A stretch of 64,000 nucleotides of DNA from Actinophytocola gossypii (GTDB lineage Bacteria > Actinomycetota > Actinomycetes > Mycobacteriales > Pseudonocardiaceae): contig NZ_JAFFZE010000010.1 in the NCBI RefSeq assembly GCF_025165815.1, forward strand, positions 124,001 to 188,000, in the 5' to 3' direction. A program made the translations under genes and the position numbers. The notes under the pieces were generated by a model. The model was not told where the DNA came from, did no database searches, and saw only the letters and a list, made by a program, of their open reading frames with translations. Below, piece by piece: positions 1 through 64,000 of the stretch. Each line of letters opens with the position of its first letter. Position 1 is the first letter of the stretch.

Positions 1-2098
1 CGAGCACGACCAGCTCGTTGCGGGCGGCGCGCACCAGCTCGTATTGGCCCCCGGAGAGCTGCATCAGGATCTCCGACGCCTCGGTGACCAGCGAGTCCAG
101 CGCCTCCGCGCACAACCAGGCCTCGAACCCGTTGGACTTGAGCAGGTTGCCGAGGTACTTGGCGACCTGCTCCTCCTCGCGGCACCGCTCGACCTCCTCG
201 GCCAGCGCCGCCGACTGCTCCCGGCGCGCCCGCAGGTCGGCGAGGTCGCGCTCGGCACCGGCGAGGTGCGAGGCGAGCACCACGTCCGGCTTGGCGTCGC
301 GGGCCAGCGCGATCCCGTGCCGGTCCAGTAGGTCGGTGAGCGCGGCGCGGGCGGTGCCGCCCTGGGTGCGCAGCTCGTTCTCGGCCAGCTCCAGCTCGGC
401 GGCCCGCCCGGACAGCTCGGTGTGCTGGTCCTTCGCCCAGTCGAGGAACGACTGCCAGGCCGCGGCGAGGTCGGTGCCGTCCACCGGCGGCGCGCCGAGG
501 GCGACGAACCGGTCGCGACTGGCCCGCAGCGCGGACCAGGCCCGCTGCTCCTCCTCGCCGAGCGCGGTCCGCTTCCTGGCGGCGTCCTCCTCGTCCTTCC
601 TGGCCGCGCGGGTCCGGGCGCGAGCGCGGTCGAGCGCGGCGTCGGCGGCCTCCCGGCTGGCCAGCGCGGCGTCGACCTCGGCGGGCGGCGGGGCGTCGCG
701 CAGCTCGGCGGCGAGGTCGGCGGCCTGCCGTTCGGCGGAGGCGACCTCGGCGCGGGCCTCGGCGGCGGCCTTGCCAGCGTCGGTGTACGCGCGGCCCTGG
801 GCGGTGACCCGGGACTTGGCCGCCCGGACGGCGTTCATGGCGGTGTCGAGGTCGGCGGGGACGTCGTGCTGGGGGAGGTCGTGCACCTGCTGGCGGCACA
901 CCGGGCACGGCTCACCCTCGGCGAGGTCGGCGGCCAGCGCGACCGCGCGGTGCGCCCGGTCGGCGTCGGCCCGCGCGGTCTCGGCGTCGGCCAGCTCCCG
1001 CTCGGCGGCGGCCGACTCGGCGCGGGCGGTCTCCTCGGCGGCCTCGGCGTTCGCGGCGGTGGCGCGCAGCCGGTCGAGGCGGTCGGCGAGCGCGGCGGCG
1101 CGGGTGTGCGCGGTGCGCCAGCCCTGGAGGACGGTCAGCTCCGGGAGTCCGGCGCGGGCGGCCTCCGCGTCGGCCTCCTCCTTCTCGGCGACGGCCCGCT
1201 CGTCGGCGCGGCGGCCGACCGCCTCGTCGGCGAGGGTGAGCCGGGTGGCCAGGTCGACCACGTCGCCCGGCCGGCGCAGCGACGCCAGCCCGGTGAGCTG
1301 CTCGCGGGCGGCGGCGGCCGCGGCGTTGGCCTCGGTCCACCTGGCGCGCAGGCCGGCCATCTCCTCGACGGCCTCGTCGACGGTGGGCACCAGGTCGGCC
1401 AGCTCCCGGACCTTGCGGGAGGCGGCCGCGACCACGTCGTCGGTGACCGTGCCCAGCTCGGTGAGCCGCTTCTGGGCCATCTCGAGCTTCCCGGACGCGG
1501 CGCTCGCCCGTGCCCTGGCCCGCTGGCCGACGTCCTCGTAGACGGCGAAGGCGAGCAGCTGGATCAGCAGGTCCTGCCGGTCACCGGGCTTGGCCTGCAG
1601 GAACTCGGCGAACCGGCCCTGCGGGAGCACGACGCACTGGGTGAACTGCTCGTAGCCGATGCCGAGCAGCTCGGCGACCGCGCCGGTGACCTTGTCGCCC
1701 TCGGCGAGCGACTCGGCGACGGCCTCGAGGATCTTGGTCAGGTCGGCGTCCGGCGGCACGCTCGCGTCGAGCCGGTCCAGCCGCGCCTCCTTGGTCTGCA
1801 CGGCACCCTGCGCGGACCGGCGCAGCAGCCGGACCGCCGCGTACCGGCCGCCGGCGGCCTCGAAGACGAGACAGACCTTGCCCTCGTTCACCGACGGCGC
1901 GAGCGCGTTGCGGATCGCGTCCTTCTTGCCCCAGCGCGGAACCGTGCCGTAGAGGGCGAAGCAGAGCGCGTCGATCACCGTGGACTTGCCGGCGCCGGTG
2001 GGCCCGGTGAGCACGAAGAAGTCCACATCGGACAGGTTGACGTCGGTGTGGTCGCGGTAGCTGCCGAAGCCCTCGAACATCAGGCGCAGTGGGCGCAT
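1..2098 (-). CDS. sbcC: Nuclease SbcCD subunit C (SMC/Rad50-like ATPase), 3' end cut by window edge
   Basis: ATPase subunit of the SbcCD (Rad50-Mre11-type) DNA-end nuclease. The N-terminal ATPase lobe is present: a P-loop of the form GPTGAGKST about 30 residues in, and the Q-loop region with PQGRFAEF. Long Ala/Glu/Arg-rich coiled coil follows, with a zinc-hook CPVC at 896-907 (about residues 398-401), the diagnostic Rad50/SbcC dimerisation motif. About 699 residues are visible; the returning lobe with signature and Walker B lies beyond the left edge. The ATG overlaps the sbcD stop (TGATG at 2096-2100), implying translational coupling with sbcD. Family identification is firm. Confidence 0.93.
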   Translation of the reverse strand, partial: MRPLRLMFEGFGSYRDHTDVNLSDVDFFVLTGPTGAGKSTVIDALCFALYGTVPRWGKKDAIRNALAPSVNEGKVCLVFEAAGGRYAAVRLLRRSAQGAVQTKEARLDRLDASVPPDADLTKILEAVAESLAEGDKVTGAVAELLGIGYEQFTQCVVLPQGRFAEFLQAKPGDRQDLLIQLLAFAVYEDVGQRARARASAASGKLEMAQKRLTELGTVTDDVVAAASRKVRELADLVPTVDEAVEEMAGLRARWTEANAAAAAAREQLTGLASLRRPGDVVDLATRLTLADEAVGRRADERAVAEKEEADAEAARAGLPELTVLQGWRTAHTRAAALADRLDRLRATAANAEAAEETARAESAAAERELADAETARADADRAHRAVALAADLAEGEPCPVCRQQVHDLPQHDVPADLDTAMNAVRAAKSRVTAQGRAYTDAGKAAAEARAEVASAERQAADLAAELRDAPPPAEVDAALASREAADAALDRARARTRAARKDEEDAARKRTALGEEEQRAWSALRASRDRFVALGAPPVDGTDLAAAWQSFLDWAKDQHTELSGRAAELELAENELRTQGGTARAALTDLLDRHGIALARDAKPDVVLASHLAGAERDLADLRARREQSAALAEEVERCREEEQVAKYLGNLLKSNGFEAWLCAEALDSLVTEASEILMQLSGGQYELVRAARNELVVL

Positions 2099-3255
2099 CA
2101 GCGGCCTCCGGTGCTTTCTTCCAGCAGTTCGGCGAACATCTCGCCCAGCCGGGGGTCGTCGATCTCGCGTTCGGACAGGAAGTCGGCGAACAGGTCGGTG
2201 GGCGAGCGGCCGATCCGGGAGCGGGTCACCGTGGACTCGGTGCGGGCGCGGAACTTCTCGTCGATCTGCACGTCGAGCGTGTTCGGCAGCTTCTCCCGGA
2301 CCTGGTCGGCGAGCCCGGCGGCGGCCTTCTGGGTCAGGACGACCCGCAGGAACGCGTCCCCGGCCTCCTCGCCGGCGGCGACGACCTCGTCGAGGGTGCC
2401 GCGCAGGGTGGCGAGCGGGCGGCCGCCGGTCAGCGGCACCGGGCGGATCTTCGCGCGGCTGTCCGGGGTGGCGTGCACGACCAGCGCGACCGGCTCGTTG
2501 GCCTCCTCGCCGAAGTCCAGCGCGATCGGCGAGCCGGAGTAGGCGATCGGGCACGGGCCGTCGATCTGCTGGTAGCGGTGCAGGTGGCCGAGCGCGGCGT
2601 AGTGCGTGCTGGTCGGGAACGTGTCCGGCGGGATCTCGTAGCCGAGCAGGGTCTGCACCGCGCGCTCGCCGCCGCCCCAGCGGCCGCCGAGCAGGGTGGC
2701 GTGGGTGGTGACGAGGTTGACGGTGTCGGCGGTGAACCCGCGGCACAGCACATCGACGATCGCGCGCACGCGGTTGGCGTAGTCCTGGTTGTGCCGCGAC
2801 GGGTCGTGCAGCAGCACCTCCGCGGCGCGCACGGCGTAGCGGTGGGACAGGAACGGCAGCGCCGCGACCACCGCGCGCTCGCCGGAGCGGGTGTCGACGG
2901 TGACCGTGCCGCCGCGGTCGGGGCGCTGCGGGGTGCCGACGACGTGGATGCCGAGCTCACCCAGCACCGGGCGGTACACCTCGTGCACCAGTCGCGGGCT
3001 GTCGTGGTTGCCGGCGAGCACGACGACGTGCCGGCCCTCGGCCCGCAACGCCATCAGGGTGTGCATGACCAGACCCTGCGCCTGCGGGTTGGGCGCCGCG
3101 GTCTCGAACAGGTCGCCAGCGACCACGACCAGGTCGACGTCCTCCTCGTCGGCGATACGGACCAGGTCACGCAGCACGACCTTCTGCTCGTCGATGCGCG
3201 GCTGGTTCTTCAGCACCTTGCCGACGTGCCAGTCGGCGGTGTGCAGGATCTTCAT
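2098..3255 (-). CDS. sbcD: Nuclease SbcCD subunit D (Mre11-like exonuclease)
   Basis: Mn-dependent 3'-5' exonuclease and hairpin endonuclease partner of SbcC. 385 aa, normal for the family. Calcineurin-like phosphoesterase motifs appear in order: DxH in HTADWHVG at residues 6-12, GDLFE (motif II), GNHD (motif III), and later TTHA and GHLH metal ligands. The C-terminal capping domain is present. It starts at ATG 3255 just below the HerA-like gene (9-base gap) and ends overlapping sbcC, so the three genes form one leftward operon. Confidence 0.95.
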   Translation of the reverse strand: MKILHTADWHVGKVLKNQPRIDEQKVVLRDLVRIADEEDVDLVVVAGDLFETAAPNPQAQGLVMHTLMALRAEGRHVVVLAGNHDSPRLVHEVYRPVLGELGIHVVGTPQRPDRGGTVTVDTRSGERAVVAALPFLSHRYAVRAAEVLLHDPSRHNQDYANRVRAIVDVLCRGFTADTVNLVTTHATLLGGRWGGGERAVQTLLGYEIPPDTFPTSTHYAALGHLHRYQQIDGPCPIAYSGSPIALDFGEEANEPVALVVHATPDSRAKIRPVPLTGGRPLATLRGTLDEVVAAGEEAGDAFLRVVLTQKAAAGLADQVREKLPNTLDVQIDEKFRARTESTVTRSRIGRSPTDLFADFLSEREIDDPRLGEMFAELLEESTGGR

Positions 3256-3264
3256 GTGCGTCCT

Positions 3265-5064
3265 CTAGAACGGGGGCGGGTCGTCGTCATCGTCGGCGCC
3301 CATGCCGGCGAACGGGTCCTCTGGCGTGGCCGGGCCGGTGTCGACGCCGTTCCAGGTGCCCTTCTCCGACGAACGGGTCGCCCAGGCGGGGAAGGGGAAC
3401 TCGATCGCGAGCGGCACCGGGATGTCGGGCTGCGAGACGAACATCGTTCCGGGCTTGGCGATCGTTGCGCGCTGGCGCTGGGCCGGCGGCAGGTAGCCGT
3501 ACTCGGGGCGGGACGCCTCGGCCGGGTCGAGCCGGCCGGCGACGCGGATCGAGCAGTTCGCGACGATCCGCCGCTCGACCTCGGACGCGGTCTGCTGGGC
3601 GCCGATGAGGATCACGCCGAGGGACCGGCCGCGTTCGGCGACGTCGAGCAGGATCTGCTTGATCGGGCTGTCCCCGTCGCGCGGGGCGTACTTGTTCAGC
3701 TCGTCGAGCACGATGAACATCAGCGGGCGCGCGGTGCCCTGCTCCTCCTTGCGGCGGAACTCCTGGCGCAGCGACACGCCGACCACGAACCGCTGCGCGC
3801 GGTCGGGCAGGTTGTGCAGGTCGACGACGGTGACCTGGGCCTGTGAGGTGGACAGCGACCGGTCGCCCCGGTCGGCGAGGTCGGACCGGATGATCGTGGA
3901 CAGCGGGCGGACCGCGGAACGCAGTCGCCGGAGGAAGGCGTTGACGCTGCCGGTGGAGGTGGAGCCGGCGACCCAGTCGCGGCGGGTGTCCTCGTCGAGC
4001 AGCTCGTCCTCGATCAGGCCGACGAGCTGTTCGAAGCTGCGCAGCTGCCCGCCCCGGCCGGGGTCGACGCCGGTGACCTGCACGGCGCCGTCCTTGCCGA
4101 CCTTCTGGTGGTCACGCTTGAGCCGGGCGGCGACCTGGCCGATCAGCATCGTGTACTGGCTGCGTTCGTCCTCGCCGTCGGCGAACACGAACGGCATCAG
4201 CTCCTGCTCGCAGAACTCGGCGAGCGTCCAGTAGAACGGGCTGACCGCCTTGTCCCTGGCCCGCACGTCCGGGGTGCCGCTGGGGTCGCCCGGCCGGGGC
4301 GGGGCGAACACCTGGACGTTGCGGAACGAGTCCGCGGGCAGGCCGAGGTGGGCGTAGCGGGCGCGGAACTCCTCGGTGAGCCGGGCGTTGGCGTAGTCGA
4401 GGAACAGCAGGTCCTCGCCCTTGACCGAGAAGATCAGCGCCTTGGTGTTGTGCGCCTCGCCGGCCAGCACGCCCGAGTTGAAGATCGAGTGCAGCAGGAA
4501 CGTGGCGAAGCTGGTCTTGGTGGCGATGCCGGAGACGCCGGAGATCGACACGTGCCCGCCCCGGGTGCCGTCGACGAACTCGAAGTTGAGGTACACCGGC
4601 TGCCCGTCGCGGCCGAGACCGACCGGGAGCTTGGCGTCGGCCATCGTGTCGAAGTAGAGCGCGGAGTCCCGGTCGGCGCCGGTGGCGCGGACCACGGCGG
4701 TGCCCGGCCGGGGCGGCACGTAGACCTCCGGCTCCACGCGGGTGACCGTGACCTCGGCGACCTCGGAGACCTCCGCCGGCAGCGCGCCCTGCTCGATGAG
4801 GAACACGTCGGAGGCGAACCGGGCGCCCTCGTGACCCGCCTCGACTCCTGTGACCACGCCGGCGATCCGCACCTCGCCGCCGTCCGGCAGGGCGCGCCGG
4901 GTGACCACGACGTCGTCGAGCTGCAGGAACTGGTCGGGCGCGACACCGACGGAGAACTCGAGCGGGCTCGCCGACACCGTGCCGACCACGAGCCCCACCG
5001 GCGTCCTGCCGTCCGGCGACACCAGGTCCGCCGGCGCGGCGCCGTTCGCCTGGGGTTCGGTCAC
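3265..5064 (-). CDS. HerA-like (DUF87) ATP-binding protein next to SbcCD
   Basis: 599-aa FtsK/HerA-superfamily ATPase. GTG 5064 is chosen because GAGGAG lies six bases upstream; longer frames extend into low-complexity coding-like sequence without a ribosome site. An N-terminal HAS-barrel-like beta domain (about 20-150) precedes the ATPase core. The nucleotide loop reads GVSGIATKTSF, keeping Lys-Thr but lacking the usual Gly before the Lys. Walker B is IVLDELNKY; further down are GAQQTASEVERR and RVAGRLDP, as in HerA sensor/arginine-finger regions. The tail is acidic (DDDDDPPPF). Archaeal HerA works with Mre11-Rad50 and NurA in end resection; the adjacency to sbcD-sbcC suggests a comparable role, which is inference. 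No NurA-like gene is seen here. Confidence 0.8.
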   Translation of the reverse strand: MTEPQANGAAPADLVSPDGRTPVGLVVGTVSASPLEFSVGVAPDQFLQLDDVVVTRRALPDGGEVRIAGVVTGVEAGHEGARFASDVFLIEQGALPAEVSEVAEVTVTRVEPEVYVPPRPGTAVVRATGADRDSALYFDTMADAKLPVGLGRDGQPVYLNFEFVDGTRGGHVSISGVSGIATKTSFATFLLHSIFNSGVLAGEAHNTKALIFSVKGEDLLFLDYANARLTEEFRARYAHLGLPADSFRNVQVFAPPRPGDPSGTPDVRARDKAVSPFYWTLAEFCEQELMPFVFADGEDERSQYTMLIGQVAARLKRDHQKVGKDGAVQVTGVDPGRGGQLRSFEQLVGLIEDELLDEDTRRDWVAGSTSTGSVNAFLRRLRSAVRPLSTIIRSDLADRGDRSLSTSQAQVTVVDLHNLPDRAQRFVVGVSLRQEFRRKEEQGTARPLMFIVLDELNKYAPRDGDSPIKQILLDVAERGRSLGVILIGAQQTASEVERRIVANCSIRVAGRLDPAEASRPEYGYLPPAQRQRATIAKPGTMFVSQPDIPVPLAIEFPFPAWATRSSEKGTWNGVDTGPATPEDPFAGMGADDDDDPPPF

Positions 5065-5396
5065 GGTGGCTCCTCGGGTGGCTCCTCGGGGACGGGGCCG
5101 CCAGTCTATGTCCGGGCCCCGACTCCGCCGGGGAGCGTCGGCCTGGCCTGTCGCCCCTGGCCGGCGGAGATCATTCCGAAGGGGACGGAAAACGATCGCT
5201 CCCGGACGGCCGAGAAACTCCGGAAATCCCCGCGCTCGACCGGGCGGCAAAGTGGTGAACACGAACGGGTGAACGCGGACTCGACGCGCCGACGATCCGG
5301 TAACGGCGATACCGAACGGAGGACGATCTTCGAACGTCCTGGCAGGTCACCCGACAGAGCGACGAACCACGGTTACCACACTCATTCGCACCTCGG

Positions 5397-5416
5397 CTTA
5401 CTCCAGGCGGAGTAAG
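5397..5416. promoter_or_regulatory. Perfect 8-bp inverted repeat upstream of response regulator
   Basis: CTTACTCC-AGGC-GGAGTAAG, perfect 8+8 bp around a 4-base centre, about 140 bp before the regulator start. No T-tract follows, so an operator is likelier than a terminator. The binding protein is unknown; the LuxR-family regulator encoded downstream is a candidate. Confidence 0.5.
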
Positions 5417-5419
5417 TTG

Positions 5420-5431
5420 CGAAATATTTCG
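5420..5431. promoter_or_regulatory. AT-rich 12-bp palindrome CGAAATATTTCG
   Basis: Perfect palindrome in an otherwise GC-rich context, immediately after the first inverted repeat. Its right half (ATATTTC) recurs 13 bp further at 5437-5443. It could be a regulator site or promoter element for the 5555 gene. Function is inferred from symmetry and position only. Confidence 0.4.
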
Positions 5432-5554
5432 GGTAGATATTTCAACGAATTCGCGCCGTGACCGACTACTCCAACCGAAGGAAACCTGTAACGGGAATAT
5501 GACGCAGTCGGAACTCTTAATGGGAAGGCGATCCCTCACGCCCGGGAGGTAGGC

Positions 5555-6199
5555 ATGGCGGTACGACACGCGGACGTGCGAACGGACGTGAGGTCCATCA
5601 GGGTCCTGCTCGCCGAGGACATGGAGCTGCTGCGCACGGCACTGGTCAGCGTGCTCTCCGACGAGGACGACATGGAGGTCGTCGCGGACCTCAAGTGCGC
5701 TCCCGAGGTCGTCTCGGTCGCCCAGCGACTGCGCCCGGACGTCGCGGTGGTGGCGGCGGACGTGCCCCAGATCGGGGGCCTGTCGACGGTGCACGAGCTG
5801 CGCCGCCGGTTGCCGGACTGCCGGATCGTGGCGCTCACCGCGCCCAAGCCGCCGGGCCTGCTGAAACGGCTGCTCGCCGCGAACGTCCCGGGGCTGATCG
5901 ACAAGAACGCGTCCGCCGCGCGTCTGCTGGCCGCCATCCGCGGGGTGGCACGCGGCGACACCATGATCGACACGCACCTGGTGTCGGCGGCGCTCTCGGC
6001 CGGGCGCAACCCCTTCACCCCGCGAGAGTTACACGTGCTCCGGCTCGCCGCGGGTGGCGCGAGCGGGCCGGAGATCGCCAAGGAGCTGTGCCTGTCCCAG
6101 GGCACCGTCCGCAACTACCTGTCCAGCGCGATGAACAAGACCGGCGCCCGCACGCGGATCGACGCGATCCGGATCGCCGGCGAGGCCGGCTGGCTGTAG
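5555..6199 (+). CDS. Atypical NarL/LuxR-family response regulator (RamR/AmfR-like)
   Basis: 214-aa DNA-binding regulator: receiver domain about residues 14-130 and LuxR-type helix-turn-helix about 148-205 (FTPRELHVLRLAAGG, then SQGTVRNYLSSA). The acidic pair (ED at 21-22), T95 and K117 are present, but the phosphoacceptor position is Ala67: the strand reads RPDVAVVAADVP where typical receivers read RPDVVLLDxxMP, with Asp69 two positions late. It may therefore be phosphorylation-independent. GGGAGG precedes the ATG. It faces the lanthipeptide operon, as expected for a ramR/amfR-type activator; its target is inferred from context. Confidence 0.88.
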   Translation: MAVRHADVRTDVRSIRVLLAEDMELLRTALVSVLSDEDDMEVVADLKCAPEVVSVAQRLRPDVAVVAADVPQIGGLSTVHELRRRLPDCRIVALTAPKPPGLLKRLLAANVPGLIDKNASAARLLAAIRGVARGDTMIDTHLVSAALSAGRNPFTPRELHVLRLAAGGASGPEIAKELCLSQGTVRNYLSSAMNKTGARTRIDAIRIAGEAGWL

Positions 6200-6209
6200 C
6201 GCTACAGCC
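6192..6209. terminator. 18-bp perfect palindrome spanning both stop codons of convergent genes
   Basis: GGCTGTAGCGCTACAGCC contains the regulator's TAG (6197-6199) and, on the other strand, the transporter's TAG (6204-6202), placed symmetrically. The two reading frames are two bases apart. A short RNA hairpin would form in either direction, so it may act as a shared weak terminator. No T-tract is present. Confidence 0.45.
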
Positions 6210-7893
6210 GCACGGCCGGCCGGCCCGCGGCCACCAGCTCGCGGTAGAGCGGCGAGGTGGCGGCCAGCGTCTCGTGGTCGCCGTACCGGGCGCCGGCGCC
6301 GTCGAGCACGAGCACCCGATCCGCACGCAGCGCCGAGCTGGTCCGGTGCGCGATCACGACCAGCGTGCCGCCCCGAGCGGCGAACGCCTCCTCCGCGCGC
6401 CGCTCGGCCACCGGATCGAGATGGCAGGTGGCCTCGTCCAGCACCGCCACCGGCGCCGGCGAGAGGTAGGCCCGGACGAGCGCGAGCAGCTGCCGCTCCC
6501 CCGCCGACAACTCGGCCGGCCGCACCTCGCCGGCGTACCCGCCGAGCCGGGCGACCAGGTCCTCGGCGCCCACCGCGGCGACGGCCTGGTCGAGGTCGGC
6601 CGGATCGTCCTGGCACAGGTAGGTGAGGTTCTCCCGCACGGTGCCGGCGAACACGTACGCCTCCTGCGGGATCAGCACGCGCAGCGCGGCCAGCCGGTCC
6701 GGCGGCAGCTCGGCGGTCGGCACCCCACCCACGGTCACCGTGCCCGCGTCGGGCCGCAGCAGCCCGCACAGCAGGCTCGCCAGCGTCGACTTGCCGATCC
6801 CGCTCGGGCCGACGACCGCGAGGTGCGCGCCGGCCGGGACGGTGAGGTCGAGATCGCGCAGCACCGGCTCGGCGTGCGGCCCGTAGGCGAAGGTGACCCC
6901 GCGCAGCACGAGGTCGTGCCCGTCGGTCGGTCGGCGGTCGGGCGCGGGGTCCGGCGGCACGGTGGTCGCGTCGAGGATCCGGCCGAGGGTGACGACGAAC
7001 CGCAGCCCGCTGCCGCCGACGCCGCTGACCAGGTTCTGCAGCGCGGGCTGGAGCCCGAACAGGACGTAGGTGAGCCCGCCCATGATGGTGCCGGCGGTGA
7101 GCCCCCGGTCGACCAGCCAGCCGCCGGCGAACAGCACGACCAGCAGCGGCAGCCACCCGCCGACGGCGAAGCAGAGCGTGCGCAGCGCCGCGACCCCGGC
7201 GAGCCGCCGCTCGGCCAGGGCCTGCTCCCGGACCGGCCCGGCGACCATCGCGGCGGCGTGCTCCTCGGTGCCGGCCGCGGTGATGTCCCTGGCCCCGGCG
7301 AGCACGCTCCCGGCCGCGGCGGCGAGCCGCTCGTCGGCCAGCACCGCCTCCCGCTGCCGCCTGGCCGCGAGCCCCAGCATCCCCACGAACGCGACCAGCC
7401 CGAGCAGGAACGGCGGCACGATCAACGCGGCCACGACCGGCGCGACCGACAGCAACCCGACCACGACCCCCACCACGGTGACGACGAACCCGCGCACCGC
7501 CATCAGCAGCCCCGCGTAGGTGTCCCGCACGATCTCCACCTGCCGGGTCAGCCGCGCGACCGCCCCGTCGTCCCCCCGCCCGTCCACCGCGTGCCGCAAC
7601 GCCCCGCCGACCACCCGCCGCACCAGGTCGTCCCGGAACGGCTCCGCCAGATCCCCCAGCCGCCGAAACACCATCCGCGTGCCCACCGCGCCGACGGCCG
7701 ACATGACCACCAGCCCCACCAGCCATCCCACCCCCACCAGCGGCCGCCCGGCGAGGAACCCGTCGTCCACCGCCCGCGCCACCACCAGCCCCGACGCCGC
7801 CGCCGGCAACGCCTCCGGCACCGACCACCCCACCAACCGCACCACCGGCCCCCGCCGCAACGACCCCACCGCGTACCGGATCTCCCGCCTCAC
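6202..7893 (-). CDS. ABC exporter, fused membrane and ATPase domains (RamB/AmfA-like)
   Basis: 563 aa. Six predicted membrane segments occupy roughly residues 15-300, then a nucleotide-binding domain: Walker A GPSGIGKST, signature LSAGERQ, Walker B VAVLDEAT with the catalytic Glu. Residues before the H-loop read VIAHRTSS. The GTG start is supported by GGGGAGG about seven bases upstream. It is the last gene of the leftward lanthipeptide operon and probably forms a heterodimer with the 8033-9679 product to export the modified peptide, as RamA/RamB do for SapB. A four-copy 22-bp repeat separates the two transporter genes. Confidence 0.88.
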   Translation of the reverse strand: MRREIRYAVGSLRRGPVVRLVGWSVPEALPAAASGLVVARAVDDGFLAGRPLVGVGWLVGLVVMSAVGAVGTRMVFRRLGDLAEPFRDDLVRRVVGGALRHAVDGRGDDGAVARLTRQVEIVRDTYAGLLMAVRGFVVTVVGVVVGLLSVAPVVAALIVPPFLLGLVAFVGMLGLAARRQREAVLADERLAAAAGSVLAGARDITAAGTEEHAAAMVAGPVREQALAERRLAGVAALRTLCFAVGGWLPLLVVLFAGGWLVDRGLTAGTIMGGLTYVLFGLQPALQNLVSGVGGSGLRFVVTLGRILDATTVPPDPAPDRRPTDGHDLVLRGVTFAYGPHAEPVLRDLDLTVPAGAHLAVVGPSGIGKSTLASLLCGLLRPDAGTVTVGGVPTAELPPDRLAALRVLIPQEAYVFAGTVRENLTYLCQDDPADLDQAVAAVGAEDLVARLGGYAGEVRPAELSAGERQLLALVRAYLSPAPVAVLDEATCHLDPVAERRAEEAFAARGGTLVVIAHRTSSALRADRVLVLDGAGARYGDHETLAATSPLYRELVAAGRPAVRL

Positions 7894-7941
7894 AGCCCCA
7901 CCTCCCCGTATCTCCCCCGGTGGTCACGATGGGCACCTCCC

Positions 7942-8029
7942 GCGAGTCGTACGCTCCCGTCCCGCGAGTCGTACGCTCCCGTCGCGCGAGTCGTACGCTC
8001 CCGTCCGGCGAGTCGTACGTTCCCGGTCC
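7942..8029. repeat. Four tandem 22-bp repeats between the two exporter genes
   Basis: Core GCGAGTCGTACGCTCCCGTC starts at 7942, 7964, 7986 and 8008, an exact 22-bp period; the fourth copy has one C-to-T change. Each unit holds the palindrome CGTACG flanked by GAG and CTC, so each can form a small hairpin. It occupies almost the whole gap inside the operon. From memory, related GTACGACTCGC strings recur between genes in Pseudonocardiaceae genomes; that recollection is unchecked. Confidence 0.9.
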
Positions 8030-8032
8030 GCC

Positions 8033-9679
8033 TCATGCGAAGACCTCCCGGTAGCTCTGGTCGGTCCACAGGTCCGCGTGCGGGGCGACGGCGCGGACGC
8101 GGCCGGCCTCCAGCCACACGACCAGGTCCGCGCGCTCGGCGGTCGATTGGCGATGGGTGACCACCAGTCGGGTGCGGTCACCGCTCTCGGTGAGGGTCCG
8201 GCTGATCCGGGACTCCGTGACCATGTCCAGGCTCGACGTGGCGTCGTCCAGCACCAGCAGCCGCGCCGCCGGCCACGCCCGCGCCAGCCCGAGCCGCTGC
8301 CGCTCCCCGCCAGACATCGGCGCCGACGCCAGCGGCGTGTGGTACCCGTGCGGCAGCCGGCTGACGAACTCGTGCGCGTGCACCGCCCTGGCCGCCGCCT
8401 CGACGTCCCCGGCCGCCGCCCCCGGCGCGACCGCCTCCGCCACCGTCGCCCCCACCAGCACCGGCCGCTCGAACGCGCACCCGACCGCCCCCCGCAGCGC
8501 GTCGTGCGACAGCGACGCCAGCGGCACCCCGTCCAGCAGCACCACGCCCTCGTCGGGATCCCGCAGCCGCGCGGCCAGCGCCGCCAGCACCGACTTGCCC
8601 GCCCCGGACCGCCCGACCACCGCCACCGACCCCCCACCCGGCAGGTCGAGGTCCACGTCCGACAGCAGCGCCGCGTCGCCGGCCCGCACGGTCACCCCGC
8701 GCAGCTCCAGCCGCCCCGGCCCGGCCGGAAGCTCCCCGGACCCGTGCCCGAACACCGGCACCGCCAGCACCTCCCCGGCACGCACCGCGCCGGCCCGCGC
8801 CCGCGCCAGCCGGGCGAAGACGCTGGTCAGCCCGCCCAACCCGGCTCCGAGCAGCGCGTACTGGCTCGCCGCGAACAGCTCCCCCGGCGTGATCCGCCCC
8901 CCGTGCAGCGCGAACCCCCCGGTCACCAGTACCGCCACCAGCACCAGCGGCCCGACCACCGCCCCCTGCGCGGCCGACGTCGCCAGCACCCGCCAACTCC
9001 GCATGCCCTCCTCGTGCAGGCGCCCCAGCGGAGCGAGCACGCGCCGCCGCTCCCGCTCGAGCGTGCCGGCGGCCGCGATCGTGCGGGCCCCGGCGAGCGA
9101 CTCGGCGAGGCGCCCGGCGAGCCGGCCCTGCGTCGTCAGGTACGCGGTGACCGCGCTCGCCGTCCGCCGGGTGAAGGCCCGCAGCACCAGCGCGACCAGG
9201 GCCACCCCCGCGAGGAACGCGACGGCGAGCCAGACGTCCAGGTAGACCAACAGCGCCAGGCTGCCGACCGGGGGCAGGAACGCGCTGCCGACGGTGACCA
9301 GGCTCGGCCCGGCCTGCGCGGCCTCCGCGGCGTTGCCGGACACCCGGCCGACCAGGTCACCGGTCTCGAACCCGCGCCGCCCGCTGTCACCCGCGGCGAG
9401 CACGTGGCGCACCAGCCGCTCGCGCAGCCAGGCCGTGGTGCCGGCGACGCAGGCGGTCCCGGCGAACGCGTCGACGAGGTCGACCACGACGCCGAGCAGG
9501 ACGAGCCCGGCGGCCAGCGCGAGCCACAGCCCGCCGTCCACACCGGACACGATCGCGTCGACGGCCCGCCCGAGCACGATCGGCAGCGCGAGCGTGCCGA
9601 GGATGCCGAGCAGCGACGCCGCGCCGATCACCGGGAGCCAACCACCGGCATGCCGGGCGATCGAGCCGAAGGTGGTCAT
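8033..9679 (-). CDS. ABC exporter, fused membrane and ATPase domains (RamA/AmfB-like)
   Basis: 548 aa with an N-terminal six-helix exporter domain and a C-terminal ATPase: Walker A GRSGAGKSV, signature MSGGERQRLGLARAW, Walker B LLVLDDATSS. The residue after the Walker B Asp is Asp rather than the catalytic Glu, a change often seen in one half of heterodimeric exporters. Start ATG 9679 has GGGAGC upstream. It lies just below the precursor gene and a strong hairpin. The expected partner is the 6202-7893 protein, and the substrate the lanthipeptide encoded at 9770-9922. Confidence 0.88.
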   Translation of the reverse strand: MTTFGSIARHAGGWLPVIGAASLLGILGTLALPIVLGRAVDAIVSGVDGGLWLALAAGLVLLGVVVDLVDAFAGTACVAGTTAWLRERLVRHVLAAGDSGRRGFETGDLVGRVSGNAAEAAQAGPSLVTVGSAFLPPVGSLALLVYLDVWLAVAFLAGVALVALVLRAFTRRTASAVTAYLTTQGRLAGRLAESLAGARTIAAAGTLERERRRVLAPLGRLHEEGMRSWRVLATSAAQGAVVGPLVLVAVLVTGGFALHGGRITPGELFAASQYALLGAGLGGLTSVFARLARARAGAVRAGEVLAVPVFGHGSGELPAGPGRLELRGVTVRAGDAALLSDVDLDLPGGGSVAVVGRSGAGKSVLAALAARLRDPDEGVVLLDGVPLASLSHDALRGAVGCAFERPVLVGATVAEAVAPGAAAGDVEAAARAVHAHEFVSRLPHGYHTPLASAPMSGGERQRLGLARAWPAARLLVLDDATSSLDMVTESRISRTLTESGDRTRLVVTHRQSTAERADLVVWLEAGRVRAVAPHADLWTDQSYREVFA

Positions 9680-9706
9680 GGGTGCTCCCGTTTAGACTTG
9701 CGGGAC

Positions 9707-9751
9707 GGGCCGCGGCCCCGGACGAACGCCAGTCGTCCGGGACCGCGGTCC
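9707..9751 (-). terminator. Long intra-operon hairpin between precursor and exporter genes
   Basis: Two 19-base arms (9707-9725 and 9733-9751) pair with only two non-Watson-Crick positions around a 7-base loop. There is no T-run after it in the leftward direction. It lies just after the precursor stop, so it could protect the abundant precursor mRNA end and reduce read-through into the exporters. Confidence 0.65.
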
Positions 9752-9769
9752 GCCTTCCGACCGCTCGGG

Positions 9770-9922
9770 TCAGTGGCAGATCAGCAGGGACAGCCCGCTG
9801 GTGCCGCCGCAGAGGGTGAGGCTCAGGTTGCTCGGGCACGAGTGCCCCGACGCGGAGCTGCCACCGCCGTGGCCGCCGGTCTGCGGGGCGGTCTCCATGC
9901 CTTGCAGGTCGAGAAGCGCCAT
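9770..9922 (-). CDS. Class III lanthipeptide precursor (SapB/AmfS type), 50 aa
   Basis: 50-residue precursor found by reading the gap between synthetase and exporters. The leader begins MALLDLQGMET, matching the LLxLQ-type recognition motif of class III leaders and closely resembling RamS (MNLFDLQSMET, from memory). A Gly/Ser/His linker follows. The core has two SxxSxxxC motifs, SNLSLTLC (31-38) and SGLSLLIC (42-49), the pattern LanKC enzymes convert to labionin or lanthionine rings, ending in His50. Cys29 is extra and lies outside both motifs. AAGGAG lies eight bases before the ATG. The hydrophobic ring contents suggest a surfactant-like morphogen; the exact cleavage site is not evident. Confidence 0.93.
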   Translation of the reverse strand: MALLDLQGMETAPQTGGHGGGSSASGHSCPSNLSLTLCGGTSGLSLLICH

Positions 9923-9947
9923 CGTGTTCTCCTTGAGTGGGGATTTC

Positions 9948-12545
9948 CTACCGACCCGCGCCGGACGGCGCGGGGGTCATGGGGACGGCCGCGAGGCCGA
10001 GTCCCGGCGCGTGCACCGGGTGCTCGTGCAGGGCGACGCCGAGCGCGAGCAGCACGCCCGCGGTGCCGGTGGCGAGGTCCATCGACAGCCGCAGCAGGCC
10101 GGTGCCGGGGAACGCCGTACCGTCGCCGAACGGGAGCGCGTGCCAGGCGAGGTTGCGCACCTGCCGGTGCAGTGACTCGCCGGTGGCGCCTCGGCCGGCC
10201 AGGTAGTAGAGGATCCCGGCGCGGCCGGTGAACAGGCCGGGCAGGATGTACATCGCGGACTGCGCGGCGCGCCAGGCTCCCTCGCTCGCCTCGGCGAACC
10301 GCGCCGTGTGCTCGCCGTCGGGCCGGCGGGTCAGGTACTCGTCGAGCACCATGCCGATGCCGACACTGCCGCCGTCCACGTAGGGCATCGTGCGCCAGCC
10401 CTCGTTGACCTCGAGGGTGCCGTTGTCGCGGGTGACGCACCGGCGCAGGTCGTGCCGCAGGGCGAGCGCGGCGCGGTCGAGCAGGGCGTCCTCGCCGGTC
10501 TCGTCGTAGGCACGGAGCAGCAGCAGCGCCTGGCCGGCGCACCCGCGCAGCAGCCCGGCGCTGGGCTGCCCGCCGCCGGAGACGGGCGGGGGCGCGTCCG
10601 GGTCGGGCTCAGGCAGCGGCGGCACCCGGTTCGCGACCAGCTCGGCGGCCCGCAGCCCGGCCGTGCGCAGCGCCGGCTCGCCGGTGACGTCGGCGAGGTG
10701 CAGCAGGTTCAGCCCGATCCCGGACAGGCCGCCGGCCAGGTCGGGGCCGAGCTTCTCCCAGTCCTCGCGCAGACAGATGTCGACGACGTCCAGGGCCTCC
10801 TGCCGGTGCCCGAGGTGGTCGAGGGCGAACGCGGCTCCGTGCAGGCCGTCGTAGAGGCCGAGCCGGGAGCCGGACGGCGGGTCGGTGGCGCGGCGCAGCA
10901 GCCATGCCTCGTGCTCGGGGTAGCGGCCGGCACCGGTGACGTCGAGGGCGTAGAGCACGCCGGCGGCACCGTAGGCGAGGCCGAGGCCGCCGACCGCGAA
11001 CTGCTGCGGGTCGCCGGGGAACAGCCGGTCGTCGCGGTCGGGGGTGGCGCTGGTCAGGATCGCGCGGGCCAGGTCGTCGCGCAGTCGAGGCCACTCCCCT
11101 GGCTCGGTGGAGGGGGCGGTCGTCGCGGGGGTGTCGGGCGGGACGATCACCTCGACGCCCCGGTCGAGGAAGGCCCGGTCGACCGGGAAGTGCTCGGCGA
11201 TGACGTCGGCGAAGTGCCGCGCCTTGACCCGGTGCAGGCCGAGCAGGTTCGTCATCGGCAGGAACAGCGCGAGGCGCAGGCAGGCGAGCGCGTACAGGTC
11301 GATGTCGAACCCTCGGGTGGCGCGCGGCGCGGTGAACCCGGGGTTGCCCAGACCGGGCCGCTCGGCGTCCGCGACGTCGGAGGTGACCTCGAAGTCGAGC
11401 AACGCGACCGTGTCGTCGGGTCGCACGATGATGTTGAACAGGTGCAGGTCCCCGTACACGACGCCACGTTCGTGCACCTGGGCGATGGTCTCCGCCACCT
11501 GGTCGTGGATGCCAGTGGCCCAGCGCGTGAACTCCGCGTAGTCGTCGGCGGTCGCGCTCGGGTCGATCATCGGGTAGCGGGTGACGATGGCCTTGCCGAG
11601 CACGTCGCCCTCGACGTACTCCATCACCAGGAACCGGTGCTCGCCGAGCCAGAACATGTCGTGCACCGCCGGGATGCCCGGGATGCCGGCGAGGCGCCGC
11701 AGCGTCTCGTGCTCGCGGCCGAGCCGGCGCACCGCGTCGTGCCCCCGGGCGTCCAGGCCGGCGTGCGGGCGCCCCTCCTTGAGCACGACCCGTTCGCCGG
11801 AGCGGGTGTCGCGGCCGAGGTAGATGCCGCCGCCGTTGGAGAAGTGCAGCACCTCCTCGATCCGGTAGGGCAGGTCGGTGGTGGTGACCGCGTTGCGGGC
11901 GGCGAGGTGCGGGGCGAGGAAGTCGGGCAGCGTCACCCAGGGCGGGGGTTTGAAGACCGGGTCGCGCCGGTCCGGCACGAGGTTGCCGTCCGGGTCGGCG
12001 ATGGCCTCGATGACCTCGCCGCGCTCGTCGACGGTGTACCGGTTGGCGAAGGCGCCGTAGCGGACGTAGAGCGGGCCCTTGCCCCAGCGCAGGTCGCTGA
12101 GGATGTACGGGTTGGGCTCGCCGTCGAGCAGCCGGCCGAGCTCGGTGAGCATGGTCTCGCAGGCCGCGTCGTCGCGCGGGTAGATGGTGACGAGCTTGCC
12201 GCTGTAACCGCGCGGGGCGTACTTGGAGACGCGGGCGGTGAGGGCGGTGGCCGACCGGAGGAACTTGAACGAGATGCCGCGCGGGACGCAGTAGTCCCAG
12301 ATCGTGTCGAGGACCCGTTCGGCGTTGTCGGCGGTGGCCGAGGCGTGGATCTTCCAGCCCTGGAGGGGGAGGTCCTGGCGTCGGGCCGGGTCGACGACGA
12401 GCCAGTCGTCCTGTTCGCGCAGCGTCCAGCCGTCGGGCAGCGGGCGGGCGGCGGTGGCGAAGGACTCCCCGGCGGTGCGCTCGGAGTGCAGGGCGTCGTA
12501 GAAGGACGGATCCGCCATGCAGAACGGTTGGTAGTCCTGATCCAT
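9948..12545 (-). CDS. Class III lanthipeptide synthetase LanKC (RamC/AmfT-like)
   Basis: 865-aa three-domain enzyme. Residues about 1-220 are the phospho-Ser/Thr lyase-like region; about 225-500 a Ser/Thr kinase (VVLKEG lysine, VVYGDLHLFNI catalytic loop near residue 365, LLDFEV in place of DFG); about 520-865 a LanC-like cyclase (LSGIGLNLLHL, LLRGCAGQALLL, GSVGIGMVLDEY) without the usual Cys-Cys-His zinc set, as in class III. It would phosphorylate and eliminate precursor Ser residues and cyclise Cys onto them. Start ATG 12545 is preceded by GGAGC and matches family N-termini (MDQDYQPFC). It is first gene of the leftward operon. Confidence 0.93.
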   Translation of the reverse strand: MDQDYQPFCMADPSFYDALHSERTAGESFATAARPLPDGWTLREQDDWLVVDPARRQDLPLQGWKIHASATADNAERVLDTIWDYCVPRGISFKFLRSATALTARVSKYAPRGYSGKLVTIYPRDDAACETMLTELGRLLDGEPNPYILSDLRWGKGPLYVRYGAFANRYTVDERGEVIEAIADPDGNLVPDRRDPVFKPPPWVTLPDFLAPHLAARNAVTTTDLPYRIEEVLHFSNGGGIYLGRDTRSGERVVLKEGRPHAGLDARGHDAVRRLGREHETLRRLAGIPGIPAVHDMFWLGEHRFLVMEYVEGDVLGKAIVTRYPMIDPSATADDYAEFTRWATGIHDQVAETIAQVHERGVVYGDLHLFNIIVRPDDTVALLDFEVTSDVADAERPGLGNPGFTAPRATRGFDIDLYALACLRLALFLPMTNLLGLHRVKARHFADVIAEHFPVDRAFLDRGVEVIVPPDTPATTAPSTEPGEWPRLRDDLARAILTSATPDRDDRLFPGDPQQFAVGGLGLAYGAAGVLYALDVTGAGRYPEHEAWLLRRATDPPSGSRLGLYDGLHGAAFALDHLGHRQEALDVVDICLREDWEKLGPDLAGGLSGIGLNLLHLADVTGEPALRTAGLRAAELVANRVPPLPEPDPDAPPPVSGGGQPSAGLLRGCAGQALLLLRAYDETGEDALLDRAALALRHDLRRCVTRDNGTLEVNEGWRTMPYVDGGSVGIGMVLDEYLTRRPDGEHTARFAEASEGAWRAAQSAMYILPGLFTGRAGILYYLAGRGATGESLHRQVRNLAWHALPFGDGTAFPGTGLLRLSMDLATGTAGVLLALGVALHEHPVHAPGLGLAAVPMTPAPSGAGR

Positions 12546-12602
12546 GCTGCTCCGCTCGTCGGCCGGTGGTCGGGCCACTGTGGACGAGAGCCATCGTGCT
12601 GC

Positions 12603-12620
12603 ATGGTCGGAGCCGACCAT
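12603..12620. promoter_or_regulatory. Palindrome upstream of the lanthipeptide synthetase
   Basis: ATGGTCGG-AG-CCGACCAT, perfect 8+8 inverted repeat centred about 65 bp before the synthetase ATG. The position suits an activator or repressor site for the operon; the neighbouring RamR-like protein is the obvious candidate. It is in no gene. Confidence 0.5.
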
Positions 12621-12693
12621 CAGTGCATATCGTCACCGCCCGACCACGCGGATGTCATGGCCGACGATGTGCGATCCGCACCCGCCGAGGGGT

Positions 12694-12966
12694 TCACCGC
12701 TGTTTGGCCGCCAGCCGGGCCCGGACCTCCGGGCGGCGCAGCGGCGGCACCGTCGTCGGGGGCTGCTTGCGGGGCGGCAGCTCGGCGAGCAGGCGGGTGG
12801 TGGCCTCGGTGACGGCGGCGACGGCGGCCTCGAACGGCTCGCGCGTCCGGTCCGACACCGACTGGACGCCGCTGACCTTGCGGACGTACTGGCGGGCGGC
12901 GGCCTCGATCTCCTCGGCGGTCGCGACGGGTTCGAGCCCGCGCAGGGCGGTGATGTTCCGGCACAT
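12694..12966 (-). CDS. DUF2277 family protein
   Basis: 90-aa protein beginning MCRNITALRGLEP, with AEEIEAAARQYVRKVSG, the hallmark DUF2277 pattern. The C-terminus is Pro/Arg-rich. No catalytic motif or membrane segment is visible and the family role is unknown to me. It is a single gene between the lanthipeptide promoter and a divergent esterase gene. Confidence 0.85.
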   Translation of the reverse strand: MCRNITALRGLEPVATAEEIEAAARQYVRKVSGVQSVSDRTREPFEAAVAAVTEATTRLLAELPPRKQPPTTVPPLRRPEVRARLAAKQR

Positions 12967-13149
12967 GCCCCCGAGCGTACGGCGCGCCGCCGACAGTCCG
13001 GTCCCAACATAGACGGAAAGTTGCCAAACGTTCCCATACCGGGAAAATCGGTACCTTGTTGGCCGATTGCCGCCGTCCACACCGGATCCGCACGCTGGTA
13101 CCAGTCCGGGAACCCCTGCACCCGGACCGAGCCCGTGTGGAGGCAGCCC

Positions 13150-13968
13150 ATGCGCACCGTCCGAGCCCTGCTCCTCGCCGCCCTCACCGCCGCACTGACC
13201 GTCACCGGCGCGCACACCGCGCAGGCGGCGGCCGGCGCCTACACCGCCCTCGGCGACTCCTACTCCTCCGGAGTCGGCACCCGCACCTACTACGCCGACA
13301 GCGGCGACTGCTACCGCTCCCCGCGCGCCTATCCGGTGCTCGTCGCCCAGCGGCTCGGCGCGCCGCTGACCTTCGCCGCCTGCTCCGGCGCGCGCGTGCC
13401 CGACGTACGCGGCCAACTGGGCAGCCTGAACGCCGGCACGGCGTTCGTCACCGTCTCGGTCGGCGGCAACGACGCCGGGTTCGCCGACGTGATCACCCAG
13501 TGCGCCCTGCCGTGGCCGTGGACCTGCACGAGCGACATCGAGGCGGCCAACGCCTTCATCCGGAACACCCTGCCCGGGCTGCTGAACGGGCTCTACACCG
13601 AGATCCGCGACCGGGCCCCGAACGCGCGGGTCGCGGTGGTCGGCTACCCGCGCCTGTTCAACGGCGAGTCGTGCAACTTCGGCGCCAGGATCAGCCGGGC
13701 CGAGCAGACCGCGCTCAACGCCACCGCCGACCTGCTGGCCACCACGATCAGCGGACGGGCCGCCGCGCACGGGTTCGCGTTCGTCGACGTCCGCGCCGCG
13801 TTCACCGGACACGCGGTGTGCGACGACGTCGAGTGGATCAACGGCCTGTCCAACCCGATCCTCGAGTCCTACCACCCGAACACCGCGGGGCAGGCGAACG
13901 GGTACACGCCGCTGGTGGGCTCCCGGCTCGGCGCGGCGGCCACGTCACCCGGCCTGACCGACGTCTGA
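13150..13968 (+). CDS. Secreted SGNH/GDSL-family esterase or lipase
   Basis: 272 aa. A signal peptide covers about residues 1-26 (MRTVRALLLAALTA then AHTAQAAAG). SGNH blocks are in order: GDSYSSG (nucleophile Ser), a Gly block at CSGARVPDV, SVGGNDAGF (Asn), and ESYHPNTAGQ (His, block V). Six Cys in the mature part probably form disulphides, as in Streptomyces GDSL lipases. Start ATG 13150 has GGAGG upstream. Substrate (lipid or short ester) is not determinable. Confidence 0.9.
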   Translation: MRTVRALLLAALTAALTVTGAHTAQAAAGAYTALGDSYSSGVGTRTYYADSGDCYRSPRAYPVLVAQRLGAPLTFAACSGARVPDVRGQLGSLNAGTAFVTVSVGGNDAGFADVITQCALPWPWTCTSDIEAANAFIRNTLPGLLNGLYTEIRDRAPNARVAVVGYPRLFNGESCNFGARISRAEQTALNATADLLATTISGRAAAHGFAFVDVRAAFTGHAVCDDVEWINGLSNPILESYHPNTAGQANGYTPLVGSRLGAAATSPGLTDV

Positions 13969-14087
13969 CCGGGTGACGTCGGGCGGCCGGGATGGGCGGT
14001 AATGGTTTACGCGTGCGAGGATCGGGGAACGCGCCGGCCGCGGGACCGGCCGGCCCTGCGAAGCCTTTCAGCGCGGCGGGAGCCATC

Positions 14088-14450
14088 GTGGCCAAGCAAC
14101 GACTGTCCGACGACCTCCATCACGAATTCGGAGCCGGGATTCCGGCCGCGGTCGCCCACGAGCGGCCCTTACCCCGACCGGGTGAGCAACTGCGTCGGGC
14201 GGTCGACGCCGTCCTCGTCGAGCTCGCCGCGAACGGCACCCCGGACGGGCCGGTACTGCGCCGGCTCGAGGACGTGCTGGTCGGCGGCCTGGCGTGGACG
14301 GCGGCGACCGGCGACACCTGCCGGGTCGAACACGCCGTGCACGCCGTCCGCGACGCGCGGGTCCGGCTGGGCGCGGCCGACCCGGACGGTGCCAGGACCG
14401 CGTTGCTGACCGCACGGGAGGACCTCGCTCCCCCGGTCGCCCGGCGCTGA
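14088..14450 (+). CDS. Hypothetical protein upstream of malQ
   Basis: 120-aa soluble, helical-looking protein with no domain I recognise. GTG 14088 is chosen for GGGAG upstream; the N-terminus then reads MAKQRLSDDLHHEF. It ends 20 bases before malQ, so it may be co-transcribed. Codon usage fits coding sequence. Confidence 0.6.
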   Translation: MAKQRLSDDLHHEFGAGIPAAVAHERPLPRPGEQLRRAVDAVLVELAANGTPDGPVLRRLEDVLVGGLAWTAATGDTCRVEHAVHAVRDARVRLGAADPDGARTALLTAREDLAPPVARR

Positions 14451-14470
14451 CCGGTCGCGGACGGACGTGC

Positions 14471-16405
14471 ATGAACGCTGAGCTGCGCGCGCTCGCCGCC
14501 GCGCACGGGGTCGCGACCTGGTACGAGGACACCGAACGCCGCCGGGTCGAGGTGGCCGAGGACGTCGTGGTGGCGGTGCTCGCCGAACTCGGCGTGGACG
14601 CCGGCACCTCCGCGACCGTGCGCACCGAGTTGTCGGACGCCCTGCGCCGACACGGCCGAGTGACGGTGCCGGACCCGTTGGTGGTGCGTGCCGGCGAGTC
14701 GCCGGTGCTGAGCGTGACCGGTGAGCTGACGCTGGAGGACGGCACGGTGCGTCCCGTGCACGACCGGCTGCCCGGCGACCTGCCGCTCGGCTACCACTCG
14801 CTGTCGTTCGGCGACCAACGCGTGCCCGTGGTGGTGGCGCCGCCCGCGCTGCCGCCGGTGCCGCCGGCCTGGGGCCTGATGGCGCAGCTCTACGCCCTGC
14901 ACTCGCCGGGCTCGTGGGGCATCGGGGACTTCGCCGACCTGCGGGAGCTCGTCGGCGGTTCGGCCCGGCTCGGCGCCGGCGTGCTGCTGGTCAACCCGGT
15001 GCAGGCGATCACCCCGGTCAAGCCGGTCAAGCGCTCGCCGTACTCGCCGTCCAGCCGGCGCTTCGCGAACCCGCTGTACCTGCGGATCACCGAGACCGAC
15101 GCGTTCCACCGCGCGCCGGAACGGGTGCGGGCCGAGGTCGCCGCGCTCGCCCCGCCGCCCGGCGCCGAGCTGATCGACTACGACGCGGTGTGGGCGGCCA
15201 AGCTCGCCGCGCTGGAGGTGCTGTGGCGGCACGCCGGCCCGGTGCCCGAACCCGAACCGGACCTGGCCGAGTTCGCCGCGTTCTGCGCGCTCGCCGAGGA
15301 ACACGGCCCCGACTGGCGTACCTGGCCCGCCGGGCTGCGGCATCCGCGCGGCGCCGATCTCACCGCGCCGAGGGCCGCGTTCCACGCCTGGGTGCAGGGG
15401 TTGTGCCGCGCGCAGCTGGCGTCGGTGCGGGAGGCGGCGGCCGACATGCGGGTCGGGGTCGTGCACGACCTCCCGGTCGGCGTCGACCCGGCCGGCGCGG
15501 ACGCCTGGGCGCTGCAGGACGTGCTGGCCTCCGAGGTCACCGTCGGGGCGCCGCCGGACGCGTTCAGCCAGCAGGGCCAGGACTGGAACCTGCCGCCGTG
15601 GCGCCCGGACCGGCTGGCCGCGGCCGGGTACGAGCCGTTCCGGGACGTCATCCGGGCGGTGCTGGCGCACGCGGACGGGATCCGGGTGGACCACGTGATG
15701 GGCCTGTGGCGGCTGTGGTGGATCCCGCCGGGGCGTCCCGCGAGCGAGGGCACCTACGTGCACTACGACGCGAACGCGCTGCTCGGGGTGCTCACGCTGG
15801 AGGCGCGGCGGGCGTCGGCGATCGTCGTCGGCGAGGATCTGGGCACGGTGTCCGACGAGGTCCGCGCGACGCTGCGGGAACGGGGCGTGCTGCGCTCGTC
15901 GGTGCTGTGGTTCGAGCGCGACGAGCAGGCCGATGGCGAGCCGCTGCTGCCCCCGGCCCGCTGGCCATCGGACGCGATGGCCTCCATCTCCACCCACGAC
16001 CTGCCGACCGCGGCGGGCTTCCTGCGCGGCGAGCACGTTCGGGTGCGCGCCGAGCTTGGGCTGCTGGCCGATCCCGCTGCCGAGCGGGAGCGCGCCGCCG
16101 CCGACCGGGACGAGCTGCTCGCGGAGCTGGCCGAGCACGGGCTGCTGCCGGAGGAGGCGACCGAGGAGGACCTCGTCGTCGCGTTGCACGCGCTGCTCGC
16201 GACGTCGGCCAGCACGCTGTTGCTGACCTCCCCACAGGACGCGATGGGCGAGCCGCGCCAGCCGAACCTGCCCGGAACCGTCGACGAGTACCCCAACTGG
16301 CGTATCCCCCTTGCGGTCACCGTGGCCGAATTTCTTCAACACCCCGTAGTCGTCCGCGCCCTCGCCACCCTCCGTACCGAGCGACCCCCGGACACGATCG
16401 GATGA
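14471..16405 (+). CDS. malQ: 4-alpha-glucanotransferase (amylomaltase, GH77)
   Basis: 644 aa. Disproportionates maltodextrins by transferring alpha-1,4-glucan segments, releasing glucose. GH77 catalytic regions are present: DGIRVDHVMGLWRLW (nucleophile Asp), VGEDLGTV (acid/base Glu) and STHDLPT (third Asp). The 170-residue N-terminal extension is typical of actinobacterial MalQ. Start ATG 14471 gives MNAELRALAAAHG. It is the first gene of the rightward alpha-glucan block and would supply and trim oligosaccharides for GlgX and TreY. Confidence 0.94.
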   Translation: MNAELRALAAAHGVATWYEDTERRRVEVAEDVVVAVLAELGVDAGTSATVRTELSDALRRHGRVTVPDPLVVRAGESPVLSVTGELTLEDGTVRPVHDRLPGDLPLGYHSLSFGDQRVPVVVAPPALPPVPPAWGLMAQLYALHSPGSWGIGDFADLRELVGGSARLGAGVLLVNPVQAITPVKPVKRSPYSPSSRRFANPLYLRITETDAFHRAPERVRAEVAALAPPPGAELIDYDAVWAAKLAALEVLWRHAGPVPEPEPDLAEFAAFCALAEEHGPDWRTWPAGLRHPRGADLTAPRAAFHAWVQGLCRAQLASVREAAADMRVGVVHDLPVGVDPAGADAWALQDVLASEVTVGAPPDAFSQQGQDWNLPPWRPDRLAAAGYEPFRDVIRAVLAHADGIRVDHVMGLWRLWWIPPGRPASEGTYVHYDANALLGVLTLEARRASAIVVGEDLGTVSDEVRATLRERGVLRSSVLWFERDEQADGEPLLPPARWPSDAMASISTHDLPTAAGFLRGEHVRVRAELGLLADPAAERERAAADRDELLAELAEHGLLPEEATEEDLVVALHALLATSASTLLLTSPQDAMGEPRQPNLPGTVDEYPNWRIPLAVTVAEFLQHPVVVRALATLRTERPPDTIG

Positions 16406-16496
16406 TCATTCCGAACAAAAGTTCCATTCGCGATTTCACCCCTGTTTCAGCCGATAACGTGGATGTCGATCGCTTCGACCCCACCGAGGAGCACCC

Positions 16497-18671
16497 GTGC
16501 AGCCCTGGCCTGGTTCCCCCTACCCGCTCGGCGCCACCTACGACGGCGCCGGCACCAACTTCGCGCTCTTCTCCGAGGTCGCGGAGCGGGTCGAGCTGTG
16601 CCTGTTCGACCCGTCCGGCGCCGAGACCCGCGTCAAGCTGCCGGAGGTCGACGGCTTCGTGTGGCACGGGTACCTGCCGAACGTGGGCCCTGGCCAGGAG
16701 TACGGCTACCGCGTGCACGGCCCGTACGAACCGCGCGACGGCGTGCGGTGCAACCCGAACAAGCTGCTGCTCGACCCGTACGCCAAGGCGGTCAGCGGCC
16801 ACGTCGACTGGGACGAGTCGGTGTTCGGCTACCCGTTCGGCAAGCCGGACCAGCGCAACGACGCCGACTCAGCCATGCACACCACGCGCGGCGTGGTGAT
16901 CAACCCGTTCTTCGACTGGGCCACCGACCGGCCGCCGAACATCCCGTACAACGAGTCGGTCATCTACGAGGCGCACGTACGCGGCCTCACCAAGCTGCAC
17001 CCGGAGATCCCGGAGGAGATGCGCGGCACCTACTCCGGCCTGGCGCACCCGGTGATGATCGAGTACCTGCTCGACATGGGCGTCACCGCCGTTGAGCTGA
17101 TGCCGGTGCACCAGTTCCTGCACGACCACGGGCTCACCGAGCGCGGGCTGTCGAACTACTGGGGCTACAACACGATCGCCTACCTCGCCCCGCACGACGG
17201 GTACGCGGCGGCCAACACGATGCCGGGCAGCCAGGTCCAGGAGTTCAAGGCGATGGTCCGCGCGCTGCACGAGGCCGGCATCGAGGTGATCCTCGACGTG
17301 GTCTACAACCACACCGCGGAGGGCAACCACCTCGGCCCCACGCTGTCCATGCGCGGCATCGACAACGAGTCCTACTACCGCCTGGTGGAGGACGACCGCC
17401 GCTACTACATGGACTACACGGGCACCGGCAACTCGCTGAACGTACGCAGCCCGCACACCCTGCAGCTGATCATGGACTCGCTGCGGTACTGGGTCACCGA
17501 GATGCACGTGGACGGTTTCCGGTTCGACCTCGCCGCGACGCTGGCCCGCGAGTTCTACGACGTCGACCGCCTGTCCACGTTCTTCGACCTGGTGCAGCAG
17601 GATCCGGTGATCAGCCAGGTCAAGCTGATCGCCGAGCCGTGGGACGTCGGCCCCGGCGGCTACCAGGTCGGCAACTTCCCTCCACTGTGGACGGAGTGGA
17701 ACGGGAAGTACCGGGACACGGTGCGCGACTTCTGGCGCGGCGAGCCGTCCACGCTCGGCGAGTTCGCCTCCCGCATCACCGGTTCGTCGGACCTCTACAA
17801 GGACGACGGCCGCCGCCCGTACGCGTCGATCAACTTCGTCACCGCGCACGACGGCTTCACCCTCAACGACCTGGTCTCCTACAACGAGAAGCACAACGAG
17901 GCCAACGGCGAGGGCAACCGCGACGGCGCCGACGACAACCGGTCGTGGAACTGCGGCACCGAGGGCCCCACCGACGACGAGAAGATCCTCGACCTCCGGG
18001 CCCGCCAGCGCCGGAACCTGCTCGCGACCCTCCTGCTGTCCCAGGGTGTGCCGATGCTCCTGCACGGCGACGAGCTCGGCCGCACCCAGCAGGGCAACAA
18101 CAACGGCTACTGCCAGGACAACGAGCTGTCCTGGGTCGACTGGTCTTTGCTGGAAACCAACGGCGACCTGGTCGACTTCACCGGCGCCGTGATCGCGTTA
18201 AGACACAACCACCCGGTGTTCCGGCGGCGCCGCTTCTTCAACGGCCGCCCGATCCGCCGAGGCGACGAGCTCCGGGACATCGCCTGGTTCACCCCGTCGG
18301 GCGAGGAGATGTCCGAACAGGACTGGGAGTCGGGGTTCGGCCGCAGCATCATGGTCTTCCTCAACGGCGACGGCATCCCCGACCTGGACCGCCGAGGCGA
18401 CCGCGTCACCGACGACTCGTTCCTCCTCTGCTTCAACGCCCACCACGACGACATCGACATGACCCTCCCCGACCCCGACTACGGCGCCGAGTGGACAGTC
18501 GTAGTCGACACCGCCACCGGCGAAGTCTCCTCCGACTCAGGAGGAGGCGTGGTGGTAGGCGTAGTAGCCGGCGAAACCCCCTCCAGCCCCAAAACAGCCA
18601 AGGCGAGCACCAACCTCACCGTCACCGGCCGTTCGCTCCTGGTCCTCCAACGCACCGCCCAACCAACCTGA
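16497..18671 (+). CDS. glgX: Glycogen debranching enzyme GlgX (GH13)
   Basis: 724 aa. Hydrolyses alpha-1,6 branches of phosphorylase-limited glycogen. An N-terminal CBM48-like domain ([20 protein letters not shown]) precedes the barrel. Catalytic residues: [11 protein letters not shown] (Asp), [12 protein letters not shown] (Glu), [11 protein letters not shown] (Asp). GTG 16497 has GAGGAG upstream. The last about 50 codons become Val/Gly/Ser-rich and codon use drifts toward the C/A-rich repeat array that follows. Confidence 0.95.
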
Positions 18672-19285
18672 CCACGCGCCCGATTCATCCGCGCTCGTCC
18701 CAACCCACGCACAGCCGCCCATGCACAGCCCAACCCACGCACCGCCGCCCCGCGCACCACCGCCCAACCACGCACAGCCGCCCACGCGTTGCCCAACCCA
18801 CGCACCCGCCCAACCACGCACAACCGCCCACATAGCCCAACCCACGCACCCGCCCAACCACGCACAACCGCCCACATAGCCCAACCCACGCACCCGCCCA
18901 ACCACGCACAACCGCCCACACACAGCCCGACCCACGCACCCGCCCACAACCGCCCACGCATAGCCCAATTCACGCACCCGCCCAACCCAGGCGCAGCCGC
19001 CGACGCACCGCCCAACCACCCACCGCCGCCCGCGCACAACCCAAACACTCACCGCCGCCCCGCGCACCGCCCAACCCACGCACAGCCACTTACGCAGCCG
19101 CCCAGCCACCCACAACCGCCGACGCTCAGCCCAACCACGCACAACCGCCCAACCCCTCGCACCGTCACCCACGCACCGCCCAACCCCACGCACCACCGCC
19201 CACGCTCAGCACAACCCACGCACCCGCTCCCCGACCACAACCCGCAGCCGACCACGCCGACTCCGTCCAACCCGAGGTAACTCGC
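18672..19285. repeat. C/A-rich degenerate repeat array between glgX and treY
   Basis: About 610 bp almost without G or T on the + strand, made of variants of CCCAACCCACGCACCCGCCC and CACGCACAACCGCCCAC. A 44-bp unit starting at 18815 repeats exactly at 18859 and partly at 18903. Open frames across it on both strands give only Gly/Trp/Val or His/Pro/Thr low-complexity peptides, so it is not read as coding. The + transcript would be C-rich, G-poor and unstructured; the other strand has runs of GGG. Confidence 0.88.
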
Positions 19286-21529
19286 GTGACCCACGTGCCC
19301 AGCTCCACCTACCGCGTCCAGGTGCGACCCACCTTCGACCTCGACGCCACCGCCTCGCTGGTGACCTACCTGCACCGCCTCGGCGTCGGCGCCGTCTACA
19401 CCTCGCCCCTTCTCGCCGCCGCTCCCGGCTCGACCCACGGCTACGACGTCGTCGACCCCACCCGCGCCAACCCGGAGCTCGGCGGGGAGTCCGCCCGCCG
19501 CGGGCTCGTCACCGCCGCTCGCGAACACGGGCTCGGGCTCGTCGTCGACCTCGTGCCCAACCACATGTCCGTCGAGGTCCCCGCAGCCAACCCCTGGTGG
19601 TGGGACGTCCTCACCCACGGCCCGGAGTCGGCCTTCGCCGGGTACTTCGACATCGACTGGTCCCGCGGCCCGATCCTGCTCCCCGTCCTGGGCGACGAGG
19701 GCGCGCTCGAACTGCGCGACGACCGCCTCGCCTACTACGAGCACGAGTTCCCCATCACCCCCGGCACCGGCGACGGCACGCCCGCCGAGGTCCACGAACG
19801 CCAGCACTACCGCCTCGTCCACTGGCGCCGCGGCAACGCCGAGCTCACCTACCGCCGGTTCTTCGACATCACCTCGCTCGCGGCCGTCCGCGTCGAGGAT
19901 CCCGCCGTGTTCGACGCCACCCACGCCGAGGTCCTCCGCTGGGTCCGCGCGGGCGAGGTCGACGGCCTGCGCATCGACCACCCCGACGGCCTCGCCGACC
20001 CCGGCGGCTACTTCGCCCGCCTCCGCGACGCCGCCGACTGCTGGCTCGTCGTGGAGAAGATCCTCGCCCCCGGTGAGGAACTTCCCGCCTCCTGGCCGGT
20101 CCACGGCACCACCGGCTACGACGCCCTCCGCCAGGTCTGCGGCGTCTTCGTCGACCCGAGCGGCGAGCCCGCGCTCACCGAGCTGGCCGCCGCACCCGAC
20201 TTCGCCGTCGAGGAGGCCCGCAGCCGCCGCATGATCACCGACCGCTCGCTGGTCGCCGAGCTGCGCCGGATCGCCGCGCTCGCCCCGGACGTGCCAGAGG
20301 ACGCCGTCGCCGAGCTGATGGTCGCGTTCCCCGTGTACCGCTCCTACCTCCCCGAGGGCCTCGCGCACTGGACCGCCGCCGTCGACACCGCCCGCGCACG
20401 CCGCCCCGACCTCGCCGACGCGCTCACCCGGCTCGACCGGGCCGTCCGCGACGACCCGGACGGCGAGCTGGCCACCCGCGTCCAGCAGACCTCCGGCATG
20501 GTCGTGGCCAAGGGCGACGAGGACACCGCCTTCTACCGCTACCCCCGCCTCACCGCGCTCAACGAGGTCGGCGGCGACCCCACCCGCTTCGGCGTCACCC
20601 CGGCCGAGTTCCACGCCGGCGCCGCCGCCCGCGAAGCCGGCTGGCCGGCGGGCATGACCGCACTGTCCACCCACGACACCAAGCGCTCCGAGGACGTCCG
20701 GGCCCGGCTCGCGGTCCTCGCCGAGGTACCGCACGAGTTCGCCGCCGCCGTGCGCCGTTGGTCGGCCAGGCACCCGCTCGGCGAACCGACGCTGGAGCTA
20801 CTGGCCTGGCAGTCCCTCGTCGGCGCCTGGCCGATCACAGCGGACCGGCTCGCCGCCTACCTCGACAAGGCCGCCAAGGAGGCCAAGCTCCGCACCAGCT
20901 GGGTCGACCACGACGAGCCGTTCGAGGCCGCAGTCGCCGCCTGGCCCGCCGAGGTCATGGCCGACACCACCACCCGTGCCGACCTCGAGGCGTTCGTCGC
21001 CCGCGTCGCAGGCCCTGGCTGGTCCAACGCACTCGGCCAGAAGCTCCTGCACCTCACCGGCCCCGGCGTCCCGGACGTCTACCAGGGCACCGAGCTGTTC
21101 GACCTGTCCCTGGTCGACCCGGACAACCGCCGCCCGGTCGACTTCGCCGCCCGCGACGCCCTCCTCACCCGCCTCGAGGACGGCTGGCTGCCCGAGACCG
21201 TCGACGACACCGGCGCCGTCAAGCTGCACGTCGTCCGCACCGCCCTGCGCCTGCGCCGGGACCGGCCCGACCTGTTCACCGGCTACCGCCCGCTGCGCGC
21301 CGACGGTCCGGCCGCCGACCACGCGCTCGCGTTCGCCCGTTCCGGCGTGGTCGCGGTCGCCACCCGCCTGCCCGTCACGCTCTCCCGCACCGGCTGGCGG
21401 GACACCGTCCTCGCCCTGCCCCCCGGCCGCTGGACCGACCACCTCACCCGCCGGCCCGTCCCACCGGTCGTGCCGCTGGCCGACCTGCTCGACCGCTACC
21501 CCGTCGCCCTTCTGGTCGGAGAGCCGTGA
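19286..21529 (+). CDS. treY: Malto-oligosyltrehalose synthase (GH13)
   Basis: 747 aa. Converts the reducing-end alpha-1,4 bond of maltodextrins to alpha,alpha-1,1, giving maltooligosyl-trehalose. Family motifs: STYRVQVRPTFDLDA at the start, GYDVVDPTRANPELGG, VDGLRIDHPDGLADP (nucleophile Asp), LVVEKIL (Glu), STHDTKRSEDVRARL (Asp). GTG 19286 follows GAGGTAA. It overlaps treZ by one base (TGATG), so the two are translationally coupled. Confidence 0.94.
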   Translation: MTHVPSSTYRVQVRPTFDLDATASLVTYLHRLGVGAVYTSPLLAAAPGSTHGYDVVDPTRANPELGGESARRGLVTAAREHGLGLVVDLVPNHMSVEVPAANPWWWDVLTHGPESAFAGYFDIDWSRGPILLPVLGDEGALELRDDRLAYYEHEFPITPGTGDGTPAEVHERQHYRLVHWRRGNAELTYRRFFDITSLAAVRVEDPAVFDATHAEVLRWVRAGEVDGLRIDHPDGLADPGGYFARLRDAADCWLVVEKILAPGEELPASWPVHGTTGYDALRQVCGVFVDPSGEPALTELAAAPDFAVEEARSRRMITDRSLVAELRRIAALAPDVPEDAVAELMVAFPVYRSYLPEGLAHWTAAVDTARARRPDLADALTRLDRAVRDDPDGELATRVQQTSGMVVAKGDEDTAFYRYPRLTALNEVGGDPTRFGVTPAEFHAGAAAREAGWPAGMTALSTHDTKRSEDVRARLAVLAEVPHEFAAAVRRWSARHPLGEPTLELLAWQSLVGAWPITADRLAAYLDKAAKEAKLRTSWVDHDEPFEAAVAAWPAEVMADTTTRADLEAFVARVAGPGWSNALGQKLLHLTGPGVPDVYQGTELFDLSLVDPDNRRPVDFAARDALLTRLEDGWLPETVDDTGAVKLHVVRTALRLRRDRPDLFTGYRPLRADGPAADHALAFARSGVVAVATRLPVTLSRTGWRDTVLALPPGRWTDHLTRRPVPPVVPLADLLDRYPVALLVGEP

Positions 21530-23253
21530 TGACCGCCGAGCACTTCTCCGTCTGGGCCCCGCACCGCGACCGCGTGCGCCTCACCATCGGCCCCACCACC
21601 CACGCCATGGAACGCGACGACCACGGCTGGTGGCACGCCGAGATCCGGGGCGCCGGGGACGGCACCGACTACGCGTTCCTGCTCGACGACGACGAGACCC
21701 CACTGCCCGACCCCAGGTCCCGCTGGCAGCCCGCCGGCGTGCACGGCCCGTCCCGCCGCTACGACCACCGCGCGTTCGCCTGGTCCGACGCCGCCTGGAC
21801 CGGCCGGCAGCTCGCCGGCGGCGTCATCTACGAGCTGCACATCGGCACGTTCACCGAGCAGGGCACGTTCGACGCCGCGCTCGACCGCCTCGACCACCTG
21901 GTCGACCTCGGCGTCGACTTCGTCGAGGTACTGCCGGTCAACGCGTTCGACGGCACCGCGGGCTGGGGCTACGACGGCGTGCTGTGGGGCGCGGTGCACG
22001 ACCCGTACGGCGGCCCGGACGCCTTCAAACGGTTCGTCGACGCCTGCCACGCCCGTGGCCTCGCCGTACTGCTCGACGTCGTCTACAACCACCTCGGGCC
22101 GTCCGGCGCGTACCTCGACCGGTTCGGCCCGTACTTCGCCGGCAGCACGATCTGGGGCCCGGCGCTGAACCTCGACGGCCCCGACTCCGACGAGGTCCGC
22201 CGCTACGTCATCGACAACGCGCTGAGCTGGCTGCGCGACTACCACCTCGACGGGCTGCGGCTCGACGCCGTGCACGCCCTGGTCGACCGGGGCGCCACCC
22301 ACCTGCTGGAGGAGCTCGCCGACGAGGTCGACGCCCTCGCGGCCGGCCTGCGCCGACCACTGCACCTCATCGCCGAGTCCGACCTGAACGACCCGAAGCT
22401 GGTGACCTCCCGCGACGCCGGCGGCTACGGTCTGGCCGCCCAGTGGTGCGACGACCTGCACCACGCCCTGCACGTCGCCCTCACCGGCGAGACCGACGGC
22501 TACTACCGCGACTTCGGCCGGCCGGACGCCCTGCCGGACACGCTGCGCCGCGCCTTCTTCCACGCGGGCACCTGGTCGTCGTTCCGCCGCAGGACCCACG
22601 GCCGTCCGATCGACCCCCGCCGACACTCTGGCCACCGCTTCCTCTGCTACCTGCAGAACCACGACCAGATCGGCAACCGCGCCCAGGGCGACCGGATGAC
22701 CGCGACGATCCCCGCGGCCCGGATGCTCTGCGGCGCCGCCATCGTGCTGTGCTCGCCGTACACGCCGATGCTGTTCATGGGCGAGGAGTGGGCGGCGAGT
22801 TCCCCGTGGCAGTTCTTCGCCTCGTTCACCGACCCCGACCTGGCCACCGCGGTCCGCGACGGCCGCCGCAAGGAGTTCGCCGAGCACGGCTGGGGCGAGG
22901 CGGAAGTACCCGATCCCATGGACCCCGCGACCGTCACCCGCTCCACCCTGCCCTGGTCCGAGCTGAACGACCCGGCTCACCGAACGGTGTACGAGACCTA
23001 CCGCGCCCTGATCGCCCTCCGCCGCGCACACCCCGACCTGGCCGACCCAAGACTCGACCGCTTCCACGTGGACACCCACGACGCCTGCCTGGTCCTGCAC
23101 CGGGGCGACCGCCGCGTCGTGGTGAACCTCGGCGGCGCCTCGGCCACGATCCCGCTCGACCGGCCACCGGGCGAGCCGTTACTCGCGTCAACCGAACCGG
23201 AGGTGACCGGCACCCACGTCACGCTTCCCCCCGACACGTTCGCCGTCTTCTGA
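21529..23253 (+). CDS. treZ: Malto-oligosyltrehalose trehalohydrolase (GH13)
   Basis: 574 aa. Releases trehalose from the TreY product. N-terminal beta domain (FSVWAPHRDRVRLTI), barrel motifs GVIYELHIGTFT, LLDVVYNHLGPSG, DGLRLDAVHAL (Asp), LIAESDLND (Glu) and LQNHDQIGNRA (Asp); PWSELNDP near the C-terminus is typical of TreZ. Trehalose would serve as stress solute or reserve. The preceding treY, glgX and malQ supply substrate. Confidence 0.95.
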   Translation: MTAEHFSVWAPHRDRVRLTIGPTTHAMERDDHGWWHAEIRGAGDGTDYAFLLDDDETPLPDPRSRWQPAGVHGPSRRYDHRAFAWSDAAWTGRQLAGGVIYELHIGTFTEQGTFDAALDRLDHLVDLGVDFVEVLPVNAFDGTAGWGYDGVLWGAVHDPYGGPDAFKRFVDACHARGLAVLLDVVYNHLGPSGAYLDRFGPYFAGSTIWGPALNLDGPDSDEVRRYVIDNALSWLRDYHLDGLRLDAVHALVDRGATHLLEELADEVDALAAGLRRPLHLIAESDLNDPKLVTSRDAGGYGLAAQWCDDLHHALHVALTGETDGYYRDFGRPDALPDTLRRAFFHAGTWSSFRRRTHGRPIDPRRHSGHRFLCYLQNHDQIGNRAQGDRMTATIPAARMLCGAAIVLCSPYTPMLFMGEEWAASSPWQFFASFTDPDLATAVRDGRRKEFAEHGWGEAEVPDPMDPATVTRSTLPWSELNDPAHRTVYETYRALIALRRAHPDLADPRLDRFHVDTHDACLVLHRGDRRVVVNLGGASATIPLDRPPGEPLLASTEPEVTGTHVTLPPDTFAVF

Positions 23254-23304
23254 CGCCGGTTCCGACGACGAGCCCGCCGGCGCGCGTCGTGCCAGCATGG
23301 AGGC

Positions 23305-23529
23305 ATGGACGACAAGCAGATCGCGGCCCGCATCGGCGACCTGATCGCCGAGGAGCACGAGCTGGAACGCGGTGGCGACGCCGACACCGTGCGGCGCCGC
23401 GAACTCGAGGTGGAGCTCGACCAGTGCTGGGACCTCCTCCGGCAGCGTCGAGCCCGCCGCACCGCGGGCGAGAACCCCGACGACGCGGAAGCACGCCCCG
23501 GCAACGTCGTCGAGGGTTACCTGCAGTAA
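23305..23529 (+). CDS. DUF2630 family small protein
   Basis: 74 aa, highly charged and probably helical: EEHELERGG, RRRELEVELDQCWDLLRQRRARR, then an acidic segment ending VVEGYLQ, the usual DUF2630 architecture. ATGGAGG immediately precedes the start. Function unknown. It ends three bases before the convergent transporter gene. Confidence 0.85.
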   Translation: MDDKQIAARIGDLIAEEHELERGGDADTVRRRELEVELDQCWDLLRQRRARRTAGENPDDAEARPGNVVEGYLQ

Positions 23530-23532
23530 CCG

Positions 23533-24930
23533 TCACTCGGGCGGCAGCGCCGGCGCCGCAGCGCTACGCACCGTCGTCATCACGGGAACCGCCATCAGCG
23601 CTCCCGCGATGCCGGCCAACTCGGCCCCGACCGCCACCCCGACGATCACCGCGACCGGGTGCAGCCGCACCGACCGGCTCATCAGCAGCGGCTCGAGCAG
23701 GTTCCCCTCCAGCTGCTGCACCAACACCACGATCCCGACGACGATCAGCGCGATCACGGGTCCCTGGGTGACCAGCGCGACCAGCACCGCCACCAACCCC
23801 GACACGAACGCGCCGACCAACGGCACGAACGCGCCGAGGAACACCAGCCCCGCCAGCGGCAACACCAGCGGCACCCCGGTGATCCACAACCCGACCCCGA
23901 TCCCGACCGCGTCGATCAGGGCGACCACCAACGTCGTCCGCACGAACGAGGTGAGGTCGCGGAACGCGCGCCGTCCCCCGTCGAACACCCGCTCCCGAGT
24001 GGCCCGAGGAAGCGGCCGGAGCATCCCGCGCCACAGCCGCTCCCCGTCGTGCACGAAGAAGACCAGCAGGAAGACCGCGAGCGCGATCCCCGCCAGCAGC
24101 GTGCCCGCGGTGGAAAGGACACCCCACACCCCCGACATGAGGTTGGACTGGTTCCGCGCCACCCACTCCCGGCCGTCGGCGACCATCCGGTCGAGCTGTT
24201 CCCCGCTGATCCCGAGCCCGCCGAGCCAGCCGCGCAGCTGGTCGTAGCTCTCCGCCAACCGGGCTTCCAGGTCCGGCAACCCCCCGATGACCGACCCGAC
24301 CATGAACGCGATCAGCCCTCCGACAACGGCCAGCCCGCCCAGGACGACGAGCAGCGTCGCCAAGACCTTCGGCACCCCGCCCTCGGCGAGAAACCGCGCC
24401 CCCGGCGCCAGGAGCGCCGCCAACAACACCGCGACCGCCACCGAGACCGCCACGAGCGTGACCCGCCCCAACACCTGCCCCACAACCCACACCGCGACCG
24501 CCACGATCACCAACTGCGCGGCCCGAACAGCAAGCCGCCCGATCCACCCGTCCCCCCAACCCCACCGACGCTTCACCGCCGCCCCCGCCGAACGGCTCGC
24601 ACCCGCGCCTGCCCCACCAGCCGCATCCGCATCGGCCGCGCCACCGCCGCCCACATCAACTCCGCCGGCCACCCCGGCGCCAGCCGCCTGAGCCCTGCCC
24701 ACATCAACTCCGCCGGCCACCCCGGCGCCAGCCGCCTGAGCCCTGCCCGCATCGGCATCGCCAACCGAGCGTGAATCCGCCGCGTCAGTCCCGCCCGAGC
24801 CGACCCCATCGGCTCCGCCAGTCACCTCCCGGTCGGCTTCGCGACCGGGACCCGCGTCCTCCGCACCACCCGGACCGGTGTCGCGTCGTCGATCACCCGA
24901 GTCGGGCTCGTCGGGATCCACCGTCGTCAC
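23533..24930 (-). CDS. AI-2E family transporter (UPF0118) with low-complexity N-terminal tail
   Basis: 465-aa membrane protein. After a Gly/Ala/Asp-rich cytosolic tail (about 1-115) come paired hydrophobic segments and the conserved block around LVPLVGAFVSGLVAVLVALV and GNLLEPLLMSRSVRLHPVAVI, typical of the AI-2E exporter family (autoinducer or Na+/H+ export; substrate unclear). The tail carries an exact in-frame 48-bp duplication (24650-24745). GTG 24930 overlaps the upstream gene's stop (GTGA). Confidence 0.88.
   Translation of the reverse strand: MTTVDPDEPDSGDRRRDTGPGGAEDAGPGREADREVTGGADGVGSGGTDAADSRSVGDADAGRAQAAGAGVAGGVDVGRAQAAGAGVAGGVDVGGGGAADADAAGGAGAGASRSAGAAVKRRWGWGDGWIGRLAVRAAQLVIVAVAVWVVGQVLGRVTLVAVSVAVAVLLAALLAPGARFLAEGGVPKVLATLLVVLGGLAVVGGLIAFMVGSVIGGLPDLEARLAESYDQLRGWLGGLGISGEQLDRMVADGREWVARNQSNLMSGVWGVLSTAGTLLAGIALAVFLLVFFVHDGERLWRGMLRPLPRATRERVFDGGRRAFRDLTSFVRTTLVVALIDAVGIGVGLWITGVPLVLPLAGLVFLGAFVPLVGAFVSGLVAVLVALVTQGPVIALIVVGIVVLVQQLEGNLLEPLLMSRSVRLHPVAVIVGVAVGAELAGIAGALMAVPVMTTVRSAAAPALPPE
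24650..24745. repeat. Two exact tandem 48-bp copies inside the AI-2E gene
   Basis: CCCACATCAACTCCGCCGGC and the following 28 bases repeat with a 48-bp offset (24650 and 24698). The period is a multiple of three, so it adds 16 residues (GRAQAAGAGVAGGVDV twice) without breaking the frame. Copies are identical, suggesting recent slippage. Confidence 0.9.
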
Positions 24931-25742
24931 CCGCTCTCGCGGGGTTCCACCTGCGCCAGTACGCCGATGTGGTCGCTGCCCCACGCCCCGGCGACCGCTC
25001 CCGCGAACACCCGGTCGCACTCCACCACCCGCATCGTCGGGCCCTCGCGACCGCAGCGCACCAGGAGGTAGTCGATGCGGCGGTCCAGGTCCGCCTGCCA
25101 GTGCGCCTCCATCAGCGGGTTGACCGACGGCGCGAACGTCGCGCCCGGTTCGCCACCGTGCGTGAGTTCCCAGGCGTCCCGGTAGCTCACGCTCGTTCCG
25201 TCCAGTGAGTGCAGACCGCGCCAGAAGCGCACCGACGACGCGTCCGGCATCGCGTCGAAGTCGCCGCCCAGGAGCACGTGCTGCCCGGTCCGCTCGACGA
25301 TCTCCTCCACGAACCGGGCGGTCCGCACCGCCTGCACCTCGCGCTCGTACTCCACGTTCGTCGGCCACGACGGCTTGTGGTTCACCAGGAGTAACGGCTC
25401 CTCCGCGCGGTCCCACCGCACGTCGACGACGAGCGCACCGGCCGGGAAGTCCACCGTCCGCGCCCCCACCCGCAGGTCGATCTCGCGCTGCGCGCCCAGC
25501 GGCCACCGGCTCGCGATCGAGATCCCGGACCCGATCTCACCCGTGATGTCCCGGTGTGACTGGTGCGCCACGTGGTAGCCGTCCCCCAGCACGTCGACCA
25601 CCTGGTCGTAGTCGCCGGTGACGACGGCCTCCTGGAACAGCACCAGATCCGGCGCGAGCTCGCCGAACCCCGCCTGCAGCACCGCCCGTCGCGACTCCCA
25701 GTCCTGCTGGCGGCCGAGAATGTTCTGCGTGATCACGCGCAT
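24927..25742 (-). CDS. Endonuclease/exonuclease/phosphatase family protein
   Basis: 271 aa, DNase I-like fold. Motifs: ITQNILG (Asn), LVLFQEAVV (metal Glu), LLVNHKPS (His), LLGGDFDAMPD (Asp), and GSDHIGVLAQV at the C-terminus (Asp-His). ATG 25742 is preferred over an in-frame TTG 33 bases upstream; neither has a clear ribosome site. Could be a nuclease or a phosphodiesterase on small substrates. Its stop overlaps the AI-2E start. Confidence 0.85.
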   Translation of the reverse strand: MRVITQNILGRQQDWESRRAVLQAGFGELAPDLVLFQEAVVTGDYDQVVDVLGDGYHVAHQSHRDITGEIGSGISIASRWPLGAQREIDLRVGARTVDFPAGALVVDVRWDRAEEPLLLVNHKPSWPTNVEYEREVQAVRTARFVEEIVERTGQHVLLGGDFDAMPDASSVRFWRGLHSLDGTSVSYRDAWELTHGGEPGATFAPSVNPLMEAHWQADLDRRIDYLLVRCGREGPTMRVVECDRVFAGAVAGAWGSDHIGVLAQVEPRESG

Positions 25743-25780
25743 GCCGTACGCATAGCCCGATCGTGAGCCGGGCAAACCGG

Positions 25781-26884
25781 TTACTCCGTCGAGGACGGTC
25801 GCCGGCCGATCCTCGGCAGCACCGCGCGGGCCTCCTCGTGCCGCAGCCCGGTCGCCTGCAGCAGGTCGACCGCGACCGACCGGAGCTGTGCGGCCACCAC
25901 CTGCGCGGAGAACCCGCCCCCGGCCAGCCGCGGGGCGTCGACCGACGACCCGGCGTTCCCCAGTTCCTCCCGCACCTCGCTCATGTCCTGCCCGAGCCGG
26001 TCACGGAGCGACGCGGCGGCGTCGGCGAGCTGCCGCAGTCCGGCCGGGATCGCGGCGGGCACGGGCTCGCCGTCGACGAGCGCGGACCGGGTGCGCCGCA
26101 ACAGCACCCGGCAGTTGCGCAACGCGTGGTCCAGCGGCTCGTAGGCGTCCACATAGGAGCGGAGGAGCCGGCGCTGCCGTCGGTGCAGCGGTGAGATGGC
26201 GAGGATGTCCCTGGCGGTCCGCAGGGCGTCGCGGTAGTCGTCGATGGGCTGCTGGGTCCTGATCCCGCGCAGCGCCCGGTAGGCGAGGTCCGGGTCGCGC
26301 CGGTCGATGGCGTCGGCGGCGCTGGTCAACGCGTTGATGAGGGTGTTGACCATCAGCCGCGCGTGCCGCCGGGCGATCTCCGGCGGGTTGCCGGGCAGCA
26401 GCGCGACGGCCGCGAGCCCGAGCAGGCCGCCGATGAGCGCGTCCACCATCCGGTCGAACCCGCCGGTGCCGCCGGGCGGCAACAGGGTCGCGACGAGCAC
26501 CGCGGAGGATCCGGCCTGGACGGTGATCAGCGGGCCGCCGTCGAGCAGCACGGCCGCGGTCATCGCGAGCGTCACGACCAGCACGATCTGCCACGCGCCG
26601 GTGCCGATGGTGTAGACGAGCAGGTCACCGACACCGATGCCGACGCTCACGCCGACCACGAGCTCGACCACCCGACGAAGCCGCTGCTGCCCGAGCCCGA
26701 CCCCGATGGAGATCAACACCGCGATCGGCGCGAAGAACGGCCGAGGGTGCCCGAACACGTTGGTGGCCACGAACCAGGCCAACCCGGCGGCGATCCCGCA
26801 CTGGAGAATGGGCAACGCCATCAGCCGCAGCCGGCGCATCCGCCGCCGCCCCGCGCTCCGAACCCGCACCCCGGTCACCCGCAC
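25781..26884 (-). CDS. FUSC-family membrane protein (aromatic acid exporter-like)
   Basis: 367 aa. About six hydrophobic segments in residues 20-170 with HPRPFFAPIAVLISIGVGLGQQ, RRVVELVVGVSVGIGVGD and LIGGLLGLAAVALLPGNP, typical of the FUSC/ArAE membrane half. The C-terminal half is a soluble helical domain. The GTG at 26884 has a -10-like TAGCCT eight bases before it and no ribosome site; ATG 26839 is an alternative. Substrate unknown. Confidence 0.78.
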   Translation of the reverse strand: MRVTGVRVRSAGRRRMRRLRLMALPILQCGIAAGLAWFVATNVFGHPRPFFAPIAVLISIGVGLGQQRLRRVVELVVGVSVGIGVGDLLVYTIGTGAWQIVLVVTLAMTAAVLLDGGPLITVQAGSSAVLVATLLPPGGTGGFDRMVDALIGGLLGLAAVALLPGNPPEIARRHARLMVNTLINALTSAADAIDRRDPDLAYRALRGIRTQQPIDDYRDALRTARDILAISPLHRRQRRLLRSYVDAYEPLDHALRNCRVLLRRTRSALVDGEPVPAAIPAGLRQLADAAASLRDRLGQDMSEVREELGNAGSSVDAPRLAGGGFSAQVVAAQLRSVAVDLLQATGLRHEEARAVLPRIGRRPSSTE

Positions 26885-27164
26885 GCCAACCGAGGCTATC
26901 CGAGCACACCCCGATCCTCAGCACGACGAGACCGCCCCGCCGCGAGGGACACGCTTGAACAAGCCACGCGGACCGTCAGAAGCCACCCAGCCCCCGGCGG
27001 CGCACACGATCGATACCAGCAAACCCCCCGAACGGGTTTATCAGTCGGCTTGGTCCGGGTACCCGCTCTCCGAGCCGGCCGCCGCGCCACGCGGAGCCGG
27101 CGACTCGCCGAACCGACAGGCGCGGGGCCGGTTCCGGCCCGCGTGGCTGGTCTGTGAGGAACCC

Positions 27165-27671
27165 ATGCGCAACGATCCCGACAGAACTCGGCTTGACCCG
27201 TACCCCGCCGCCGATCCGCCCACCGTGCAGCACCCGGCCGCGTCGCGGACGCCGGCGCCGCCGCCGGTCTCGGCGCCTCGCGCGGCCGGGCCGTACGAGG
27301 ACGAGGTCGTCGAGGAAGGCGTCTCGAACCCGGACTACCGCCGCATCCGCGCGGTCAACATCGTCTGCACCATCATCAACGTGATCACGGCGCTGTTCGC
27401 CATCGTGCTCGCGGTGCACATCGTGCTGGTGCTCGGCTCCGCCAACATGGCGAACGGCTTCGCGTCCTTCGTGGAGAGCTGGGCGGCGAACATCCGGCTG
27501 GGGCTCAACGGACTGTTCACCCCGGACAGCGTCCAGCTCGCCACGCTCCTGAACGAGGGCCTCGCGGCGATCCTGTGGCTCGCGATCGGCGCCCTGCTCA
27601 CGTACCTGATCCGCCGGTTCGCCCTGCCGGGACCGCGCCGGGTGCAGCGGTACCGCCGCGTGGTTCGTTAG
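27165..27671 (+). CDS. Conserved hypothetical membrane protein
   Basis: 168 aa. Residues 1-65 are Pro/Ala-rich and acidic; then a long hydrophobic segment (VNIVCTIINVITALFAIVLA), an amphipathic stretch (FVESWAANIRLGLNGLF) and a second hydrophobic segment before a basic tail. The layout resembles YggT-like or related two-helix actinobacterial proteins, but I do not assign a family. GAGGAA precedes ATG 27165. Confidence 0.7.
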   Translation: MRNDPDRTRLDPYPAADPPTVQHPAASRTPAPPPVSAPRAAGPYEDEVVEEGVSNPDYRRIRAVNIVCTIINVITALFAIVLAVHIVLVLGSANMANGFASFVESWAANIRLGLNGLFTPDSVQLATLLNEGLAAILWLAIGALLTYLIRRFALPGPRRVQRYRRVVR

Positions 27672-27674
27672 CTC

Positions 27675-28292
27675 TCAGTCGAGCACCCCGGCAGCGGCCG
27701 CGAGGTCGGCCACCAGCTCCTGGTAGGCCGCCTCGCGGTCGTCTGCGCGCAACACCGACGACGGGTGCACGGTGGTCACCACCCGGGTCGGCTCGCGCTC
27801 GGGCAGCGGAACGACGGTGCCACGCTCCTTCGTCACCCGGAAGCTCGGGCCCAGCAGCGACTTCGCCGCCGTGGCGCCAAGGCACAGCACCAGGTCCGGA
27901 CCGATCGTGTCCAGTTCGGCGTCCAGCCACGGGCGGCAGGCCACCACCTCGGTACGCGACGGCGTCTTGTGGATGCGCCGCTTCCCCCGTTCGGGCAGCG
28001 TGAACTTGAAGTGCTTCACCGCGTTCGTCACGTAGACCTGGTCGCGGTCGATGCCGGCTTCCTCCATCGCGCGGTCGAGCAGGCGACCGGCCGGGCCGAC
28101 GAACGGCTCGCCCTTGCGGTCCTCCTGGTCCCCCGGCTGCTCGCCGACGACCAGTACCCGCGCGTCGGACGGGCCGGCGCCGAACACGGTCTGGGTCGCG
28201 TCCCGGTACAGGTCGCAACCGCGGCAGGTGTCGGCGGCGCTGCGCAGGGTGTCGAGGTCGGCGTTCGGCGGCACGAAATCCTGCGCGGTCAT
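27675..28292 (-). CDS. udgX: UdgX-type uracil-DNA glycosylase (covalent uracil-DNA binder)
   Basis: 205 aa, UDG superfamily related to family 4. Motif A reads GEQPGDQEDRKGEPFVGPAG and motif B HPSSVLR. Between them is KRRIHKTPSRTE, the UdgX-specific loop whose His (His109 in the Mycobacterium smegmatis enzyme) bonds covalently to the uracil site. Cys residues in CRGCDLY, ACRPW and near LCLGA may bind the Fe-S cluster. Start ATG 28292; no strong ribosome site. The protein would tightly mark or shield uracil-containing DNA; its physiological role is unsettled. Confidence 0.9.
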   Translation of the reverse strand: MTAQDFVPPNADLDTLRSAADTCRGCDLYRDATQTVFGAGPSDARVLVVGEQPGDQEDRKGEPFVGPAGRLLDRAMEEAGIDRDQVYVTNAVKHFKFTLPERGKRRIHKTPSRTEVVACRPWLDAELDTIGPDLVLCLGATAAKSLLGPSFRVTKERGTVVPLPEREPTRVVTTVHPSSVLRADDREAAYQELVADLAAAAGVLD

Positions 28293-28386
28293 GTCCGCGG
28301 GACTACCCGGCTGCCCCCGCACCAAACGAGTTTCGATCACCGGGGTCACGGGTAGCCGCTGGCCGGAGCCGATTGGAGGGAACGCG

Positions 28387-28554
28387 ATGCACAGGGAAAG
28401 CGACACCCACGGCCCCCGGCAGGACGAGAACCTCAAGCACGAGCTGGACGGCATGCTCCGCGGCAACGGCCCGAGCCGCGCCGAGGAGTGGCGGGATCCA
28501 GAGCCGCCTGCCGACGACGACCCGGAACCGGGGCCCGACCCCCGAGAGCCGTAA
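28387..28554 (+). CDS. Small acidic conserved hypothetical protein
   Basis: 55 aa, hydrophilic, starting MHRESDTHGPRQDENLKHEL with an acidic Pro-rich end (EEWRDPEPP). A perfect GGAGG lies seven bases before ATG 28387. Similar short proteins occur in many actinobacteria, from memory; no function is known. Confidence 0.72.
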   Translation: MHRESDTHGPRQDENLKHELDGMLRGNGPSRAEEWRDPEPPADDDPEPGPDPREP

Positions 28555-28572
28555 CGCGAAAGTCTCCTCTCT

Positions 28573-28607
28573 CCTCGTCGGCCGGACCCCCGGCCCGGCC
28601 GACGAGG
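28573..28607. terminator. Bidirectional hairpin between convergent genes
   Basis: Perfect 13-bp stem: CCTCGTCGGCCGG (28573-28585) and CCGGCCGACGAGG (28595-28607), loop of nine. It separates the rightward 55-aa gene from the leftward symporter operon. No long T-tract, as is common for actinobacterial terminators. Confidence 0.8.
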
Positions 28608-28613
28608 TCCTAT

Positions 28614-28916
28614 CTACGACTGATCGGTGCCGGTGCCGGTGTCGCTGTCGGTGCCGGTGTCGCTGTCGGTGTTCTCGGCGGACACGCGCAGCGGCCGCAG
28701 CAGTGTCCACAGCACGAACAGCGCGGCGACCACGAGCATGGCGAGCCCGGCCCACAGGTTGATGTTCACGCCGGCCGAGCGCTCGATGTCCGCGTCGCTG
28801 GTCACCGCGGCGCCCATCACGGTGAGCACCGCGCCGTACACCCCCATCAGCAGGGCGATGACCAGCCGGATGTCGAACACGGCGAATCGGCTCCTGGCAC
28901 TCGTCTTCGTCGTCAT
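28614..28916 (-). CDS. Small two-helix membrane protein paired with the SSS symporter
   Basis: 100 aa. Two hydrophobic segments: LVIALLMGVYGAVLTVMGAA and LWAGLAMLVVAALFVLWTLL, linked by a short polar loop, and a Ser/Asp/Thr/Gly tail encoded by a short DNA repeat (28627-28675). GGAGGG precedes the ATG. It follows the symporter gene by ten bases, and similar small proteins sit beside such symporters in other actinobacteria (recollection), so an accessory subunit role is plausible. Confidence 0.75.
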   Translation of the reverse strand: MTTKTSARSRFAVFDIRLVIALLMGVYGAVLTVMGAAVTSDADIERSAGVNINLWAGLAMLVVAALFVLWTLLRPLRVSAENTDSDTGTDSDTGTGTDQS

Positions 28917-28926
28917 CGGTCCCTCC

Positions 28927-30627
28927 CTAGAAGATGATGTTGAGTACGATCGTCACGACCAGCACGATGCCGGCGAGCAGGCTCGGGTTGCGGTACCAGC
29001 CGGCGTCCTCGCCGGTCGTCGAGTGCTGGCGGGTCTCCTTCGGCGTGAGCGAGTAGACCAGCCCGGTCAGCTGTGCGGCCGGTTTCGGCGCGCTCACGTA
29101 GGTCACCGCGACGCTCACCACGATGTCGACGACGAACGCCGCACCAGCTCCGATGAACGCGGCGCCCTGACCGGGCAGCACCCACACACCGGTCTCGCTC
29201 AGGATGAACACGACGACCGCGGCGAGGGTGCCGCTGGCCAGACCGGCCCAACCGGCCGCGGGCGTCATCCGGCGCCAGAACATACCGAGGATGAACGTCG
29301 CGAACAGCGGCGCGTTGAAGAACGAGAACAGCTGTTGCAGGTAGTCCATCAGGTTGCTGTAAGTGGACGCGATGAACGCGGTGCCGATCGCCAGCGCGGT
29401 GGCGACGATCGTGATGAACCGGCCGAACCGCAGGTAGTAGTCGTCCGGTCGATCCTTGCGGATGTAGGCCTGCCAGATGTCGTAGGTGAACACCGTGTTG
29501 AACGAGCTCAGGTTCGCCGCCATGCCGGCCATGAACGACGCGAGCAGCCCGGCGATCGCGATGCCCAACATCCCGTTGGGCAACAGGTCCCGCATGAGCA
29601 GCAGCAACGCGTCGTTGAACGTGGCGCCGCTCGGCGCCGACTCGCCCGCCATCAGCGCGGTCTTGTTCTCGCCCTGCAGTTCGGTGACCGCGACACCGGC
29701 GACCATACCCGGGATGATCACGATGAACGGGATCAGCATCTTCGGGAACGCGCCGATGATCGGGGTGCGCCGGGCGGCCGACATGCTCTTGGCCGCCATC
29801 GCCCGCTGGACCTCGACGAAGTTCGTGGTCCAGTAGCCGAACGAGAGCACGAAACCGAGCCCGAACACCAGTCCGAGCACCGACAGGAAGTTGTCCTCGA
29901 ACCCGGTGAGCTGGTTTCCCGGCCAGCTGTTCACCTGCTCCGGCCCGCCCGGACCGGCGCTGACCTTGTCGACCAGCCCCTGCCAGCCGCCCACCTTGTA
30001 CAGCCCGACGATGGTCAGCGGCAGCAGCGCGGCGACGATCACCACGAACTGCAGGACCTCGTTGTAGATCGCCGCGGACAGCCCGCCGAGCGTGGTGTAG
30101 CTGAGCACGATCACCGCCGCGACGATCACCGACACCCACAGCGGCCAGCCGAGCAGCAGGTTGACCACGCTGGCGAGCAGGAACAGGTTCGCGCCCGCGA
30201 TCAGCACCTGCGCGAGGGCGAAGCTGACCCCGTTCAGCAGATGAGCGCCCTTGCCGAAGCGGCGCAGCATGAACTCGGGGACGCTGCGGACCTTGGAGCC
30301 GTAGTAGAACGGCATCATCACGATGCCGAGGAACAACATCGCCGGAACCGCGCCGATCCAGAAGTAGTGCGCGGTCGGCATGCCGTACTCGGCCCCGTTG
30401 GCCGACATGCCCATGACCTCGATGGCGCCGAGGTTCGCGGAGATGAACGCGAGCCCGGTGACCCACGCCGGCAACGACCGTCCCGACAGGAAGAAGTCGA
30501 GGCTGGTCGACACCCGTCGTCGTGCCAGGTAACCGATACCCAGGACGAGCAGGAAATACAGCGCCAGCAGTATGTAGTCGACAGCGTTGGCGTCCAGCCG
30601 CAGGTCTGCTTGGGCCAGAACGGTCAC
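28927..30627 (-). CDS. Sodium:solute symporter family protein (SSS)
   Basis: 566 aa, about 13-14 membrane segments. SSS hallmarks: DFFLSGRSLPAWVTGLAFIS, GMSANGAEYGMP, VRSVPEFMLRRF and AGMAANLSSFNTVFTYDIWQ. GTG 30627 is chosen because GGAGGAG lies seven to eight bases upstream; an in-frame GTG at 30636 overlaps that ribosome site. It imports an unknown solute (sugar, organic acid or similar) with Na+. Confidence 0.88.
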   Translation of the reverse strand: MTVLAQADLRLDANAVDYILLALYFLLVLGIGYLARRRVSTSLDFFLSGRSLPAWVTGLAFISANLGAIEVMGMSANGAEYGMPTAHYFWIGAVPAMLFLGIVMMPFYYGSKVRSVPEFMLRRFGKGAHLLNGVSFALAQVLIAGANLFLLASVVNLLLGWPLWVSVIVAAVIVLSYTTLGGLSAAIYNEVLQFVVIVAALLPLTIVGLYKVGGWQGLVDKVSAGPGGPEQVNSWPGNQLTGFEDNFLSVLGLVFGLGFVLSFGYWTTNFVEVQRAMAAKSMSAARRTPIIGAFPKMLIPFIVIIPGMVAGVAVTELQGENKTALMAGESAPSGATFNDALLLLMRDLLPNGMLGIAIAGLLASFMAGMAANLSSFNTVFTYDIWQAYIRKDRPDDYYLRFGRFITIVATALAIGTAFIASTYSNLMDYLQQLFSFFNAPLFATFILGMFWRRMTPAAGWAGLASGTLAAVVVFILSETGVWVLPGQGAAFIGAGAAFVVDIVVSVAVTYVSAPKPAAQLTGLVYSLTPKETRQHSTTGEDAGWYRNPSLLAGIVLVVTIVLNIIF

Positions 30628-30795
30628 CCCGGGCACCTCCTCCAGTCAGACCCCCTCGCTCAACCCAACACCACAACGACGTGGAACGCGCGGTGAGCGA
30701 TCATCCACAGCGGACGAATCGGTCGAACCACGCCGGGGCGCGCGAGCGGTCGAGACCGGTATGGCGCGGTGTTCAGTTGTGTTCGCGAACTCCTT

Positions 30796-31989
30796 TCAGT
30801 CGGGTAGCACGGGCACCGAGACGCCGGGATGGCGGTTCAGCATGGCGGCTCTCGTCACGGCCGCGGTGCCGAACCGGTCGCGGACGTGGTCGAGCGCGGC
30901 GTCCAGCGTTCCGGCCGGTCCGCCGTCGAACGGCAGGACAAGCTGGACAGCGTTTTCTCTGTCCAAGTTGGACAGAGCGACACCGATCAGGGTGACTCCT
31001 CTCTCGTCGATCATCGGCATGGCGTCGTGCAGCAGCCGCCGGGCGGTGGCCAGGATCAGCTGCGTGTCGTCGGTGGCCTGGACCAGGGTCTGCGACCGCG
31101 TGACCCGCGCGAAGTCGGCGAACCGCAGTCGCAGCACGACGGTCCGGCAGACCCGGTGTGCGGCGCGCAGCCGCCTGGTCGTCCGGTCGACCAGCGCGGC
31201 CAGGAACGCCACCAGTTCGTCGCGGGTACGCGGCGAACGACCGAGGGCCCGCTGCGCACCGATCGATCCGCGGCGGCGGCCGACCCGCACCCGGCGCGGA
31301 TCGTGGTTGTGCGCCAACGCGTGCAGGTGCCGCCCGGAGGCTCGACCGAGCATGCCGACGAGCGTGGACTCCGCCATCGCCGCGACCTGCCCGACCGTGG
31401 CGATGCCGCGCGCGTGCAGCTTCTCCGCCGTCACCGTCCCGACACCCCAGAGCCGCTCCACCGGCAGGGGGTGCAGGAAGTCCAGTTCACCGTCCGGAGG
31501 TACCACGAGCAGGCCGTCCGGCTTGGCCACCCCGCTGGCGACCTTCGCCAGGAACTTGGTCCTGGCGACGCCGACGGTGATGGGCAGGCCGACCCGCTCG
31601 AGCACCTCCCCGCGTAATCGCTCGGCGATCTCGCGTGGGGTACCGGAGATTCGGCGTAAGCCGCCGACCTCGAGGAAGGCCTCGTCGATCGAGATGCCCT
31701 CGACCAGCGGCGTGGTGTCGCGGAACACGTCGAACACGGCCTTGCTCGCCGCGCTGTACGCGGACATGCGCGGCGGTACGACGATGGCGTGCGGGCACAG
31801 GCGTAAGGCGCGACCGCCACCCATCGCGGTGCGTACTCCGTGGAACTTGGCCTCGTAGCTCGCGGCGAGCACGACGCCGCCACCGACGATCACCGGCCGC
31901 CCGCGCAGGCGGGGGTCGTCGCGCTGTTCGACGGAGGCGTAGAACGCGTCCAGGTCGGCGTGGAGGATGGTGGCTTCGCTCACGAACAT
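30796..31989 (-). CDS. dinB: DNA polymerase IV (Y-family, translesion)
   Basis: 397 aa. Y-family motifs: ILHADLDAFYASVEQ (metal Asp and steric-gate region), VSYEAK-like AASYEAKFHGV, GISIDEAFLEVGG (second acidic pair), GVARTKFLAKVAS and helix-hairpin-helix region LWGVGTVTAEKL. The little-finger domain follows. No C-terminal beta-clamp motif is obvious; the end is NRHPGVSVPVLPD, with QLVLPF about 50 residues earlier as a candidate. ATG 31989 sits inside a perfect LexA box, with no ribosome site, so the message may be leaderless or have a very short leader. Confidence 0.93.
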   Translation of the reverse strand: MFVSEATILHADLDAFYASVEQRDDPRLRGRPVIVGGGVVLAASYEAKFHGVRTAMGGGRALRLCPHAIVVPPRMSAYSAASKAVFDVFRDTTPLVEGISIDEAFLEVGGLRRISGTPREIAERLRGEVLERVGLPITVGVARTKFLAKVASGVAKPDGLLVVPPDGELDFLHPLPVERLWGVGTVTAEKLHARGIATVGQVAAMAESTLVGMLGRASGRHLHALAHNHDPRRVRVGRRRGSIGAQRALGRSPRTRDELVAFLAALVDRTTRRLRAAHRVCRTVVLRLRFADFARVTRSQTLVQATDDTQLILATARRLLHDAMPMIDERGVTLIGVALSNLDRENAVQLVLPFDGGPAGTLDAALDHVRDRFGTAAVTRAAMLNRHPGVSVPVLPD

Positions 31990-31996
31990 ATGTTCG
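31983..31996. promoter_or_regulatory. LexA (SOS) box overlapping the dinB start
   Basis: CGAACATATGTTCG is a perfect palindrome matching the Gram-positive/actinobacterial SOS consensus CGAAC-N4-GTTCG. It includes the dinB ATG itself, so LexA would block transcription around the start site. Confidence 0.9.
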
Positions 31997-32179
31997 CATC
32001 GAAGTCCGACAACGCGCAGCCCGAGAGCAAGATCCACCCGATCGGGAACGGGTCACCGCGAGGCCGTTATCCGCCAGCGATTTTCTGCCGGCCGAACGGA
32101 TCGTCCGGCCTCGCAGGGCTTGCCTCCGACGTCGTCCGGCAGGCGGCGAGCGTGACCTCGGCGTGATTTCCGCTCGGCT

Positions 32180-32653
32180 TCAGGTGCCGAGCCAGCCGGG
32201 AACGTCGAGCGGGAAACCCGAGGGCACCACGGTCCGCAGGCTCGTCTCGAGGTCCCGGACCCGCCCGGACCCCAGGACGCGCACCCACTCGGCGCGCAGC
32301 TCGTCGAAGATCGCGGCGGAGCGGGCGAGCACGTCGGCCCCGGCGGGCGTCAGGCCGACGAGCTTGCGCCGCGCGTCGGCCTCGTCGGCCGAGCGTTCGA
32401 CGTACCCGAGCCGCTCGAGCCGGTCGATCGTCTTGCCGGCCGCCTGTTTGCTGACCCCGAGCCGGCGCGCGACCTCACTCGCGGTGGCCCCGGCGCCGAC
32501 CGCCTGGAGGGCGAACCCGTAGGCCGGCCGGAAGTCGACGTGCCCCTGGCGGGCGAGCTCGGCGTGCAGCCGGTCGATGAGCGACCGGAACCCGGCGAAC
32601 AGCAGCAGCGGCAACTCGAACCCTGGCGCATTATCGTCAACCTGGTTTACCAT
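32180..32653 (-). CDS. MarR-family transcriptional regulator
   Basis: 157 aa. Winged-helix region: ATASEVARRLGVSKQAAGKTIDRLERLGYVER (recognition helix about residues 70-90) and wing DARRKLVGLTPAG. ATG 32653 is used; ATG 32692 (170 aa) is possible but lies opposite the divergent gene's start. Two matching inverted repeats overlap the start region, indicating autoregulation and control of the divergent CMD gene. Confidence 0.86.
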   Translation of the reverse strand: MVNQVDDNAPGFELPLLLFAGFRSLIDRLHAELARQGHVDFRPAYGFALQAVGAGATASEVARRLGVSKQAAGKTIDRLERLGYVERSADEADARRKLVGLTPAGADVLARSAAIFDELRAEWVRVLGSGRVRDLETSLRTVVPSGFPLDVPGWLGT

Positions 32654-32671
32654 CTCGTCAACCACGTTGAC
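32636..32671. promoter_or_regulatory. Tandem MarR-type operators between divergent genes
   Basis: GTCAAC-CTG-GTTTAC (32636-32650, one mismatch) and GTCAAC-CAC-GTTGAC (32657-32671, perfect). Centres are exactly 21 bp apart, two helical turns, so two dimers could bind on one DNA face. The second lies 20 bases before the CMD gene's ATG. Confidence 0.75.
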
Positions 32672-32690
32672 CAAACTAACGGAGACGCCC

Positions 32691-33224
32691 ATGTTCACCG
32701 ACCACACCATCGAGTCCGCCCCACCGGCCGCGCGCCGCGCCATGACCGCCGTGGTCGAGCAACTCGGCTACCTGCCGACGCCCGTGGCCCGGATGGCCGA
32801 GTCCCCCGCCCTGCTCGACGGCTTCCGGAAGCTCAGCGGCCTGTTCGAGACCACGACACTGGACCCGCTGGCCCGCGAGACGCTGATCATGACCGTCGCC
32901 ACCCGCAACGGCTGTCACGTCTGCGTGGCCATGCACACCGCGAAGCTCACCGCCCTCGGCGCGGCCCCCGAACTGATCTCCGCCCTGCGCGGCGGCGGGC
33001 CGATCCCCGCCCCACGACTGGCGGCGGTGCGGGAGTTCACCGTCGAGGTCCTGGCGTCGGCCGGCGCGGTGCCCGAGGACCGGCTGACGGCCTTTCTGGC
33101 GCACGGTTTCACCCGCCGCCAGGCGCTCGAGGTGGTGTTGGGCATCGGCGCCTACACACTGTCCACAGTGGCCAACAGGCTGACCGACGCGCCCCTGGAC
33201 GAACAGTTGGCCGCCTACGCCTGA
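32691..33224 (+). CDS. Carboxymuconolactone decarboxylase (AhpD-like) family protein
   Basis: 177 aa. The CMD/AhpD signature is present: TLIMTVATRNGCHVCVAMHTAKL with the redox CxxC (CHVC) and a downstream His. Probably a peroxidase-like or disulphide-reducing protein in oxidative or electrophile defence. GGAG precedes ATG 32691. Divergent from, and probably repressed by, the MarR regulator. Confidence 0.87.
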   Translation: MFTDHTIESAPPAARRAMTAVVEQLGYLPTPVARMAESPALLDGFRKLSGLFETTTLDPLARETLIMTVATRNGCHVCVAMHTAKLTALGAAPELISALRGGGPIPAPRLAAVREFTVEVLASAGAVPEDRLTAFLAHGFTRRQALEVVLGIGAYTLSTVANRLTDAPLDEQLAAYA

Positions 33225-33251
33225 CCGATCAGCGGTCGTTCGCGGAAGCCG

Positions 33252-33791
33252 TTACGCGCGCCAGGTGAACAGGACCAGCGGGTACTCCTCGACCACGAAC
33301 GCCGCCTCCTCGTGCCAGCCGGTGCGGCGGTACAGGTCGGCGGCGGGGGCGTCGGCATGGGTGCACAGCCATGCCGACGGCCAGCCGGCGGTGAAGCGGA
33401 TCAGCAGGGCGCGGCCGATGCCCTGCCGCTGGTGCTCGGGGTCGACCATCAGCTCGGCGACGACCAGTGCGGGGGCGACCAGCCGGCTCGCCACGTCGGG
33501 GGTGACCGCGGCGGCCAGGGCGTCGTCGAAGGCCGTGCCGGTGGCCAGGTGCGGGCCGGCCGGCCAGCCGTAGACGGCGCCGACCAGGTGGCCGCCGGAG
33601 ATCGCGACCAGGCCGGCGAAGCCGTCGCGGCCCAGGTGGGCGGTGAGGCGTCCCGGGAAGCCCGCCAGGCGCTCGGCCGACTCCTGCCAGGGCGGCGCGG
33701 AGAAGCATCGCCGGTACAGGGTCTCCAGCCGGTGCGCGTGCCGGCCGAGCTGGATGGCGTCGGTGCGGCGGACCGTGATGCCTCGGTGCAC
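33252..33791 (-). CDS. GNAT-family N-acetyltransferase
   Basis: 179 aa. Acetyl-CoA site: VVAELMVDPEHQRQGIGRALL, the Q/RxxGxG/A motif A; motif B near APAADLYRRTGW. GTG 33791 has no ribosome site but a -10-like TAATCT eight bases upstream, suggesting a leaderless mRNA. Substrate unknown. Convergent with the CMD gene (27-base gap). Confidence 0.82.
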   Translation of the reverse strand: MHRGITVRRTDAIQLGRHAHRLETLYRRCFSAPPWQESAERLAGFPGRLTAHLGRDGFAGLVAISGGHLVGAVYGWPAGPHLATGTAFDDALAAAVTPDVASRLVAPALVVAELMVDPEHQRQGIGRALLIRFTAGWPSAWLCTHADAPAADLYRRTGWHEEAAFVVEEYPLVLFTWRA

Positions 33792-33802
33792 AACCAGGCA
33801 GA

Positions 33803-34531
33803 TTATCCCTCGGCGCCGGGCTGGTTCAGGCCCGCTCGCTCCTCCAGCCGGTCGAGCCGACGCAGGACGGGTTCCAACGCCTTGCCGAGCGCGGTGGCCA
33901 CCGGATCCGCGCCACCCTGGTTCGCGCGCAGGTGCACGTAGCCGGCCAGTGCGGCGGACACCGCCTGGCGGGCGGACCGGGACTCGACGCCGAGGCCGCG
34001 CAGCACCTCGCCGGCGGTGCCGTCCGGCTCGGCGATGAGCCCGAGCAGCAGGTGCTCGCAGCCGATGTAGTTGTGGCCGAGCAGGAGCGCCTCGACGACG
34101 GTCAGCTCCAGCGCGTTCGCGGCGGTGGAGCTCAGTCGCACGGCCCGGCCGCGCTCGCCGGCACCGGCCCGCTCGACCTCGCGCAGTACGGTCGCCGGCT
34201 CGACCTCGATCGAGCGCAGCACGTGCAGGGCGAGGTTGGTGCCCTCGGCGAGCAGGGCGTGCAGCAGGTCGCGGGTGCCGATCTCGGCCGCCTCGCGCTC
34301 CTGCGCGCGGGCGATGGCGAGCTTCACGACCTCCTTGGCGCGCTGGGTGAAGTGGGTGAGCCCGGCCGTGGGGTCCAGACCCTCCAGGTCGCCGACGGCC
34401 ACCGCCCGGATGGCTGTGACCCGCTTGACTGACTGTTCCAGGGCGCGCTGGCAGATCGCGGAAACCGGTAACCCGGTGTCCTTCACGCTTTCGGCCAGGT
34501 CATCGGGCAGGTACACGTTGACTTTCGGCAT
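33803..34531 (-). CDS. Clp N-domain protein with an RHH-like N-terminus
   Basis: 242 aa. Residues 1-40 (MPKVNVYLPDDLAESVKDTG, then PVSAICQRALEQSVKRV) look like a ribbon-helix-helix DNA-binding segment. Residues about 60-205 are a double Clp N (ClpA/ClpC R) domain: FTQRAKEVVKLAIARAQ and LGHNYIGCEHLLLGLIAE. No AAA+ module follows, so it is an adaptor or regulator rather than an unfoldase. It starts 27 bases after the lacI-type gene's stop, with an inverted repeat in the gap. Confidence 0.85.
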   Translation of the reverse strand: MPKVNVYLPDDLAESVKDTGLPVSAICQRALEQSVKRVTAIRAVAVGDLEGLDPTAGLTHFTQRAKEVVKLAIARAQEREAAEIGTRDLLHALLAEGTNLALHVLRSIEVEPATVLREVERAGAGERGRAVRLSSTAANALELTVVEALLLGHNYIGCEHLLLGLIAEPDGTAGEVLRGLGVESRSARQAVSAALAGYVHLRANQGGADPVATALGKALEPVLRRLDRLEERAGLNQPGAEG

Positions 34532-34543
34532 GACCCCATTTGT

Positions 34544-34558
34544 ACCCCCAAAAGGGGT
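34544..34558. promoter_or_regulatory. Inverted repeat before the Clp N-domain gene
   Basis: ACCCC-CAAAA-GGGGT, with a further ACCCC at about 34533-34537. It fills the 26-base gap between two leftward genes. It could be a small terminator or an autoregulatory operator for the RHH-like domain encoded next to it. Confidence 0.4.
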
Positions 34559-35604
34559 TATGAACAACCGCAGCTGTGGCGGCGGGTCTGGAGCACCGGC
34601 AGCAGCACCGAACGCGGCTCGCGGTTCGGCTCGCCCAGGCGCTCCACCAGCAGGTCCACCGCCGTCTCGCCGAGCTTGCGCATCGGCTGGGTCACGGTGG
34701 TCAGGCTGGGGCGCACCACCCGGCCGAGTGGGATCCCGTCGAACCCGACCACGGCCACGTCCTCCGGCACCCGGATCCCCCGCCGCTCCAGCGACCGCAG
34801 CGCGCCCAGGGCCATCTGGTCGTTCGCGCACACCAGGGCCTCGGGCGGGCGGCCGACGCGATCCAGCAGGCGGTCGACCGCGGCCCGGCCGTCGGACTGG
34901 GTGAAGTCGCCCCGAGCGTCCGGCTCGTCCGGCACCGGCAGGCCGGCCGCCGCGCACGCGCGCCGGTACCCGAGAAACCGGGCCTCCGCGTCGGGTGAGT
35001 CGGCCGTGCCGCCGAGGAACGCGAGCCGCCGGAGCCCGTGGTCGGCGATCAGGTGCGTGGTCATCGTGAACTCGCCGTCGGCGTTGGCGACCTCGATGTG
35101 GTCGAGGTGGTCGATCTCGCGCGGGCCGGCGATCATCACCACCGGGAGCCGTCGGGAGATGATCTCCAGGTCCTCGGTGGGCACCGTCCTGGCCAGCACG
35201 GCGAACCCGTCGACCCGACCGGCCACCTTCGCCACCAGGCTCTCCGGACCGCCCGCGAGCGACGCGGCGATCAGCAGGGCGTACCCGTGCCGGCGCGCCG
35301 CCCGCTCCATGCCGCGGGTGATCTCGTCGGCGTAGAGCATCCGCTCCGGGTCGGTGGCGTCGTCGTCACCGTCCTCCACCTCGGGGTCCCCGTGGTCGGG
35401 GAAGCACAGGCCGAGTACTCCGGTACTCCGGCTGGCCAGGCCGCGGGCGTTGCCGCTCGGCACGTAGCCCAGCTCGCGCGCCACGGCGAGCACGCGTTCC
35501 CTGGTCTGCTCGCGGACCGTGTCGGGATTGCGGTACACCCGCGACACGGTGGCGATGGACACCCGTGCGCGCTCGGCGACGTCGTAGACCGTCGGGGCGC
35601 CCAT
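34558..35604 (-). CDS. LacI-family transcriptional regulator
   Basis: 348 aa. N-terminal HTH and hinge: TVYDVAERARVSIATVSRVYRNPD, RVLAVARELGYVPSGNARGLA. Periplasmic-binding-like sensor follows, with GVLGLCFPD, DGFAVLARTVP, VVGFDGIPLG and LTTVTQPM. The C-terminus ends with a Cys-rich SCGCS. Its own promoter and that of the GH39-GH13 operon carry the same 14-bp operator, so a plant-polysaccharide-derived sugar is the probable inducer. Confidence 0.9.
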   Translation of the reverse strand: MGAPTVYDVAERARVSIATVSRVYRNPDTVREQTRERVLAVARELGYVPSGNARGLASRSTGVLGLCFPDHGDPEVEDGDDDATDPERMLYADEITRGMERAARRHGYALLIAASLAGGPESLVAKVAGRVDGFAVLARTVPTEDLEIISRRLPVVMIAGPREIDHLDHIEVANADGEFTMTTHLIADHGLRRLAFLGGTADSPDAEARFLGYRRACAAAGLPVPDEPDARGDFTQSDGRAAVDRLLDRVGRPPEALVCANDQMALGALRSLERRGIRVPEDVAVVGFDGIPLGRVVRPSLTTVTQPMRKLGETAVDLLVERLGEPNREPRSVLLPVLQTRRHSCGCS

Positions 35605-35612
35605 GACCCTCC

Positions 35613-35626
35613 TGTAAGCGCATTCA
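35613..35626. promoter_or_regulatory. LacI-family operator in the lacI-type promoter
   Basis: TGTAAGCGCATTCA, two mismatches from the palindrome TGTAAGCGCTTACA, nine bases upstream of the regulator's ATG. The CG-centred symmetry is typical of LacI-family sites. Read on the other strand it shares ATGCGCTTACA with the site at 42113-42126. Confidence 0.78.
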
Positions 35627-35676
35627 ACCGCGCCACGTTACCGCTTTGCCAATGCAAGGGCAAGCAGCGGAGCGGC

Positions 35677-36096
35677 TCACGCCAGGCGCAACGGCGCACC
35701 GCCGTCGACGAGGAACGGACCGTCCGGCACCAGCGCTCGCCGCACGCGTTCCATGGCGCGGCGGCCCGCGTCGGGATGCCGACCGTCGAACGCGCCGACC
35801 CGGACGGCGAACGCCAGGTCGAACGGCGGCTCGCCGGGCAACAGCGTGAAGTCCTCGGCGGCCACGTGGCGAACACTCAGCAGCCCGTCGGCGATCTCCC
35901 CAGCCGCGTTGCGTTCGGTGGCGGCGACGCCCTTCGCGGACCGGTCGATCACCAGGATGTGCCCGCCGGGAGCGATGCGCGCGCAGACGGCCTTCGCGGC
36001 CGCGCCGGGAGCGCCGCCGATCTCCAGCACGCGCGCTCCGGGCCGCAGCGGCAGGGCGTCGACGATCGCGGCGAGGCGCGGGGAGAGCGTCGTCAT
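35677..36096 (-). CDS. Class I SAM-dependent methyltransferase
   Basis: 139 aa, short for the family. SAM motif I is VLEIGGAPGAAAKAV and motif II is HILVIDRSAKG; a FDLAFAVRVGAF segment and ALVPDGPFLVDGG match motifs IV and VI. Its ATG overlaps the TetR gene's stop (ATGA), so the two are coupled. Substrate unknown. Confidence 0.85.
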   Translation of the reverse strand: MTTLSPRLAAIVDALPLRPGARVLEIGGAPGAAAKAVCARIAPGGHILVIDRSAKGVAATERNAAGEIADGLLSVRHVAAEDFTLLPGEPPFDLAFAVRVGAFDGRHPDAGRRAMERVRRALVPDGPFLVDGGAPLRLA

Positions 36097-36725
36097 GGCG
36101 CGTCGAGACCCAGGAGCCGGGCGAGCACACTGAGTTGGTCGGCGTAGTGCTGGACGAACTCGGCTCCCCGGGGGTCGACCCCGCAGACGCCCTCGATGAC
36201 GTGCGGGAGGCTGGTGGTGGCCATCGCGGCCGCCACGAGCATGATCGCCAGGCAGGCCGGGTCCAGCTCGGCTGCCAGCCGACCGGCCTGTTGGTGCGCG
36301 CGGACCTGGTCGACGAAGTGCCGCAGCCGCTCACCGCGGGGTGCGTGGTCCGGGTCGTCGTCCGGGCCCGTGTACTCCAGACCGCCCCAGGCCATCAGTC
36401 GAACGCCGTCCGGGTTGTTCAGCGCCTCCAGCGCGTACCGGCGGATCTGTTCGGGCAGGGGCGTGTCGGGCGGGACCAGTTCGCGGTCACGCTGCCGCCA
36501 GCGCTCGGAGATGGCCTGGTAGAGGCCTTCCTTGCTGTCGAAGTAGTACCAGATCAGCTGTTGGTTGACCCCGGCCCTCGCCGCGATCGTGCTGGTCCGC
36601 GCACCCGCGTATCCGTGGGCGGCGAACTCGGCCACCGCCGCGTCGAGGATGAGCCCGCGGGTGCGCTCCGGGTCGCGCTGCCGCTCCGGTGGCTTGGGTG
36701 AGCGGCGCGGCTTCGACGTGGGCAC
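36093..36725 (-). CDS. TetR-family transcriptional regulator
   Basis: 210 aa. HTH at about 20-65: RTRGLILDAAVAEFAAHGY, then RTSTIAARAGVNQQLIWYYFDSKEGLY. The C-terminal ligand-binding half resembles TetR_C types. GTG 36725 has TACACT seven bases upstream (leaderless-looking); ATG 36755 is an alternative. It is divergent from the FAD monooxygenase and probably represses it. Confidence 0.87.
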   Translation of the reverse strand: MPTSKPRRSPKPPERQRDPERTRGLILDAAVAEFAAHGYAGARTSTIAARAGVNQQLIWYYFDSKEGLYQAISERWRQRDRELVPPDTPLPEQIRRYALEALNNPDGVRLMAWGGLEYTGPDDDPDHAPRGERLRHFVDQVRAHQQAGRLAAELDPACLAIMLVAAAMATTSLPHVIEGVCGVDPRGAEFVQHYADQLSVLARLLGLDAP

Positions 36726-36775
36726 GCCGGGAAGTGTAGTCCCACTCAACGCCATCAACTGTGTGCTTACACTAG

Positions 36776-36791
36776 TCAAGAATCTACTTGA
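36776..36791. promoter_or_regulatory. Candidate TetR operator TCAAG-N6-CTTGA
   Basis: Perfect 5+5 inverted repeat between the TetR gene and the monooxygenase, 27 bases before the monooxygenase ATG. A second partly symmetric element, GTGTGCTTACAC (36761-36772), lies next to it. The position suits repression of both promoters. Confidence 0.55.
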
Positions 36792-36818
36792 TAAGTGAAG
36801 TGGACCAAGGAGGCACGA

Positions 36819-38453
36819 ATGACCGGACCGCACGACCACACCACCGCCGTGCTCATCGTGGGAGGAGGCATCACCGGCCTGTCCACGGCGCTGTTCCTCA
36901 CCCGGCTCGGGGTCCGCTCGACGCTGGTGGAACGGCACCCGTCGACGGCGATCATGCCGCAGGCCAGGGCGTTCAACCCCCGCTCGATGGAGATCTACCG
37001 CACCCTGGGCCTCGAAAAGGAGATCCGCGCCCGCACCTCGATCCTGGCCGACCTGCCGGAGATGATCGGCGCGGACACGCTGACCGGGCAGGAGCGCTTC
37101 CGCGTCGATCTGCTCGCCCAGGTCCGGCCGCCGACGTCGCTCAGTCCGACGGACTGGGGACTGATCGACCAGGACGAGCTGGAGCTAGTCGTCCGCGCCG
37201 CCGCCGAACGCCGCGGCGCGGGCGGACGGGTCGGCCCCCCGCAGGGCTCCCCGAACCCCCCCGAGGACGGCGTGCGGGCCGTCGTGCGCGATCTCGGCAC
37301 CGGCGCCGAGCACCGGGTGCACGCCGACTACCTCGTCGCCGCGGACGGCAGCCGCGCGGGCGTGCGCGACCAGCTCGGCGTCGGTGCGGACGGTCCCGGC
37401 GTCCTCGGCCACTCCGCGCACTTCGTCTTCGACGCCGACCTCGGCGAGGCGCTGCGGGGTCCCGGATTCCTGCTCGCCTACCTCGACCAACCGGCGACCG
37501 GCACCGTTCTGGCGCCGTTGCGACAGCGCGGCCGGTGGATGCTGGGGGTTCCCTTCGAGCCGCGGGACGGCCAGCGCGTCGAGGACTTCACCGAGCAGCG
37601 CTGTGTCGAGCTGGTTCGTCGCGCGGTCGGCGTCGAGGACCTCGACAGCACGCTGGTCCCCCTGGTGCCCGGTTCGAGCCGGACGCTGATGGAGGTCAGG
37701 ATCGGCGGGTGGGTGGCCCGCGGTTACCGGGCCGGCCGGGTGTTCTTCGCCGGGGACTCGGCCCACGTCGTACCGCCGTCGGGCTCCTACGGCGCGAACA
37801 CCGGGATCGCGGATGCGCACAACCTGGCGTGGAAGCTCGCCGCCGTCCTCGGCGGCCAGGCCGGACAGTCCCTGCTGGACACCTACGAGGACGAACGCCG
37901 GCCGGTCGCACAGCTCACGCTGGACCAGACGATGCGGCTGCTGCGGGCCCGCCACCACGGAACCACGGACGAGCTCACCGCGATCGACGACCTGGCAATG
38001 ATCTTCGGGTACTGGTACGACTCCGCGGCCGTCCTGGTCGAGCCCCCCGGCCCGGACGGACCCGTCGAGGACCCGCGCCAGCCGAGCGGACGCCCGGGCC
38101 TGCGCGCTCCGCACGTGTGGCTGGACCGGGCCGGGACACGGTTGTCCAGCCACGACCTGTTCACCGGTGCGTTCACCGTCCTGGTCGGACCCCACGGCGG
38201 GGAGTGGGCGGCGGCCGCCCGCACGGTGGCCGCGTCGCTGGGCGTCGAACTGGACGTCCATCAGGTCGGGATCGAGTTGCACGACCCCGAAGGTCGTTTC
38301 CTGGACGCGTACGGCATCACGGCCGGCGGCATGAGTCTCGTCCGCCCGGACGGGTTCGTCGCCTGGCGCGCCGACGGCCCGGCGCCCCTCCCGGAACACG
38401 AACTCGAGCGGGTTCTCGGCCGGCTACTGGCGCGGGACCACCGCGCCCGCTGA
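36819..38453 (+). CDS. FAD-dependent aromatic monooxygenase (PheA/TfdB type)
   Basis: 544 aa, class A flavoprotein hydroxylase. FAD sites: VLIVGGGITGLSTALFL near residue 11, YLVAADGSRAGVRDQLG (DG motif), RVFFAGDSAHVVPPSGSYGANTGIADAHNLAWKL (GD motif region). A thioredoxin-like C-terminal domain follows. AAGGAGG precedes ATG 36819. The stretch around residues 140-150 is unusually Pro/Gly-rich beside C-runs (37230-37265), so a compensated indel is possible there. Substrate probably a phenolic or polyketide-like compound. Confidence 0.88.
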   Translation: MTGPHDHTTAVLIVGGGITGLSTALFLTRLGVRSTLVERHPSTAIMPQARAFNPRSMEIYRTLGLEKEIRARTSILADLPEMIGADTLTGQERFRVDLLAQVRPPTSLSPTDWGLIDQDELELVVRAAAERRGAGGRVGPPQGSPNPPEDGVRAVVRDLGTGAEHRVHADYLVAADGSRAGVRDQLGVGADGPGVLGHSAHFVFDADLGEALRGPGFLLAYLDQPATGTVLAPLRQRGRWMLGVPFEPRDGQRVEDFTEQRCVELVRRAVGVEDLDSTLVPLVPGSSRTLMEVRIGGWVARGYRAGRVFFAGDSAHVVPPSGSYGANTGIADAHNLAWKLAAVLGGQAGQSLLDTYEDERRPVAQLTLDQTMRLLRARHHGTTDELTAIDDLAMIFGYWYDSAAVLVEPPGPDGPVEDPRQPSGRPGLRAPHVWLDRAGTRLSSHDLFTGAFTVLVGPHGGEWAAAARTVAASLGVELDVHQVGIELHDPEGRFLDAYGITAGGMSLVRPDGFVAWRADGPAPLPEHELERVLGRLLARDHRAR

Positions 38454-38463
38454 GACGACCGGT

Positions 38464-40206
38464 TCAGCGGCCGGCGCCGGTCCAGCTGCGCCAGAGCTCG
38501 GCGTACCGGCCGCCCGCCGCGACCAGGTCCGCGTGCGTGCCGGTTTCCACCACCCGGCCGTGGTCGAGCACCAGCACCCGGTCCGCCAGCTCCGCCTGGG
38601 TCAGCCGGTGGGCGACGATCAGCGTCGTCCGGCCCTTGGTCGCCGCGGCGGCGGCGCGCTCCAGCTCGCGGGCGCCCGCGCTGCCCGCCTCCGCGGTGGC
38701 CTCGTCCAGGATCGCGACCGTCGGGTCGGCGAGCACGAGCCGGGCCAGGGCGAGTTGCTGGGCCTGGGCCGCGGTCGGCCGGTGCGCGCTCTCCCCGACC
38801 ACGGTGTCCAGCCCGTCGGGCAGCGCCCGCACCCACGCCGTCGCGCCGACCAGTGACAGCGCCTGCTCGACCTCGGTCACCGTCGCGTCCGGCTTCGCCA
38901 GTCGCAGGTCGGCGACCAGCGGACCGGAGAAGACGTGCACCTCCTGGCTGAGCATCGCGATGTGCCGGCCGCGGTCCAGCTCGCCGACGGGCACGCCGCC
39001 CAGGCACACGCTGCCGGCGGCCGGGTCGAGCAGACCGGCCGCGATGCCGGCCAGCGTCGACTTGCCGGCGCCGGTCGCGCCGACCACCGCGAGCCGCTCG
39101 CCCGGGGCGATCCGCACCGAGACGTCGTCGAGCACCAGCGGCCCGCCGTCGTAGCGGTGCGCGACGCCGGTCAGCTCGAGGCCGCTGTCGGCGGGCTCGC
39201 GCAGCACGGCCGGCGGACGGGGACGCTCCAGCTCGGCGACGCCGACCAACCGGGCCAGGCTCGCGCCGGCCGACTGGATCTCGTCGAACTCCAGCACCAC
39301 CGCGCCGACCGGGTTGAACAGGCGGTGGAAGTACAGCGCGGCCGCCGTGGTCGCGCCGACGGTCACCAGGTCGGCGCGCACCAGCAGGAAGCCGCAGACG
39401 AGGATCGCGGCGAGCCCGACCAGCTCGGCCCGGTTCAGCCGACCGACCAGCCGGGTGAACAGCCGGAACACCCCGATCGAGAGGTCCATCGCCACCCGCG
39501 ACCGTTCGTTGACCTGGGCGGTGTGCGCGGCCTCCAGGCGGTAGGCGCGCACGGTCGCGCCGCTCTGCAGGGAGCTGACCATGGCCTGCGCGCGCTCGCC
39601 GATCGCCACCCGCTCGCGCGCGTAGAACGGCCCGGAGCGGGGCAGGTACCAGCGCACGGCCAGCACGTACATCGGCCCGGCGAGCAGCCCGGCGAGCCCG
39701 AGCCGCCAGTCCAGCGCGAACAGGCCGCCCGCGGTCAGCACGATCGTCAGCAGCGCGGACACCAGCTGCGGCCCGGTGGTGACCAGGGCGGTGGTGACCG
39801 CCGAGACGTCGTCGCCGACCCGGGAGAGCAGGTCTCCCGCACCGACCCGGTCCAGCGTGGTGGCCGGCAGGTGCAGGGTCCGGTCGAGCACCCGCTCGCG
39901 CAGGCGGGCCAGCACGGTCTCGCCGAGCCGGCTGAGCAGCGCGGCCGACACGCCGGTGAGCAGCCCGGTGCCGAGCGCCGCGACGGCGATGATCACGGCG
40001 GCCACCACCACGTCGCCGTGGTCGGCACCCCCGGCGATGTCGTCGATCATCGCGCCGAGCACCCAGGGCGCGACCAGGCCGCCGGCACTGGCGGCGACCG
40101 AGGTGGCGAGGGTGGCGACGCCGAGCCAGGGCAGGCGGCGTACCTCGACCCACAGCACGGCCCAGGTCCGGCGCGCGGACGCGATCGGCAGCAGCCCCCG
40201 AGTCAC
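38464..40206 (-). CDS. Heterodimeric ABC exporter half, intact Walker A but degenerate signature
   Basis: 580 aa. Exporter membrane domain (about 1-310) then ATPase: Walker A GATGAGKST, Q-loop MLSQEVHVF, Walker B VAILDEAT and H-loop IVAHRLTQ are normal. The LSGGQ signature is replaced by PTAAQAQQLALARL. It would supply the catalytic Walker A/B half of a consensus site whose signature comes from the partner at 40337-42007. GTG 40206 has GGGGAGG upstream. Substrate unknown; an iron-box-like site upstream of the pair hints at siderophore traffic. Confidence 0.87.
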   Translation of the reverse strand: MTRGLLPIASARRTWAVLWVEVRRLPWLGVATLATSVAASAGGLVAPWVLGAMIDDIAGGADHGDVVVAAVIIAVAALGTGLLTGVSAALLSRLGETVLARLRERVLDRTLHLPATTLDRVGAGDLLSRVGDDVSAVTTALVTTGPQLVSALLTIVLTAGGLFALDWRLGLAGLLAGPMYVLAVRWYLPRSGPFYARERVAIGERAQAMVSSLQSGATVRAYRLEAAHTAQVNERSRVAMDLSIGVFRLFTRLVGRLNRAELVGLAAILVCGFLLVRADLVTVGATTAAALYFHRLFNPVGAVVLEFDEIQSAGASLARLVGVAELERPRPPAVLREPADSGLELTGVAHRYDGGPLVLDDVSVRIAPGERLAVVGATGAGKSTLAGIAAGLLDPAAGSVCLGGVPVGELDRGRHIAMLSQEVHVFSGPLVADLRLAKPDATVTEVEQALSLVGATAWVRALPDGLDTVVGESAHRPTAAQAQQLALARLVLADPTVAILDEATAEAGSAGARELERAAAAATKGRTTLIVAHRLTQAELADRVLVLDHGRVVETGTHADLVAAGGRYAELWRSWTGAGR

Positions 40207-40336
40207 AGTTCCGCCTCCCCGAATTCTTGCCTGTTGGTCGCGTGGGGGAGGACAACTTCGGCTCGGTCACGTACTTGTGGCTGGGTTGCGTCACGTTCCC
40301 CTGAGGTGACGGTTCCTGAGGTTGACGGGCGGTGAG

Positions 40337-42007
40337 TCACCGCAGCACCGCCGCGCGGTACCTGCCGTCGGTGTCGGTCAGTTCGGCGTGGGTGCCGGTC
40401 GCGGTGATGCGGCCGCCGTCGAGGACGAGGACCCGGTCGGCGACGGCCAGCAGGGCCGGGCTCGCGGTGACCAGCAGGGTGCATCCGCCGGCGCGCAGCC
40501 GGGCGATGCCGTGCGCGATCCGCTCCTCGGTGACGGCGTCGACGGCGGTGGTCGGCTCGTGCAGTACGAGCACCGGCGGGTCGGCCGCGAGTGCCCTGGC
40601 CAGCCCGATGCGCTGGCGCTGGCCGCCGGACAGCGTCGTGCCGCGGTCGGTGACGGCGTGGTCGAGCGGGATGTCGTCGGCCGCCGCCGCGACGACCGCG
40701 GCCTCGACCCGGTCCCGGGGACGCTCCCTGCCGGCGTGCAGGTTGCTGTGCACGGTGCCCTCGAACAGGGCAACGTCGTGCTGTTCGACGAGCACGGCCG
40801 CGCGGCGGGCGTCCAGGTCCAGGTCGGCCAGCGGGACGCCGCCGAGTTCCACGCTGCCGGTGTACTCGCCGGGTGGAACGGCGCCGGACAACAGGTCCAG
40901 CAGGGCGTCGCAGTCGCGCTGGTCGTAGCCGAGCACGCCGACGGTCTCGCCGGGCGCCAGGTCGAGGGACAGGCCGGCGAGCGACCGGCAGGAGACCTCG
41001 CGCAGCCGCACGCCGGCGCCCGGCACGTCGGCGCGCGGGCCGGGGGTGAGCACGGCGGGCGCGGTGAGGATCCGCACCAGCCGGTTGGCCGAGGCGCGGG
41101 CGTTGGCCACCATCTGCCCCGCGACGCCGAGCAGCCGCACCGGCTCGGCGATGAACTGGGCCAGCCCGACGACGGTGATCAGCTCCCCGATGCTGATCCG
41201 CCCGTCGAGCGCGAGCCAGCCGGCGAACCCGGCGATCGCGGCGAGGAACAGCCCGCTGATCGCGGCCGTGATCCCGAGGTAGACGCCGTTGGTGGTGGCC
41301 GCGCGCAGGGAGGCGCGCAGCGAGGCGCGGCTGGACCCTCGGTAGGTGTCCGCGGCGCTGGCCTGCGCGCCGATGCCGCGCAGCGCCCGTACGCCGCGCA
41401 CCAGGTCGGTGGCCAGCGCCGTGGTCTCGCCGGCGGCCTGCTGCGCGGCGGCGGCGCGGCGGGTCAGCAGCGGACTCAGCGACTGCAGCCCGGCCACCAG
41501 CACCGGCACGCCGACCAGCACGGCGAGCCCGAGCGGCACGTCGATGGTCAGCAGCGACACCGCGGACACCCCGAGCGCGACCACCGCGGCGGCGCCCATC
41601 GAGCCGGCCTGCATGACCGTGGCGGACTTCTCCGCGTCGGACGTGCCGACCTGCAGCACCTCGCCGGCGCGCATGCCGGTGCGGTGCCCGCGCGGATCGA
41701 GCACCCGGGTGACGACCTCGATCCGCAACTGGTGGGTCTCCCGCTGCATCGCCACCACGACGTTGCGGGCACCGAACCGCCAGAACGTGGTGAGCGACGC
41801 GAACAGCACGCAGAGCACGAACACCCACCACAGCAGGGCGAGCACGTCGCCGGTGCCGACGGCCTGGTCGATGATCACGCCGATCATCACCGGCACCAGC
41901 GCCTCGGCGGCCTGGTGTCCACACAGCAGCAGCACGCCCGCGAGCAGGCGGCCGCGATGACGGCCGATCGACCTGCGCAGAAGGCGACCGCCCGTCAGCT
42001 CGCGCAC
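40337..42007 (-). CDS. Heterodimeric ABC exporter half, intact signature but degenerate Walker A and B
   Basis: 556 aa. Exporter membrane domain, then an ATPase with normal signature LSGGQRQRIGLARAL. The Walker A position reads GYDQRDCDALL, with no Lys or Ser/Thr, and Walker B reads VLVLHEPTTAVD, His replacing the metal-coordinating Asp. It cannot bind ATP conventionally, but provides LSGGQ to the partner's site. GTG 42007 has GGGAGGAG upstream. First gene of the two-gene leftward operon. Confidence 0.87.
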   Translation of the reverse strand: MRELTGGRLLRRSIGRHRGRLLAGVLLLCGHQAAEALVPVMIGVIIDQAVGTGDVLALLWWVFVLCVLFASLTTFWRFGARNVVVAMQRETHQLRIEVVTRVLDPRGHRTGMRAGEVLQVGTSDAEKSATVMQAGSMGAAAVVALGVSAVSLLTIDVPLGLAVLVGVPVLVAGLQSLSPLLTRRAAAAQQAAGETTALATDLVRGVRALRGIGAQASAADTYRGSSRASLRASLRAATTNGVYLGITAAISGLFLAAIAGFAGWLALDGRISIGELITVVGLAQFIAEPVRLLGVAGQMVANARASANRLVRILTAPAVLTPGPRADVPGAGVRLREVSCRSLAGLSLDLAPGETVGVLGYDQRDCDALLDLLSGAVPPGEYTGSVELGGVPLADLDLDARRAAVLVEQHDVALFEGTVHSNLHAGRERPRDRVEAAVVAAAADDIPLDHAVTDRGTTLSGGQRQRIGLARALAADPPVLVLHEPTTAVDAVTEERIAHGIARLRAGGCTLLVTASPALLAVADRVLVLDGGRITATGTHAELTDTDGRYRAAVLR

Positions 42008-42022
42008 GAACGCTCCTCCCAG

Positions 42023-42037
42023 TTAAGGCGAGCCTAA
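42023..42037. promoter_or_regulatory. IdeR/DmdR-like iron box upstream of the ABC pair
   Basis: TTAAGGCGAGCCTAA resembles the actinobacterial iron-box core (TTAGG..AGCCTAA) with one extra A in the left arm. It lies 16 bases before the exporter's GTG. The match is imperfect, so iron control is a hypothesis. Confidence 0.5.
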
Positions 42038-42112
42038 TCAGGCGACTTGGGCATCACCCGGCAGGTGTCACCGATTTCTCAGTGCTTGCGGAGAGTGCGC
42101 GACGAGACCTAG

Positions 42113-42126
42113 TGTATGCGCTTACA
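42113..42126. promoter_or_regulatory. LacI-family operator before the GH39-GH13 operon
   Basis: TGTATGCGCTTACA, one mismatch pair from the palindrome TGTAAGCGCTTACA, 29 bases before the GH39 TTG start. It shares ATGCGCTTACA (other strand) with the site in the lacI-type promoter at 35613. Confidence 0.8.
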
Positions 42127-42155
42127 ACACGCCCGCGATCCCGGGAGGACGATCT

Positions 42156-43982
42156 TTGACCGGTGCACGTGCCGACTGGGAGCAACGGATCGGGCAGCCC
42201 AGCGACCAACGGCTCACCGGGACCGGCGCACTGCCCGCCCCCACGAGCCTCATCGCCGAGGCGGGCACCGGGCTGGTGCGGCTGGACTGGCCGCCCGTGG
42301 CCGGCGCGCTCGGCTACCTCGTGCACCGCGCCACCAGCGAGGACGGGCCGTTCGAGCCGCTGGACCACCTCGGCGGCGACGTGCTCGCGGTGCCGCACCC
42401 GCCCTACGCCGACACCCTGGTCGACCCGGGCGTCACCTACCACTACCGGGTCGCCACCTGGTTCGACGGCGGACCGGGACCGCTGTCGGACACCACCTCG
42501 GCCACCCCGCTGCCCGCCGGTCCGGCGCCGGCGCGGGTCGAGGTCGCGGTGGACGCCGCCGCACCGCCGGTCCCCCTGCCGGCGGTGTGGCGGCGGATGA
42601 TCGGCGCGGAGCACCTGTCGCTGCTCGTCTGGGACGGGCCGGGGCCCGGCGGGTCGGACGTCGCCGCCGAGTACGCCGAGGCGCTCGGGATCATGCGGGA
42701 CGAGGTCGGGGTGCGGACGGTGCGCGCACACGGCACGTTCCTGCCGGAGACGGTCACCGTGCGCGCGGACGGTTCGTTCGACTTCACCGGCCTGGACGCG
42801 GTGTACGACCGGTTCCTCGCGCTTGGGCTGCGGCCCGTGGTGGAGCTGTCGTTCATGCCGCGTGAGCTGTGCGCGGACCCGGACCACACGGTGTTCGCCT
42901 ACCGCGCCCAGGTCTCCGTGCCCGCCGACTGGTCCCGCTGGGGCGACCTGGTGCGGGAGCTGACCGTCCACCTGCGCAACCGGTACGGCGCGGACGAGGT
43001 GGCGACCTGGGAGTTCGAGGTCTGGAACGAGGCCAACCTGGAGGTGTTCTGGAACGGCACCCGGGCCGACTACCTGCGCCTGTACGAGGTCGCGGCGCGC
43101 GCGGTGAAGGGCGTCGACGAGCGGATCCGGGTCGGCGGGCCGTCGTCGGCCGCGGCCGGCTGGGTGGGCGCGCTGCTGGAGCACTGCCGGACCAACGACG
43201 TGCCGATCGACTTCGTCTCCACCCACACCTACGGCAACGCGCCGCTTGACCTGCGGCCGCTGACCCGGTCGTTCGCCGAGGTCACCGGGCGGGCGGAGCC
43301 GGAGATCCTGTGGACCGAGTGGGGCGTCACGCCGACGCACTTCCACCGGGTCAACGACGCCGTGTTCGCCGCGCCGTTCCTGCTGCGCGGCATGCGGAGC
43401 GCGCTGGCCAGCACCGACGCCCTGTCCTACTGGGTCGCCTCCGACCAGTTCGAGGAGCTGGGCTGGCCGCCCGCGCTGCTGCACGGCGGGTTCGGCCTGC
43501 TCACCGTCGGCAACCTGCGCAAGCCGCGGTTCTGGGCGCTGGCCCTGCTCTCCGCGCTCGAGGGCGGCCGGGTGCCGGCGGAGGTGACCGGCGACGGCGC
43601 CGGGGCGACGGTCGAGGCCCTCGCCACCCGCGCCGAGCGGACCGTGGACGTGCTGGTGTGGAACGGAACCCTCGACCAGTCCAAGGTGGACGGAGCGTCC
43701 GTGCTGGACCGGACGGTGACCGTCACGGTGTCCGGGCTCGAGCCGGGCGGCTACGCCGTCGCGTCGCGCCGGGTGGACGAGGAGCACGGGAACATCGCCA
43801 GGGTGTGGCGCGAGCTGGCTGGTGCGGAGTGGCCGACGCCCGAGCAGTGGGAGGCGTTGCGGGGCGCCGACACGCTGCCGGTCGAGTACCTTGCTGATGT
43901 GGCCGGGTCGGCGGGAACCGTGTCGGTGACCGTCGAGCTGCCCATGCCCGGTATCCGGTCCCTGCGCCTGACCCGGCGCTGA
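42156..43982 (+). CDS. GH39 family glycoside hydrolase (beta-xylosidase-like) with FnIII-like N-terminus
   Basis: 608 aa, no signal peptide, so cytosolic. Residues about 25-110 look like a fibronectin-III-type domain. The barrel follows: WEFEVWNEANLEVFW carries the acid/base Glu and ILWTEWGVTP the nucleophile Glu, as in GH39. A C-terminal beta domain ends the protein. The TTG start is supported by GGGAGGA seven bases upstream. Under the operator at 42113; probably acts on oligosaccharides imported by a transporter not in this window. Confidence 0.85.
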   Translation: MTGARADWEQRIGQPSDQRLTGTGALPAPTSLIAEAGTGLVRLDWPPVAGALGYLVHRATSEDGPFEPLDHLGGDVLAVPHPPYADTLVDPGVTYHYRVATWFDGGPGPLSDTTSATPLPAGPAPARVEVAVDAAAPPVPLPAVWRRMIGAEHLSLLVWDGPGPGGSDVAAEYAEALGIMRDEVGVRTVRAHGTFLPETVTVRADGSFDFTGLDAVYDRFLALGLRPVVELSFMPRELCADPDHTVFAYRAQVSVPADWSRWGDLVRELTVHLRNRYGADEVATWEFEVWNEANLEVFWNGTRADYLRLYEVAARAVKGVDERIRVGGPSSAAAGWVGALLEHCRTNDVPIDFVSTHTYGNAPLDLRPLTRSFAEVTGRAEPEILWTEWGVTPTHFHRVNDAVFAAPFLLRGMRSALASTDALSYWVASDQFEELGWPPALLHGGFGLLTVGNLRKPRFWALALLSALEGGRVPAEVTGDGAGATVEALATRAERTVDVLVWNGTLDQSKVDGASVLDRTVTVTVSGLEPGGYAVASRRVDEEHGNIARVWRELAGAEWPTPEQWEALRGADTLPVEYLADVAGSAGTVSVTVELPMPGIRSLRLTRR

Positions 43983-43999
43983 CCCCGCGAGGAGTGCGC

Positions 44000-45529
44000 A
44001 TGCCCGCCTGGCTGTCCGACGCCGTGCTGTACCAGATCTACCCGCAGAGCTTCGCGGACAGCAACGGCGACGGCATCGGCGACCTGACCGGCGTGGAGTC
44101 CAAACTGGACTACCTGGCCTGGCTCGGCGTGAACACCGTGTGGCTCAACCCGTGCTTCGTCTCGCCGATGGGCGACGCCGGCTACGACGTGGCCGACTAC
44201 TACACGATCGACCCGCGCTACGGCACCAACGACGACCTGGGCAAGCTGGTCGAGACAGCCGGGCGGCGCGGCATCCGGGTGCTGCTCGACCTGGTCGCCG
44301 GGCACACGTCCGACCAGCACCCGTGGTTCCGGCACTCGGCGAACGACCCGGACGACCACCGCTACATCTGGTCGGACCGCCAGACCGAGGGGTTCCAGCC
44401 GTCGCCGGGCAGCCGCGAGGGCTTCTACCTGCCGAACTTCTTCCCGGTGCAGCCCGCGCTGAACTTCGGCTACGCGCGGATGGACGACGCCGAGCCGTGG
44501 CGCCAGCCGGTGGACGCCGAGGGCCCGCGGGCCAACCGCCAGGCGCTGCGCGACATCATGGACCACTGGCTGTCGCTCGGCGTGTCCGGTTTCCGCGTGG
44601 ACATGGCGTCCTCGCTGGTGAAGGACGACGCCGGCAAGGCGGAGACGGCGAAGCTGTGGCGGGAGCTGCGCGGCTGGATCGACACCGCGCACCCGGAGGC
44701 GGCGCTGCTGAGCGAGTGGGCGCAGCCGCAGGTGTCGGTGCCGGCGGGGTTCCACGCGGACTTCTTCCTGCACTTCGGGTCCAGCCAGGCCTACCGCTCG
44801 CTGTTCCACAACGGAGCCGTGTACGACGACACCTGGCGGCCGCGGCCGTGCTTCTTCGACGCCTCCGGTGCGGGCTCGATCGCCGACTTCCTCGCCGAGT
44901 GGGCTACCGCGACGAGCGTGATCGGCCCGGACGGGCACGTCATCCTGCCGACGTCCAACCACGACTTCCCGCGCCTGGTCGCCGGCACCCGCACGCCAGA
45001 GCAGGCGCGCGCGGCGCTGGTGTTCCTGCTGACCTGGCAGACGCTGCCGGCGATCTACTACGGCGACGAGATCGGCATGCAGTACCAGCCTGGCCTGCCG
45101 GACCACGAGGGCAGCGCGATCGGCGCGCTGGCCGACGGGCACAACCGGGCCGGCTCCCGCACGCCGATGCAGTGGGACGCGACCGACCCGGAGGTTACCT
45201 ACCTGCCGCCGCACCCGTCGCCGGATCGCCCGAACGTCGCCGACCAGCGGGCCGACCCGGACTCGCTGCTGAACCTGGTGCGCGAGCTGATCACGCTGCG
45301 CCGGGCGAACTCCGCGCTCGGTCCGACGGGTGGGGTGGAGATCGTCAACCCGGGCTACCCGTTCGTGTACCGGCGGGGCGGGGAGTTCACGGTCGCGGTC
45401 AACCCGAGCTTCACCCCGGCGACCGTGGACATCCCGATGCCGGGCGCGCAGGTGATCGGCCGGGGCGCGACCCACGAACGCGACCGGTTGCACCTTGATC
45501 GGTTCGGCTACGCGGTGTTCCGCCGCTGA
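44000..45529 (+). CDS. GH13 alpha-glucosidase-type enzyme
   Basis: 509 aa, cytosolic. Typical GH13 start VLYQIYPQSFADSNGDGIGDL; catalytic Asp in SGFRVDMASS, Glu in LLSEWAQPQ, Asp in TSNHDFPR. Resembles oligo-1,6-glucosidase/alpha-glucosidase or trehalose-hydrolase groups; specificity is not clear from sequence. ATG 44000 has GAGGAG six bases upstream and follows the GH39 stop by 17 bases, so both form one operon under LacI-type control. Confidence 0.88.
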   Translation: MPAWLSDAVLYQIYPQSFADSNGDGIGDLTGVESKLDYLAWLGVNTVWLNPCFVSPMGDAGYDVADYYTIDPRYGTNDDLGKLVETAGRRGIRVLLDLVAGHTSDQHPWFRHSANDPDDHRYIWSDRQTEGFQPSPGSREGFYLPNFFPVQPALNFGYARMDDAEPWRQPVDAEGPRANRQALRDIMDHWLSLGVSGFRVDMASSLVKDDAGKAETAKLWRELRGWIDTAHPEAALLSEWAQPQVSVPAGFHADFFLHFGSSQAYRSLFHNGAVYDDTWRPRPCFFDASGAGSIADFLAEWATATSVIGPDGHVILPTSNHDFPRLVAGTRTPEQARAALVFLLTWQTLPAIYYGDEIGMQYQPGLPDHEGSAIGALADGHNRAGSRTPMQWDATDPEVTYLPPHPSPDRPNVADQRADPDSLLNLVRELITLRRANSALGPTGGVEIVNPGYPFVYRRGGEFTVAVNPSFTPATVDIPMPGAQVIGRGATHERDRLHLDRFGYAVFRR

Positions 45530-45561
45530 CCGGATCGTGGGACGGGCCCGGGCGCCGGTCG

Positions 45562-45567
45562 TAGGCT
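45562..45567 (+). promoter_or_regulatory. -10 element of a probable leaderless lysE-type mRNA
   Basis: TAGGCT ends six bases before ATG 45574, the TANNNT-N6-ATG spacing of actinobacterial leaderless transcripts. No ribosome site is present. Confidence 0.45.
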
Positions 45568-45573
45568 GGCCGC

Positions 45574-46215
45574 ATGGTGAGCTGGGCTGCGGTGGCGGGG
45601 ATAGCGCTGGTGGAGCTGGGCCTGGTGCTCACCCCGGGGCCGAACATGATCTACCTGGTGTCCCGGTCCATCACCCAGGGCAGGCGCGCGGGCCTGGTGT
45701 CGCTGCTCGGCGTCGCGGTCGGGTTCCTCGTCTACCTGGCGGCCGCGACCGCCGGGCTGACCGCGATCTTCCTCGCGGTGCCGGCGGCGTACACCGCGCT
45801 CAAGATCGCCGGCGCGGCGTACCTGCTGTACCTGGCGTGGCAGGCGGTCCGCCCCGGCGGCCGCTCCGCGTTCGAGCCGGGGGAGCTCACCGCGGACCGG
45901 CCGCGTCGGCTGTTCGCCATGGGACTGGTGACGAACCTGCTGAACCCGAAGATCGCGGTGCTCTACGTCGCGCTGCTGCCGCAGTTCATCGACCACACGC
46001 GCGGATCGGTGGCACTGCAGAGCCTGACGCTCGGCTCGGTCCAGATCGCGGTGGCGCTGCTGGTGAACGGGCTGATCGTGCTCGGCGCGGGCTCGCTGGC
46101 CCGGTTCCTGGCCGCCCGGCCGCTGTGGCTGCGGGTCCAGCGCTACCTGATGGGCGGCGTGCTGGGCGCGCTCGCGGTCCGGCTCGCCACCGACCGCTCG
46201 CCCGCCCCGGCCTGA
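45574..46215 (+). CDS. LysE-family translocator
   Basis: 213 aa, six hydrophobic segments. LysE/RhtB signature near the start: ELGLVLTPGPNMIYLVSRSITQG; further NLLNPKIAVLYVALLPQF. Probably exports amino acids or related compounds; substrate unknown. Likely leaderless (see 45562). Confidence 0.9.
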   Translation: MVSWAAVAGIALVELGLVLTPGPNMIYLVSRSITQGRRAGLVSLLGVAVGFLVYLAAATAGLTAIFLAVPAAYTALKIAGAAYLLYLAWQAVRPGGRSAFEPGELTADRPRRLFAMGLVTNLLNPKIAVLYVALLPQFIDHTRGSVALQSLTLGSVQIAVALLVNGLIVLGAGSLARFLAARPLWLRVQRYLMGGVLGALAVRLATDRSPAPA

Positions 46216-46251
46216 CCGTGCTCCGGACGCCGGGGCGCTGGCCGAATCCGT

Positions 46252-46257
46252 TAGCGT
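46252..46257 (+). promoter_or_regulatory. -10 element of a probable leaderless NTF2-like mRNA
   Basis: TAGCGT ends six bases before ATG 46264, same spacing as the preceding gene. No ribosome site. Confidence 0.45.
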
Positions 46258-46263
46258 GACCGC

Positions 46264-46689
46264 ATGCTCCAGACCGACACGGCCGAGTTCGTCCGCCGGT
46301 TCGCCGACGCGTGGTCGGCGCCGACCGTGGCGGGGTTGGTCGCACTCACCCATCCGGACGCCACGTTCGTCCAGCCGCTGTTCACCGTCGCGCGCGGGCA
46401 CGACCGCCTGTCGAACGTCCTGGACGAGCTGCTGCAGACCATTCCGGACCTGCGCGGCGAGGTGCTGAACTGGGCGGCGGCCGGGGACGACACGGTGTTC
46501 GTGGAGCTGCGGTTGTCCGGCACCTTCGGGCGTCGCCCAATCGAGTGGATCACGGTCGACAAGATCGTGCTCCGGGACGGTCTGGTCGCGGAGCGGACGG
46601 CCAACTTCGACGGGCTGCGGCTGCTCGGCGCCCTCGCGCGCCGGCCCCGCGGGTGGCCGGTCTGGCTCAAGGCCAAGCTGGACCGCTGA
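46264..46689 (+). CDS. SnoaL/NTF2-like family protein
   Basis: 141 aa. Typical SnoaL-like layout: FVRRFADAWSAPTVAGLVALTHPDATFVQP, then four beta-strand segments including TVFVELRLSGTF and EWITVDKIVLRDGLVAE. Could be an isomerase, hydrolase or simply a small-molecule-binding fold; no specific catalytic set is evident. Confidence 0.75.
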   Translation: MLQTDTAEFVRRFADAWSAPTVAGLVALTHPDATFVQPLFTVARGHDRLSNVLDELLQTIPDLRGEVLNWAAAGDDTVFVELRLSGTFGRRPIEWITVDKIVLRDGLVAERTANFDGLRLLGALARRPRGWPVWLKAKLDR

Positions 46690-46860
46690 GGTTCGCCGTT
46701 TCGGCCGGGCGTATCTGGGTGGACCGGGGGTACTCCTGTTAGTAACAATCGGTTGGAAAGTTTCGATGAAACCTACGGGGATCAGTGAACGTCCAACGAT
46801 TTGTCAGTGTCGAGTGCTACAACAGACTCGCAGGAGAGCCGAGTAGGACCGGGGAACACC

Positions 46861-47133
46861 ATGCGCGCCCGAGCCGCACTGCCAGAAGGTCTGAACCACC
46901 GTGCCCTGTCGATGCTCCGCGCGGCGGTTGACGGCCGGGCGACGATCAGTTGCAGCAGTGAGCCGGACCTGTTCATCGACGACGTTCCCTGCTGTGACCA
47001 GTACACGGCGCACACGCTCGCGCACGCCGGGCTGATCGAGCCGGCGACCCGCGGCGCGCTCGGCGAGCTGGTGCCTGCGCGGGTGACCGAGGCCGGCAAG
47101 GCCGCGCTGGAGCCGGCGCCCGCGGCTGCCTGA
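46861..47133 (+). CDS. Small winged-helix-like hypothetical protein
   Basis: 90 aa. LNHRALSMLRAAVDGRATIS then Cys-containing CSSEPDLFIDDVPCC and YTAHTLAHAGLIEPA, and TEAGKAAL, suggest a winged-helix fold with extra Cys. Similar proteins recur in Pseudonocardiaceae (recollection). GGGGAA precedes ATG 46861. A perfect short inverted repeat, GTTTC-GAT-GAAAC, lies at 46760-46772. Function unknown. Confidence 0.65.
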   Translation: MRARAALPEGLNHRALSMLRAAVDGRATISCSSEPDLFIDDVPCCDQYTAHTLAHAGLIEPATRGALGELVPARVTEAGKAALEPAPAAA

Positions 47134-47150
47134 AACTTTTTCTTCGTACT

Positions 47151-47185
47151 CGAAAGGGGCGCCCCTCGGGAGGGCGCCCCTTTCG
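47151..47185. terminator. Perfect 14-bp hairpin terminator
   Basis: CGAAAGGGGCGCCC (47151-47164) and GGGCGCCCCTTTCG (47172-47185), 7-base loop, 17 bases after the small winged-helix gene's stop. The T-run lies before rather than after the stem in the rightward sense; a bidirectional intrinsic terminator is still likely. Confidence 0.82.
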
Positions 47186-47230
47186 CGTGTAACCCTTCGG
47201 TGGCGTTTGAGCACGTTCCGTTAGAGCGGT

Positions 47231-47608
47231 CTACGAGCGCTGGTCGACCCGCAGTGGATGATTCTCCGGAATCTGCACCAGCACGATGCGCAACCCGTCC
47301 GGATCGGCGATCCACATCTCCAGCAACCCCCACGGCTCCTCCCTCGGCTCCCGCACGATCGGCACCCCGCGCTCGGCGAGTTCGCGCGCGGTGGCGTCGA
47401 GGTCGCGGACCTGGAGCCACAGGACGGTGTCCTGCCCCGGCCCGGTCGAACCGCGCCCGGACACCTCGAGCAGCCCGTTGCCGAGGAAGAACACGGTGCC
47501 ACCCGGGAACTCCCGGTAGATCGCGAGGCCGAGGGTGTCGCGGTAGAAGGCGAGTGACCGCTCGGGGTCCAGTGGCCGCACGATCATCCGGCTGCGAAGA
47601 AACTCCAT
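47231..47608 (-). CDS. VOC family (glyoxalase/dioxygenase-fold) protein
   Basis: 125 aa. Two beta-alpha-beta-beta-beta modules: MIVRPLDPERSLAFYRDTLG and LQVRDLDATARELAERG, with IADPDGLRIVLVQIP at the end. Single-domain VOC proteins act as metal-dependent lyases, dioxygenases or drug-binding resistance proteins; no assignment is possible here. Confidence 0.85.
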   Translation of the reverse strand: MEFLRSRMIVRPLDPERSLAFYRDTLGLAIYREFPGGTVFFLGNGLLEVSGRGSTGPGQDTVLWLQVRDLDATARELAERGVPIVREPREEPWGLLEMWIADPDGLRIVLVQIPENHPLRVDQRS

Positions 47609-47627
47609 GCTCCCAGCATGCCGGGTC

Positions 47628-47656
47628 GGGGGCGGTCCCGCGTGGGAACCGCCCCC
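47628..47656 (-). terminator. Hairpin downstream of the EF-Tu gene
   Basis: GGGGGCGGTCCC (47628-47639) pairs with GGGAACCGCCCCC (47644-47656) with one bulged base and a 4-base loop. It lies just past the EF-Tu stop (47662) in the leftward direction. Confidence 0.75.
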
Positions 47657-47661
47657 GGGGT

Positions 47662-48849
47662 TCAGTCGAGCAACGCCGCGACCGTGCCGGCGCCAACCGT
47701 CCGGCCGCCCTCGCGGATCGCGAACCCGAGCCCGACGTCCATCGCGATCGGTTGGCCCAGTCGGACCGTCAGCTCCACCGAGTCACCCGGCAGCGCGACC
47801 CGGGCGTCACTCAAGGTGACCTCGCCGACGACGTCGGCGGTCCGGAAGTGGAACTGCGGCCGGTAGGTGGACCCGAACCCGGTGCGCCGGCCGCCCTCGT
47901 CGGCGGACAGCAGGTACACGTGCGCACCGAACGTGGTGTGCGGCGCGACGCTGCCCGGCGCGCAGAGCACCTGGCCGCGCCGCACCTCCTCCCGGCGCAC
48001 CCCGCGCAGCAGCACCGCCGCGTTGTCCCCCGCCTCGGCGCGAGCGAGCGACTTGCCGAACGTCTCCAGCCCGGTGGCCACCGTGGTCCGTCCCGCTCCG
48101 AGGCCCACGACCTCGACCGGGTCGCCGATCGCGATCGCGCCCTGCTCCACGGCACCGGTCACCACGGTGCCCCGGCCGCTGATGGTCAGCACGTTCTCGA
48201 TCGGCAGCAGGAACGGCCGGTCCAGCGCCCGCACCGGCAGCGGCACGTGCTCGTCGACCGCGGCCAGCAGCTCGACCACGCTCCTGGTCCACCTCGGCTC
48301 ACCGTTCAGCGCGCCCAGGCCGGACACCGGCACGATCGGCACCGTGTCGCCGTCGTACCCGTACTGGGACAACAGCTCACGCAGCTCCAGCTCGACCAGG
48401 TCCAGCAGGTCCTGGTCGCCCACCAGGTCGGCCTTGTTCAGCGCGACGACCACGTGCGGCACGCCGATCCGCCTGGCCAGCACCACGTGCTCCCGCGTCT
48501 GCGGCATGGCCCCGTCCTCGGCGGAGACCACCAGGATCGCCGCGTCCAGCTGGGCGGCGCCGGTGATCATGTTCTTCACGTAGTCCGCGTGGCCGGGCAT
48601 GTCGACGTGGGCGTAGTGCCGGGTGGCCGTCTCGTACTCGACGTGGGCGATGTTGATGGTGATGCCGCGGGCCTGCTCCTCCGGGGCGCGGTCGATGCCG
48701 GCGAACGCGACGACCTCCGTGGTGGCCGGGTCGAGCTCGGCGAGCACCTTGGTGATCGCCGAGGTGAGCGTGGTCTTGCCGTGGTCGACGTGGCCCATGG
48801 TGCCGATGTTCAGGTGCGGCTTGGTCCGCACGTACTCCTGCTTGCGCAT
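47662..48849 (-). CDS. tuf: Elongation factor Tu, divergent Tuf3-like paralogue
   Basis: 395 aa GTPase delivering aminoacyl-tRNA. G motifs: [16 protein letters not shown] (Met replacing the usual Cys of DCPGH), NKAD, SGL. Domains 2 and 3 align without gaps with my memory of E. coli EF-Tu in the regions checked. It differs from housekeeping actinobacterial EF-Tu and resembles Streptomyces Tuf3 (start [16 protein letters not shown]). At E. coli G275 it has Ala, and at Q124 Arg, positions tied to GE2270A and kirromycin resistance. No rps/fus neighbours, so it is not the main tuf. AAGGA lies eight bases before ATG 48849, below a strong hairpin. Confidence 0.92.
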
Positions 48850-48877
48850 CGCGAAAGTCCTTGGGTGAAAGACATGG

Positions 48878-48917
48878 GGGAACCCACGGGAGGACCCACC
48901 CTCCCCGGTGGGTTCCC
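48878..48917 (-). promoter_or_regulatory. Strong leader stem-loop before the EF-Tu gene
   Basis: Arms GGGAACCCAC (48878-48887) + GGGAGG (48888-48893) pair with CCTCCC (48900-48905) + GTGGGTTCCC (48908-48917), giving 16 bp with a 2-base bulge and 6-base loop. It ends about 29 bases before the EF-Tu ATG. Candidate attenuator or translational control element. Confidence 0.72.
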
Positions 48918-49082
48918 GGACGGATGCGTTCGCGAGGAGGGTCAGCGTCGAGCGCCGGCCAGCCACGATGCGGCCACGACCGCACCCGGCAGGCCGAAGC
49001 CCGCGGATGTATCGGCCGTGCCTGCCAGGAACATGCGGGCGAGCATGCCAGCCGAACCGGTTGCGCGCACCCGAGTTTCGGC

Positions 49083-51185
49083 TCAGCGGTCGAAGCGGCG
49101 CTCGGTCTCGCCCGGAGTGCCGGCGGCTCCGGTGTGCTCGCCCTGGACCAGGTCGGCGCCGATGTCGCGCCACCAGTCGAGCTGGGGTCCGGTGTGCACG
49201 TCGCCGACGATCAGTTGGGTGCCGTTCTCCCGGACCAGCGGAACCAGCTGCCGGATCGACCGGGTGAACAGCGAGTCCTCGCCCTGCCGCCGTACCCGGG
49301 ACACCACGCCGGACGACATCTTCACCGCGACCACCGGGAGGTCCTCCAGGCAGGCCAGGTCACCCCGGGTGTTGCCGAACTCGTAGAGCACCACGGCGAC
49401 GCCGACGTCCTGCAGTACCTCCAGGTTGTCCTCGGCCATCCCGTCGTGCTGGCACAGCGCCCGCACCGGCATCCCCAGCCGCAGCCGGTCCGGCTCGACG
49501 CCGGTGTCGGCGAGCACATCGCGCACGGTCGCGATCAGGTCGGGGTCGGCGGCCAGGTCCGAGCTCAGCTCCACGTACAGCTTCGGCACCCCGCTGTCGT
49601 GCCGGTCGCTCCACGTACGCAGCTGCGCACACCCACGCTCCAGTATCCACCGGCCGATCGGCAGCGCGAGGCCGGTCTCGGACAGCGCGTCCAGGCACTG
49701 CTCGTGGTCCAGTGGGCCCTGCTCCTCGTGGTCCCAGCGCAGCAGCGCCTGGACCGCGACCAGCTCGCGGGTCTCGCTGGACACCAGCGGCTGGTACTCG
49801 AGGTCGATCTCACCGTTCTCCCACGCGCCGGGCATCGAGCTGGCGAGGGAGAACCGCGCGCGGTCGCGTTCGTTGGCCTCCAGGTCGACCAGGCCCCACT
49901 GGCGACGGCCGCTGCTCTTGAGGCGCTGCAACGTGATGTCGGTGGCGCGCAGGACGTTCACCGGCAGCGTGTCCGGCGGCGGGCGGTGCATGACCGCGAT
50001 GCTGGCGGTGGCCGCGATGCCCCGCTCCCCCAGGTAGACCGGCTCGGCCAGGTCGTCGTTGATCCGCGCGGCCAGCATCTCGACGCTCGGCGTGGTCGCG
50101 GTGTTCTCCACCAGGACGGCGAACTCGTCGCCGTCGAACCGGGCGACCGTCGCCTTCTCGCCGTCGAAGACGTCCCGCAGGCGGGCGGCGACGGCGTGCA
50201 GGAGGCGGTCGCCCGCCTCACGGCCGAGACCGTTGTTGATGGCGCGGAAGCCGTCGAGGTCGAGGTGGAAGACCGTCACGTCCTCGTGCGATCGCTTGCC
50301 GCGCAACGCCTCCTCGAGCCGGCCGAGGAACCGGGGCCGGTTCGCCAGGCCGGTCAGGGCGTCGTGGGTGGCCTGGAACTGGAGCTGGCCCTCCAGCAGC
50401 TGCTTGTCCGACACGTCCTCGGCGGAGGTGACGTAGTAGCGCGGGGTGCCGTCCGGGTCGCGCAGCACGGACGCGGACAGGAAGACCACGGCGTCGTCGC
50501 CGTCCTGGCGCAGGAGTCGTCTTCGCTCGCGGAACGGGAGCGCGTCCTCCTCCAGCAGCACCTGGTAGCGCATCTTGAGGTAGTCGGCGTCCTCGGCGTG
50601 GAAGAGGTCCTCGACCCGGTTGGCGGGGAGCTTTCCCCTGCGGTGGCCCAGGATGTCGGCCAGCGCGCGGTTGGTGCGGATGAGCGTGCCGTCCAGCGCG
50701 CTGATCGCCATGCCCACCGACGAGCTGGTGAAGATCTCCTCGAACCGCGCCTCGCTGTCCGACAGCGCGCGCTCGGCGTTCTCCCTGGCCTGGATCAGCG
50801 CGCGGGTCAGGCCCTCCTGCTCGTCGTAGAGCTTCTTGCGCATGCCGTCGCTGAACCCGCGGGCCATCGCGCTGAAGACGTGCACGAGCTTGTCGGCGGC
50901 GTCGTCGATGCCAGCGAGCTCAGGCAGTTGAGGCATTCCCGTCCCCAGTACCGTTATCGACCTCTCGACACACTCGGAACTGGTCAGCCCCAGTCCCACC
51001 AACCGTTTCGCGACGGCCGACACCGGCTCCGCGTCGAACGGTGCCGTCGTCAGCGTGTGCAGGACGTCGTCGAGCGCGGCCTTCAGCTCATGCTCGACTT
51101 CGTCGGCTGACCGCGCGATGTAGATGACCCGAGCCAGCGCCCCCGCCCACTCACTGACCAGCTCAGATCGATCCACCGGAGCCAT
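49083..51185 (-). CDS. PAS-GGDEF-EAL protein with degenerate catalytic motifs
   Basis: 700 aa, cytosolic. N-terminal helical region (1-140), PAS (about 145-265: [21 protein letters not shown]), GGDEF (about 270-435) and EAL (about 445-690). The GGDEF signature is DGDEF (FDGDEFAVL). In the EAL domain the signature is QAL (AVQALLRW), the DDFGTG-type block reads [10 protein letters not shown], and the KID block VKM, so phosphodiesterase activity is improbable. The protein may bind rather than turn over nucleotides, or keep weak cyclase activity. c-di-GMP controls development in streptomycetes; a similar role here is inference. Confidence 0.88.
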
Positions 51186-51392
51186 CCATAGGCCAAGTCA
51201 TCGGGTTTCTCGTCGTCCTTCTCCGGTGAGCCGCTGGTTGACGTTACCAGTGGACTTGTCACTCGCTCTGCACCCAAACGGGCACCTTGTGTCCGGGCCG
51301 ATACATACCCTATGTGTTCGCGACTGCGCCGAACGGGTGAAATGCGACCCGAACGGCCCTCTTGATCGTGGAAGAAACCGGAGAAATCCGGG

Positions 51393-53672
51393 CTAGCCGA
51401 CGATGTGCTCGGGACGGACCGGGGCCCGGGTCAGCGCCCGGCCGGTCGCGGCCCGGATGGCGGCCACGATCGCCGGGGTCGAGGACAGCGTCGGCGGCTC
51501 ACCGACGCCGCGCAGCCCGTACGGGGCGTGCGGGTCGGCGTACTCCAACACGTCGATCGGCATGGTCGGCATGTCGAGCACGGTCGGGATCAGGTAGTCG
51601 GTGAACGACGGGTTGCGCACCACGCCGTCGACGACCTGGATCTCCTCCATCACCGCGAGCCCGAGACCCTGCGCGGACCCGCCCTGGATCTGACCGAGCA
51701 CCGCGTCCGGGTTCATCGCCCGGCCGACGTCCTGCGCGCAGGCCAACTCCACCACCCGCACCAGCCCGAGCTCCACGTCCACGTCGACCACCGCCCGGTG
51801 CGCCGCGAACGCGTACTGCACGTGTGCGAACCCCTTGCCGGTCGACGGGTCCAACGCCTCGGTCGGCCGGTGCCGCCACTCGACGGTGCGCTCCACCGGC
51901 TCGCCGCCCAGCACCTCGACGAGGTCGGCGAGCACGTCGCCGCCGGCCGAGACGACCTTGCCGCCGGCGAGCCCGGCTCCCGCGCCGGCCCGGGCGAGCA
52001 CGGCCGCGCGGACCTCCTCGCACGCGGCCCTGACCGCACCACCGGTCACGTAGCTCTGCCGGGACGCCGAGCTGGAGCCAGCGCTGCCGACACTGGTGTC
52101 GGGCGGGAGGATCACCACCCGCTCGACCCCCAGCTCGGTGCGCGCGATCTGCGCCTTCAGCGTCACCAGCCCCTGGCCGACCTCCGCGGCCGCGGTGTGC
52201 ACGGACGCGACCGGCTCGCCGCCGACCACCTCGAGCCGGACCCGCGCGGTGGAGTAGTCGTCGAAGCCCTCGGAGAAGCCGACGTTCTTCACGCCGACCC
52301 CGTACCCGACCCCGCGCACCACGCCCTCGCCGTGGGTCGTGTTCGACACCCCGCCGGGCAGCTCGCGCAGGTCGTACGGGGCCGAGGGCGCCGGCGGCAT
52401 GGGCCGGTCCCGCACCAGGGCCAACAGCTCGGCGACCGGCGCGGCCGAGTCGACCACCTGGCCGGTCGGCATCACCGAGCCCTGCTCGACCGCGTTCCGC
52501 ACCCGGACGTCCACTTCGGACATACCGAGCGCGGCGGCCAGCTTGTCCATCTGCGACTCGTAGGCGAAGCACGCCTGTACCGCGCCGAACCCGCGCATCG
52601 CCCCGCACGGCGGGTTGTTGGTGTAGACGCCGTAGCAGTCGACGTGCACGTTCGGCACCCGGTACGGGCCGGCGCCGAGGGTGGCCGCGTTGCCGGTGAC
52701 CGCGGCGGTGGTCGACGCGTACGCACCGCCGTCCAGAATCATCTCCGCCCGCACGTACACCAGGTCACCGTCGCGGGTGGCGCCGTGTTCGTAGCGCAGC
52801 ACCGCGGGGTGGCGGTGCACGTGCCCGAAGAACGACTCCTCCCGCCCGTACACGATCTTCACCGGCTTCCCGGTGCGCAGCGCCAGCATGCACGCGTGCA
52901 CCTGCATGGACAGGTCCTCGCGGGCGCCGAACGCGCCGCCGACGCCGGCCAGGTGCAGCCGCACCCGCTCCGCCGGCAGCCCGAGCGCGCGGGCCACCTG
53001 CCGCTGGTCGGCGTGCAGCCACTGGGTGGCCACGTACAGGTCGACGCCGCCGTCCTCGGCCGGCACCGCCAGGCCCGACTCGGGCCCGAGGAACGCCTGG
53101 TCCTGCATGCCGACGGTGTACTCGCCGGACACCACCACGTCGGCGGCCGGCGCCGGGTCGCCGTGCCGGATCCGTACGTGCCGCACCAGGTTCCCGTCCG
53201 GGTTGGTCGGGTGCAGCACCGGCGCGTCCGCCCGCAGCGCCGTCTCCGCGTCGGTCACCGGCTCCAGCACCTCGTAGTCGACCCGCACCCGCGCGGCCGC
53301 CCGGCGCGCGGTCTCCGGGTGGTCGGCGGCCACGATCGCGACCGGCTCCCCCTGGTACCGGACCACGTCCCCGGCGAGCACCGGCTGGTCGGGGTGCTCC
53401 AGGCCGTAGAGGTTCTCGCCCGGCACGTCCGAGTGGGTGAGCACCGCGTACACGCCGGGCACGGCGAGCGCGGGCCCGACGTCCAGGCCGCGGATGCGGG
53501 CGTGCGGGTGCGGGCTGCGCAGGGTGGCGCCCCACAGCATGTCCTCGTGCCACAGGTCCGACGAGTAGGCGAACTCCCCGCGCACCTTGAGATTGCCGTC
53601 CGGGCGTTGCGGGCTGTCGCCGACCCGGCCGCCGCCGGTCGCCGTCAACGACTCCGTGGTGGCGCGGCTCAT
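51393..53672 (-). CDS. Xanthine dehydrogenase-type molybdopterin subunit
   Basis: 759 aa large subunit of a molybdenum hydroxylase. Characteristic blocks: GVGGAFGAREDLSMQ, NNPPCGAMRGFGAVQACFAYESQMD, GEGVVRGVGYGVG, SGSSSAS-like SAGSSSASRQSY and RGVGEPPTLSSTPAI, whose Glu is the catalytic base position. Starts at ATG 53672 overlapping the stop of the upstream amidohydrolase (ATGA). Last gene of the purine operon; works with the FAD subunit (55495) and 2Fe-2S subunit (55015). Confidence 0.92.
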   Translation of the reverse strand: MSRATTESLTATGGGRVGDSPQRPDGNLKVRGEFAYSSDLWHEDMLWGATLRSPHPHARIRGLDVGPALAVPGVYAVLTHSDVPGENLYGLEHPDQPVLAGDVVRYQGEPVAIVAADHPETARRAAARVRVDYEVLEPVTDAETALRADAPVLHPTNPDGNLVRHVRIRHGDPAPAADVVVSGEYTVGMQDQAFLGPESGLAVPAEDGGVDLYVATQWLHADQRQVARALGLPAERVRLHLAGVGGAFGAREDLSMQVHACMLALRTGKPVKIVYGREESFFGHVHRHPAVLRYEHGATRDGDLVYVRAEMILDGGAYASTTAAVTGNAATLGAGPYRVPNVHVDCYGVYTNNPPCGAMRGFGAVQACFAYESQMDKLAAALGMSEVDVRVRNAVEQGSVMPTGQVVDSAAPVAELLALVRDRPMPPAPSAPYDLRELPGGVSNTTHGEGVVRGVGYGVGVKNVGFSEGFDDYSTARVRLEVVGGEPVASVHTAAAEVGQGLVTLKAQIARTELGVERVVILPPDTSVGSAGSSSASRQSYVTGGAVRAACEEVRAAVLARAGAGAGLAGGKVVSAGGDVLADLVEVLGGEPVERTVEWRHRPTEALDPSTGKGFAHVQYAFAAHRAVVDVDVELGLVRVVELACAQDVGRAMNPDAVLGQIQGGSAQGLGLAVMEEIQVVDGVVRNPSFTDYLIPTVLDMPTMPIDVLEYADPHAPYGLRGVGEPPTLSSTPAIVAAIRAATGRALTRAPVRPEHIVG

Positions 53673-55018
53673 CGGCCGGCCTTCGCCAGCAGCCGCGCGC
53701 TCTCCCGGCGCAGCATCGCGGTGGCCTCCTCCTCGGACGCCGTGGCGCACGAGCCGTCCCGGACGATGACCCGGCCGCCGGCCAGCAGCAGCACCAGCGG
53801 CGGCGGCGCACCGAACACCAGCGCGGCCACCGGGTCGGTGATGCCGGCGTGCGCCAGGCCGTCCACCCGCCACACCGCGATGTCGGCGAGCTTGCCCACC
53901 TCGAGCGAGCCGAGCTCGTCCTCCCGGCCGAGGCAGCGCGCGCCGCCGATCGTGGCCATCCCTAAGGCGTCCCTGGCCGACATCGCGGCCGGGCCACCGG
54001 TGGCGCGGGCGGCGTAGGTGGCCGCACGCAGCTCGCCGACGAGCCCACCGTCCTCGTTGGACGCCGCGCCGTCGACGCCGAGCCCGACCGGGCCACCCGC
54101 GGTGAGCAGGTCGGCCGCGCGCGCGATGCCGGTGCCGAGACGGCCGTTGGAGGTCGGGCAGTGCGCGACCCCGGTGCCGGTGGCGCCGACCCGCGCGATC
54201 GCGCTGTCGGACAGGTGCACGCCGTGCGCGAGCCACACGTCGTCGCCGAGCCAGCCGGTGCGCTCGGCGTACTCCACCGGCGTGCAGCCGTGCTCGTCGA
54301 GGCACTGCCGCTCCTCGTCGAGGGTCTCGGCGAGGTGGGTGTGCAGCCGGACGCCCTTGTCCCGGCCGAGCGCGGCGGTCTCACGCATCAGGTCCTCGGT
54401 CACCGTGAACGGCGAGCAGGGGCCGACCGCGACGCGGACGAACGCGTCCGGCTCGGTGTTGTGGTAGGAGTCGATGGCGTCGGCGGTGCCCGCGAGCGCC
54501 TCGTCGATGTCCTCCACGATGGAGTCCGGCGGGAGCCCGCCGTCGGACTCGCCCCGGTCCATCGACCCGCGCACCAGGTGCAGCCGGGTGCCGACCTTGG
54601 CCGACGCGTCGACGATCGCCCAGGGCAGGTCGCCGCCGTCGCGCGGGTAGACGTAGTGGTGGTCGGCGACCGTGGTGCAGCCGGTCAGCGCCAGGCGCAG
54701 GATGCCGGCCAGTGACGCGGCGTGCGTGATCTGCTCGTCGACGCCGGCCCAGACCGGGTACAGCTCGGTGAGCCACTCGAACAGCGTCGACTGCTGGGCC
54801 AGGCCCCTGGTCGCCCACTGGTACAGGTGGTGGTGGGTGTTCACCAGGCCGGGTGTGACCAGGCAGCCGGTGCCGTCGATGTACCGGTCCACGCGGCCCT
54901 CGGGTGCCGGGCCGGCGCCGACGGACGTGATCACGCCGGTGTCGGCGACCAGGTGTCCCGGTGCGTACTCCTCGCCGGTGACGGTGACGACCGCCGCGTT
55001 CTCGATGACGGTCCTCAT
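53669..55018 (-). CDS. Amidohydrolase, probable 8-oxoguanine deaminase
   Basis: 449 aa. Metal motifs: VTPGLVNTHHHLYQWATRG (HxH), THLAETLDEE (His), WLAHGVHL (His) and VGLGVDGAASNEDGG (Asp). This pattern and the operon context fit 8-oxoguanine deaminase or a guanine-deaminase relative rather than a chlorohydrolase. 8-oxoguanine deamination yields urate directly, feeding the uricase in the same operon. Overlaps both neighbours by four bases (ATGA). Exact substrate is inferred. Confidence 0.82.
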   Translation of the reverse strand: MRTVIENAAVVTVTGEEYAPGHLVADTGVITSVGAGPAPEGRVDRYIDGTGCLVTPGLVNTHHHLYQWATRGLAQQSTLFEWLTELYPVWAGVDEQITHAASLAGILRLALTGCTTVADHHYVYPRDGGDLPWAIVDASAKVGTRLHLVRGSMDRGESDGGLPPDSIVEDIDEALAGTADAIDSYHNTEPDAFVRVAVGPCSPFTVTEDLMRETAALGRDKGVRLHTHLAETLDEERQCLDEHGCTPVEYAERTGWLGDDVWLAHGVHLSDSAIARVGATGTGVAHCPTSNGRLGTGIARAADLLTAGGPVGLGVDGAASNEDGGLVGELRAATYAARATGGPAAMSARDALGMATIGGARCLGREDELGSLEVGKLADIAVWRVDGLAHAGITDPVAALVFGAPPPLVLLLAGGRVIVRDGSCATASEEEATAMLRRESARLLAKAGR

Positions 55019-55491
55019 GCCCGCTCCCCCGCCTTCTTCGCGGCCGCCAGCCGGACGGCGTCGAGGATCTTCTCGTATCCCGTGCAGCGGCACAGGTTGC
55101 CGGCCAGTGCCTCGCGGATCTCGGCGTCGGTCGCGCCCGGGTCGCGGTGCACCAGCTCGTGCGCGGCGACGATCAGGCCCGGGGTGCAGAACCCGCACTG
55201 CACGGCGCCGGTGGCCACGAACGCCTCCTGCACCGGATCGAGCCCGTCCCCGCCGGCCAGGCCCTCGACCGTGCGCACCGACCGGCCCTCCGCCTGCCCG
55301 GCGGCGACCAGGCACGCGCACACCGGCGTGTCGTCCAGGTACACCGTGCACGAGCCGCACTCGCCCTGTTCGCAGGCGTTCTTCGCGCCCGGCAGGCCGA
55401 GCCGTTCGCGCAGCACGTACAGCAGGCTCTCCCCCGGCCACACGTCGTCGGCCGTGCGCCGCTCGCCGTTGACCTCGATGGTGACCCGCAA
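55015..55491 (-). CDS. Xanthine dehydrogenase-type 2Fe-2S subunit
   Basis: 158 aa. First cluster ligands: NACEQGECGSCTVYLDD and a later Cys; second cluster: QCGFCTPG and NLCRCTGYEKI. TTG 55491 is accepted because GGGAGG (inside the end of the FAD-subunit gene) lies at correct spacing and no other start exists. Carries electrons from Mo to FAD. Confidence 0.9.
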   Translation of the reverse strand: MRVTIEVNGERRTADDVWPGESLLYVLRERLGLPGAKNACEQGECGSCTVYLDDTPVCACLVAAGQAEGRSVRTVEGLAGGDGLDPVQEAFVATGAVQCGFCTPGLIVAAHELVHRDPGATDAEIREALAGNLCRCTGYEKILDAVRLAAAKKAGERA

Positions 55492-55494
55492 CCC

Positions 55495-56355
55495 TTACCT
55501 CCCGCTCACGTCCTGCCAGGCCCAGCGCAGTGTCCGCCGCGCCAGCACGGCCAGCGCGTGCCGGCGATAGGCGGCGCTGCCGCGCACGTCGTCGATGGGT
55601 CGCGCGGCGGCCGCGACCAGCTCGCCGAACTCCTTCGCCGTGTCGTCGGTCAGTGTGTTCGCCGCCGGCTCGTCCCACGGGAGCACCTCGGCGGCGAAGT
55701 CCTCGGCGGCTGCCGCCCGCAGCGGGACCGGGCCGGCCGAGCCGATTCCGGTGCCGACCGTGCGCCGGGTGGTGTCGAGCGCGAGGCCGAACGAGCAGAC
55801 CGCGATCACCATGGCGTTGCGGGTGCCGACCTTCGCGAACTGCTGCGGGCCCGCGGCGACCGGCACCAGCACGGCGGTAACCAGTTCGTCGGCGGCGAGC
55901 GCGGACCGCTTGGGGCCGAGGAAGAACTCGCCGATCGGGACCGTGCGGGTGCCGCGGGTGGAGGCGACCTCGACGTCCGCGCCGGTGGCCAGCAGCGGCG
56001 GGTGCGCGTCGCCGGCCGGGGACGCCGAGCCCAGGTTGCCGCCGACACCGGCACGGTTGCGGATCTGCGGGGAACCGACCGTGCGCGCGGCCATAGCCAG
56101 GCCGGGCAGCACGTCGCCGAGCTCGTCGACGATCCGCGTGTACGGCACGGTGGCGCCGAGCCGGACGCGCCCGTTCTCCGCCCGCCAGGTCGCCAGCTCC
56201 GGCACCCGGCCCAGGTCGAGCAGGGCGGCCGGGCGGCGCTTGTCGAAGTTCAGCTCGACCATGACGTCGGTACCGCCGGCGATCGGCACCGCGTCCGGGT
56301 TCGCCGCCTTGAGTTCGAGGGCCTCCGCCAGCGAGGCCGGTCGCAGGAAGTCCAT
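55495..56355 (-). CDS. Xanthine dehydrogenase-type FAD subunit
   Basis: 286 aa. FAD_binding_5 hallmarks: IAGGTDVMVELNFDKRRP, TVPYTRIVDE, TVGSPQIRNRAGVGGNLGSASPAGD, then the CO_deh_flav_C domain. ATG 56355 lies five bases beyond the uricase stop; in-frame GTGs at 56364 and 56367 would overlap uricase. Part of the purine operon. Confidence 0.9.
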   Translation of the reverse strand: MDFLRPASLAEALELKAANPDAVPIAGGTDVMVELNFDKRRPAALLDLGRVPELATWRAENGRVRLGATVPYTRIVDELGDVLPGLAMAARTVGSPQIRNRAGVGGNLGSASPAGDAHPPLLATGADVEVASTRGTRTVPIGEFFLGPKRSALAADELVTAVLVPVAAGPQQFAKVGTRNAMVIAVCSFGLALDTTRRTVGTGIGSAGPVPLRAAAAEDFAAEVLPWDEPAANTLTDDTAKEFGELVAAAARPIDDVRGSAAYRRHALAVLARRTLRWAWQDVSGR

Positions 56356-56357
56356 GC

Positions 56358-57221
56358 TCACCACCACGCCAGGCCCTCCTCTGGCGCGCCGTCGCGGAGC
56401 ACGGTGCCCTCGATCAGCCCGTACGGGCGGTCCGCGGCGAAGAACACCTCGCCGGGGTTGTCCAGCCCGAACGGCTCCAGGTCGACGAGGAAGTGGTGTT
56501 TGTTCGGCAGCGCGAGCCGGACCTCGACGAGTTCGTCCCGGTGGCGCAGCACCCGCTCGCCCATGGCGTGCAGGGTCTGCTGCAGCGACCGCGAGTGCGT
56601 CTCGGCGAACGCCGCCAGCAGGTGCGCGCGGGCGTCGCGGAAGCTCTCCGCCCACGGCGAGTCCGTCGACTCGTGTCGCCAGTTCGCGGACACCGCGGTG
56701 GCGAGGATCCGGTCGGTGGTCTCGGCGAGGGTGGTGTACCGGTCGCGGTGGAAGCCGTGGAACTCCGAGCCGGTGGTGTTCAGCACGGTGAGGTCCTCGA
56801 CACCGGAGACCACCCAGGCGGTGGTGCCGTCGTAGGTGGCGGTCGCCGTGCGGGTGCCGGCGGCGCGGGCGAACGAGTGGTGCGCCGGCTCGCCGTCGAC
56901 GGTGATCCGCTCCCACCGGTACTGCTCGACGCGCACCCTGGCGCGGGTGATCGTGGGCGTGGTGTCGACGAAGTGGCGGGCGAGGCGCAGCCCGAACTCC
57001 TCCGGCTCGCCGACACCGTCGCGGGCGAAGGCGTAGACGGTGTTCTTCTGCGTGTCGGTGGGCAACACGCCGCTGTTGTCGCCGGTGAGGTGGGTGGCGT
57101 CCAGGTCACCGGCGAGCGTGGTGGTCACGTTCAGGTCGGTGATCGCGTGCCGGTCGCCCCGGTCCACCCGGACCAGGCGGGTCTCGGCCTTCCCGTACTG
57201 GTTGACTCCGAGCTTGATCAT
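56358..57221 (-). CDS. pucL: Factor-independent urate hydroxylase (uricase)
   Basis: 287 aa, normal uricase domain length. Oxidises urate to 5-hydroxyisourate. Motifs: LGVNQYGKAETRLVRVDR (catalytic Lys), DTQKNTVYAFARD (catalytic Thr), and NKHHFLVDLEPFGLDN (catalytic His and cofactor-free site). Starts two bases after the hydroxyisourate hydrolase stop; the product passes to that enzyme. Confidence 0.94.
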   Translation of the reverse strand: MIKLGVNQYGKAETRLVRVDRGDRHAITDLNVTTTLAGDLDATHLTGDNSGVLPTDTQKNTVYAFARDGVGEPEEFGLRLARHFVDTTPTITRARVRVEQYRWERITVDGEPAHHSFARAAGTRTATATYDGTTAWVVSGVEDLTVLNTTGSEFHGFHRDRYTTLAETTDRILATAVSANWRHESTDSPWAESFRDARAHLLAAFAETHSRSLQQTLHAMGERVLRHRDELVEVRLALPNKHHFLVDLEPFGLDNPGEVFFAADRPYGLIEGTVLRDGAPEEGLAWW

Positions 57222-57222
57222 G

Positions 57223-57540
57223 TCAGCTCCCCCGGTACGTGGAGTAGCCGAAGGGACTGAGCAGCAGGGGGACGTGGTGGTGCTCGCCGGGGTCGGTGAT
57301 CCGGAAGGCGACCACGACCTCCGGGTAGAAGGCGTCCGGGCCGTGGTAGTCGCCGGTGCCGAACACCAGGCGGTACACGCCGGGGGCCTCCACGCCCCAG
57401 CCGCCGAGTCGCCCGTCGGCGTCGGTGCAGCCGTCGGCGAGGGCCTGCCAGCCGCCCTCGGTGCGGGCCTCCAGCCGCACGGGCACGTCGGGTGCCGGGC
57501 GGCCGGCGGTGGTGTCGAGGATGTGGGTGGACAGACTCAT
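57223..57540 (-). CDS. uraH: Hydroxyisourate hydrolase (transthyretin-like)
   Basis: 105 aa. Starts with STHILDTTAGRPA (active-site His), carries VYRLVFGTGDYH and HHHVPLLLSPFGYSTYRGS, the family's C-terminal YRGS tag. Converts 5-hydroxyisourate to OHCU. Its ATG overlaps the OHCU decarboxylase stop (ATGA). Confidence 0.94.
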   Translation of the reverse strand: MSLSTHILDTTAGRPAPDVPVRLEARTEGGWQALADGCTDADGRLGGWGVEAPGVYRLVFGTGDYHGPDAFYPEVVVAFRITDPGEHHHVPLLLSPFGYSTYRGS

Positions 57541-58025
57541 GTGCCGAACGCCTTCCCCAGTCGCAGATCGACGATCTTGCCGAGTTCCGCGCGCACGACC
57601 TCGCGCTCGGTCTCCCGGTCGTTGCCGAGTCGCGCGCGCAGGCTGGTCAGCATCGTCTCCGCGGACAGCCCGGTGGCGTGGATCAGGAAGACGTGACCGA
57701 AACGTTCCTCGTAGACCCGGTTGCCGGCGGCGAGATCCTCCCTGGTCTCCGCACCGGCCTGTTCCTCCCGTGACCAGGCGGCCTCCCGGTCCTGACCGGC
57801 CGCGCGCTCCCCGATCCTCGGGTGCGCCGCGAGCGCCTCCTCGACGTCGGCCCAGGTCAGCCCGGCGAGCACCCGCGCGGAGACGGCACGCAGCCCGGCC
57901 AGGTCGGCGTAGGGCCGCCGGGCCAGCAGCTCACGCGCCCAGCGCCGGGACGCGCAGCAGGCGAGCAGCTCCCGCTCGGCCTCGGCCGGCTCGGCCCGGT
58001 TGAACGCTCGCAGGTGATCGGACAT
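57537..58025 (-). CDS. uraD: OHCU decarboxylase
   Basis: 162 aa, all-helical. DVEEALAAHPRIGERAAG contains the catalytic His; FGHVFLIHATGLSAETML is the substrate-binding block. Produces S-allantoin. First gene of the seven-gene leftward operon; 48 bases separate it from the sorbosone-dehydrogenase-like gene's stop. Confidence 0.93.
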   Translation of the reverse strand: MSDHLRAFNRAEPAEAERELLACCASRRWARELLARRPYADLAGLRAVSARVLAGLTWADVEEALAAHPRIGERAAGQDREAAWSREEQAGAETREDLAAGNRVYEERFGHVFLIHATGLSAETMLTSLRARLGNDRETEREVVRAELGKIVDLRLGKAFGT

Positions 58026-58082
58026 CCCTGGAACTGTACTTACCCGATGCCCGAACCGCTCGCGCCCTGCTGGACGCTCGAT

Positions 58083-59372
58083 TCAGCCGCGGGCGAAGGT
58101 CACCTTGTGCAGCTGGCCGGGCAGGTCGTTGACCACGTACAGCTCGCCGTCGGCGTCCGCGCCGAACGCGGTGACCTGGCCGGGGAAGGCACCGACGGTT
58201 GCCGACTCGTAGTCGCCGTGCGGGCGTTCCCGGACCGCCCACGCGGTGGCCGAGCAGTAGTCGGTGACGACGTAGGTCCCCCAGGCGAGTGAGGCGTACT
58301 CGCTGCCCCGGTACACGTGCCCGCCGATCACCGAGCAGCCCTCCAGCGAGGTGTTGTACTCGAACACCGGGTCGGTGTAGTGGGCGTCGGGGTCGCAACG
58401 GGTCTCGTCGAACACCGTGGTGCCCTCGCGGCACGACCAGCCGAGGTTCGCCCCGCCCTGCCACGGCCGAAGGTGGTTGACCTCCTCGCGGGTGCCCTGC
58501 CCGACGTCGCCGATCCACAGCGAGCCGTCGTTGGCGTCGACGGAGAACCGCCACGCGTTGCGCACGCCGTAGGCCCAGATCTCCGGGCGCGCGCCGGGGG
58601 TGTGCACGAACGGGTTGGTCCACGGCACGCAGTACGGCAGCGTCCCGCACTCGCGGGAGACGTCGATCCGCACGATCTTGCCGAGCAGGGTGCCAAGGTC
58701 CTGGCCGGTGCCGAACGGGTCGCCCGCGCCGCCGCCGTCGCCGAGGGACCAGAACAGGGTGCCGTCGCGGCCGAAGGCGAGCGCGCCGCCGTTGTGGTTG
58801 CCGTACTCGGCGTGTGCCTGGGTGAGCAGGACCTCTTCGCGGTCCGGGTCGTCGAGCGGGATCCGGGAGAGGGTGAGGGTGCCCTCGTCGACGCTGGTGT
58901 AGGCGACGTAGACGACGTTCGAGCGGGCGAAGTCGGGGGCCGGGGCGATACCGAGCAGGCCGCGTTCGTTGTAGGCGAGGCTGTCGACCCGGTCGGTGAT
59001 GTCGAGCACCGGCTCGGCGGCGAGGCCGGTGTCGGGGTGGTACGCGCGGACGATGCCGTCCTTCTCGGTGATCAGCAGCCGGCCATCGGGTACCCCGGCG
59101 ATCGCGGTGGGCCGGCGGAGCCCGAAGGCCACCTGCTCGGTGCCGACGGTGAGCTCGGCCAGCGGCACGCTGCCCGGCGACCCGGGCGCGGTGGCGGCGG
59201 TGCCGGTGCCGGTTGCGGCGGTGCCGGTGGCGCCGGCAGCGGTCACGGTGGTGGCGGCTGGTTCGGCGTTCGGGCGCGCGGCCGTTGCTGGGGCGGCCGT
59301 TGCCGGGGCGGCCGGAAGCAGCACGGCGAGGGCCGCTGCGGTGGTGGCGACACGGGTCAGGACTCGCGACAT
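58083..59372 (-). CDS. Secreted glucose/sorbosone dehydrogenase-like (PQQ-type beta-propeller) protein
   Basis: 429 aa. Signal peptide about 1-26, then a 40-residue Ala/Thr/Gly linker, then the GSDH propeller: LRRPTAIAGVPDGRLLITEKDG, ERGLLGIAPAPDF, EYGNHNGGALAFGRDGTLFWSLGDGGGAGDPF, and APTNP-like PWTNPFV. Would oxidise soluble sugars outside the cell using PQQ. ATG 59372 has GAGGAG upstream. A perfect CebR-type box 28 bases before the ATG suggests cellobiose control with the divergent cellulase. Confidence 0.88.
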   Translation of the reverse strand: MSRVLTRVATTAAALAVLLPAAPATAAPATAARPNAEPAATTVTAAGATGTAATGTGTAATAPGSPGSVPLAELTVGTEQVAFGLRRPTAIAGVPDGRLLITEKDGIVRAYHPDTGLAAEPVLDITDRVDSLAYNERGLLGIAPAPDFARSNVVYVAYTSVDEGTLTLSRIPLDDPDREEVLLTQAHAEYGNHNGGALAFGRDGTLFWSLGDGGGAGDPFGTGQDLGTLLGKIVRIDVSRECGTLPYCVPWTNPFVHTPGARPEIWAYGVRNAWRFSVDANDGSLWIGDVGQGTREEVNHLRPWQGGANLGWSCREGTTVFDETRCDPDAHYTDPVFEYNTSLEGCSVIGGHVYRGSEYASLAWGTYVVTDYCSATAWAVRERPHGDYESATVGAFPGQVTAFGADADGELYVVNDLPGQLHKVTFARG

Positions 59373-59399
59373 CGCGGGGCTCCTCGGGGGGCAGGGTTC

Positions 59400-59413
59400 T
59401 GGGAGCGCTCCCA
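59400..59413. promoter_or_regulatory. CebR/CelR-type operator, sorbosone-dehydrogenase side
   Basis: TGGGAGCGCTCCCA, the exact 14-bp consensus of actinobacterial cellobiose repressors CebR/CelR, 28 bases upstream of the leftward gene's ATG. Confidence 0.9.
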
Positions 59414-59471
59414 AACGTACACGCCCGCATGGCTGTCGCACCAGCCCCAATCCACGATCACGGCGGGAGTG

Positions 59472-59501
59472 TTGACAACTGCGTCACGACGTGACCACTA
59501 T
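59472..59501 (+). promoter_or_regulatory. Promoter of the GH9 cellulase gene
   Basis: TTGACA (59472-59477), 18-bp spacer, CACTAT (59496-59501). The downstream CebR-type box at 59515-59528 would lie just past the start site, suited to repression. Confidence 0.6.
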
Positions 59502-59514
59502 CGGTACTCGCGTC

Positions 59515-59528
59515 TGGGAGCGCTCCCA
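59515..59528. promoter_or_regulatory. CebR/CelR-type operator, cellulase side
   Basis: A second exact TGGGAGCGCTCCCA, embedded in a 20-bp perfect palindrome (59512-59531). It lies 44 bases before the GH9 GTG start. Confidence 0.92.
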
Positions 59529-59571
59529 GACCGTGGTTCGTCACCGTCGTCAACCACGGAGAGGATCCGCC

Positions 59572-61827
59572 GTGCCCCGCCACCACCGGCGCGTGGCGTC
59601 GATCGTCGCGGCAGCCGCCGCCGCGCTCGTCACCGCCGCCCTGCTCGCTCCGACCGCCTCCGCGCAACCACCCGAACTGATCGACAACGGCACCTTCGAC
59701 ACCGCCGACACCGCCCCCTGGTGGTGGACCGCCAACGCCCCGGCCGCCGTCGTCGACGGCCAACTGTGCGCCGAGATCGAGGGCGGCACCGTCAACCCGT
59801 GGGACGCCATCGTCGGCCAGAACGACCTGCCGCTACAGGCAGGCGAGACCTACGAGCTGTCCTTCGACGCGTCCGCCTCCACCCCGGTGGGTGTGCTGGC
59901 CAAGGTGCAGCTGCAGGTCGAGCCGTGGACCGAACGGCTGTCCGAGCCGACCATCCTGGACACCGAGCCACAGCACTTCTCGTACACGTTCACCTCCGAC
60001 GTGGACAGCGCCGCCGAGCAGCTGGCGTTCCAGGTCGGCGGATCGGCCGACCCGTGGACGTTCTGCCTGGACAACGTCTCGCTCACCGGAGGGGCTGAGC
60101 CACCCGTATACGAACCGGACACCGGCCCCCGGGTGCGGGTGAACCAGGTCGGCTACCTGCCGGACGGCCCGAAGAACGCCACCGTCGTCACCGAGGCCAC
60201 CGAGCCGTTCGCGTGGTCGGTGGCCTCCGGTGACGGCACCGTCGTCGCCGAAGGCACCTCCACCCCGCGCGGTGTCGACCCCGCGTCCGGCCAGAACACC
60301 CACACGATCGACTTCTCCGCCGTCACCGCCGAGGGCACCGGCTACACGCTCACCGCGGACGGCGAGACCAGCTACCCGTTCACGATCGGCGACGTGTACG
60401 ACCGCCTGCGCTCGGACTCGCTGCAGTTCTTCTACATCCAGCGCAGCGGCATCGCCATCGACGGCTCCCTGGTCGGCGCGGAGTACGCCCGCCCGGCCGG
60501 TCACCTCGGGGTCGCACCGAACCAGGGCGACATCGACGTGCCGTGCCAGCCCGGCGTGTGCGACTACCGGCTGGACGTGCGCGGCGGCTGGTACGACGCC
60601 GGCGACCACGGCAAGTACGTGGTCAACGGCGGCATCGCCACCTACCAGTTGCTCAGCACCTACGAGCGCGTCCTGACCGCGCCGACCGCCACCCCGGGCG
60701 CACTGGACGACGGCACGCTGCGGGTACCGGAGCGCGGCAACGGCGTGCCGGACATCCTCGACGAGGCGCGCTGGGAGCTGGAGTTCCTGCTGCGCATGCA
60801 GGTTCCGGCCGGCGAGCCGCTCGCGGGCATGGCCCACCACAAGATCCACGACGAGAACTGGACCGGTCTGCCGCTGGCGCCGGAGGACGACCCGGAGCTG
60901 CGCGAGCTGCACCCGCCGTCGACCGCGGCCACGCTGAACCTGGCCGCCACGGCCGCCCAGTGCGCCAGGCTGTTCGAGCCGTACGACCAGGACCTCGCCG
61001 CCACCTGCCTGGACGCGTCCCGCACCGCCTACGCGGCTGCCCAGGCCAACCCGGACCTGCTGGCCGACCCGAACGACGGCGTGGGCGGCGGCGCGTACAG
61101 CGACGCCGACGTCAGCGACGAGTTCTACTGGGCCGCCGCCGAGCTCTACCTGACCACCGGAGAGCGGTGCTTCCTGAACGACCTGCGCGCGTCGCCGCAC
61201 CACACCGACGACGTGTTCGCCCCGACCGGGTTCAGCTGGCCGTCCACCGCCGCGCTCGCCCGGCTCGATCTCGCGACCGTCCCGAGTGGACTCCCGGCGG
61301 ACGAGCTGGACCGGGTCCGGCAGTCGGTGGTCGACGGCGCCGACGCGTACCTCGCGACGCTGGCCGGCGAGGCGTACGGGCTGCCGATCCCGGGTGAGCC
61401 GGAGAGCTACTTCTGGGGCGGCAACGGCAACATCATCAACAACGCGGTGGTCCTGGCGACCGCGTTCGACCTCACCGGTGACACCCGCTACCGGGACGGC
61501 GCGCTGCAGTCGGTGGACTACATCTTCGGCCGCAACGCGCTGAACCACTCCTACGTCACCGACTGGGGCACGACGACGCCGCAGAACCAGCACAGCCGGA
61601 TCTTCGGCGCCCAGCTCGACCCGAACTCGCCGAACCCGCCGTCCGGCTCGATCGCCGGCGGCGCGAACGCGAACCTGGAGGACCCGTTCGCCGCCGACCT
61701 GCTGGCCGGCTGCGCCCCGCAGTTCTGCTACGTGGACGACATCCAGTCGTACTCGACCAACGAGGTCGCCATCAACTGGAACTCCGCGCTGGCCTGGATC
61801 GCATCGTTCCTGGCCGACCAGGGCTGA
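59572..61827 (+). CDS. Secreted GH9 endoglucanase with CBM4-type and Ig-like domains
   Basis: 751 aa. Signal peptide about 1-32 (ending TASAQPPE). Then a CBM4/9-type module ([19 protein letters not shown] to LDNVSLTGG, about 33-180), an N-terminal Ig-like CelD domain ([20 protein letters not shown], about 190-280) and GH9 catalytic domain with [17 protein letters not shown] (catalytic Asp) and [17 protein letters not shown] (catalytic Glu). GTG 59572 has GGAGAGGA upstream. Cuts cellulose or mixed beta-glucans. Regulated by the CebR-type site. Confidence 0.94.
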
Positions 61828-61844
61828 GCCCGGTGGCCGGGGCC

Positions 61845-61855
61845 GGGGGGGGGGG
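61845..61855 (+). repeat. Poly-G homopolymer (11 G) followed by 5 C
   Basis: Eleven G then five C, 17 bases after the GH9 stop and on the 3' side of RidA. It is the longest homopolymer seen in the window and a likely site of sequencing or replication slippage. Confidence 0.9.
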
Positions 61856-61887
61856 CCCCCGCCCCGCCCCCGTCCACAAGCCCGCCC

Positions 61888-62256
61888 CGCGCGGGCGGCG
61901 ATCTCGACGTGGAAGCCGGGTGGGAGGCCGACGTAGACGGTGGTGCGGGCGGGGTAGGGCTCGGCGAGGAAGTTGGCGTAGGCCTCGTTCAGCTCGGCGA
62001 AGTGCTCGGTGTCGGTGAGGTAGACCCGGACCATCACCACGTCGTCCCAGGTCGCCCCGCCGGCCGCGAGGATCGCCTCGACGTTGGTGAGGCACTGCAC
62101 GGTCTGTTCGGCCACCGAGGCGCCGACGACGTCGCCGGTGGCGGGGTCCAACGCGACCTGGCCGGCGACCTGCAGGATGTTCCCCTTGCGGATCCCGTGA
62201 CTCAACGGCACCGCCATGCGCCGGTCGTTCGGCAGGGCGATCACGTTCTTCGGCAA
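61888..62256 (-). CDS. RidA family protein, 3' end undefined at a poly-G tract
   Basis: About 123 residues of RidA (imine/enamine deaminase) fold: VPLSHGIRKGNILQVAGQVALDPATG, NVEAILAAGGATWDDVVMVRVYLTD, YPARTTVYVGLPPGFHVEI. Normally a stop follows EI(D/E)A(V)A; here no stop occurs in frame until far into the antisense of the GH9 gene. An 11-G run (61845-61855) and GC-only stretch follow. A TTG start at 62256 is supported by AAGGAG; it overlaps nothing but abuts the IclR stop. The 3' end may be damaged by a sequence error or a real frameshift. Confidence 0.75.
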
Positions 62257-62257
62257 C

Positions 62258-63016
62258 TCAGTTCTCCTTCGTGTTGGCCGGCCAGCCGCATTCGGCCGAC
62301 GCCTGGTCCGCCGCGCCGAGCAGCGCGGGGACGAGTTCGAGCAGGCCGTCGAGGTCGAGCACGACCCGGGGCACCGACAAGGACAGCGCCGCGAGCACCT
62401 CACCACGCGGCCCGCGCACCGGCGCGGCGACGCAGTGGATGACGTCCTCGTGCTCGGCGTCGTCCACGGCGTACCCGCGTTCGGCCACTCGGGCCAGTTC
62501 GGCGAGGAACGCGTCCGGGCCGGTGATGGTGTTGGCCGTGAACCTCGGGTACCCGATGGTGGCCGCGACCCGGTGGCGCTCGCCGTCCGGCAGCGCGGCG
62601 AGCAGCACCTTCGCCACCGCGGTGCAGTGCAGCGGGGCGCGCCGGCCGATGCGGGAGTACATCCGCACGTTGTGCCTGGACTCGTACTTGTCCACGTAGA
62701 TGACCTCACCGTCCTCGTAGGACGCGAGGTGCACGGTGTGCCCGGTGGCCGCGTTCAGCTCGCGGGCGGCGGGTTCGGCCGCGCGGCGCACGTCCCGCTC
62801 GTCCAGCGCCCGGTACGCGAGCTCGAACAGGGTCGTGCCGAGCCGGTAGTGGTGCCGGCCGGCGCGCTGCACGTACCGGCGTGCCTCCAGCGTGCGCAGC
62901 AGCCGCAGCACCGTGGACTTGTGCACCCCGGCCCGGTGCGCCAGCTGGTCGAGGGTCCGCTGCCCGCCGGCCAGCTCGTCCAGCAGGGTCAACGCCCGAT
63001 CCACGCTCTGGCTCAC
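62258..63016 (-). CDS. IclR-family transcriptional regulator
   Basis: 252 aa. HTH: SQSVDRALTLLDELAGGQRTLDQLAHRAGVHKSTVLRLLRTLEARRYV; effector domain: MYSRIGRRAPLHCTAVAKVLLAALP and GYAVDDAEHEDVIHCVAAPVRG. GTG 63016 overlaps the sugar kinase stop (GTGA). Probably controls the kinase-RidA transcript in response to a keto-sugar intermediate (compare KdgR), by context. Confidence 0.92.
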   Translation of the reverse strand: MSQSVDRALTLLDELAGGQRTLDQLAHRAGVHKSTVLRLLRTLEARRYVQRAGRHHYRLGTTLFELAYRALDERDVRRAAEPAARELNAATGHTVHLASYEDGEVIYVDKYESRHNVRMYSRIGRRAPLHCTAVAKVLLAALPDGERHRVAATIGYPRFTANTITGPDAFLAELARVAERGYAVDDAEHEDVIHCVAAPVRGPRGEVLAALSLSVPRVVLDLDGLLELVPALLGAADQASAECGWPANTKEN

Positions 63017-63975
63017 CGGATGTGCGCCGCCGCCCAGCCGGTGTCGTCCGCCGCCAGCAGGGCGGCGACCAGGTCGCCCGGCAGCGGGGCGCAGACGTCG
63101 TCGCGGGTGAGCAGCACCGCGGCGGCCTGCAGGTGCCCGGCACGCAGCCGGTGCGCGGGTGGCGCGCCGGCGAGGGTGGCGGCGAGGTAGCCGGCGGCGA
63201 ACGCGTCGCCCGCGCCGACCGGTTCCAGCACGTCGACTCGGAGCGCGGGCTGGAAGACCTCGGCCCGGTCGGCGCCGGTGGCCGGGTCGCGCTCGATCAG
63301 GGTCGCGCCGTGCTCGGCCTGCTTGACCACGAGCGTCGGCGGCTCCGGCAGGACCGCGCGGATGGCCGCCGGGTCGCCCGCGCCCCACACGGTCGCGGCC
63401 TCGTCCGCGCCGACCAGCACGATGTCGGCCGCGGCCGCCAGCTCGCGCAGGACCGAGGTGTCCCGGCCGGCCCAGAGCGCGGGCCGCCAGTTCAGGTCGA
63501 ACGCCAGCAGGTACGTGCGCGGCGCGGCCACCAGCTCCCGCATGAGCGCCAGGCAGCTGTCCGACAACGCCGGCGTGATCCCGCTGGTGTGCACGACCCG
63601 CACGCCCTCGGTCGGCAGGCCGGCGAGCAGCGCGGGCCCCATGCCCGAGGCCGCCGAGCCGCGCCGGTAGTAGCGCACCGGGCTGCCCGAGGCGTCGCTC
63701 TCCTTGATGTAGAGCCCGGTCGGGCGGCTCGGGTCGACGCGCACGCCGGAGACGTCGACGCCGTGGCCGGACACGAAGTCGACCACCGCGCGGCCGAACG
63801 CGTCGTCGCCGACCGCGCTCACCCACGCCGAGGCGGCGCCGAGACCGGCCAGGTGACAGGCCACATTGGACTCCGCGCCGCCGACGGTCCTGGTCCACGC
63901 GCGTACTCGCTCGGGCGGGCCGTCCTCGGCCGGCACGAACAGCGCCATGGACTCGCCGAGACAGAGCACGTCCAT
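63013..63975 (-). CDS. PfkB-family sugar kinase (2-keto-3-deoxygluconate kinase-like)
   Basis: 320 aa, complete. Signature 1: TVGGAESNVACHLAGLG; signature 2: VDVLEPVGAGDAFAAGYLAA, with catalytic Asp. RYYRRGSAASGM and LAFDLNWRPALW resemble KDG kinases. GGAAGGGA precedes ATG 63975. First gene of an overlapping leftward set with IclR and RidA. Confidence 0.88.
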   Translation of the reverse strand: MDVLCLGESMALFVPAEDGPPERVRAWTRTVGGAESNVACHLAGLGAASAWVSAVGDDAFGRAVVDFVSGHGVDVSGVRVDPSRPTGLYIKESDASGSPVRYYRRGSAASGMGPALLAGLPTEGVRVVHTSGITPALSDSCLALMRELVAAPRTYLLAFDLNWRPALWAGRDTSVLRELAAAADIVLVGADEAATVWGAGDPAAIRAVLPEPPTLVVKQAEHGATLIERDPATGADRAEVFQPALRVDVLEPVGAGDAFAAGYLAATLAGAPPAHRLRAGHLQAAAVLLTRDDVCAPLPGDLVAALLAADDTGWAAAHIR

Positions 63976-64000
63976 GATTCGTCCCTTCCGGACTCGCGTT

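Follow-up and report, generated by a model that had tools for sequence, protein, structure and literature searches.

The window, a 64,000-nucleotide stretch of Actinophytocola gossypii DNA, carries an intact operon that very probably serves to produce, modify, and export a class III lanthipeptide with three rings, of the stackepeptin type. By its sequence, the locus adds a new member of stackepeptin type to the SapB/AmfS superfamily and is a largely known kind of cluster, and its nearest characterised relative is stackepeptin, which has three ring motifs. A preliminary description of the locus had proposed a class III lanthipeptide cluster with the layout of ram/amf, a proposal borne out by the domains and score of the synthetase, the leader and motifs of the precursor, and the order of the genes:

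5555–6199, plus strand: NarL/LuxR-type response regulator, convergent (Pfam Response_reg and GerE)
6029–6031, plus strand: TTA codon, codon 159 of the regulator (codon scan)
6202–7893, minus strand: ABC exporter B (Pfam ABC_tran, weak ABC_membrane; syntenic in relatives)
8033–9679, minus strand: ABC exporter A, with fused membrane and ATPase domains (Pfam ABC_membrane and ABC_tran; syntenic in relatives)
9706–9752, minus strand: long GC-rich hairpin with 20-nt arms and a 7-nt loop, without a U tract, directly 3′ of lanA (recurrence, compensatory changes)
9770–9922, minus strand: LanA precursor, 50 aa, with an LLDLQ leader and three SxxSxxxC motifs (profile scores, alignment of relatives)
9776–9799, minus strand: ring motif 3, S42-S45-C49, SGLSLLIC (LanA sequence, alignment A1)
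9809–9832, minus strand: ring motif 2, S31-S34-C38, SNLSLTLC (LanA sequence, alignment A1)
9836–9859, minus strand: ring motif 1, S22-S25-C29, SSASGHSC (LanA sequence; kept in relatives)
9948–12545, minus strand: LanKC, class III lanthionine synthetase (lyase-kinase-cyclase), 865 aa from the ATG at 12545 (NF038151, Pfam, structure match)

The 50-codon precursor gene, for which no strand had been given, was confirmed on the minus strand, where it opens with an ATG preceded at 6 nt by the ribosome-binding site AAGGAG and encodes MALLDLQGMETAPQTGGHGGGSSASGHSCPSNLSLTLCGGTSGLSLLICH; the plus-strand translation of the same interval is an unrelated frame and was discarded. LanA scored well above the cut-offs of both the Pfam RamS model (54.8 bits, cut-off 24.3) and the NCBIfam SapB/AmfS model (57.6 bits, cut-off 25), and the anticipated LLxLQ-type leader start is present as LLDLQ. 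The gene lies 25 bases downstream of the LanKC gene and upstream of the two ABC exporter genes, and the LuxR-type regulator faces the exporters as had been described, convergent with the second ABC gene. The start of LanKC at 12545 also proved correct. LanKC matched NCBIfam NF038151 with 1089 bits (cut-off 575) and fell below the cut-off of the LanL model (372 bits, cut-off 650), possesses the Pfam domains RamC_N, Pkinase, and LANC_like, and matches the solved LanKC structures 8sao/8sap over residues 80–869 of the 890-aa frame. Its kinase has a DFE motif. In the cyclase, the CHG position reads F-T-G and the zinc pair is absent (the aligned solved LanKC 9wop reads FDG), with a first zinc-ligand position that is variable, C in the window LanKC and R, G, S, K, or D in its kin.

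The core of LanA holds three tandem, non-overlapping SxxSxxxC motifs (S22/S25/C29, S31/S34/C38, and S42/S45/C49), not the two counted at first; the one overlooked was S22-x2-S25-x3-C29. Taken from the window sequence by itself, motif 1 is modest evidence, because shuffles of LanA residues 10–30 yield SxxSx3C in 2% of cases and SxxSx2–5C in 7.6%, and it is the comparison with relatives that decides. In alignment A1, composed of 20 sequences whose members were picked by similarity, the first motif is kept in every relative; S23, S25, S28, C29, S31, S34, C38, S42, S45, and C49 show no variation, and S22 shows very little. In the divergent three-Cys members L041, L084, L086, L091, and L093 the Ser positions shift and an SxxSx2–3C motif is still formed, and the only three-Cys precursors lacking a third motif, L064 and L133, both belong to other subfamilies. 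Thus, Cys29 is not an extra residue ahead of the first ring, as had been supposed, for it closes motif 1. The Gly/His/Ser stretch taken for a linker is present, though it is partly core peptide. The C-terminal His, listed at first as a difference from RamS, is not unusual, being the last residue of almost every three-motif relative and of many erythreapeptin-like precursors with two motifs. Class III precursors are described as commonly carrying “two or three” such motifs (PMC8960859), and one account places both stackepeptin and SapB in a subfamily with 2–3 cysteines (PMC11251773). The original view of a two-ring SapB/AmfS-type peptide, with Cys29 free or disulfide-bound, draws on the superfamily and operon layout shared with ram/amf and on the alignment of the two C-terminal motifs with both RamS rings, but is very improbable given that Cys29 sits within a perfect SxxSxxxC, that the first motif persists where Ser positions shift, and that a three-motif relative is present in the stackepeptin producer.

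Based on established LanKC chemistry as summarised in PMC10604976, two waters lost and one lanthionine or labionin ring are expected per motif. The LDLQ leader of LanA would be bound by LanKC, which would phosphorylate and then eliminate two Ser per SxxSxxxC motif (six dehydrations), and each Cys would be joined to the Ser of its motif as lanthionine or labionin, leaving three tandem, non-overlapping rings and, as predicted from the three motifs, no free Cys29. Similar synthetases are reported to give lanthionine, labionin, or mixtures, a type unpredictable by sequence (PMC13380574). The loss of four waters foreseen for two rings is accordingly replaced by an expected count of six, and the corrected product means a different mass to look for: the predicted core S22–H50 has a computed monoisotopic mass of 2801.315 Da unmodified and 2693.251 Da after six dehydrations, against 2729.272 Da after four. 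A histidinobutyrine crosslink through a His, as in noursin, a peptide described as combining labionin with a His-butyrine link that a particular subgroup of LanKCs installs (PMC10206099), is not favoured, since dehydrobutyrine could arise in this core only from Thr36 or Thr41, neither of which is invariant.

Stackepeptin reportedly was described by Jungmann et al. in 2016 (doi 10.1021/acschembio.5b00651). It is a class III lanthipeptide of Stackebrandtia nassauensis DSM 44728, called “supersized”, and is cited as such in PMC13380574 and PMC12328550. The S. nassauensis genome contains one RamS match and one LanKC above cut-off, which are adjacent and followed by two ABC genes and a convergent regulator; the precursor gene occupies 558070–558219. 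It is a strong inference, resting partly on uniqueness in the genome and not on a letter-by-letter match of the precursor, that this is the stackepeptin locus. The order LanKC-LanA-ABC-ABC with a convergent regulator is the same there and in the window, as are the three SxxSxxxC motifs, and the cores are near-identical (SGHSCPSNLSATLCGGTSGLSVLICH in the S. nassauensis gene, SGHSCPSNLSLTLCGGTSGLSLLICH in the window), so that the window LanA shows the stackepeptin-type core SGHSCPSNLSxTLCGGTSGLSxLICH with three consecutive SxxSxxxC motifs. Differences lie in the precursor as a whole (74% identity), a variable leader-core linker, and a regulator that is only 36% identical; LanKC is 64% and the ABC proteins 61–62% identical.

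The window locus shares with SapB/RamS of S. coelicolor and AmfS of S. griseus membership in the RamS and SapB/AmfS models, the LDLQ leader, and the content and order of ramCSAB-R/amfTSAB-R. However, those peptides have exactly two ring motifs and different core sequences, making the window LanA a member of the superfamily and not of the two-ring type. The erythreapeptin-like precursors of the same bacterial family likewise share the superfamily and a C-terminal CH, but have two motifs and the leader MELVLxLQ. A maximum likelihood tree of 32 LanKCs, with outgroups only from Micromonospora and Jiangella, placed all 17 three-motif LanKCs, among them the S. nassauensis one, on the same side of a branch with 100/100 support and otherwise broadly followed taxonomy. 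The window and S. nassauensis LanKCs thus fall together, separated from the two-motif LanKCs of the outgroups; the SapB-like Micromonospora LanKCs lie on another branch.

Precursors with nearly the same core, for which a search had been suggested, were found across several actinobacterial genera, with near-identical cores in Actinophytocola, Kibdelosporangium, Amycolatopsis, Herbihabitans, Longispora, Glycomyces, and Actinopolymorpha. Relatives that could be named include Actinophytocola xanthii (80%), Kibdelosporangium aridum, Actinosynnema sp., Herbihabitans, Amycolatopsis deserti, Longispora albida, several Glycomyces, and Actinopolymorpha rutila. Within the family of A. gossypii, 31 of 392 genomes had precursor matches, roughly half of which carry three motifs, and the precursor was present in four of five congeners. 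Among the loci read from 395 genomes sampled across the class, three-motif precursors were not encountered again, nor was the precursor found in plasmids, phages, or viral contigs, and a text search of a library of papers returned no occurrence of the core letters. Several of the loci stood out in other respects. Record L007 (JOAA01000001.1, labelled Rhodococcus rhodnii NRRL B-16535) has a precursor identical, and a LanKC almost identical, to those of Kibdelosporangium aridum and is probably a mislabelled or swapped strain. In the two-motif SapB-like clusters L018, L020, L036, and L043 (Micromonospora and kin), the precursor gene is present as two or three tandem copies that differ slightly from one another. 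In L111, L113, L124, L133, and L134 (Jiangella and other genera), a Thr-containing variant (e.g., STLTVLTC) replaces the first motif and the precursors end in PSNLSVxLCH; these represent a related but distinct subfamily.

In all, 38 distinct three-motif precursors were gathered; as these had been selected for three motifs, conservation was judged on A1 and on similarity matches. Pairwise codon differences in the core were 2616 synonymous compared to 1502 non-synonymous. Core Ser residues are retained while their codons switch between AGC and TCN from species to species; the residue counts behind this observation are partly set by the search pattern, and only the codon switching is independent evidence. 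An excess of non-synonymous differences would be expected without selection, and on this codon comparison the core is under purifying selection.

Both ABC proteins would export the peptide, and the leader would be cut off by a protease encoded outside of the cluster. By analogy with other actinobacterial class III peptides, whose leaders are reported to be removed by M1 (AplP-like) proteases (PMC10885120), this is probably an M1 protease encoded elsewhere; the A. gossypii genome has four M1-domain matches, which are candidates. A domain search of the locus and of the neighbourhoods of relatives found no immunity, tailoring, or protease genes within the cluster. The GDSL, SbcD, and HerA-like neighbours were considered as parts of the cluster and rejected, being conserved only in the congener locus L002. 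The HerA-like ATPase (3265–5262, minus strand; weak padloc mad8/HerA matches) adjoins the SbcD-like nuclease (2098–3255, minus strand) and the two are also side by side in L002, from Actinophytocola xanthii, resembling a repair or defence pair.

The hairpin trailing the precursor gene recurs in most SapB/AmfS-superfamily loci (L002, L010, L012, L017, L018, L020, L036, L043, and others), and where precursors occur in tandem it is mostly found 3′ of the last copy. Across 17 hairpins with a 7-nt loop, compensatory changes occur at most of the 16 stem pairs, and pairs covary among three-motif loci. The structure probably either limits read-through into the exporter genes, as an attenuator, or protects the 3′ end of the lanA message.

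In the regulator (5555–6199), the expected phospho-acceptor Asp reads Ala, and this position varies widely among relatives, so the protein has probably lost its phosphorylation site and would not act as a response regulator phosphorylated in the classical way. The regulator gene has a single TTA codon against a GC3 of 94%. TTA codons occur in the regulator genes of 13 of 35 loci, compared to 2 of 37 LanKC genes and none among 37 sequences of either ABC gene; in the regulators they lie at codons 3, 25, 26, 34, 53, 70, 159, and 164 (window numbering) spread over different genera; carriers include L002–L008, L013, L014, L016, L035, and L099. This pattern suggests developmental control of the bldA type, and the recurrence at different codons suggests repeated selection for it. 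The convergent regulator would likely activate the operon at a late stage, timed with development.

The initial proposal of a new morphogen like SapB, set apart from RamS by an additional Cys, is not supported as written, with stackepeptin the nearest characterised relative and Cys29 in a ring motif. A role as a surfactant or morphogen for aerial growth like SapB, whatever the ring count, is compatible with a three-ring product and could well apply, though the balance tips slightly to doubt. It is consistent with the ram/amf operon order, the RamS family membership, the convergent regulator with its TTA codon, and the one chaplin-like repeat protein in the A. gossypii genome, and TTA is likewise described as frequent in the regulator or synthetase gene of Streptomyces amf clusters, though the same source reports true ramR only from streptomycetes (PMC4255298). 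On the other side, Micromonospora strains with SapB-like clusters are reported to form no aerial hyphae (PMC5765111). Four congeners had no match to the chaplin domain PF03777, and the A. gossypii genome had one weak match, in a long repeat protein. In addition, TTA codons are also common in the regulators of antibiotic clusters. The chaplin-like protein (L140, G000:C1:85000-89000, minus strand) is an open frame of >1,300 aa that contains numerous chaplin-like SGNVVxxPVxxPVxxxGN repeats, most of which lack Cys, as well as a tail of GLPVADGLAGLP repeats, and is the sole chaplin-model match in its genome. An antimicrobial or signalling role unrelated to aerial growth appears rather unlikely; the additional SGHSC ring at the N-terminal end, which is conserved and which SapB lacks, and the existence of antibacterial class III members such as andalusicin (PMC10604976) point towards it, while the ram/amf type of operon and the lack of immunity, tailoring, and protease genes found in the cluster point away.

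With the locus read as stackepeptin-type, a widespread family of uncharacterised peptides, conserved to an unusual degree, is now placed beside a described compound. As a speculative and unlikely extension, the three-ring stackepeptin-type peptides might form a distinct, strongly conserved developmental system outside of Streptomyces (Pseudonocardiaceae, Glycomycetaceae, Longispora, and Actinopolymorpha), under bldA-type control through a repeatedly arisen regulator TTA, in which the N-terminal SGHSC ring would add a function that two-ring SapB lacks (e.g., His-mediated binding of a receptor or a metal). That the entire core is conserved from one actinobacterial family to another suggests that these peptides have a specific target or role.
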